From IMG/VR virus record IMGVR_UViG_3300037246_000791, positions 1 through 24,266 of that record: a stretch of 24,266 nt of DNA; one strand, 5' to 3'. The position numbers were made by a program, and so were the translations under genes. Under the pieces are notes generated by a model, which did no database searches, had not been told where the DNA came from, and was given only the letters and a program-made list of their open reading frames with translations. This stretch comes from a virus. Below, piece after piece: positions 1 through 24,266 of this stretch (the first letter of the stretch is position 1; each line of letters starts with the position of its first letter).

Positions 1-214
1 AATAACTACCGTTGCTGTTATTCTCAATGTTTCCAACAACCGACACTTCATAATCTGCATTAGCAGGCAAAGTTGTATTGTAAATTATATAACTGTTGTT
101 GCTAACAGTTAGCCTATTGCTTGATATTGCCCAATCACCACTTTGTTCTACCCAATTATTTCCAACTGTTGTACTGTCGCTTCTGTTGAAATCATCAGAA
201 AATATTATAGCCAT
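1..214 (-). CDS. Partial LamG/concanavalin-like virion protein (N-terminus only)
   Basis: The first 71 codons are present and the gene runs off the left edge. It starts at an ATG that shares its A with the TAA of the upstream tail-fibre gene (TAATG), so translational coupling is likely. The N-terminus reads MAIIFSDDFNRSDSTTVG, followed by W-E-Q-S-G-D-W and alternating hydrophobic residues. The pattern 'DDFNR.D...VG..W....G.W' is typical of the first strands of LamG/concanavalin-type beta-sandwich domains, which are common in phage appendage proteins and bind glycans or support trimers. Position after the fibre gene suggests another host-contact or tail component. The fold assignment is by motif only; full length and role cannot be judged here. 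Confidence 0.8.
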   Translation of the reverse strand, partial: MAIIFSDDFNRSDSTTVGNNWVEQSGDWAISSNRLTVSNNSYIIYNTTLPANADYEVSVVGNIENNSNGSY

Positions 215-2682
215 TAGGTATTTTGTGAAACTATTACACCATCATAAGTGTTCGTACCTGTTTGAATGAAGCCAAAGGTATCAGACTTATACTGTGTAGT
301 TGTTAATGTCGGAACAGTCCCATTGTCCCAACTAATACCTGCAAACCAAACTGGTGTTCTGCTTCCTGTTATGTCTTGGGTAAGTTTAAGAATAAAAGTA
401 TGTCCTGGTCTAACATTACTTACCGCAAGTGTTCTATTTCCTTCTAAGGTAACTCTTTGTTTTATACCAAGGCTTAAATCAAAAGTAACAGTCCCACTAT
501 CACTTGCAGTTACCCAAGGCTGAGGATTAATGACATCTTTTGCATTTGTGCTAGAAGATATTAGCAAACTATCTGCTATTGAGGGGGCGACAATCATATC
601 TAATGAATTTCCTGAAATTGTATAATCGGTTGTTATTGTTAATTTATTTCCATTCAAATAAACTAATTCGCTGTCTGTAATAGGATAATTTTGTAATATA
701 AAACTGCTTCCAGCAGTTGCTATTAATCCCATTGAATAGAAGTTGGAATTATCTCTTAGACAATTATAATTGGTTTCCAGCCAGTCATCGCTTCTAGCAA
801 TACCTGACATTCTTACTTCGTCAAAATCCCAACCAGGCTGGTCGCTACCAGCAGTAGGTGGTATGTCCCCATTTTGAGCATTTCCCAAAAATAAAGTATT
901 TGTGCCTGTTACCAAACTGCCAGCATAAGAGGTGTTCCAAACCTCTGCATTCTCTAGCCAAAGAGAGGGTCTACCCGCACCACTATCATGTCTCAGGGCG
1001 ACATAAGTATCTGTTCCCGTTGGCATAGTAATTCCTGTGTCCCAGACACTAAATGAACCTGTGCTCAGATAAATTTGGTAATTAGTTCCTGTTGTGGCCA
1101 ACAAGAAAGGTGTGAGATTAATGCCCAAACCGCTATGTCGGGCTATAAGAGATTTTTCACTTACGGAATATGCCTTATGCAATAGTTCCATTGTTAAACT
1201 TGCAGTATCAAGGCTTGCACTATCAGGTATTCTAATAAAGCTATCACTCCAACCTTCGTTTTGATAAATACCACTACCGATTAATTGTTCAGAAGTTCCT
1301 TGTTCAACATTTGATTGTGCCTCTGAATCATTAGCATTACTTGTACTGTCATGTATAGTTCCCGATTGCTCGCCAAAGTGCCAAACCCCTATATAATCGC
1401 TGTCCCAAACACCATTTACATTTTCCTGAGATACCGTTTTCGTAGAGTCGCCAAAGTGAACATAAAAGTCGGTATCAGAGTTCCATTTAAGAGTTGGTAT
1501 TCTAACCCAAGCTATAAGTTCACCTGTTTCGGGATTCCACTTTTCTATTTCATGGTCGTATTGGGTTGTTTTAGAGGCATCATCATAAAAGGCTAAATCA
1601 GCAGGGATAACAATATTTCCACCAGCACCACCTGTTGTTGCATTTTCTATGTTTCCGTTAAAGTCCCTGTGTCTAAAGTTCGGTGTTCGCCCTGCACCAT
1701 CATAAATTCCACTAACAAGAACAGGAAAGTCGGTATGGTCTCCTGTTCCAGCCACCTTCGTATTGTCTATTGTTAGCTTTGCATAATAATTTCCTGCACC
1801 AACAGTAAGCATTTGGTTGGTTGTAATGAAGCCTGTGTAATAAGGGGCTGGAATATCTAATAGGTCATCTATTGATACTGTGGCAGAAGGATTAGTCCAT
1901 TTAATACCCAAGGCACTATTGCTATCAGCAAGTAAATGTTGGTTGTCTGCTCCAACAGGTATTCTAGTGTCAGCAGAATCATATCCATATAAATCACCTT
2001 TTGTTGTTAGTGGTGATACGGGGTCGGGTGCAGCAGAAGTCCAATCCGTTCCGTCAGAAGTCAAAACATTTCCTGATGTTGAGGGGACAACACTAGGAAC
2101 ATTCTTTGAGTCTTTTAGTGCCTTAGAGGTTGCAAATTTAGCGTCATCTGTTCCTGTGTCTATTTCAGTATCAGAAGCCTTAACTGGAAGAACTTGGTCG
2201 CCTGTATTAGTTCCTGAAGTGGTGCTGATAACTGTTTTTTCTGCATCTGTTACATAGTTCTTGTCAGCCGCTTCTGTAATATTGTCGTTTCCAAGTATTG
2301 GGGTTGCTCCGCTTACTACGCTTTGGTCAAGAAATGAGTGGTCTGAGCCATCACTAGACCTGTGGGTAGTATTTAGTCCTATCGCAGTTTCATTATCGCC
2401 AACTTTTGAATGGTCTGAACCATCTGAGCCTCTATGGGTGGTGTTTAAATCTATTTCAGCATCTTTTGAGGTTGAGCTAGCCTTATCAGAACCTGTTATA
2501 CTAGACAATTTGTAATCGTGGGAACTTTGAACTGGAGAATCATCTGCTCCTATTTTGGCCTGTACCGCTTCAACTGCATCGTTAATATCGGAGTGCTGCG
2601 AAGAATGGGAAACGGTTTCCATTGAATCCGAAGGTTGTGGATTTGTAAAGTTGTCTAAGTCTGTTGGGTAATCGGTACTCAT
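214..2682 (-). CDS. Tail-fibre-type protein with DUF2341 and LamG-like domains (822 aa)
   Basis: A large modular appendage protein. Residues 1-45 resemble the N-terminal part of many phage fibres (S-Q-H-S-D-I-N-D-A-V-E-A-V-Q-A-K-I-G). Residues 76-92 and 100-116 are two near-identical copies of a 'LNTTHRxSDGSDHS' repeat, 24 residues apart. Residues 224-262 carry a 'TTKGDLYGYD...IPVG...LGIKW' segment seen in many fibres. Residues about 295-440 match the DUF2341 pattern (A-K-L-T-I-D, F-P-V-L-V, W-V-R-I-P-T-L, Y-V-H-F-G-D), followed by a LamG-like beta sandwich to about 680. The last 85 residues (V-R-P-G-H-T-F-I-L-K-L-T-Q-D then S-D-T-F-G-F-I-Q-T-G-T) resemble a common C-terminal fibre domain. 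The start has a GGGAG site 8 nt upstream. It most likely sits on the virion surface and binds host glycans. Domain names are by motif recognition; the exact appendage is inferred. Confidence 0.88.
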   Translation of the reverse strand: MSTDYPTDLDNFTNPQPSDSMETVSHSSQHSDINDAVEAVQAKIGADDSPVQSSHDYKLSSITGSDKASSTSKDAEIDLNTTHRGSDGSDHSKVGDNETAIGLNTTHRSSDGSDHSFLDQSVVSGATPILGNDNITEAADKNYVTDAEKTVISTTSGTNTGDQVLPVKASDTEIDTGTDDAKFATSKALKDSKNVPSVVPSTSGNVLTSDGTDWTSAAPDPVSPLTTKGDLYGYDSADTRIPVGADNQHLLADSNSALGIKWTNPSATVSIDDLLDIPAPYYTGFITTNQMLTVGAGNYYAKLTIDNTKVAGTGDHTDFPVLVSGIYDGAGRTPNFRHRDFNGNIENATTGGAGGNIVIPADLAFYDDASKTTQYDHEIEKWNPETGELIAWVRIPTLKWNSDTDFYVHFGDSTKTVSQENVNGVWDSDYIGVWHFGEQSGTIHDSTSNANDSEAQSNVEQGTSEQLIGSGIYQNEGWSDSFIRIPDSASLDTASLTMELLHKAYSVSEKSLIARHSGLGINLTPFLLATTGTNYQIYLSTGSFSVWDTGITMPTGTDTYVALRHDSGAGRPSLWLENAEVWNTSYAGSLVTGTNTLFLGNAQNGDIPPTAGSDQPGWDFDEVRMSGIARSDDWLETNYNCLRDNSNFYSMGLIATAGSSFILQNYPITDSELVYLNGNKLTITTDYTISGNSLDMIVAPSIADSLLISSSTNAKDVINPQPWVTASDSGTVTFDLSLGIKQRVTLEGNRTLAVSNVRPGHTFILKLTQDITGSRTPVWFAGISWDNGTVPTLTTTQYKSDTFGFIQTGTNTYDGVIVSQNT

Positions 2683-2727
2683 AAATATAGCTCCCTTTCG
2701 GAAGCCTAATTTCTATTGACTTACTCC

Positions 2728-2756
2728 ACTTTATCAGTTGTTAATTGTTTTTACAA
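2728..2756 (-). promoter_or_regulatory. Weak candidate sigma70 promoter before the tail-fibre gene
   Basis: On the minus strand TTGTAA (2751-2756) and TAAAGT (2728-2733) are separated by 17 nt. Each hexamer matches the consensus at four of six bases. It lies in the 85-nt gap between the DUF4177-like gene and the fibre gene, one of the few real gaps in this operon. A start near 2721 would give a leader of about 40 nt ending in a GGGAG ribosome site. Chance occurrence is quite possible in AT-rich DNA. Confidence 0.3.
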
Positions 2757-2767
2757 GGCTCTTGCCG

Positions 2768-2929
2768 TTAAATTGTTATTCGCCTCTTAAAGACTGCATA
2801 ATGGCTTGAATTAATTTGTTGAATTAAAACTAATTCCCAACCTTGTTTGGTTATATTATCCATAGCGGTTTCAATCTGTTCTTTGGTTGCTCCGCTTGGT
2901 ATTTCTTCTATTTTAGTTTGCCATCTCAT
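2768..2929 (-). CDS. Small DUF4177-like protein (53 aa)
   Basis: Reading the gap between two larger genes gives a 53-codon frame that starts at an ATG overlapping the upstream TGA (ATGA, 2926-2929). The protein has an N-terminal beta strand (RWQTKIEEIP), a helix (KEQIETAMDNITKQ), the motif G-W-E-L-V-L-I and a final F-K-R. The order 'helix, GWELV, then FKR' is characteristic of DUF4177-type small alpha/beta proteins, which are common in phages and bacteria and lack a defined function. The overlap and the intact family pattern make it a convincing gene. Its place between virion-protein genes suggests co-expression with them, but nothing in the sequence shows that it is structural. Confidence 0.75.
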   Translation of the reverse strand: MRWQTKIEEIPSGATKEQIETAMDNITKQGWELVLIQQINSSHYAVFKRRITI

Positions 2930-3204
2930 AATGAATTATCGGTTAATAAATATAACTCATATCTATCTGCTTTTGCAATATATTTTACATCTCCCCAATC
3001 AAAAGGGTCTGTAATGAAGGCATCAAAGTCCTCATAAGAACAATCGCATTGAAAAACCGTTTCGGCTAAAATAACATCATCAACTTCAAATGCTGATGAC
3101 TTGTGGTTATCTACAAAGTCAGCCAAGTTTTCGGTATTGTCGGGCGGTATTGGTATCACCCTCGTTGTGTCTTTATATAAGTATGTTTTGTATAAGTATG
3201 CCAT
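2926..3204 (-). CDS. Hypothetical protein (92 aa), virion region
   Basis: An acidic 92-residue protein starting M-A-Y-L-Y-K-T-Y-L-Y-K-D. It starts 1 nt after the stop of the preceding beta-sandwich gene and its stop overlaps the start of the DUF4177-like gene, so it belongs to the same translational chain. It contains F-Q-C-D-C-S-Y-E-D-F-D-A-F with two close cysteines but no full zinc site. I do not recognise a family. The sequence looks like a compact alpha/beta cytoplasmic protein with no signal peptide or membrane span. Location suggests an accessory or assembly role for the appendage; this is inferred only from context. Confidence 0.7.
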   Translation of the reverse strand: MAYLYKTYLYKDTTRVIPIPPDNTENLADFVDNHKSSAFEVDDVILAETVFQCDCSYEDFDAFITDPFDWGDVKYIAKADRYELYLLTDNSL

Positions 3205-3205
3205 A

Positions 3206-3829
3206 TTATTCTTGCGGTGATTCTGCGTAAGCCATTGACATCACATAGTCATTGTTTTTAAGAGAAGGAATAATTGTCATTAGCATTGTTTCACCAGGTA
3301 AAATATACATGGCTAAGTCCTCATCTTTCAAGAATGAGCCAGAGAATGAGCCAAACGCCTCAAACAACCTTGTTCCCCTTGCTAAAATAGTTGGTGCAAA
3401 GTAAACATTCATCAAAGAAGCATGAATGTCGTCTCTGAAATTGACAGTTGGTATTGCAATCCCATTAGCTGTTATTGTTGGATTTCTATAAAATGATAGC
3501 TCTGCTGCTAAGTTGGTTTTGAAAATAGATAAAACAACATCTCTTACTCTCATATCTATATCTTCTGTCGGATTGTCAAGCAATATAAAGTCTGTTTCCA
3601 AGGCCAAAGATGGCGTGATTAGTTTAGTAAAACCAAAGCCCTCGTCTTGTGAGGTAAAGAATTGCCACGAAGTAGGAATACCACCTGTGTTGCCAGAAAT
3701 TTTCGCCACTTCCGCTAGTACAGCAGCATCATGAGTTAATTGCTCATTATCAGCATTAACACTACCAGCAACGCCAGTCGTGTCGTCTCTCAAAGTAACA
3801 TCTTGTGTTCTTGGGTCTATATCCGACAT
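3206..3829 (-). CDS. Putative beta-sandwich virion protein (207 aa)
   Basis: It starts at a TAATG overlap with the upstream gene. The N-terminus (MSDIDPRTQDVTLRDDTTGV, then S-V-N-A-D-N-E-Q-L-T) resembles the short N-terminal strands of the two neighbouring upstream proteins. The body is rich in alternating hydrophobics with turns (D-F-I-L-L-D-N-P, V-R-D-V-V-L-S-I-F, F-R-D-D-I-H-A-S-L-M-N-V-Y-F-A-P) and ends with P-G-E-T-M-L-M-T-I-I-P. There is no signal peptide or membrane span. The pattern fits an all-beta jelly-roll-like virion component, such as a decoration, adaptor or short-tail protein. No catalytic motif is visible. The virion role is inferred from composition and from position before the fibre gene. 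Confidence 0.75.
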   Translation of the reverse strand: MSDIDPRTQDVTLRDDTTGVAGSVNADNEQLTHDAAVLAEVAKISGNTGGIPTSWQFFTSQDEGFGFTKLITPSLALETDFILLDNPTEDIDMRVRDVVLSIFKTNLAAELSFYRNPTITANGIAIPTVNFRDDIHASLMNVYFAPTILARGTRLFEAFGSFSGSFLKDEDLAMYILPGETMLMTIIPSLKNNDYVMSMAYAESPQE

Positions 3830-4377
3830 TATGGTAATTCTACTCCATTAATATATGCGTACAAGTCTTGTGCTTGTGCGTTTTCTGTATTAGTCATTGT
3901 TACCAAAACATTGTCATCTCCTGCAACTTCAATCGGTTGTGGGAAAATAAAGTCCTTTGCTCCGTTTGATGTTGAAAGGAAAAATACAGCTACTGTGTCC
4001 TCTGCTGCTGGTGTTCCTGTTTTAACTTCTACTTTTGACTTACCAGAAGAAGCTGCCTGAACGGATTTGAGCAACAAGGTCTTAGCTGTTGTTACTGTAT
4101 AACTGACAACATCTGTTGGCGTGTCAATCGCTACTGCTGCCGAAGTTGCGTATTCGTGAACATCTGTTCCAACTGTTGTTGAAATTACATTTGTATTAAT
4201 AGAACCATCGGGATTAATCGTTAATTCGTCTCCGTCTCCGTCATTGATATTAACCGAAGCTCTATTTGTTGAATCAATTTCTAATTGATTTGTTCCTGCT
4301 GTATCAACTATTTTGGATACAACATCACCTGTTTCTGTTTCTGTCCGTATCGGTAAACTTGAATCATAATCTGACAT
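3829..4377 (-). CDS. Putative beta-sandwich virion protein (182 aa)
   Basis: The N-terminus (MSDYDSSLPIRTETETGDVV) is followed by V-N-I-N-D-G-D-G-D-E-L-T-I-N-P-D-G-S-I-N-T and then a C-terminal domain of alternating strands: T-A-K-T-L-L-L-K-S-V-Q-A-A, K-S-K-V-E-V-K-T-G, T-V-A-V-F-F-L-S-T-S-N, ending Y-I-N-G-V-E-L-P. This strand pattern resembles the protein encoded at 4568-5089, suggesting paralogous beta-sandwich proteins. It has an excellent ribosome site (AAAGGAGGTGA) 7 nt before the ATG, so it is probably made in quantity, as expected for a virion component. The acidic, Thr/Val-rich, Cys-free composition agrees. The exact role (head decoration, neck or tail) is unknown. Confidence 0.78.
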   Translation of the reverse strand: MSDYDSSLPIRTETETGDVVSKIVDTAGTNQLEIDSTNRASVNINDGDGDELTINPDGSINTNVISTTVGTDVHEYATSAAVAIDTPTDVVSYTVTTAKTLLLKSVQAASSGKSKVEVKTGTPAAEDTVAVFFLSTSNGAKDFIFPQPIEVAGDDNVLVTMTNTENAQAQDLYAYINGVELP

Positions 4378-4584
4378 CTACTGCTCACCTCCTTTTACCT
4401 TATCTAAATCTGCTTGTGATTTCTTAATTTCTATTTGTAATCCTTCTATATTCTTTTCGTAATCTTGTATTTTTCTTTTATGTTTCATAATCTCTATCTC
4501 TATTCTTTTGACTGCGTGTAATTGTCCTTGAACCTTGCTTTCGGCTTCTGCAAGCCTTATTTGTTCGTTATAGCTCGTACCCAT
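4378..4584 (-). CDS. Small coiled-coil protein (68 aa)
   Basis: A highly charged helical protein. From about residue 8 to 64 it has continuous Lys/Glu-rich heptad-like spacing of I/L (V-K-R-I-E-I-E-I-M-K-H-K-R-K-I-Q-D-Y, then I-E-G-L-Q-I-E-I-K-K), typical of a single coiled coil. There is no membrane segment, so a spanin-type role is not supported. The start overlaps the end of the preceding virion gene by 17 nt, and its TAG abuts the next ATG. It might oligomerise as an assembly factor or an attachment stalk. That is a guess; the family is unrecognised. Confidence 0.72.
   Translation of the reverse strand: MGTSYNEQIRLAEAESKVQGQLHAVKRIEIEIMKHKRKIQDYEKNIEGLQIEIKKSQADLDKVKGGEQ
4385..4395 (-). 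promoter_or_regulatory. Near-perfect Shine-Dalgarno site
   Basis: AAAGGAGGTGA lies 7 nt before the ATG at 4377, inside the end of the preceding coiled-coil gene. It complements the 3' end of bacterial 16S rRNA over almost its whole length. It fixes the start of the 182-residue virion protein and indicates high expression. Confidence 0.8.
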
Positions 4585-5089
4585 AGAATCCTCCTGAGAA
4601 TGGATTGATTGTTGGTTTTTGGTTTTCTACTTTAAGTTCTATCAAATCACCAGCATTACCTTCCATTTCTAAGTTAGCATACACATCTCTTTTTGTCCAC
4701 GAATTTCTTGTTTGCCATACCTTGACACTATCAATATATAGTCTGAAAATACCATCTGTCCCACCCTCACCGAATATCCCATGAATACGGAGCTTTTTAC
4801 CTGTTGCAACTGTTGTGGAAATTAACAAAGATTCTGTGCTGCCAGCAACTGAAGCCTCACCGAAAACATTAACTAGGTTTTTCCCTACTAGTTCCTCTAA
4901 TTCGTCTACATCAAGTTGGGTGTCGGTAATTAAGTTACCATCTGAATCAACCGCAACCTTAATCTTTGTGCTTGTATCGGAGTTCCAGCCCCACAAGATA
5001 ACTCTCTTTGTTTCTGGTAATGGAAGGTCGTCATGTTCCCTCTTTTGAATCTCAGGATAGTAAGCTGGTTGCCTCTTTGGGAGTGCCAT
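4568..5089 (-). CDS. Putative beta-sandwich virion protein (173 aa)
   Basis: The N-terminal arm is Pro- and charge-rich (MALPKRQPAYYPEIQKREHD), followed by I-K-V-A-V-D-S-D-G-N-L-I-T. The C-terminal half has regular beta strands (G-K-K-L-R-I-H-G-I-F, G-I-F-R-L-Y-I-D-S-V-K-V-W, D-L-I-E-L-K-V-E-N) and ends G-G-F-Y-G-Y-E-L. The combination of an N-terminal 'DSDGNL' turn and a C-terminal sandwich ending in G-Y-E-L or G-V-E-L resembles the downstream 182-residue protein. It starts 3 nt after the stop of a 55-codon gene. An exposed virion or appendage component is likely. The assignment rests on fold-like pattern and context, not on a named family. Confidence 0.75.
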   Translation of the reverse strand: MALPKRQPAYYPEIQKREHDDLPLPETKRVILWGWNSDTSTKIKVAVDSDGNLITDTQLDVDELEELVGKNLVNVFGEASVAGSTESLLISTTVATGKKLRIHGIFGEGGTDGIFRLYIDSVKVWQTRNSWTKRDVYANLEMEGNAGDLIELKVENQKPTINPFSGGFYGYEL

Positions 5090-5092
5090 GAT

Positions 5093-5260
5093 TTAACTAT
5101 ACTTGGTTTGGTTTTTAAGTTCCACTATTATCTGGTCTAAGGCCTTATCTATGTCTTTTGTTTTCGCAAAGTAAGTTCTTAACATTTGCTTAAATGTCTT
5201 TGGTTTAAACTCCACATAAACCCTGTCGTCTTGGTAGATTAACGCAATTCTAAAGCTCAT
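5093..5260 (-). CDS. Small hypothetical protein (55 aa)
   Basis: A 55-codon frame fills the gap between two virion-region genes. Its ATG overlaps the upstream TGA (ATGA at 5257-5260) and its TAA lies 3 nt before the next start. The protein begins M-S-F-R-I-A-L-I-Y-Q-D-D-R-V-Y-V-E-F-K-P (two strands with a turn) and continues with helices (T-F-K-Q-M-L-R-T-Y-F, I-D-K-A-L-D-Q-I-I-V-E-L). I recognise no family. The exact overlap at one end and snug fit at the other are the main evidence that it is translated. Confidence 0.68.
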   Translation of the reverse strand: MSFRIALIYQDDRVYVEFKPKTFKQMLRTYFAKTKDIDKALDQIIVELKNQTKYS

Positions 5261-5631
5261 GATTCCATAGCACCTACTTCGTCCCTTAGCTTCTTGGCTT
5301 GGCTTTTAAGGGTAATGTATTTATGAAGATGGTCTACCTCACTCATTCCTTTTGGCTCTCCTAGCCTGAAGCGGAGTTCACGAAGCACCTCCAAAATTCC
5401 CAACTCTTTGTCATCTCCTGTTTGAACTTTTGCATAGGAATATATTTCATTGAGTTTTTGAATATCTTTTGTAGTAATGTCATTCTTGTTTAGCTTGAAA
5501 TAAGCAACCATTAAATCGTTTCCTTCCACCGCAAGGGCTTCCGTTACATCAGAAGATTGAATAGACGGACTTGGCTGATTGGTTGCTATAACTTTAACAA
5601 CCGCACTTTTCATGGCATCTGAAACTTCCAT
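5257..5631 (-). CDS. Hypothetical protein (124 aa), start of virion block
   Basis: A mainly helical soluble protein. The first half contains V-T-E-A-L-A-V-E-G-N-D-L-M-V-A-Y-F; the second half is a long charged helix pair (I-L-E-V-L-R-E-L-R-F-R-L-G-E-P, then H-K-Y-I-T-L-K-S-Q-A-K-K-L-R-D-E-V). It starts at TAATG, overlapping the stop of the last glycosyltransferase gene, and overlaps the next gene by ATGA. It therefore links the glycosylation block to the virion block in one transcript. The helical E-L-R-F-R-L-G-E-P segment may mediate assembly contacts. No known domain can be named with confidence. Confidence 0.72.
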   Translation of the reverse strand: MEVSDAMKSAVVKVIATNQPSPSIQSSDVTEALAVEGNDLMVAYFKLNKNDITTKDIQKLNEIYSYAKVQTGDDKELGILEVLRELRFRLGEPKGMSEVDHLHKYITLKSQAKKLRDEVGAMES

Positions 5632-6758
5632 TATAAAATAGACTTATATGCCTCCGACCACATAGTAGCACACTTTTCTGCATCTCTATTGCTTTTTACC
5701 CACTTTCTAGCCTGGAAACCTATCTTTCTTCGTATGTTAGGTCTTGTTAGAAGCGTTTTAAGGCTAGCGTAGAACTGTTTTGATGTCCTGTATCCTAAAG
5801 CTGTCTCTTTGTCCTTTATGGACTCAGAATAGGGAAGAATATCTGACACAACCGAAGGAACTCCCATAGCAGACATCTCAAACCACTTAATTGATGATTT
5901 GTAGTGATTGAAAGGCAAATCAGCCAATGGAATTATCGCTATATCTAAGTTCAATGTCATCATGCGGTAAGAATGAGCCCTGAAATCAACCCAGGGCATT
6001 GTTACTATGTTCTTTCTATTGTCTTTATCTATCAAACCAGAGAAATTAGCACCAACTAGGTATAACTTGAAGTCAAATTCACGAATCAGCTTGTTTAGCG
6101 GCTTTCTAATAGCATAGAAGTCCTCATAGTGTGATACCCCACCACTCCAACCCACCCGTAGTTGCTTGTTTGGCTTGAAATCAAGCTTGTCCCAATGTCT
6201 GAAGTCAATGCAGTTCGGAAGAACTTTTACATTCTTGTTATATTTCAAAGCAAACTCTCTTAGTTTCTCTGTGGTAACCGTAACCAAGTCGGAATCTCTT
6301 AACCCGCTTAACAATGAATTAACCCTGTGTCTGTTTTCTGCTAAATTAAAACCACTTTTCCCATCTTTCCAAATCCACTTTTCTATGTTCTTGTCAAAGT
6401 AGTCTTCTATTCCAAACTCTTTGTAGTGTTCCGAGTAGGGGCTAATGATTGAAACATTGTCGTCAATGTCCATGACAGATTTGGCCTTGATTTCGGGATA
6501 TTTTAGCTTCATCTTTGCAAGACCTTCTTCTCCACCTGGCCTAACAATGTTAATATCGCTAACCTTCAACGCTTGGTATATTTCCCAAAAATTATCTTTC
6601 TGGCTGTCTATTACATGGGTATCGTGAGGAGTATATGCTTTGACCATCTCCAAGGGCTGTCTTACCCTATACCAACCGCAACCACCCTTATCAACGGGCA
6701 TTGAGATAATCTTCATTGGCTTATCTTTCGTATCTTGTTTTTTTTCTTGCTTTTTCAT
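5631..6758 (-). CDS. Glycosyltransferase, GT-B fold (375 aa)
   Basis: This probably transfers a sugar from a nucleotide donor in the cytoplasm. After a Lys-rich start, residues 16-35 (K-I-I-S-M-P-V-D-K-G-G-C-G-W-Y-R-V-R) look like the first strand and glycine-rich turn of a GT-B N-terminal domain. Residues about 160-190 give V-T-V-T-T-E-K-L and V-L-P-N-C-I-D, a signature position in GT4-like enzymes. The second Rossmann domain starts at L-R-V-G-W-S-G-G-V-S-H-Y-E-D, which resembles phage and bacterial 'GWSGG..H..D' glycosyltransferases. The donor-site region is S-S-I-K-W-F-E-M-S-A-M-G-V-P-S-V-V-S. Length is normal. It overlaps the DUF616-type gene by 38 nt and ends in a TAATG overlap. Donor and acceptor are unknown. 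Confidence 0.88.
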   Translation of the reverse strand: MKKQEKKQDTKDKPMKIISMPVDKGGCGWYRVRQPLEMVKAYTPHDTHVIDSQKDNFWEIYQALKVSDINIVRPGGEEGLAKMKLKYPEIKAKSVMDIDDNVSIISPYSEHYKEFGIEDYFDKNIEKWIWKDGKSGFNLAENRHRVNSLLSGLRDSDLVTVTTEKLREFALKYNKNVKVLPNCIDFRHWDKLDFKPNKQLRVGWSGGVSHYEDFYAIRKPLNKLIREFDFKLYLVGANFSGLIDKDNRKNIVTMPWVDFRAHSYRMMTLNLDIAIIPLADLPFNHYKSSIKWFEMSAMGVPSVVSDILPYSESIKDKETALGYRTSKQFYASLKTLLTRPNIRRKIGFQARKWVKSNRDAEKCATMWSEAYKSIL

Positions 6759-7389
6759 GTTTGTAATACTTTAGTGCATCTTGTCCTTTTGGAAACGGGG
6801 TAACTCTGTTAATTTTCAATTCCGTTTTCCAAACACAATAATCAAAGCTGAGTTGGTCTCTCAAAGAGCCTGTCGCTAATTCATAGAACCACATTTTGTT
6901 AAACTTAACAACCTCTGGTGTGTTATATCTCATCACTATCTTGGTTTCGCTTAGGCCGTTTTTTGCAGGATAACCTCCGCTTCTATATTTTGCCATTTGA
7001 CTATCAATTAATCCGCCATAATCATATCCCTTACCCTTAACCACCTCTGCTTCTTTATAAATACAATTCCTGTCAGGGTGTTTCAAAACTACCATGTCAT
7101 AGCCTTTTAGCCAGTTCCTAACAAGATATTCAGGTGAAGCAATAACTTCTATTGAACCATCTATCCAAATCCAAACATCATAGTTCGGAAAATATAAATG
7201 CGGTAATATTTTATGAAACCTGGCATTTCTTCTAGGGTCTTCAAACAACTCAGTTGATTTCAACGTGCTCCAAACAGGACTCCATTCATATTTGTCCGAG
7301 AAAAGAAAATACTTTGCTCCTAGTGTGTTTTGCTTGTGTCTAATCGGCTCATAATCTCCTGTTATAGATGTATAAACTGCAATCTTCAT
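6721..7389 (-). CDS. DUF616 (TOD1/MUCI70-type) glycosyltransferase-like protein (222 aa)
   Basis: The protein opens M-K-I-A-V-Y-T-S-I-T-G-D-Y-E and continues with Y-F-L-F-S-D, then R-R-N-A-R-F-H-K-I-L-P-H-L-Y-F, then Y-D-V-W-I-W-I-D-G-S-I-E, and later D-Q-L-S-F-D-Y-C-V-W. These are hallmarks of the DUF616 family: strand/GDYE start, 'RR.AR.HK..PH', 'IWIDG', and 'DQLSF' near the end. The family includes plant TOD1/MUCI70 proteins and uncharacterised bacterial proteins and is regarded as GT-A-like; the I-D-G site may act like a DxD motif. The start overlaps the methyltransferase stop (ATGA). It probably works with its neighbours to build a glycan. The precise reaction is unknown. Confidence 0.85.
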   Translation of the reverse strand: MKIAVYTSITGDYEPIRHKQNTLGAKYFLFSDKYEWSPVWSTLKSTELFEDPRRNARFHKILPHLYFPNYDVWIWIDGSIEVIASPEYLVRNWLKGYDMVVLKHPDRNCIYKEAEVVKGKGYDYGGLIDSQMAKYRSGGYPAKNGLSETKIVMRYNTPEVVKFNKMWFYELATGSLRDQLSFDYCVWKTELKINRVTPFPKGQDALKYYKHEKARKKTRYER

Positions 7390-7946
7390 TTATAAGCCTT
7401 AATTATTATACCTGGACATTTAAAAGTTCCATCATCTTCCCTGTGCTTCCAAGTACACTTAACCTCAACATTATCAAATATTGGCTCAAAGAAATGCCTT
7501 ACTAAAACCTTTGTCCAAAATATCTTATGTAAATCTTCAATGTCTGGTTCTTCATAATGATGTCGTGGGGTTAGTTTTGTAGCCTTCTCCTCAGGTAGCC
7601 ACTTCTGGGCTGTACCAAACATCATTCTGTTTAGTTCGTGAATATCTATTACGCCCATTAGGTAAGCGTTGAGGTGTGCTTCTCCATTGTTAGTAACCAT
7701 ATACACCCTACCCTCAGGCTTAAGTTTGCTGTGCCAATGTTTTAATAAGGGAACAATATCTCTGTAAGAAAAGTGCTCTAAAACCCAATGTCCATAGATT
7801 TCGTCCAATGAGCTGTCCTTTAAGGGTATATCTTTTGCATCACCTATTATATCTATACCAGGTAGCTTCTTCATATCCATTTGAAGATAGCCTTCTTTTG
7901 GTTTATTGCCTCCGCCTATCTCAAGTTTTTTTGTAGTTTGGTGCAT
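7386..7946 (-). CDS. SAM-dependent methyltransferase (class I, 186 aa)
   Basis: This is a Rossmann-type methyltransferase. Motif I is K-L-E-I-G-G-G-N-K-P (residues about 7-16), which binds S-adenosylmethionine. D-M-K-K supplies an acidic position after strand 2, D-A-K-D-I-P-L gives the D-A adenine-contact motif, and L-D-E-I-Y-G-H-W-V-L-E-H is motif IV in the Methyltransf_11 style. K-P-E-G-R-V-Y-M-V-T-N is the usual post-IV strand. Such small enzymes often accompany glycosyltransferases and cap or modify sugars. The gene overlaps the GT4-type gene upstream by 26 nt and the DUF616-type gene downstream by 4 nt. Its substrate cannot be read from sequence; DNA or protein targets are not suggested by any motif. 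Confidence 0.87.
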   Translation of the reverse strand: MHQTTKKLEIGGGNKPKEGYLQMDMKKLPGIDIIGDAKDIPLKDSSLDEIYGHWVLEHFSYRDIVPLLKHWHSKLKPEGRVYMVTNNGEAHLNAYLMGVIDIHELNRMMFGTAQKWLPEEKATKLTPRHHYEEPDIEDLHKIFWTKVLVRHFFEPIFDNVEVKCTWKHREDDGTFKCPGIIIKAYK

Positions 7947-8904
7947 TTTTATAAGCCGTTTCTAAAACTTTCGCTGTTTCTATTACAGTATTCCTCCATG
8001 AGAATTTTGTAATAAACCCTTTTTCCCTTTTCCATTCTCTAAAGCCATCAAGCATTATGTCTCTTAAATCCTCTATATCACCGAGCCTAAATGTTCTTGT
8101 GCCCTTAAGTCCTACTAGGTTTTCATAAACAGGTAGGTTTGCATAGGCTATTTTCGTACCTGCTGCTAGAGCCTCCCATAGAGGCAAGCACCAACCTTCT
8201 CTAAAAGCATTCTTAAGGAACAGCCAATGCTTTGCATATAGCCTATTCATGTCTGATGTTTCTAGTTCCAGGTCTATTACATTAACAGGTGGACACTTAG
8301 ACATATCTTTTCCTTCTCTCAGTTCTGCTAAATAATCATGGTAGTTAGCATAATTAACAGACCAGCTTTTAATATTCAGTATTACTTCTTCGTTGTGGTT
8401 ATCATAAAAGGCATCATAATAGGCACTAAGTGTATCTTTCCATAGCTCCCTAGAGCCTTTTAAGCCCAATCCTTCATGTACCGTAAGGATAGAAAAATGA
8501 AAGGTCTTTGCTCCGTGATATTCTTTTGGATTAACCCCAAGAGGAACAACATAGATGGGGGCTTTTACCCCATGCTTTTCCCAAACCTTCTTGTTCCACT
8601 TGGTAGGAGTGATAATCGCATCACACTTGTTCAACAAACTAGGCCATTCCTTTTTGTATCCTGTGAAAGTCTCAAGTTCGTGCATCGTGAAAAAGACATT
8701 GATTTTCTTGTGGTTGAACTCAGGATACTTTATATAATGGGGCGGTCTAATCCAAAGAACAATATCTTCGCCCTTGCCGTCATCAGGATATAAGACAACT
8801 TCATGTCCTATTGCCTTCAAGTGCTTAATTGTTTCTCTGGCGTGCAAAGGATAACCACCTGTTAAGTGTTCCCTTGTCCCTGCATCAAATATTCTTATTT
8901 TCAT
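7921..8904 (-). CDS. Glycosyltransferase family 4-like (GT-B, 327 aa)
   Basis: The N-terminal domain starts K-I-R-I-F-D-A-G-T-R-E-H-L-T-G-G-Y-P-L-H-A and contains F-F-T-M-H-E and A-I-I-T-P-T-K-W-N, followed by V-V-P-L-G-V-N-P-K, the usual GT4 interdomain sequence. The C-terminal domain has the EX7E signature as R-E-G-W-C-L-P-L-W-E-A-L-A-A-G-T, the donor-binding region of retaining GT4 enzymes. Length is slightly short, normal for compact phage enzymes. The start overlaps the stop of a 56-codon gene (ATGA at 8901-8904), and the end overlaps the methyltransferase gene. It probably acts in the cytoplasm on a shared glycan. Sugar and acceptor are unknown. Confidence 0.88.
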   Translation of the reverse strand: MKIRIFDAGTREHLTGGYPLHARETIKHLKAIGHEVVLYPDDGKGEDIVLWIRPPHYIKYPEFNHKKINVFFTMHELETFTGYKKEWPSLLNKCDAIITPTKWNKKVWEKHGVKAPIYVVPLGVNPKEYHGAKTFHFSILTVHEGLGLKGSRELWKDTLSAYYDAFYDNHNEEVILNIKSWSVNYANYHDYLAELREGKDMSKCPPVNVIDLELETSDMNRLYAKHWLFLKNAFREGWCLPLWEALAAGTKIAYANLPVYENLVGLKGTRTFRLGDIEDLRDIMLDGFREWKREKGFITKFSWRNTVIETAKVLETAYKNAPNYKKT

Positions 8905-9071
8905 TTTAATTCTTCTATAAATGCTTTACTTACTATCCAATAAACATCTCTTATTGGACATTTAATCACATAACTATCTGACTTTTTGTGATAACCAATT
9001 AAATCAACTCCCTCTAATACAATCTCTCCTAGTCTTTCTCTTGGCAATTTCTTAATTCTTTTTATTTTCAT
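8901..9071 (-). CDS. Small hypothetical protein (56 aa)
   Basis: A 56-codon frame occupies the apparent gap before the GT4-type gene. It begins at an ATG overlapping the upstream TGA (9068-9071) and ends with a TGA overlapping the next ATG (8901-8904). The protein is basic at its N-terminus (MKIKRIKKLPRERLGEIVLE) followed by strands (V-D-L-I-G-Y-H, S-Y-V-I-K-C-P, V-Y-W-I-V-S-K-A-F). Four-base overlaps at both ends are strong evidence of translation. I recognise no family and infer only that it is co-expressed with the glycosylation genes. Confidence 0.72.
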   Translation of the reverse strand: MKIKRIKKLPRERLGEIVLEGVDLIGYHKKSDSYVIKCPIRDVYWIVSKAFIEELK

Positions 9072-9274
9072 TTGCATTTAACCTTTTTTAACTTCTTTTT
9101 TAAGTTTGGTAAGTCTTCTGCTCTTTCCTCTGCATAGGCTATCTGGGCCTTAATGGTGCAACACAGACACCACATGGCATACATTCCATGAGCATAATCT
9201 AAGATTCCACCTTGCCCTACCCACATCTCAGTTCCCTCATGTTTACCGCAATTTTCACACAATGTCTTATTCAT
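9068..9274 (-). CDS. Small Cys-rich, probably zinc-binding protein (68 aa)
   Basis: It has C6-x2-C9 near the N-terminus and C36-x-C38-C39 in the middle, with hydrophobic and Trp residues between, then a Lys-rich C-terminal helix. Two Cys pairs about 27 residues apart look like a treble-clef or zinc-ribbon site. It lies 0-1 nt from the HAD gene upstream and overlaps the 56-codon gene downstream. It resembles other small CxxC proteins of unknown role in phage accessory regions. No nuclease (HNH) residues are evident. The metal-binding role is inferred from the cysteine pattern. Confidence 0.75.
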   Translation of the reverse strand: MNKTLCENCGKHEGTEMWVGQGGILDYAHGMYAMWCLCCTIKAQIAYAEERAEDLPNLKKKLKKVKCK

Positions 9275-9637
9275 TTACTTTTCCTTAACTATTAAGTTAA
9301 ACCAACCTATTGCCGTATCTTGAATGTCATCAATAGCAATATCTGGCTTAATTTCTTCGTAATCCATCTTGCTCCAAGCTTCATCAACATATTGATTCAA
9401 GTTTAGTTTGCTTACTACCTGTCTTGCCCAAAGCTCCCCTCCTCCTGACCAGACTATTATTTTCGTATTCTTAAACCTAGACAGGATTATTAAAAGGGTT
9501 CTTATGTTTTCATTGGCAACAATATCCCCTTTCGTATTATCAAGAAGGGTTCCATCAACATCAAAGGCAATAACAATCTTCCTCATTTTTCCATAAGGTA
9601 GCCCTAATTTCTTGTTTATATTCTTTTTCTTATTCAT
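9275..9637 (-). CDS. Small HAD-superfamily phosphatase-like protein (120 aa)
   Basis: HAD motif I is present as F-D-V-D-G-T-L-L-D at residues 25-33; the first Asp would be the nucleophile and the second the acid/base. Motif II fits I-I-V-W-S-G-G-G, and motif IV fits K-P-D-I-A-I-D-D near residues 97-104, which binds Mg2+. With only 120 residues it lacks a cap domain, as in small phage HAD proteins. It is probably a sugar-phosphate or nucleotide phosphatase serving the glycosylation genes around it. An internal Met (residue 18, just before R-K-I-V-I-A-F-D) is an alternative start. I keep the longer start because it begins directly after the upstream stop. Confidence 0.85.
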   Translation of the reverse strand: MNKKKNINKKLGLPYGKMRKIVIAFDVDGTLLDNTKGDIVANENIRTLLIILSRFKNTKIIVWSGGGELWARQVVSKLNLNQYVDEAWSKMDYEEIKPDIAIDDIQDTAIGWFNLIVKEK

Positions 9638-9895
9638 TTAGTTTTTCATTTTAGGCTTATCTTTTGGTACTGCCACTTTTGATTTTAATGCTGGACTTTC
9701 TACTTCCTCTGTTTCAACTTCCCCTTCTGCCAAGTCTATTTCTCCAACATAGTTTTCGCATTCGTAACAAATTATCATCATCATAGCGAATTCAATCCAA
9801 TCTTCTCCGTAATTCTTAACCCATTCTAAAAACTCTTTAACCCAATCAATCTCATTACCGCAATAGCCACATTTTCTAATCATTTTTATTTTCAT
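9638..9895 (-). CDS. Small CxxC zinc-ribbon-like protein with acidic tail (85 aa)
   Basis: Cysteines at 9 and 12 (C-G-Y-C-G-N) and at 43 and 46 (C-Y-E-C-E-N) make a classical four-Cys zinc site around an aromatic, acidic helix (W-V-K-E-F-L-E-W-V-K). The last 30 residues are low-complexity Glu/Lys/Pro. The start overlaps the GT2-type gene stop (ATGA at 9892-9895). A second ATG 12 nt inside is also possible. It may be a small adaptor. Family and partner are unknown. Confidence 0.75.
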   Translation of the reverse strand: MKIKMIRKCGYCGNEIDWVKEFLEWVKNYGEDWIEFAMMMIICYECENYVGEIDLAEGEVETEEVESPALKSKVAVPKDKPKMKN

Positions 9896-10545
9896 ACTTG
9901 TTTAATTCCCAGTTTCTTCCTTAACTTGTTGAACGCTTCCCTTCCTTTTCTTCTTTCTTTTAACTCATCAAATTTGCCCTCTTTAACTTCCTTTTTAACT
10001 GTTGCCGAGCCTTCGTGCCAGACCCAGACATCTTTACGCCATATCTGTTTGTATTTTAGGTTGGTCATCTTGTCCAACAGGGCAACCTCTTGTCCGTAAA
10101 AGCCGTAGTCTTCAGGGAAACCACCAACCAGCTTAAAAATATTCCTAGAGAACACTAGACAGAAGCCACTCAAGCATTCCTTGGGATATGCAGCCCTAAA
10201 GTCTATTACGGAACTAGGTAAGGGAGGTTCAATAGATGATTGGTGGTTCTTAGAATTGTTTGTAGATGGTCCGACTGCACCAACATCATTGAACATATCA
10301 AAGGCTTCTAGCAGGTCCGTTAGCCAGTTGTCTGTTAATAAGGTATCTGTGTTTAATAAACAGATGTACTCCGCATCTGATTGGCTGATTAGCCTGTTCC
10401 ACAGCTTGCCAATGTTCTCGTTGTCGGGGTAGTTGTCGTAAATGGTCAGGTGATGAGGGGCTTTTGTGTGTTTGATAACTGAGTTGATGCAGGGCTTTTC
10501 CACCTTCTCGTTGTTGTACTTGATTAAGATGATTTCTGTTTTCAC
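9892..10545 (-). CDS. Glycosyltransferase family 2-like (GT-A, 217 aa)
   Basis: A GT-A nucleotide-sugar transferase. It begins I-I-L-I-K-Y-N-N-E-K-V-E-K-P-C-I-N-S-V, the usual GT2 first strand and helix, and has L-L-N-T-D-T-L-L as the DxD-type metal/donor motif and A-V-G-P-S-T-N-N-S. The acceptor-side sequence G-G-F-P-E-D-Y-G-F-Y-G-Q-E-V resembles the 'GGFDE.F..YGED' motif of rhamnosyltransferase-like GT2 enzymes. The last 35 residues are a Lys/Arg-rich helix. The start codon is GTG, overlapping the upstream TGA as GTGA (10542-10545). It is the first clear enzyme of the glycosylation block. Confidence 0.88.
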   Translation of the reverse strand: MKTEIILIKYNNEKVEKPCINSVIKHTKAPHHLTIYDNYPDNENIGKLWNRLISQSDAEYICLLNTDTLLTDNWLTDLLEAFDMFNDVGAVGPSTNNSKNHQSSIEPPLPSSVIDFRAAYPKECLSGFCLVFSRNIFKLVGGFPEDYGFYGQEVALLDKMTNLKYKQIWRKDVWVWHEGSATVKKEVKEGKFDELKERRKGREAFNKLRKKLGIKQV

Positions 10546-10922
10546 CTTGCTAGTTTCCTGTCTATCTTTTTAACGACCCACCAGGGCTTAACCAACTCGT
10601 CAGCTAGGGCCTTGTTGTCATACAGCCAGTCTGTCCCAAACCTTGCCTTCATAACTTTGTTTACAAACTCAAAGACAGTCGGGTCGGGAAACTCTACTAT
10701 CTTTCTGTGATTAGCTTTTCCCCCACCCTTTTCGTATTTGCCTGAGTTTCTAATGTTCACATAGGCATCAAGCAAGGGCTTGCTCTTATACATCAATAGA
10801 ATATGCTCTCTTTGTTTCTCGTTGAACACATCTAGCATGACTGCAAAAGACGCTTTTATTCTACTTTCTACTGCGGAAGGGACAAGAGGGTTTATTATCT
10901 TACTAGCCTTCTTCTTTGGCAT
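10542..10922 (-). CDS. Hypothetical basic protein leading the glycosylation operon (126 aa)
   Basis: A soluble, mainly helical, basic protein: MPKKKASKIINPLVPSAVES, then N-E-K-Q-R-E-H-I-L-L-M-Y, the loop K-Y-E-K-G-G-G-K-A-N-H-R-K, and F-V-N-K-V-M-K-A-R-F-G-T-D-W-L. I recognise no family. It is the first gene after a terminator and overlaps the GT2-type gene (GTGA), so it heads the accessory operon. There is no Shine-Dalgarno sequence before the ATG. An in-frame TAA lies 9-12 nt upstream and no other Met occurs before residue 29, so this start is firm unless the message is leaderless from another codon. Confidence 0.75.
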   Translation of the reverse strand: MPKKKASKIINPLVPSAVESRIKASFAVMLDVFNEKQREHILLMYKSKPLLDAYVNIRNSGKYEKGGGKANHRKIVEFPDPTVFEFVNKVMKARFGTDWLYDNKALADELVKPWWVVKKIDRKLAR

Positions 10923-10926
10923 ATAT

Positions 10927-10937
10927 TTATATTATCA
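10927..10937 (-). promoter_or_regulatory. Candidate -10 element for a leaderless transcript
   Basis: TATGAT (10932-10937) or the TG-extended TAATAT (10927-10932) lies 5-10 nt before the ATG at 10922, in a 44-nt stretch that is almost pure A/T. Either would place the transcription start on or within a few bases of the ATG. No convincing -35 element is visible. Support comes from the lack of an SD site and the terminator just upstream, which would leave the gene without a promoter otherwise. Confidence 0.35.
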
Positions 10938-10960
10938 TATATGTTGTCATAATAATATAT

Positions 10961-10987
10961 AATAAAAAAGGCGGAGTGTTAGTCCGC
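10961..10987 (-). terminator. Rho-independent terminator
   Basis: On the minus strand AGGCGGA and TCCGCCT form a 7-bp GC-rich stem with a 7-nt loop, followed by TTTTTTATT. It stands 11 nt after the stop of the small basic gene and closes that transcription unit before the glycosylation operon. Confidence 0.85.
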
Positions 10988-10998
10988 CTAGTTTATGA

Positions 10999-11175
10999 TT
11001 AAAATGTCCTGCAAGTAATATTCCACTCTTTTATTCTCTTGCGAGGTACTACCTGTTCACGATAGTTTTTAACCGCACGATTTACTGCTGTGTGTTCTTT
11101 AACTGCTCTTTCCCTAAAAGTTCTCTCTTTTAGATATGGGCTGTAAGTCCACACTCTTACTAAATAGCTTTTAAT
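10999..11175 (-). CDS. Small basic protein (58 aa), apparent ATT start
   Basis: The protein reads K-S-Y-L-V-R-V-W-T-Y-S-P-Y-L-K-E-R after the start, then an Arg/Lys/Ala-rich helix (F-R-E-R-A-V-K-E-H-T-A-V-N-R-A-V-K-N-Y) and a basic tail: a short strand plus helix, net strongly positive. It may bind nucleic acid or act as a small regulator; no family is recognised. A strong ribosome site (AAAGGGGGTGA) at 11181-11191 places the start at ATT (11175). An upstream TTG (11205) has no ribosome site, and a GTG at 11184 lies within the ribosome site itself. The gene stands alone between two terminators with its own extended -10 promoter. Reading frame is likely; start is less sure. Confidence 0.65.
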   Translation of the reverse strand: MKSYLVRVWTYSPYLKERTFRERAVKEHTAVNRAVKNYREQVVPRKRIKEWNITCRTF

Positions 11176-11180
11176 AGCAA

Positions 11181-11191
11181 TCACCCCCTTT
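11181..11191 (-). promoter_or_regulatory. Shine-Dalgarno site deciding a non-standard start
   Basis: AAAGGGGGTGA precedes an in-frame ATT by 5 nt. The scaffold and capsid genes show the same AAGGxGGTGA core at comparable distance from their GTG and ATG starts, which supports reading ATT as the initiation codon here. Confidence 0.5.
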
Positions 11192-11235
11192 CTGTTAAAA
11201 TTCAAGGAATATATATGTCTATATAGCCTTATATA

Positions 11236-11244
11236 ATTATACCA
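11236..11244 (-). promoter_or_regulatory. Extended -10 promoter for the small basic gene
   Basis: TGGTATAAT is a perfect TATAAT with the TGn extension. No good -35 box lies 17 nt upstream, as is common for extended -10 promoters. It follows the capsid terminator and precedes the small basic gene. A start near 11229 gives a leader of about 50 nt. Confidence 0.6.
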
Positions 11245-11263
11245 TGCCTTTTTAGAGCCTTTT

Positions 11264-11319
11264 TTGAATTCAAGAAATTGGAAAATAAAGAAAAGTTGAA
11301 TTCAGATTGAAGAAATTGG
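11264..11319 (-). repeat. Imperfect direct repeat upstream of the extended -10 promoter
   Basis: Plus-strand TTGAATTCA-AGAAATTGG (11264-11281) recurs at 11296-11319 as TTGAATTCA-GATTGA-AGAAATTGG, the same two half-sequences with 6 extra bases between them. Each includes the palindrome TGAATTCA. The repeats lie 20-80 nt upstream of the -10 box, where activator or repressor sites usually sit. Confidence 0.5.
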
Positions 11320-11360
11320 TATTTTTAAAAACTTGTACATAGCCAAAATTTAAAACCACG

Positions 11361-11384
11361 AAAAATCCCTCAATAAAGAGGGAT
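11361..11384 (-). terminator. Rho-independent terminator after the capsid gene
   Basis: ATCCCTC and GAGGGAT form a 7-bp stem with a 6-nt loop, followed by TTTTT on the minus strand. It lies about 65 nt after the capsid stop and ends the scaffold-capsid unit. Confidence 0.85.
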
Positions 11385-11431
11385 AATCGGTCTTGCTGGA
11401 GACGAGTCAGACTTGCTCGGTTTATACTCCG

Positions 11432-11448
11432 CTAACCCCCAGGGTTAG
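11432..11448 (-). other. Hairpin directly after the capsid stop codon
   Basis: CTAACCC and GGGTTAG form a 7-bp stem with a 3-nt loop, 1-2 nt after the capsid TAA. There is no T-run, so it is not a terminator by itself. It could protect the 3' end of the abundant capsid message from exonucleases together with the terminator downstream. Confidence 0.6.
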
Positions 11449-11449
11449 T

Positions 11450-12346
11450 TTACGATGTGGATAGTTCAATAATCTTTCCGCTTGCCGCTTCGTTGCGGGC
11501 TTCAAGGGTAAGTTCACCGACTAATGCTCCACGCTTTGAGTCTGCAACTGAAGTTACATCAACAACCCTGATAGGTCGTAGCTGTGCCACCGCCCACTTT
11601 TCCCTCTCCAGAGCAAGAACCTTATCAGAATCCATGAAGGAATCTAGTTCAATTCGTTGTCGTCCAAAGTCGGACTCGTAGACTGCCACAGTGTTCTTCA
11701 ACTCGCCTTCACCACTTATCTCTAAGTACCTTGTGTTGGGGGTTGAGAATGCTGAGATTTGCCTCTTTTGGAAACCGTTTACATAAGTAAAGTCAGGCCT
11801 TCCACCTGCCGTCCAAATAGCCTGAAGCAAATCGTTGTACATATCTTCAGAGAGTGCTTCTGCTCCTGAGCCCGTTCCTGATTCAACGTTGGTTACTATG
11901 TAGGATAGAATCCCTTTTAGTTCCCTAGCTGTACCAGAAGCTCCTGAGTTAGCACTACCACCGATTAGAGCAACCTCTATGTCGGTAGCAATCTCTTTCA
12001 TTCTCTTTTCCATTTGATAAGCGAACTCATCATCAAGACCTGCTGTGGAAACTGTCCTTTGGGTTTCAGAGACCTCCAATGTCTTTGTGAAAATTTGGGT
12101 GTAGTTACCGAGCCTTACTCTTGCTTGAGGAATAGCGAATGAGAAGTCTGCACCTTCAATAGCTGCGTTTGCGTTGCCTGTGTTAAGTGTGTCTGTTTGC
12201 CACTCATGATAAGTAGCTTTAGCCGCCACCTTAGCAAGCGTGCTGAAAATGGGAGTCTCGTACCTTGTAATCACGGAGATTATGTCGGTCAAATCTTCCC
12301 GATTTCCTATTGCGTCATATGTCTTTATTGCTGTGCTTTCTGCCAT
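11450..12346 (-). CDS. Major capsid protein, SU10/DUF5309-type HK97 fold (298 aa)
   Basis: The N-terminus reads T-A-I-K-T-Y-D-A-I-G-N-R-E-D-L-T-D-I-I, followed by T-P-I-F-S-T-L-A-K, H-E-W-Q-T-D-T-L, R-L-G-N-Y-T-Q-I-F-T-K-T-L-E-V-S and I-A-T-D-I-E-V-A-L-I-G-G. This order ('REDL.D.I.....TP..S', 'HEWQTD.L', 'N.TQI..K...VS.T') is characteristic of the SU10 major capsid/DUF5309 family, which adopts the HK97 fold. Length near 300 residues is normal. It has a strong ribosome site (AAGGTGGTGA, 7 nt before ATG) and lies 23 nt after the scaffold gene. A hairpin and terminator follow. Order portal, scaffold, capsid agrees. This protein forms the icosahedral shell. Confidence 0.92.
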   Translation of the reverse strand: MAESTAIKTYDAIGNREDLTDIISVITRYETPIFSTLAKVAAKATYHEWQTDTLNTGNANAAIEGADFSFAIPQARVRLGNYTQIFTKTLEVSETQRTVSTAGLDDEFAYQMEKRMKEIATDIEVALIGGSANSGASGTARELKGILSYIVTNVESGTGSGAEALSEDMYNDLLQAIWTAGGRPDFTYVNGFQKRQISAFSTPNTRYLEISGEGELKNTVAVYESDFGRQRIELDSFMDSDKVLALEREKWAVAQLRPIRVVDVTSVADSKRGALVGELTLEARNEAASGKIIELSTS

Positions 12347-12369
12347 GTATTATTCACCACCTTACTGAG

Positions 12370-13152
12370 TTATTTGCGTTTGGTCGCCACTCTAATTCTC
12401 CGCTTAAGGTAAGTGCCTAGAGCCTGTTTATTGGCTCCACCGCTTTTAGCAATAGTTTGTTTCAAGTCGTCATCAGATGTTGCCGATTGAGTTGAGCCTG
12501 AGCCTGTACTGGTTTCGGATTTAATACCTTTGGTCTTACTTGAAGCTGTCTTTATTGACCAATCCGTGAGTTTAGACTCGTTTAGAAGTTTGTAGGCCAT
12601 TCGTAGGTTAGCAATTCCATTTTCGTAGGCAAAGTCCAAGACTTTTTTCCTACCAAACTTTGGTCTGCCGTCCTTGCCATCAAACTCTCTAGATAAACCG
12701 TCTATTTCTCTCTCAAGATTGGCATCAGACTTTGTCTGTTGCAATCCAGCTTCGTAGTCGTCCTTGGTAACAAAACCTAGACCTTTGAGTTGTTCTTTCA
12801 GAACACTATATTGAGCCTTCTGTTGGGGCGTCAATTTAGATTCCTGTTCAGGAGTTAGTGTTTCTTGTTCACTCGTTGCTCCTGCACTAGATTCCAACTC
12901 CTCTATACGGGCCTTGGCTTCAGCTAATGCTGTATCCTTGGCCTTAAAACGAGAATAGGGAACTGGCTTGTTAGCCTTTGTTCCGTCAGCTAATGTCTCT
13001 GTTTTATCGGAAACATCTTGCTCGGTTTCTTCTCCGTTTGATGAATCGGTAGCAGTCTCCTCTGCTGTTGTGTCTACATCGTCTGCCTGACTGGTGTCAT
13101 CGGTAACATTTACATCACCGCCATCGTTGGCTGTGCTTGTATCTTCGTTCAC
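12370..13152 (-). CDS. Capsid scaffolding protein (260 aa)
   Basis: A highly acidic Asp/Thr/Glu-rich first 55 residues, then K-P-V-P-Y-S-R-F-K and a coiled-coil helix (A-L-A-E-A-K-A-R-I-E-E-L-E), a Gln/Glu-rich middle and a basic C-terminus (Y-L-K-R-R-I-R-V-A-T-K-R-K). The 'VPYSRF' element before a coiled coil recurs in phage scaffold proteins, and a basic C-terminus is where scaffolds contact capsid subunits. The start is GTG with a strong AAGGGGGTGA site. It directly precedes the capsid gene and has its own promoter. It should guide procapsid assembly and then leave. No protease motif is visible, so it is not a fused protease-scaffold. Confidence 0.88.
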   Translation of the reverse strand: MNEDTSTANDGGDVNVTDDTSQADDVDTTAEETATDSSNGEETEQDVSDKTETLADGTKANKPVPYSRFKAKDTALAEAKARIEELESSAGATSEQETLTPEQESKLTPQQKAQYSVLKEQLKGLGFVTKDDYEAGLQQTKSDANLEREIDGLSREFDGKDGRPKFGRKKVLDFAYENGIANLRMAYKLLNESKLTDWSIKTASSKTKGIKSETSTGSGSTQSATSDDDLKQTIAKSGGANKQALGTYLKRRIRVATKRK

Positions 13153-13330
13153 TTTTAATCACCCCCTTCATATTAATTCTTACAGATTTTACGAGTTCTG
13201 GTCTCGGTTGAACCTTATGTAAGGTCTGGTCTGGCAAGTTTCCAGCGTCTGCCGACAAAAAAGAAAGATTAAAGCCTGCCCGAACATCAATCCTGTATGT
13301 AGATTTGTCGGCAAATGTTGAAAACCTGTC
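13153..13330 (-). other. Structured 5' leader of the scaffold-capsid message
   Basis: This 178-nt gene-free leader contains TGCCGACAAA (13304-13313) complementary to TTTGTCGGCA (13250-13259), extendable to 12 bp with one G-U, enclosing about 44 nt. Further small hairpins follow: CTGG/CCAG, ACCTT/AAGGT at 13212-13225, and CGAG/CTCG. The ribosome site at its end has no evident pairing partner. A role in message stability or capsid-level control is inferred. Confidence 0.5.
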
Positions 13331-13336
13331 TATTTA

Positions 13337-13364
13337 ATAATATCAAATCTTGTTTGGCTGTCAA
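13337..13364 (-). promoter_or_regulatory. Sigma70-type promoter for scaffold and capsid genes
   Basis: TTGACA (13359-13364), a 16-nt spacer and TATTAT (13337-13342) on the minus strand form a near-consensus promoter. It starts 1 nt after the stop of the preceding basic-protein gene and faces the scaffold gene. The predicted start is near 13330. It is the best promoter in the window and fits the need for much capsid protein. Confidence 0.8.
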
Positions 13365-13365
13365 G

Positions 13366-13635
13366 CTATCTTGCCCTAACAGCCCTAACCCCTACTCCTT
13401 TTAGATACATTTTGTATCTTCGCTTCATTCGTGCCATTTCTTTATCAGTCATTATTCCTTTTCCCTTTCTATTCTTTTTAAACCACATACCGAAGGTCAT
13501 TTTGTCTCTCCTTTTTCTCCTGGCCGCCTTCTTAACCGCTTTACCTATTCCAAAAGCTGAACCCACTGCCGCCCTACCAACTGACTTGGCTACTGTTCTT
13601 GCTGCTTTCTGAAAATATGCTTTGTTCTTTGGCAT
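13366..13635 (-). CDS. Very basic small protein between portal and scaffold (89 aa)
   Basis: About a third of residues are Lys or Arg, with Ala/Gly segments (A-R-T-V-A-K-S-V-G-R-A-A-V-G-S-A-F-G-I-G-K-A-V) followed by A-R-R-K-R-R-D-K and M-A-R-M-K-R-R-Y-K-M-Y-L-K. The composition suits a DNA- or RNA-binding or head-internal protein. It starts in a TAATG overlap with the portal stop and has a strong AAGGGGGTG ribosome site. The amphipathic Ala/Gly helix could also touch membrane. No family is recognised. Location in the head block suggests a minor head or packaging-associated protein. Confidence 0.78.
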   Translation of the reverse strand: MPKNKAYFQKAARTVAKSVGRAAVGSAFGIGKAVKKAARRKRRDKMTFGMWFKKNRKGKGIMTDKEMARMKRRYKMYLKGVGVRAVRAR

Positions 13636-15542
13636 TATGCACCACCCCCTTGTAATCTAACTACCCCATCTCTGTAAGTTTGGACTGCACTTTTAATTTC
13701 CTCTGGTAGCTCCTGGGTTGCCAGGAACTCATCTATGTATTGTATGTACTCAGGGGATACATCTTGCCTTGGTTCTGGTGCTTGGCCGTTTAGAATCAGC
13801 CTAATGTCTGCTATCGCTTGCTCTTGGCCTGCTCCTGCTGGCGTTTCTTCCCCCTCTGCACCTCTAGCTTCTTCTACCGCAACTCCTTCTGCTGCCGCTT
13901 GAGCCCTTTGTTTTCTGGTCTTATCTATAATGTCCGACACATTCCCAATGTTGTAGCCCTCCAATAGGGTTTCTTGGTCTATCGCTTGAAGTGTATATAG
14001 CTCTTTAAGGGTTTCCCTTCTGATTTCGGGGGTGTGTGCCAACCAGCTAGTAATCCTCACATCAACATAGGATTTCTTCGGAATAACAACCAGGTTTTCT
14101 TCACCTTCTGCTCTTTCCTCCACATCTTCAGCTTCCTCGCCTATAACCTCCATAAATTCCTTCTCCCCTGACTGGCTGACCGCAATAACATTTCTAGCCA
14201 CCTGGTATTTCTGTGAGGCTAAACTAAGTACATATTCAAACACTTCCTCTAAGAAGATTTCTGTGTTCTCTATCAGTTCCGCCAAGCTGTTTGCAGCACC
14301 GATTTGTAGTGCCTCCAATGCTCTACCAGACATAATTCCTGATGGTAAATTGCCCGTAATAGCGTCTCTCGCACCACCTATGTCTTCCATGTATTGGTTG
14401 GCGTTTTGTATTTGCTGATAGACTGCTGCTGATAATGGGGATATAGCACCTTGCCTAACCTCGTAGCCTCTTTTCTTCTCTATGATTTGTCCGCTTTCAT
14501 TGTTAATAACCCTAACCCCTGCACCCTTATCTGAAATCCATTTACCTTTGTTCATGATGTCGTTGTACTCGGCTAATTGGCTCTCCAATCTGTCAATCAT
14601 TTTGTTTACAGGGATTAAATTCTTTACCCAACCTTGGGAGTACATTCTCATTGGGTCTACATCAGAAGGTAGTCGGAAGAAAGGAATTATCTTTGTTCCT
14701 GTTACTTCTGGTTCTCTAATCATTATTCCGCCTGCGATTGCTGCTATCATGACCTTATCTTTACCCTCTTTGTCTTTCTCAATCCACCAATGCTCTTGGA
14801 CAATAGTTGTATCCTCTTTATCTGAACCACCAAACATTGTTCCTCTGTCGGCCTGAAGCAATCTCTCTTTAAGAGACGAAGCTGCTAATCGCTTATCGGT
14901 CTGGATTTGCTCTACTTTTTCTTTGTCATATTTGTCGTCATTCTTTAGGTCTTGTATATTTCTCCTAGTTGCGAGGATTACATATTTGGCATTCTTTGGC
15001 TCTGTTGCTGATGGCTCCCAATATAAATCGTAAGCATCAACTAATCTAATGTCTATTTCGCCTGTTCCGTCTTCATCGTCTTCATTCCAAAGCACTTGCC
15101 AGAATCCAACGGAATACTTTAGTGCTTGCCATACTGCACCTTGTAAAAGCCTGCGAAGTCCTAGCTTTTCGCTTAAATAGTCTAAGAACTTGTTTAGTTT
15201 TAATGTCCTGTCTAGGGTTTCCTCTGTTAAGTCAAATGGGGTTACTTCTGCTTTCGGTTTGTTCTTTAATGTGAAGTTTCTGACAGTCCTCAGAGTGGTA
15301 AATATCTTGTTGATGACAATCTTTGGCTTACCTTTGTCCGTTGGCGGTACTACTATTTGCTGCGTGTTTCTGTCCCAACGAGCATAATGGTCTCCATTGA
15401 CCCACAAATCATAGACAAACCAACGCCAATCAACTTCCTTCCTCCCGTTCTCGGCATTTTGCCAATGCCTGTTCAGTTTGGTTTGAGTTATAGAGTCTTT
15501 TTCGTCTTTCTTTTTCTTTTTGCGTCTGCTTTTAGCTGCCAT
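13635..15542 (-). CDS. Portal protein, P22-like family (635 aa)
   Basis: A Lys-rich start is followed by W-R-W-F-V-Y-D-L-W-V-N-G-D-H-Y-A-R-W, then K-P-K-I-V-I-N-K-I-F-T-T-L-R-T-V-R-N, then V-W-Q-A-L-K-Y-S-V-G-F-W-Q-V-L-W-N and I-R-L-V-D-A-Y-D-L-Y-W-E-P. The order (clip/stem helices with 'N.I...VR', 'D...YGtGf..v.W', 'v.p.d.y.DP') matches P22-like portals in which the dodecamer forms the DNA channel at the capsid vertex. G-G-A-R-D-A-I-T-G near residue 395 and H-T-P-E-I-R-R-E-T-L-K-E-L are also typical. Length is within the normal 500-750 range. It sits between TerL and the scaffold gene as expected. The start has a GGAGGAG ribosome site. Confidence 0.9.
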   Translation of the reverse strand: MAAKSRRKKKKKDEKDSITQTKLNRHWQNAENGRKEVDWRWFVYDLWVNGDHYARWDRNTQQIVVPPTDKGKPKIVINKIFTTLRTVRNFTLKNKPKAEVTPFDLTEETLDRTLKLNKFLDYLSEKLGLRRLLQGAVWQALKYSVGFWQVLWNEDDEDGTGEIDIRLVDAYDLYWEPSATEPKNAKYVILATRRNIQDLKNDDKYDKEKVEQIQTDKRLAASSLKERLLQADRGTMFGGSDKEDTTIVQEHWWIEKDKEGKDKVMIAAIAGGIMIREPEVTGTKIIPFFRLPSDVDPMRMYSQGWVKNLIPVNKMIDRLESQLAEYNDIMNKGKWISDKGAGVRVINNESGQIIEKKRGYEVRQGAISPLSAAVYQQIQNANQYMEDIGGARDAITGNLPSGIMSGRALEALQIGAANSLAELIENTEIFLEEVFEYVLSLASQKYQVARNVIAVSQSGEKEFMEVIGEEAEDVEERAEGEENLVVIPKKSYVDVRITSWLAHTPEIRRETLKELYTLQAIDQETLLEGYNIGNVSDIIDKTRKQRAQAAAEGVAVEEARGAEGEETPAGAGQEQAIADIRLILNGQAPEPRQDVSPEYIQYIDEFLATQELPEEIKSAVQTYRDGVVRLQGGGA

Positions 15543-15786
15543 GTATCTCCTCCTTTTCTTTATCGCTTAACGGCCTTGTTGTAAGTGGAATTGTATCTTC
15601 GCCTTCTTTGTCTTCCTCGTCTATAATAGTTTCCCCTGGTTCTTCTTGTTTGACCTTCAAATCTATTAAGTCCTTCGCCATCAAGCGGTCAAGCATGTCC
15701 TGTCTTTCTTTAGCATACAGAAATTCCCTATATCCTGTAAAGCCTATCAGACCAAAAACCACAATCGCCAATATAAATAACTCCAT
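15532..15786 (-). CDS. Small membrane-anchored protein (84 aa)
   Basis: Residues 2-18 (E-L-F-I-L-A-I-V-V-F-G-L-I-G-F-T-G) form one transmembrane segment. The rest is a charged cytoplasmic tail with D-E-E-D-K-E-G-E-D and a helix rich in Lys/Asp. It starts 1 nt after the preceding stop and overlaps the portal start by 11 nt. Possible roles include a holin-like protein or membrane tether, but a single span with a long acidic tail is not diagnostic. It is unusual for such a gene to lie between terminase and portal. Confidence 0.75.
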   Translation of the reverse strand: MELFILAIVVFGLIGFTGYREFLYAKERQDMLDRLMAKDLIDLKVKQEEPGETIIDEEDKEGEDTIPLTTRPLSDKEKEEIHGS

Positions 15787-15787
15787 A

Positions 15788-16153
15788 TTATCTTCCCCCT
15801 AGCAACATTCTTAACAATGCTTGTGTTCTTGTGGGGTCTATCAGGTTTTCTGCAAAACGCCTAGCTGGTGGCCCGAATTGTCCTGACCTTGTAAATGCTG
15901 CTAATTGCTGTGGAATCCTGCGAAGCCTGCTGGGGCTTACTTGTCTGAAAGCGGGTAAGGCGGTTGCTCCTGCTGCTGTCGGGGATACTGTTCCGAACAT
16001 CATGCTGGATTTAAGCAATATTTGCTGTTCCTCTTTTGTTAGTCCTGCATGGCCTACTTTTCTCATCTTATTAAGAACTTTCATTAAATCACTTTCCTCT
16101 CCACTACCGATGCCTCTGAATAGGGTTTGCAGTCTGTCCTTGAAGTTGTCCAT
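15788..16153 (-). CDS. Hypothetical protein (121 aa), packaging/head block
   Basis: The N-terminal half is helical and charged (M-D-N-F-K-D-R-L-Q-T-L-F-R-G, L-M-K-V-L-N-K-M-R-K-V). The middle is Ala/Thr/Pro-rich (T-V-S-P-T-A-A-G-A-T-A-L-P), and the C-terminus is Arg-rich (S-R-L-R-R-I-P-Q-Q-L, P-P-A-R-R-F-A-E-N). It starts 1 nt after the upstream stop and ends 1 nt before the membrane-protein gene. I recognise no family. The linker-like composition resembles small internal head proteins, but this is only an impression. Confidence 0.7.
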   Translation of the reverse strand: MDNFKDRLQTLFRGIGSGEESDLMKVLNKMRKVGHAGLTKEEQQILLKSSMMFGTVSPTAAGATALPAFRQVSPSRLRRIPQQLAAFTRSGQFGPPARRFAENLIDPTRTQALLRMLLGGR

Positions 16154-16154
16154 C

Positions 16155-16361
16155 TTATTTAACGCTAATGGTTTTCAAAACATGATTTATGACACCGTTT
16201 TGGTAACCTATCTCTACCTTACCATAATGACTTAGTTTGTTGAACTCTGCAAGTATTTTCAAGACCTGTAATATCTTCTTGTCTTCTTTGGATAATAAAT
16301 ATAAGTCGTGCAGTTCTGGGAAATAGGTTTTCAGGTCTTTTAGGAATTTGTTTTCTGTCAT
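16155..16361 (-). CDS. Small hypothetical protein after TerL (68 aa)
   Basis: I place the start at ATG 16361, which overlaps the TerL TAA as TAATG, rather than at a longer in-frame ATG (16409) deep inside TerL. The protein is helical and charged: F-L-K-D-L-K-T-Y-F-P-E-L-H-D-L-Y-L-L, then I-L-Q-V-L-K-I-L-A-E-F-N-K, ending with short strands (G-K-V-E-I-G-Y-Q-N-G-V-I-N-H-V). It is followed at 1 nt by the next gene. The family is unknown. Its location suggests a packaging or connector accessory. Confidence 0.72.
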   Translation of the reverse strand: MTENKFLKDLKTYFPELHDLYLLSKEDKKILQVLKILAEFNKLSHYGKVEIGYQNGVINHVLKTISVK

Positions 16362-17725
16362 TATTGTAGGTCGTCTTCCCAAAAAGTATCGCCACTTTCT
16401 TTTGTCCAACCCCTTTCTCTTTCTTGCTCTACTATGGCTGGCTCAATATAAGTTCCTTTTAGCTTACCGTGCCAAGGCGGCTTAATTACTTCTTCAAACA
16501 TGTGCAGGTACATTCCGTTCAGGTCTGCCAAGGCGTCCATCATGTGGTCGTTTAGTTTGATGGGCTGCTCCTTTTCTTCCTCGTCTTCCTTCTTTTCGGG
16601 ATAGCTGTAATGCTCAAACTCCCATATAGTCTTTTTGCAACTAGGGTGAACATAGTAGCCTGTTCTGTTATTGTCCTTAGCCTTAAGCCTTTCTGCAAAC
16701 TTCTGAATCTTCCACCTCACATAGGACATATTGGCTTCCCCCGCCTGCTTCTTAACGGGTATGAAGTCGCAACCCAAATCTGCTAGGTCTTGTATGTCGG
16801 AAGCGTTGGCACTATCCATTGTGGACAACTCAAAGACCTTGCTACCCGACCTCTGTTTGATGATGTCCGAGAATTGCGGGTTAGTTAAGCCCGCTTGGTA
16901 AATCTCGTCTGTCTGATACCAGACCCCATCAGCGTCTACTCCAATGAAGGGGACTGCAGAAGGGTGTCTCCAGCCTCTGTCGTTGCCCCTTATATAGAAC
17001 TCTGGCTTGAAGTTCTTTAGTTCCTTAACATGCTTTATCCTATCAAAGTTTGAGTAAACCAGGCCTGTGAACTTCTTAAACTCGGCCATATATTCCTGTT
17101 GGAATGTGTCTTCTAATAAGTCGTTCTTTGCTTTGTCTATCTCCCTGTGGGGAACATAGGGGTTGTCATATGAGGTAAACTTCCAGCTTTTGTAGTCAGG
17201 ATATTTGTCTGATTTGCCCCAAGTGAATAATTCGTAGAAGTGGTTATAGCCCTTAGGTGTACTAATGAAGATTGCAGGTGCTTCGTAGTCTGTCAGGGTC
17301 GGCCTGAGTGCTTCCTTCCACAGCCAGTTCCAATTTCTTAGCTTCGCTATTTCGTCTATTACCAATCCTTTTAGCTTAACGCCAACCAACCTATCAGGGT
17401 TCTCTGCCGAGATTATCTGAATAAAAGAGCCGTTGGGAAGCCTTAATTGGAGCTTAGAGTGGTCAAACTTTATTCCTCTAAATGCCTTATTTGCTTTCGC
17501 CAATGCTGGTATCTCAACCAAGAAGCCTTGTAGCCAATGTATCTTCTCGCCTTGGGTATAGGTTGGGGTAACAATCCAGTATAGGCCAGGAGACTTTAAA
17601 GCCCATTGAAGAATAATGAATCTGCTCAGTACGGATTTACCCCACCGTCTTCCTGCACATATTACTTTAAATCTGGTTGGGTCTTTAGCAACTTCATACT
17701 GACCTGGGTGAAGTCTTATCTTCAT
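16361..17725 (-). CDS. terL: Terminase large subunit, TerL (454 aa)
   Basis: This is the ATPase-nuclease motor that packages phage DNA through the portal. The Walker A-type loop is C-A-G-R-R-W-G-K-S at residues 23-31, Walker B is L-V-I-D-E at 121-125, and the coupling motif is I-S-T-P-K-G at 154-159. In the RNase H-like nuclease domain likely acidic sites are D249 (G-N-D-R-G-W), D264/D266 (G-V-D-A-D-G) and D393-x3-D397 (N-D-H-M-M-D-A). Length is normal for the family. It starts 32 nt inside the TerS gene and ends in a TAATG overlap. The motif set is complete, so it should be active. Confidence 0.95.
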   Translation of the reverse strand: MKIRLHPGQYEVAKDPTRFKVICAGRRWGKSVLSRFIILQWALKSPGLYWIVTPTYTQGEKIHWLQGFLVEIPALAKANKAFRGIKFDHSKLQLRLPNGSFIQIISAENPDRLVGVKLKGLVIDEIAKLRNWNWLWKEALRPTLTDYEAPAIFISTPKGYNHFYELFTWGKSDKYPDYKSWKFTSYDNPYVPHREIDKAKNDLLEDTFQQEYMAEFKKFTGLVYSNFDRIKHVKELKNFKPEFYIRGNDRGWRHPSAVPFIGVDADGVWYQTDEIYQAGLTNPQFSDIIKQRSGSKVFELSTMDSANASDIQDLADLGCDFIPVKKQAGEANMSYVRWKIQKFAERLKAKDNNRTGYYVHPSCKKTIWEFEHYSYPEKKEDEEEKEQPIKLNDHMMDALADLNGMYLHMFEEVIKPPWHGKLKGTYIEPAIVEQERERGWTKESGDTFWEDDLQ

Positions 17726-18131
17726 CTTTTGTTACATATCTTTCGTCTACTACAAACTCAATGCTCATGTCCTCCCCGCCCTCCACATTGAACTGCTGGA
17801 GAATACCTGGTGCAGAGCCAAACTCATCAGGGTATTTCTTTTCCAGCCACCACTTTGCAGTTGCCAAGTCCTTGTCTTTTATTATTGCGTTGACTACGAC
17901 CTGGCCTGCTGCGATACGGGCGAACTCCTTGGCCTTGGCTATTCTGTCAGAAAACTCCTGGTTCGCCTTAATCCAATTATAGTAAGTTTCCCTGCTAATG
18001 CCAGCGTAGGTGCAAGCGGTGGTGTCTTTCACGCCTAGCTGGAATACGCTTTCCAGTTTCTTGACAAGCCCTTCCGTCATTTTGGTGGGTCTGCCGCCTC
18101 TGTTTTTAATTATTTTGTTATCTTTTGACAT
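17694..18131 (-). CDS. terS: Terminase small subunit, TerS (145 aa)
   Basis: The N-terminal helix-turn-helix region reads G-R-P-T-K-M-T-E-G-L-V-K-K-L-E-S-V-F-Q-L-G, then T-T-A-C-T-Y-A-G-I-S-R-E-T-Y-Y-N-W. This 'GRPT..T.....L...F..G..d..AC..AGIS..TYY.W' pattern is typical of phage small terminases, which recognise the packaging start site. The middle (A-K-E-F-A-R-I-A-A-G-Q-V-V-V-N-A-I) is the oligomerisation helix, and W-W-L-E-K-K-Y-P-D-E-F-G is another common TerS motif. The C-terminus is acidic then basic and overlaps the TerL start, where it may contact TerL. Length is normal. Confidence 0.92.
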   Translation of the reverse strand: MSKDNKIIKNRGGRPTKMTEGLVKKLESVFQLGVKDTTACTYAGISRETYYNWIKANQEFSDRIAKAKEFARIAAGQVVVNAIIKDKDLATAKWWLEKKYPDEFGSAPGILQQFNVEGGEDMSIEFVVDERYVTKDEDKTSPRSV

Positions 18132-18133
18132 AG

Positions 18134-18265
18134 TTAGAACCTCTTTTGTCTGAGTTCTCTTTTCTTTTTACCACCTTTGCTTCTACCTTGCCTTTTATAA
18201 TAACCCTCAGTAGCCCAACCTGCTGCTGTTCTATCTTTCTTTTTCTTGCGTTTAAAGTTAGTCAT
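18134..18265 (-). CDS. Tiny basic protein (43 aa), MTNFKRKK family copy 1
   Basis: A 43-codon frame between the zinc-finger gene and TerS. It starts in a TAATG overlap with the upstream stop and ends 2 nt before the TerS start. Sequence: MTNFKRKKKKDRTAAGWATE, then G-Y-Y-K-R-Q-G-R-S-K-G-G-K-K-K-R. Nearly half of the residues are Lys or Arg, so binding to nucleic acid is plausible. Its first eight residues and first 14 nucleotides are identical to those of another tiny gene at 18503-18658. The perfect fit between neighbours argues for translation. It has no named family. Confidence 0.72.
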   Translation of the reverse strand: MTNFKRKKKKDRTAAGWATEGYYKRQGRSKGGKKKRELRQKRF

Positions 18266-18498
18266 TAAACCTTCACCCAACCCTTTCCGTTGCAACCATG
18301 ACACTTTTTCTTCAGATATTTACCTTTCCCTTTGCAAACAGGGCATAGTTGTGCTTTAAGATTAACATTCCAATTACAATGAGGATAATAAGAACCGTGT
18401 CCAAGCCCTCCACCCCCACACCCACCACTACCAAAACAGGAATGATTAACCAGATTACTTACCCATTGACCGCAGTGAAAACAAGTATATCCATTCAT
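18265..18498 (-). CDS. Zinc-finger protein with DnaJ-type CxxCxGxG motifs (77 aa)
   Basis: Two metal sites are visible. The N-terminal one is C6-x2-C9 with H19 and C21. The C-terminal one is C52-x2-C55-K-G-K-G and C66-x2-C69-N-G-K-G, one half of a DnaJ cysteine-rich zinc finger. A Gly-rich linker (G-G-C-G-G-G-G-L-G-H-G) joins them. I choose ATG 18498: GGAGGAGGAGC, at the end of the preceding gene, lies about 10 nt before it. A longer start at 18525 overlaps that gene and lacks a good site. There is no J domain, so it is not a co-chaperone proper. It may bind unfolded protein or nucleic acid just upstream of packaging genes. Confidence 0.8.
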   Translation of the reverse strand: MNGYTCFHCGQWVSNLVNHSCFGSGGCGGGGLGHGSYYPHCNWNVNLKAQLCPVCKGKGKYLKKKCHGCNGKGWVKV

Positions 18499-18502
18499 AT
18501 TA

Positions 18503-18658
18503 TTAAGCTCCTCCTCCATAAGCAATATTTTCTAAATCTGTTGGTTCTCTATCTTTAGGCTTCTTCCTATCCTTTCTGTTTCCCCAGACCTTCCAGGGTT
18601 TACACATTAGACAACCAGCCCTGGCTTGCTTTGGTTTCTTTCTCTTAAAGTTAGTCAT
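18503..18658 (-). CDS. Tiny basic CxxC protein (51 aa), MTNFKRKK family copy 2
   Basis: A 51-codon frame that starts inside the last 8 nt of the methyltransferase gene and ends 4 nt before the zinc-finger gene. It begins MTNFKRKKPKQARAGC, has C16-L-M-C19-K-P-W-K-V-W-G-N-R-K-D-R, and ends with an acidic stretch and G-G-G-A. The C-x2-C-K-P-W-K element recalls small basic bacterial proteins of unknown role with a 'CxxCKPxK..G' core. Its first eight residues match those of the 43-residue protein at 18134-18265. Its GGAGGAGGAGC tail doubles as the ribosome site for the next gene. Confidence 0.72.
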   Translation of the reverse strand: MTNFKRKKPKQARAGCLMCKPWKVWGNRKDRKKPKDREPTDLENIAYGGGA

Positions 18659-19610
18659 ACATTAGTATATCCTTTTTGATGGTTTCTGCTATCGCCTTCA
18701 TTTGCAGGGGCATAACTGCGTTCCCTAGCTGCTTCCATTGTAGCGTGGGCGTTCCAGCCAGCTTGAAATCGTCAGGGAAAGAGCAGAGCCTTTTAACTTC
18801 TAGTATTGAGAGTACTCTGTCCTCAAAGGGGTGGTAAAGGAAGGGCTGTGTGAGAATGGTGCTTGCTGGCCTGTTCCAGGACACCCTCTTGCTGTTGAAG
18901 TAACTCCCTTTCGGGTGGTACTTGTTCCCCCCCTCTCCTGGCCTCATCAGGGGTAGTGTCTTCTTGATAAATGCGTTCGTGGTCTTCCTTGTCGCAACTT
19001 GGTCTTTGAGGTCCGAGATGGCTTCCTTTACGCTTACTATCTTGCCTTGGGGTTTGGGGAAGACTGGTTTCTTTCCCAGGTCGGGCCTCACCCCTATGTA
19101 GAATATTCTTTGCCTCGCCTGCGGTACTCCGTAGTTGGCCGCATTGAGAAGCTTTGCCCCTATAATATATCCTGTCCCCCTTAGCTCTTTCAATATCTCG
19201 TTGAACAATCCTTTCATTTTGCCTTTATATTGCCCCGACACATTTTCCATTATGAAAACTTGCGGCTGCAATCTGTTTACGAGCTTGATGAAGCTTAAGA
19301 ACAGCTTGTTCCTTGGGTCTAGTATTTTTCTCTTTCCTGCGGTTGAAAAGCCCTGGCAAGGCGGTGAGCCGTCCAGTATGCAAAGCTCACCCTTTTTAAT
19401 ATTGGCTCTTTTCATTAGTTCTTCTGGGGTTACCGTTGTTATGTCTGCATTCCAAAAAGGACTTTCAAAATTTAACTTGTAAGATTTCTCACAAAGATTG
19501 TCCCAATCCAAGGCTAAAAGTTCTTTAAATCCTGCTAATTTATAACCAAGAGTAGAACCTCCACAACCAGCAAAAATTGATATGACAGTTAGTTTCTTCA
19601 TATCTACCAT
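18651..19610 (-). CDS. dcm: DNA (cytosine-5)-methyltransferase (319 aa)
   Basis: This transfers a methyl group from S-adenosylmethionine to C5 of cytosine in DNA. Motif I is I-F-A-G-C-G-G-S-T-L-G (residues 12-22), and motif IV is G-S-P-P-C-Q-G-F-S with catalytic Cys85. Motif VI is M-E-N-V (121-124), motif VIII is Q-A-R-Q-R (164-168), and motif X is Q-L-G-N-A-V (about 294-299). All key residues are present. The target-recognition part, about 180-270, is short, as in compact phage enzymes. The start overlaps the ParB-like gene by 7 nt; an ATG 9 nt later is also possible. No restriction nuclease gene is adjacent, so it is an orphan enzyme, probably protecting phage DNA. Confidence 0.95.
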   Translation of the reverse strand: MVDMKKLTVISIFAGCGGSTLGYKLAGFKELLALDWDNLCEKSYKLNFESPFWNADITTVTPEELMKRANIKKGELCILDGSPPCQGFSTAGKRKILDPRNKLFLSFIKLVNRLQPQVFIMENVSGQYKGKMKGLFNEILKELRGTGYIIGAKLLNAANYGVPQARQRIFYIGVRPDLGKKPVFPKPQGKIVSVKEAISDLKDQVATRKTTNAFIKKTLPLMRPGEGGNKYHPKGSYFNSKRVSWNRPASTILTQPFLYHPFEDRVLSILEVKRLCSFPDDFKLAGTPTLQWKQLGNAVMPLQMKAIAETIKKDILMYD

Positions 19611-20143
19611 TCATAACCGCATTTCGGGCATTTCTTTTCCGTATCTATTCCATCTGTTAAGTCTATTTCTGGCATTAAGGAGCTTCCGCCTTCTCCGAGT
19701 AAATCACCTATGGACATTGGGCTGCCAATATCTACCGAATAAGCATTCCAGTCAATATCAAATTCTGGTACTGAGTTTGCCAGCAAATCAACATCATAGA
19801 AGCCTGCTCTATCGTTATCGCTTAGGGCATATTCCATCATTCCATCTTCAGCACTTTTAAATATCCCGCTTCCCTCTTGAGCACCGTCAATCGTTGCATA
19901 AAACCCTTTTTCGTTTTTATGAAATTCAATTATGGTAACCGCTACCTCTTTGATGCTTAACTCTTTCAGTGCTTTCAGCCTCATGTTCCCGCCAATAACT
20001 GTTCCGTCTTTGGTAATGAGAAGGGGTTTGTATTTCCCTAGCCTCCTTATTTGCTCTTTAAGCCTTGAGAAATCCTTAACCTTGATGCTTCTGGGGTTTT
20101 TGTCCCATTCTTTTAGTTCCGATATTTTCTTAGTTGTTTTCAT
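19604..20143 (-). CDS. ParB/Srx-fold protein with C-terminal zinc knuckle (179 aa)
   Basis: The first 90 residues form a ParB-N/sulfiredoxin-like domain: I-S-E-L-K-E-W-D-K-N-P-R, L-K-E-Q-I-R-R-L-G-K-Y-K-P-L-L-I, then V-I-G-G-N-M-R-L-K-A-L-K-E-L. The G-x-M-R-x3-A motif replaces the GERRxxA of chromosomal ParB, as is usual in phage proteins paired with DNA methyltransferases. Y-A-L-S-D-N-D-R-A-G is another family feature. The C-terminus ends C-P-K-C-G-Y-E-W, half of a zinc ribbon. No HTH domain follows, so it is not a partition ParB. It overlaps the methyltransferase gene. Nucleotide binding or DNA clamping, or a nuclease role, are possible; the function is inferred. Confidence 0.85.
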   Translation of the reverse strand: MKTTKKISELKEWDKNPRSIKVKDFSRLKEQIRRLGKYKPLLITKDGTVIGGNMRLKALKELSIKEVAVTIIEFHKNEKGFYATIDGAQEGSGIFKSAEDGMMEYALSDNDRAGFYDVDLLANSVPEFDIDWNAYSVDIGSPMSIGDLLGEGGSSLMPEIDLTDGIDTEKKCPKCGYEW

Positions 20144-20146
20144 TTG

Positions 20147-20257
20147 TTAATCGCTTGTTACTGCTCCCATCATAAACAAATATAAAAAAAGAGGCAACAA
20201 AAGGATAATAATCGGTATGAAAATAATCCAAGTTATTATCCTTTTTAATTTATCCAT
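20147..20257 (-). CDS. Tiny single-span membrane protein (36 aa)
   Basis: A 36-codon frame whose ATG overlaps the last bases of the upstream Cys-rich gene and whose stop lies 3 nt before the ParB-like gene. M-D-K-L-K-R-I-I-T-W is followed by about 20 hydrophobic residues (I-I-F-I-P-I-I-I-L-L-L-P-L-F-L-Y-L-F). This is a clear transmembrane segment with a positive N-terminus. Too short for a typical holin, it could be a regulatory micropeptide. Overlap and spacing are the main evidence. Confidence 0.6.
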   Translation of the reverse strand: MDKLKRIITWIIFIPIIILLLPLFLYLFMMGAVTSD

Positions 20258-20399
20258 TGGTCAAATATTTCTTTCCACAATCGGAACAAACAACTCCACT
20301 CTTTCCCTTGTTTGTTATAAAAGCTTCACAGTTTCTAAATTCTCCAGGACCAGAGAACTTAAATCCGCACTCGCATTTGTAATTAACTAATTTTTTCAT
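20250..20399 (-). CDS. Small zinc-ribbon-like protein (49 aa)
   Basis: A 49-codon frame with an AAGGAG ribosome site 6 nt before ATG. Cysteines at 9, 11, 24, 38 and 41 (K-C-E-C-G-F-K-F and V-C-S-D-C-G-K-K-Y) fit a zinc ribbon with a C-x-C and a C-x2-C-G-K-K-Y knuckle. The gene overlaps the end of its upstream neighbour by 17 nt and the next membrane gene by 8 nt. The function is unknown; such ribbons often bind nucleic acid or adapt protein complexes. Confidence 0.72.
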   Translation of the reverse strand: MKKLVNYKCECGFKFSGPGEFRNCEAFITNKGKSGVVCSDCGKKYLTNG

Positions 20400-20628
20400 T
20401 TTTCTCCTTCTTTCTATATAGTGGAACACAATGCTCGTTTGTATCTACTTCTCTAATGTGTTTTTTTCTTTCGTCTTCTGATAAGGCTATGAACAGCTCT
20501 ACTTCCTTGAGGGTGTTTTCCCCTGACCAAAATGGATACCCTGTGTAATTCATTAAGAATGCACCAGCCAAGATACTTGGTATGTTTTCATCTAATAACT
20601 TTTGGGCTTTTACGCACAACCTACACAT
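20383..20628 (-). CDS. Hypothetical protein with N-terminal CxxC (81 aa)
   Basis: It begins M-C-R-L-C-V-K-A-Q-K, continues with a helix and L-A-G-A-F-L-M-N-Y-T-G-Y-P-F-W-S-G-E-N-T-L-K-E-V-E-L-F-I-A-L-S-E-D-E-R, and ends E-H-C-V-P-L-Y-R-K-K. The N-terminal C-x2-C and a later His-Cys pair may bind metal. It starts within the last 8 nt of the upstream 51-codon gene (GTG TAG overlap) and overlaps the downstream zinc-ribbon gene. It is a soluble alpha-helical protein with no recognised family. Confidence 0.68.
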   Translation of the reverse strand: MCRLCVKAQKLLDENIPSILAGAFLMNYTGYPFWSGENTLKEVELFIALSEDERKKHIREVDTNEHCVPLYRKKEKNEKIS

Positions 20629-20776
20629 TCTTCTTTCCTTTCTCTGATATGTAGTCTATTACTTCGTTTATTTTGATAATTGCATCTTTAACTGCCAGTC
20701 CACCCAGGTCTGACCCTTTCAAGCCAGTATTTTTGAAGGTGTAATAGTCTAAATCTATTTTCTTTATTTTACCCAT
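20621..20776 (-). CDS. Small hypothetical protein (51 aa)
   Basis: A 51-codon frame starting in an 8-nt overlap with the upstream gene and ending in an overlap with the next. It begins M-G-K-I-K-K-I-D-L-D-Y-Y-T-F-K-N-T-G, then L-A-V-K-D-A-I-I-K-I-N-E-V-I-D-Y-I-S-E-K. One strand and one long helix are suggested. Overlaps at both ends support translation. The family is unrecognised. Confidence 0.66.
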   Translation of the reverse strand: MGKIKKIDLDYYTFKNTGLKGSDLGGLAVKDAIIKINEVIDYISEKGKKNV

Positions 20777-20972
20777 CTTTCTTCCTCCTTGCTTTTACTT
20801 TTGCCTCATGTAATCGGACATTAACTTCCCTTTTGACTGCGTTTCTAACCGCACCAATTATTGCTTCCACAAAAGTTACACGGTTGCTTTCATGCTTCAT
20901 ATTTCTATTCTGATATGTCTCAACGACATTTAGTATCTTTCTTGTTAATATTTCTTCTGTTTCTTTTTTCAT
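20769..20972 (-). CDS. Small basic helical protein (67 aa)
   Basis: A highly charged helical protein: E-E-I-L-T-R-K-I-L-N-V-V-E-T-Y-Q-N, R-V-T-F-V-E-A-I-I-G-A-V-R-N-A-V-K-R-E-V, ending K-A-R-R-K-K-D-G. A strong GGGAGG ribosome site lies about 6 nt before ATG. It overlaps the 51-codon gene downstream. A basic tail suggests nucleic-acid contact. No family is recognised. Confidence 0.7.
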   Translation of the reverse strand: MKKETEEILTRKILNVVETYQNRNMKHESNRVTFVEAIIGAVRNAVKREVNVRLHEAKVKARRKKDG

Positions 20973-20985
20973 TTCTTCCTCCCTT

Positions 20986-21177
20986 TTATATATTTTTTAA
21001 TGTTTTGCATTTTAAGCATTGGTATAAATCTGAGTCATTTGTGCAACAAGAACACTCTGTTTCTCCACCATATAGAGTAGTAATATATTCCATTCGCTGA
21101 TTGCAACACCAAGAACCTCTCCGCTTAGCACTCTTTTCCTTTATCTTGTCTATTACTTTTTGATTTACTTTAGCCAT
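20986..21177 (-). CDS. Small Cys-rich protein (63 aa)
   Basis: Cysteines at 24-25, 42, 44-45, 54 and 57 (S-W-C-C-N-Q-R-M-E-Y, E-C-S-C-C-T-N, Y-Q-C-L-K-C-K-T) follow a Lys-rich helix. Three clusters spaced about 18 and 10 residues apart suggest one or two zinc sites of a ribbon type. The start region has only a weak ribosome site, 14 nt after the previous stop. The function is unknown. Confidence 0.68.
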   Translation of the reverse strand: MAKVNQKVIDKIKEKSAKRRGSWCCNQRMEYITTLYGGETECSCCTNDSDLYQCLKCKTLKNI

Positions 21178-21191
21178 TTCTTTATTCTAAC

Positions 21192-21335
21192 CTAAAAATA
21201 GTCGGTTACTTCTGGTGTCGCTGTTGGTTCTGGGGGAGCTGTCTTTGGTATTCTAGCAACTGCAATTCCAATAATAACTATTGCTATTAAAACAATTATT
21301 ATTTTTAATTTGTTTTCTTCTTGTTTCTTAGTCAT
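21192..21335 (-). CDS. Small membrane protein downstream of the structured RNA (47 aa)
   Basis: A 47-codon frame with a strong AAGGTGGTGAT ribosome site (GGTGG at 21345-21349, 9 nt before ATG). M-T-K-K-Q-E-E-N-K-L-K is followed by a span of about 17 residues (I-I-I-V-L-I-A-I-V-I-I-G-I-A-V-A) and a Pro/Thr-rich tail (P-K-T-A-P-P-E-P-T-A-T-P-E-V). This is a single transmembrane helix with an exposed, flexible C-terminus. The gene lies directly after the 204-nt structured RNA, whose closing helix may control its translation. The function is unknown; a holin-like or membrane-signalling peptide is possible. Confidence 0.7.
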   Translation of the reverse strand: MTKKQEENKLKIIIVLIAIVIIGIAVARIPKTAPPEPTATPEVTDYF

Positions 21336-21352
21336 TTGTTATCACCACCTTT

Positions 21353-21556
21353 CAAGGGCTTTGGTGGAGAGGGTTTGTTGTAGCTGGTCGGACATTCACA
21401 AACAAGGAAGGAAAAAACAACCGTTATAATATTTAATAAGGGCGACTTTATTCCCTAGACAGCCTCGTATCAAAGCCTTGTGCAGAGTCAGAACACAGAC
21501 TACTCGATTAACTGTCATATTGACCACTTCCCCTTTTCCTCTCCCCAAAACCCTTG
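21353..21556 (-). ncRNA. Candidate structured RNA, closed by a 19-bp helix
   Basis: On the minus strand the 5' end (21556-21538) reads CAAGGGTTTTGGGGAGAGG and the 3' end (21372-21353) reads CCTCTCCACCAAAGCCCTTG. These pair over 19 bp with one G-U and one bulged A, enclosing 165 nt. Smaller internal pairings include GUUUGU/ACAAAC and GGCUUU/AAAGUC. No convincing gene fills the segment. The CCACC in the 3' strand (21363-21367) can alternatively pair with GGTGG (21345-21349) of the next gene's ribosome site, giving two exclusive folds. It could be a cis-acting switch or a free RNA. I do not recognise RNase P, 6S, tmRNA, SRP or tRNA motifs. Confidence 0.6.
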
Positions 21557-21561
21557 TTAAG

Positions 21562-21666
21562 TTACTTGTGTTTTCTAATATGCAACCAAAGTGCTAATCC
21601 TATACAAAGTATTGCTCCGCCTGTTATATAACATAAATTAAATGGATTACTTATAAATTCAATCAT
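21562..21666 (-). CDS. Tiny single-span membrane protein (34 aa)
   Basis: A 34-codon frame starting in an 8-nt overlap (ATGATTGA) with the preceding gene's stop. M-I-E-F-I-S-N-P-F-N is followed by a hydrophobic segment (L-C-Y-I-T-G-G-A-I-L-C-I-G-L-A-L-W-L) and a basic end (H-I-R-K-H-K), so the C-terminus is predicted inside. GGGTGATAAC before the ATG can act as ribosome site. It ends 5 nt before the structured RNA. The function is unknown. Confidence 0.6.
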   Translation of the reverse strand: MIEFISNPFNLCYITGGAILCIGLALWLHIRKHK

Positions 21667-21901
21667 TGTTATCACCCGCTTTCAATTCTTTCAAATATCT
21701 AAATAGTTCTGACAATAACTCCCTTACCCCTGTCGCTTTCCACTTATCTCTGGGCGAATTACTAAGTCTATCTGAATCGTCCATTCTATCTCTAGCAAAT
21801 TCATACATTTCACCGATTATTACCTTCTTTCCTTGAGCCAAACCAGCTTCGTATCCCTTTGCGTGTATTTTGTTGTGTTTCGCTAATTTATATAAGTTCA
21901 T
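21659..21901 (-). CDS. Hypothetical helical protein (80 aa)
   Basis: M-N-L-Y-K-L-A-K-H-N-K-I-H-A-K-G-Y-E-A-G-L-A-Q-G-K-K-V-I-I-G is followed by helical charged segments (L-L-S-E-L-F-R-Y-L-K-E-L-K-A). It overlaps both neighbours (ATGA at 21898-21901 and 8 nt downstream). Such small acidic/basic helical proteins are common in phage early regions. No family is recognised. Confidence 0.7.
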   Translation of the reverse strand: MNLYKLAKHNKIHAKGYEAGLAQGKKVIIGEMYEFARDRMDDSDRLSNSPRDKWKATGVRELLSELFRYLKELKAGDNND

Positions 21902-22191
21902 TTTATTGCTTTAATTGCTTGGTCTAAAGTGTAATTTATTATTTTGTTTTCTTGATGAACCTTGTCTTTATCCTCCAACTCTTGTGGCGTTCTAGCATAA
22001 AAACCTGTTTCTTTCTTCATTTTCTCCAACTTCTCTACTATCTCTTTCTTCACCCTCTTTGTGTTGTTGTCTAGGGCTTTTTCAAACTCAGCTAGTAATG
22101 GCGTGATAAAAGAACCATTCCTTACACTAATAAGTCTTTGTTTTTCTGCTTTTATCTGTCTTATTCTCTCCTCTTTTATTTCTTTAGTCAT
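21898..22191 (-). CDS. Hypothetical coiled-coil protein (97 aa)
   Basis: Mostly Lys/Glu-rich helix: T-K-E-I-K-E-E-R-I-R-Q-I-K-A-E-K-Q-R-L-I, then V-K-K-E-I-V-E-K-L-E-K-M-K-K-E-T and D-Q-A-I-K-A-I-K. It overlaps both neighbours by ATGA. It may form dimers with adjacent small proteins. The function is unknown. Confidence 0.72.
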   Translation of the reverse strand: MTKEIKEERIRQIKAEKQRLISVRNGSFITPLLAEFEKALDNNTKRVKKEIVEKLEKMKKETGFYARTPQELEDKDKVHQENKIINYTLDQAIKAIK

Positions 22192-22451
22192 TTAAGTTTG
22201 TTTAATATTCTGTTAAATGTATTTTCTTCGCCAGCATTATATTCTTTTGAAGAATCACTGCGTCCCATTTTCTCTATGTCCTCGTATATCTCTTTCTTCT
22301 GTATTGCTAGTTCTTTGGCTAGGTGTTGTTTGATTCTTCCAGCGTGTATTTTTCCGCCATCACGATATACATTATTTACATTCCAAAAACCATATTCATC
22401 TAAGAACTTCTCATCAAACCTTTTCTCTTGTGCTTTTGTTAGTTTGCTCAT
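22188..22451 (-). CDS. Hypothetical protein (87 aa)
   Basis: I place the start at ATG 22451, which overlaps the TGA of the preceding Cys-rich gene (GTATGAGC), rather than at an in-frame ATG six codons upstream (22469). The protein begins M-S-K-L-T-K-A-Q-E-K-R-F-D-E-K-F-L-D-E-Y-G-F-W and continues with a helical charged region. It resembles its downstream neighbours in composition only. The function is unknown. Confidence 0.72.
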   Translation of the reverse strand: MSKLTKAQEKRFDEKFLDEYGFWNVNNVYRDGGKIHAGRIKQHLAKELAIQKKEIYEDIEKMGRSDSSKEYNAGEENTFNRILNKLK

Positions 22452-22588
22452 ACCCCATGCCTCTCGCATCTAGTGCAATACATCTTTGTTGGTGAGCCAT
22501 CTTCTATACAGTAACTTTGCCCTTCACTATCTTTGTGAGGACAATACAACCTTATTAAAAATAGCTTTAATGCTTTTGTTAGTTTCAT
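22448..22588 (-). CDS. Small Cys/His-rich protein (46 aa)
   Basis: A 46-codon frame in the apparent gap after the SPFH gene. It has C16-x-H18, C27, and C38-x2-C41-x2-H44 (L-Y-C-P-H-K-D and M-Y-C-T-R-C-E-R-H-G), a plausible zinc site. GGAGAGGG lies about 10 nt before ATG, and its TGA overlaps the next ATG. The combination of ribosome site, overlap and ordered cysteines makes it convincing despite its size. The function is unknown. Confidence 0.72.
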   Translation of the reverse strand: MKLTKALKLFLIRLYCPHKDSEGQSYCIEDGSPTKMYCTRCERHGV

Positions 22589-22605
22589 TTTCTAATTCCC
22601 TCTCC

Positions 22606-22621
22606 TAGCCCCGAAGGGCTA
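22606..22621 (-). other. UUCG-capped hairpin after the SPFH gene
   Basis: TAGCCC-TTCG-GGGCTA forms a 6-bp stem closed by a C(UUCG)G tetraloop, among the most stable small RNA hairpins. It lies 6 nt after the SPFH gene stop and just before the next ribosome site. No T-run follows, so it probably stabilises or separates the messages rather than terminating them. Confidence 0.6.
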
Positions 22622-22627
22622 AGACAA

Positions 22628-23473
22628 CTAATTAGGTAGCTGTATAAGTGGAAGGCTATCTCCCATCATATAAACAGGAAGTATTCCGTTCCATCGTTCT
22701 ATCCACATTTTCTCCAGTAATTCTGGTGAAATTGTTTGTCGTTGAAGCTCCTGCTCTCTTGCCAATCCTTCGGCTTGAGTTATACGAGCCTCTTTCTGAT
22801 ATAGTGCTTGTTCAGCAATATTCTTCTCTGTCTCAACCTTAACAGCCTGAATCTGTTTTTGTTCAATGGCAGTAATATAAGCATCGGTGAATTTTATTTC
22901 CCGAATACCAACACCATCAAGGATTAGTCCGTTGCTCTCAAATGTTTCATTAAGAGAGTTAAAAATTTCGTCCTGAACCTTTTGAGAACCATCTCCTGTA
23001 TAAAGACTCTCTGCTGTGAATCTCCTAGGTATGTTCCTCGCCCAAATACGAGACTCTGTTTTAACAATCTTTTCAACCAAAGCCTCTTGTGAACCAATAT
23101 TTTGGGCCACCCAACCAGCCTTAGTGGGGTCAATAGAGAATCTGACTGTGTAGAAAATATCTACTTGCTGACCGTCTTCCGTGTTTGTGTCCACAGGATA
23201 GTCTTTATAGTCAGCGTCAGAACCCTTCTGTTTTTCCGCAATCGTAGTTTCGTATATGACTTTCTTTGTGTCAAAACGCATAACTCCGTCTATAAGAGGA
23301 ACAACCACATGAATCCCTGGGTCTAGAGTTCTACCTGTGATTCTTCCGAATCTCTTTACAACTCCAACCTCGCCTGCTCCTACTGTGCGAAAAGTTACAA
23401 GAATAGCAACCATTATTAAAAAAGCAAGAATAACGGCACTAACCACTTTCTTTTCATCTATTTGTCCATTCAT
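22628..23473 (-). CDS. SPFH/Band 7 (prohibitin-like) membrane protein (281 aa)
   Basis: One N-terminal transmembrane segment (residues about 10-28, V-V-S-A-V-I-L-A-F-L-I-M-V-A-I-L-V) is followed by the Band 7 signature G-A-G-E-V-G-V-V-K-R-F-G-R-I (32-45) and L-D-P-G-I-H-V-V-V-P-L-I-D. Next come D-G-Q-Q-V-D-I-F-Y-T-V-R-F, I-R-E-I-K-F-T-D-A-Y and a coiled coil rich in Ala/Glu/Gln (A-I-E-Q-K-Q-I-Q-A). It ends after a short hydrophobic tail, the normal layout of prohibitin/HflC-like proteins that form membrane rings. Host members regulate FtsH or membrane domains. GAGGGTG precedes the ATG. A role in membrane takeover, lysis timing or protease control is inferred. Confidence 0.9.
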   Translation of the reverse strand: MNGQIDEKKVVSAVILAFLIMVAILVTFRTVGAGEVGVVKRFGRITGRTLDPGIHVVVPLIDGVMRFDTKKVIYETTIAEKQKGSDADYKDYPVDTNTEDGQQVDIFYTVRFSIDPTKAGWVAQNIGSQEALVEKIVKTESRIWARNIPRRFTAESLYTGDGSQKVQDEIFNSLNETFESNGLILDGVGIREIKFTDAYITAIEQKQIQAVKVETEKNIAEQALYQKEARITQAEGLAREQELQRQTISPELLEKMWIERWNGILPVYMMGDSLPLIQLPN

Positions 23474-23501
23474 TTCTTTTCACCCTCTTTCTGAGTAATC
23501 A

Positions 23502-23578
23502 ATAGCAAGACAAGGCTCGATACTTAACAAGTCATATTTATCAAGGTTCGTGAATTACCTTGTACCTAATCTTGCTAT
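23502..23578 (-). other. Structured leader before the SPFH gene
   Basis: ATAGCAAGA (23570-23578) and TCTTGCTAT (23502-23510) form a 9-bp helix around two inner hairpins: CAAGGT/ACCTTG (23542-23547 with 23557-23562) and ACTT/AAGT (23522-23532). An exclusive alternative pairs ACAAGG with CCTTGT. An 11-codon frame with an ATGA-coupled start (MSTFIARLGTR) ends in this structure and may be a leader peptide. Regulation of the SPFH gene is inferred. Confidence 0.45.
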
Positions 23579-23586
23579 AAAAGTAC

Positions 23587-23937
23587 TCATGTTCTCTCTA
23601 GTTTGTAATCTTCTAACTCTTTCAATATGTCTAGCCAATCTGTGAACTTCATTGAAATCATAATCGGTCTGTAATTGGCAGTGTGTACTAGGACAGTTGG
23701 CCTCATTGGTCGTTTTTGTGCCTCTGCTTGTTCCCACCAAGTCCAAAAACTCATTTGCTCTTGGTTCTTGCATTCAAAGCTAAATTGCAATTTCGTATAA
23801 ATATCGCCTGGCATCATAGGGTCGCCACCGCTTAGAACCATTCTTCTGGCTTTAGAGTCCAGACCTTTTTTCCTTATTAGTTGTGCTACTTTTAATTCTA
23901 ATCTTCGGCCTTTTTCTCTTTTGCCCGCAGCTTTCAT
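23587..23937 (-). CDS. PD-(D/E)xK nuclease, Holliday-junction resolvase type (116 aa)
   Basis: K-R-E-K-G-R-R-L-E-L-K-V-A-Q-L-I at residues 6-21 gives the first acidic site (E14). S-G-G-D-P-M-M-P-G-D-I gives D45, and F-E-C-K-N-Q-E gives E55-x-K57 with Q59. This spacing matches compact Hjc-like or phage resolvase-type PD-(D/E)xK nucleases. Length is normal for them. The long basic helix and R-R-M-V-L-S should contact DNA. It starts in an ATGA overlap with the MerR-like gene. It lies next to a probable annealing protein, which suggests processing of recombination or packaging branch structures. The exact substrate is inferred. Confidence 0.85.
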   Translation of the reverse strand: MKAAGKREKGRRLELKVAQLIRKKGLDSKARRMVLSGGDPMMPGDIYTKLQFSFECKNQEQMSFWTWWEQAEAQKRPMRPTVLVHTANYRPIMISMKFTDWLDILKELEDYKLERT

Positions 23938-24155
23938 TTGATATATTCTTTTAAAATGTTCGCTATCTCTTTAATTTCTGCACCTGTGTACATTCTCCAG
24001 GCAACTTTAAACCCCTCTATCTTTCTTCTCGGTGATGGTACAATTCCTTTTTTTTCATAACTTAAAAGTGTCGGATAAGTATGAGGTAGCCCGCACTCTT
24101 TCAAATAGGCGAGCAAATCCTTCTTCAAATAGAACTTGTCATTTTCTAATTTCAT
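23934..24155 (-). CDS. MerR-like helix-turn-helix protein (73 aa)
   Basis: F-Y-L-K-K-D-L-L-A-Y-L-K, T-Y-P-T-L-L-S-Y-E-K-K-G-I-V-P-S-P-R-R, then R-M-Y-T-G-A-E-I-K-E-I-A-N-I-L. This 'helix, YPTLLSYEKKGI.P.P, Y...EI..I' layout matches the winged HTH of MerR/HTH_17-type small DNA-binding proteins without effector domain. It may repress or activate the operon it heads. There is no Shine-Dalgarno site, and the -10 box of its promoter is only 6 nt before the ATG, so its message may be leaderless. A second nearby ATG at 24143 is out of frame. Confidence 0.8.
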   Translation of the reverse strand: MKLENDKFYLKKDLLAYLKECGLPHTYPTLLSYEKKGIVPSPRRKIEGFKVAWRMYTGAEIKEIANILKEYIK

Positions 24156-24161
24156 ATTTTA

Positions 24162-24190
24162 ACTATATATACTTTGATAACCTCAATCAA
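24162..24190 (-). promoter_or_regulatory. Candidate promoter giving a leaderless MerR-like message
   Basis: TTGATT (24185-24190), 17 nt, TATAGT (24162-24167) on the minus strand. The -35 matches four of six and the -10 five of six bases. The predicted start is at or next to the ATG at 24155, and no ribosome site lies between them. It overlaps the 38-nt gap after the annealing-protein gene. Confidence 0.5.
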
Positions 24191-24193
24191 TAC

Positions 24194-24266
24194 TTATTTT
24201 ATGTTGGGATAATAGACATCTCCTGCTATCCCTAATAAGCTTGCGGCCTTCTTCAAAGCATCTGAG
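24194..24266 (-). CDS. C-terminal end of a probable single-strand annealing protein
   Basis: Only the last 24 residues are present: S-D-A-L-K-K-A-A-S-L-L-G-I-A-G-D-V-Y-Y-P-N-I-K then TAA. The motif 'SDALKKAASLLGI..DVYY' closely resembles the conserved end of phage Rad52/ERF-type annealing proteins ('DALKRA...GIG..LY'), which anneal single strands during recombination and replication. The adjacent resolvase-type nuclease supports this. The gene continues beyond the right edge. Assignment rests on one short motif, so it is moderate. Confidence 0.6.
   Translation of the reverse strand, partial: SDALKKAASLLGIAGDVYYPNIK

Follow-up and report, generated by a model that had tools for sequence, protein, structure and literature searches.

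A 204-nt structured element with paired ends in the early operon of a tailed phage: a candidate noncoding RNA

The locus analyzed here raises the question of what fills a gap of 226 nt between two small genes of a phage. The window, i.e., the whole stretch of 24,266 bases which was analyzed, is a virus record with a tailed-phage gene set, and the large terminase, the portal and the major head protein are all encoded on its minus strand. In the AT-rich early region the gap (21336-21561, minus strand) separates an upstream ORF for a 34-aa single-TM membrane protein (21562..21666, minus strand; MIEFISNPFNLCYITGGAILCIGLALWLHIRKHK) from a downstream ORF for a 47-aa single-TM membrane protein (21192..21335, minus strand; codon score 0.42). 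An earlier sequence-only reading had regarded a gap of this length as exceptional. No other gap of the early region is as long, but elsewhere in the window there is one of 527 nt, at 10923-11449. This larger gap follows the major head gene and carries minus-strand terminator-like hairpins at 11384-11365 and 10989-10969; with four terminator-like sites over both strands versus 0.4 in shuffles, the sequence between the two minus-strand hairpins could contain a separate small transcript. The wider region has some further features. Upstream of the terminase genes, the segment 18651-20143 (minus strand) comprises a DNA methyltransferase gene (18651-19610) and, next to it, a gene with a weak likeness to ParB (19604-20143), and the phage encodes an SPFH / Band 7 protein (22628-23473, minus strand). 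A short UUCG-type hairpin (AGCCCTTCGGGGCT; 22605-22622, minus strand) sits in the space separating the SPFH gene from the small gene that follows, within a stretch of fold z near -4.

Nearly the whole gap, namely 204 of its 226 nt, is taken up by one structured element (21353..21556, minus strand). The pairing of its two ends, which the earlier reading had described, is borne out: 19 bp with one U-G pair (21550/21359) and one bulged A (21365) span 165 nt, and when the segment was folded this closing helix, P1, was predicted at a probability of about 1.0. The 5′ arm of P1 (CAAGGGTTTTGGGGAGAGG) lies at 21538..21556 with pair probabilities of 0.94-1.0, the 3′ arm (CCTCTCCACCAAAGCCCTTG) is placed by the fold prediction at 21353..21372 (both minus strand), and the mean pair probability of the helix is 0.99. 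Inside P1 a second helix, P2, is predicted with a mean pair probability of 0.86, in which the 5′ arm AGTGGTC (21522..21528, minus strand) would pair with 21389-21382 over 7 bp plus one bulge; its 3′ arm (GACCAGCT; 21382..21389, minus strand) was assigned from the pair probabilities. Two hairpin arms complete the predicted body of the element, P3 (GACAG...CTGTC; 21458..21516, minus strand; mean pair probability 0.80) and the weaker P4 (21408..21456, minus strand; 0.70). Adding 100-200 nt of flanking mRNA left the pair probabilities of P1 to P4 unaltered. P1 begins 5 nt past the upstream stop codon and ends 3 nt ahead of the AGGTGG of the next Shine-Dalgarno (SD) site. The element also differs from its surroundings in composition, having a G+C content of 44% versus 34% in the neighbouring sequence and 27-39% in the other gaps, with a local maximum over the element itself. 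GC-rich intergenic regions of AT-rich genomes serve as the criterion by which structured RNAs are sought (PMC6429828, PMC8632094, PMC11109978).

Could the gap instead hold a short or frameshifted protein gene? Two forms of such a gene were considered, a 40-aa ORF starting at the ATG at 21518 and a fusion over a T6 run into the frame whose TGA overlaps the next ATG. The 40-aa ORF (21396..21518, minus strand) is the sole ATG ORF within the gap; its ATG has a purine-rich stretch on the 5′ side, and overlapping stop/start junctions are present in this region. However, its codon score is -0.09, whereas the accepted small genes mostly score 0.08 to 0.42 (two of them are also slightly negative, at -0.03 and -0.08), and D, E, Q and S are all absent from the peptide, so that we judge this ORF spurious. 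In the frame whose TGA overlaps the next ATG there is no start codon. A protein gene is therefore very unlikely, and the conclusion that the gap is noncoding is fairly well supported. A likeness between the 3′ end of the gap and the C-terminus of the 80-aa gene (LKGGDNK versus LKAGDNND) was attributed to the strong SD sequence which both have in common.

We then have to ask whether the structure could be due to chance. The folding energy of the 204-nt core is -68.2 kcal/mol (z -3.64), and none of 200 dinucleotide shuffles was as stable; for 228 nt spanning the gap the z-score of the minimum free energy is -3.3. Among 211 coding-strand windows the element ranks first by fold z, in a scan with 30 shuffles per window and hence rougher z values. 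Shuffling the gap 2000 times never gave a helix as strong as P1, whereas shuffling the whole window gave one in 6 of 200 cases; the native sequence also has one of the same score (43.0) at 4604-4760 (minus strand), within the gene 4568-5089. The latter is a warning that long-range helices of this strength also arise in coding sequence. Given these shuffles and this rival helix, P1 alone, picked from a scan of 24 kb, is weak evidence. A moderately strong case results from the combination, i.e., from P1 sitting at both ends of a long noncoding gap together with the stability of the whole fold and the local maximum in G+C. On the whole we take the evidence that the structure exceeds chance as suggestive and not as proof. 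The opposite explanation, a decayed or recombinational spacer which folds well by accident, can point to the helices of equal score just mentioned, to the 10 of the 211 windows, mostly coding, which have a fold z of -3 or below, and to the fact that homologues of the element were not found in the collections searched. The gap shuffles and the coincidence of the element with a local G+C peak argue in the other direction, and phage genomes rarely retain 226 nt without a use where early genes are densely packed in an operon. Chance folding is in our view unlikely.

The search for relatives was carried out at several levels. In agreement with the sequence-only reading, which saw no motif of a known RNA class, the element matched no Rfam family: cmscan against all Rfam families gave no match at the gathering threshold or at E values up to 5, which includes the aptamer families and the covariance models of Phage_pRNA and 6S, and ARAGORN found no tRNA or tmRNA in it. 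Searches of 50,697 phage and 72,556 plasmid records with blastn detected no DNA homologue, yielding only chance pieces or nothing at all. The structural genes of the phage have relatives in IMG/VR (L002-L094), none of which carries the element, and it was likewise absent from the IMG/VR relatives sought through the terminase, the MCP and the 80-aa, 63-aa and SPFH neighbours. For the 80-aa and 63-aa proteins no relatives were found in IMG/VR. The SPFH protein has relatives at 70-73% identity in L096 and L097, two phage contigs which differ from the window in other respects, and both of these close relatives lack the element. Scans of IMG/VR with three RNA patterns gave no homologue, and a covariance model built from the single sequence, when run over viral records and loci, gave a credible score only to the window itself. 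Two candidates were discarded as chance matches, namely L115, which has only one arm in common with the element, and a 23-nt match in L157 located inside a maturation-protein-like ORF. L157 is a 3.7-kb contig, apparently an RNA phage with maturation-protein-like and replicase-like ORFs.

Since the 19/20-nt inverted ends are nearly perfect and excising the segment would give back an ordinary gene junction, a nonautonomous, MITE-like mobile element with the P1 arms as terminal inverted repeats was also considered. However, the window contains no second copy, a clear target-site duplication was not found, and a search of 84,980 genomes with the arm pattern returned 19 stretches with one match each and not a single pair. 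We consider a mobile element scarcely credible.

The sequence-only reading had favoured a translational riboswitch with two mutually exclusive structures, P1 and an anti-SD hairpin. The complementary motifs are indeed present: CCACC (21363-21367) lies in P1 and can pair with GGTGG (21345-21349, minus strand), the core of the SD site of the 47-aa ORF as identified from sequence and used for the accessibility calculations. The proposed alternation of the two structures does not follow from this, as the anti-SD pairing has a computed probability of about 1e-12 and, when enforced, raises the folding energy by about 20 kcal/mol, from -72.8 to -52.4 kcal/mol. The predicted cost of opening the SD is about equal in all states, namely 4.5 kcal/mol when P1 is closed, 5.1 when its 5′ arm is sequestered and 5.2 when the element is deleted; opening of the whole 30S site requires 7.7, 6.0 and 5.8 kcal/mol, respectively. 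According to the reading the formed helix should leave the ribosome site free; the 30S site is in fact predicted to be slightly harder to open with P1 closed, which is the opposite direction. A riboswitch should have exclusive folds of comparable energy, one of which masks the SD, and the folds computed here are not of this kind. A match to an aptamer family, as stated above, is also missing. Furthermore, the SD of the 47-aa ORF resembles other strong SDs of the phage, for instance the one before the 34-aa ORF, and therefore no special regulation need be invoked. Switching of the 47-aa ORF by the element is not supported by the modelled energies, and a riboswitch is highly improbable. The independent phage RNA, which had been mentioned only in passing, is the better reading than the switch.

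The main rival, ahead of chance, is a cis-acting mRNA element, i.e., a structured spacer insulating the 47-aa ORF from upstream translation, a message stabilizer or an RNase III processing site, in all of which cases the interior loops would be functionless. The segment lies within the operon with neither a promoter found directly upstream nor a terminator found after it, and it ends just ahead of the SD. Moreover, P1 with its 19 bp comes close to the size of helix which RNase III cuts. On the other hand, a short hairpin would suffice for a spacer or a processing site, which would require neither 204 nt nor a branched interior rich in G+C, and the predicted accessibility of the SD is nearly independent of the element. 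We regard a cis-acting role as possible, though on balance somewhat unlikely.

The relatives of the terminase allowed a comparison by position; they stem from IMG/VR, and in genome_contigs the terminase had no relative. In four of them there is one extreme long-range-paired gap each (helix z 5.1 to 7.8, fold z -3.3 to -6.9), located 3.5 kb upstream of the terminase start in L003 (2429-2753) and in L004 (6453-6639), 0.8 kb upstream in L005 (193-304) and 2.9 kb upstream in L006 (1366-1531). The element of the window itself lies 3.6 kb upstream of the terminase. Such gaps account for 4 of 32 gaps upstream of the terminase and 3 of 249 elsewhere (Fisher p 0.004), in a comparison which was set up post hoc, after the hits had been seen, and in which the 32 is a hand count. 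Four further relatives (L008, L010, L011 and L015) have no such gap. No sequence similarity of the four gaps to the element or to each other was detected, nor any match to phage DNA or, for the relatives, to Rfam; a common arm sequence of L003 and L005 suggested by eye was not borne out by a MAFFT alignment. Together the four gaps are a hint that early RNAs may form a class defined by position. It is conceivable, although doubtful, that each genome of this lineage carries a single structured RNA of about 100-200 nt, clamped at its ends, at a roughly fixed early site upstream of the terminase, whose sequence evolves fast with only architecture and position being kept, so that the class would be invisible to sequence-based family searches.

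Our preferred reading, which we hold tentatively and with somewhat less than even confidence, is that the element is a discrete structured noncoding RNA of the early operon acting as an RNA on a phage or host partner. It would be made as part of the early polycistronic transcript of the phage. According to the prediction P1 would clamp both ends, so that the P2-P3-P4 body could fold independently of the flanking reading frames. P1 would most likely be the site at which the element is excised, perhaps through a cut of the RNase III type, or protected, and the element would bind its partner as an RNA. The 47-aa ORF would retain its own ordinary strong SD. This reading is based on a P1 probability of about 1 regardless of the flanks, the top rank in fold z, the G+C peak, the lack of a credible ORF, a helix which fills the gap and the four positional analogues. 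It is weakened by being derived from a single sequence, by helices of P1 strength in 3% of the whole-window shuffles and in a coding gene, by the lack of an adjacent promoter or terminator, and by analogues which have no common sequence and whose enrichment is post hoc. Should the element prove real, no known family would include this phage RNA, and the analogues would suggest that early noncoding RNAs of uncultivated phages have been missed by sequence searches. Such RNAs would be candidates for functions in host takeover, counter-defence or packaging.

Several known RNAs resemble the element in part. The phi29-type packaging RNA (pRNA, Phage_pRNA in Rfam) is phage-encoded, with about 174 nt of similar size, and its ends pair; yet the element has no Rfam match to it, and the packaging enzyme of the window is a phrog_2 large terminase and not a gp16-type ATPase. 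6S RNA has about 200 nt and a long terminal helix as well, but it is a rod with a central bubble, whereas the predicted fold of the element is branched by P3 and P4 and is not recognized by the Rfam model. Translational riboswitches and structured 5′ leaders share with the element the location of a structured RNA directly 5′ of an SD, the riboswitches differing from it by an exclusive alternative fold of comparable energy. Finally, the stable RNAs of T4 (species 1 and 2) are small phage RNAs of unknown function which, as we suppose for the element, are part of a polycistronic early transcript; blastn gave no phage DNA match of the element beyond chance pieces.
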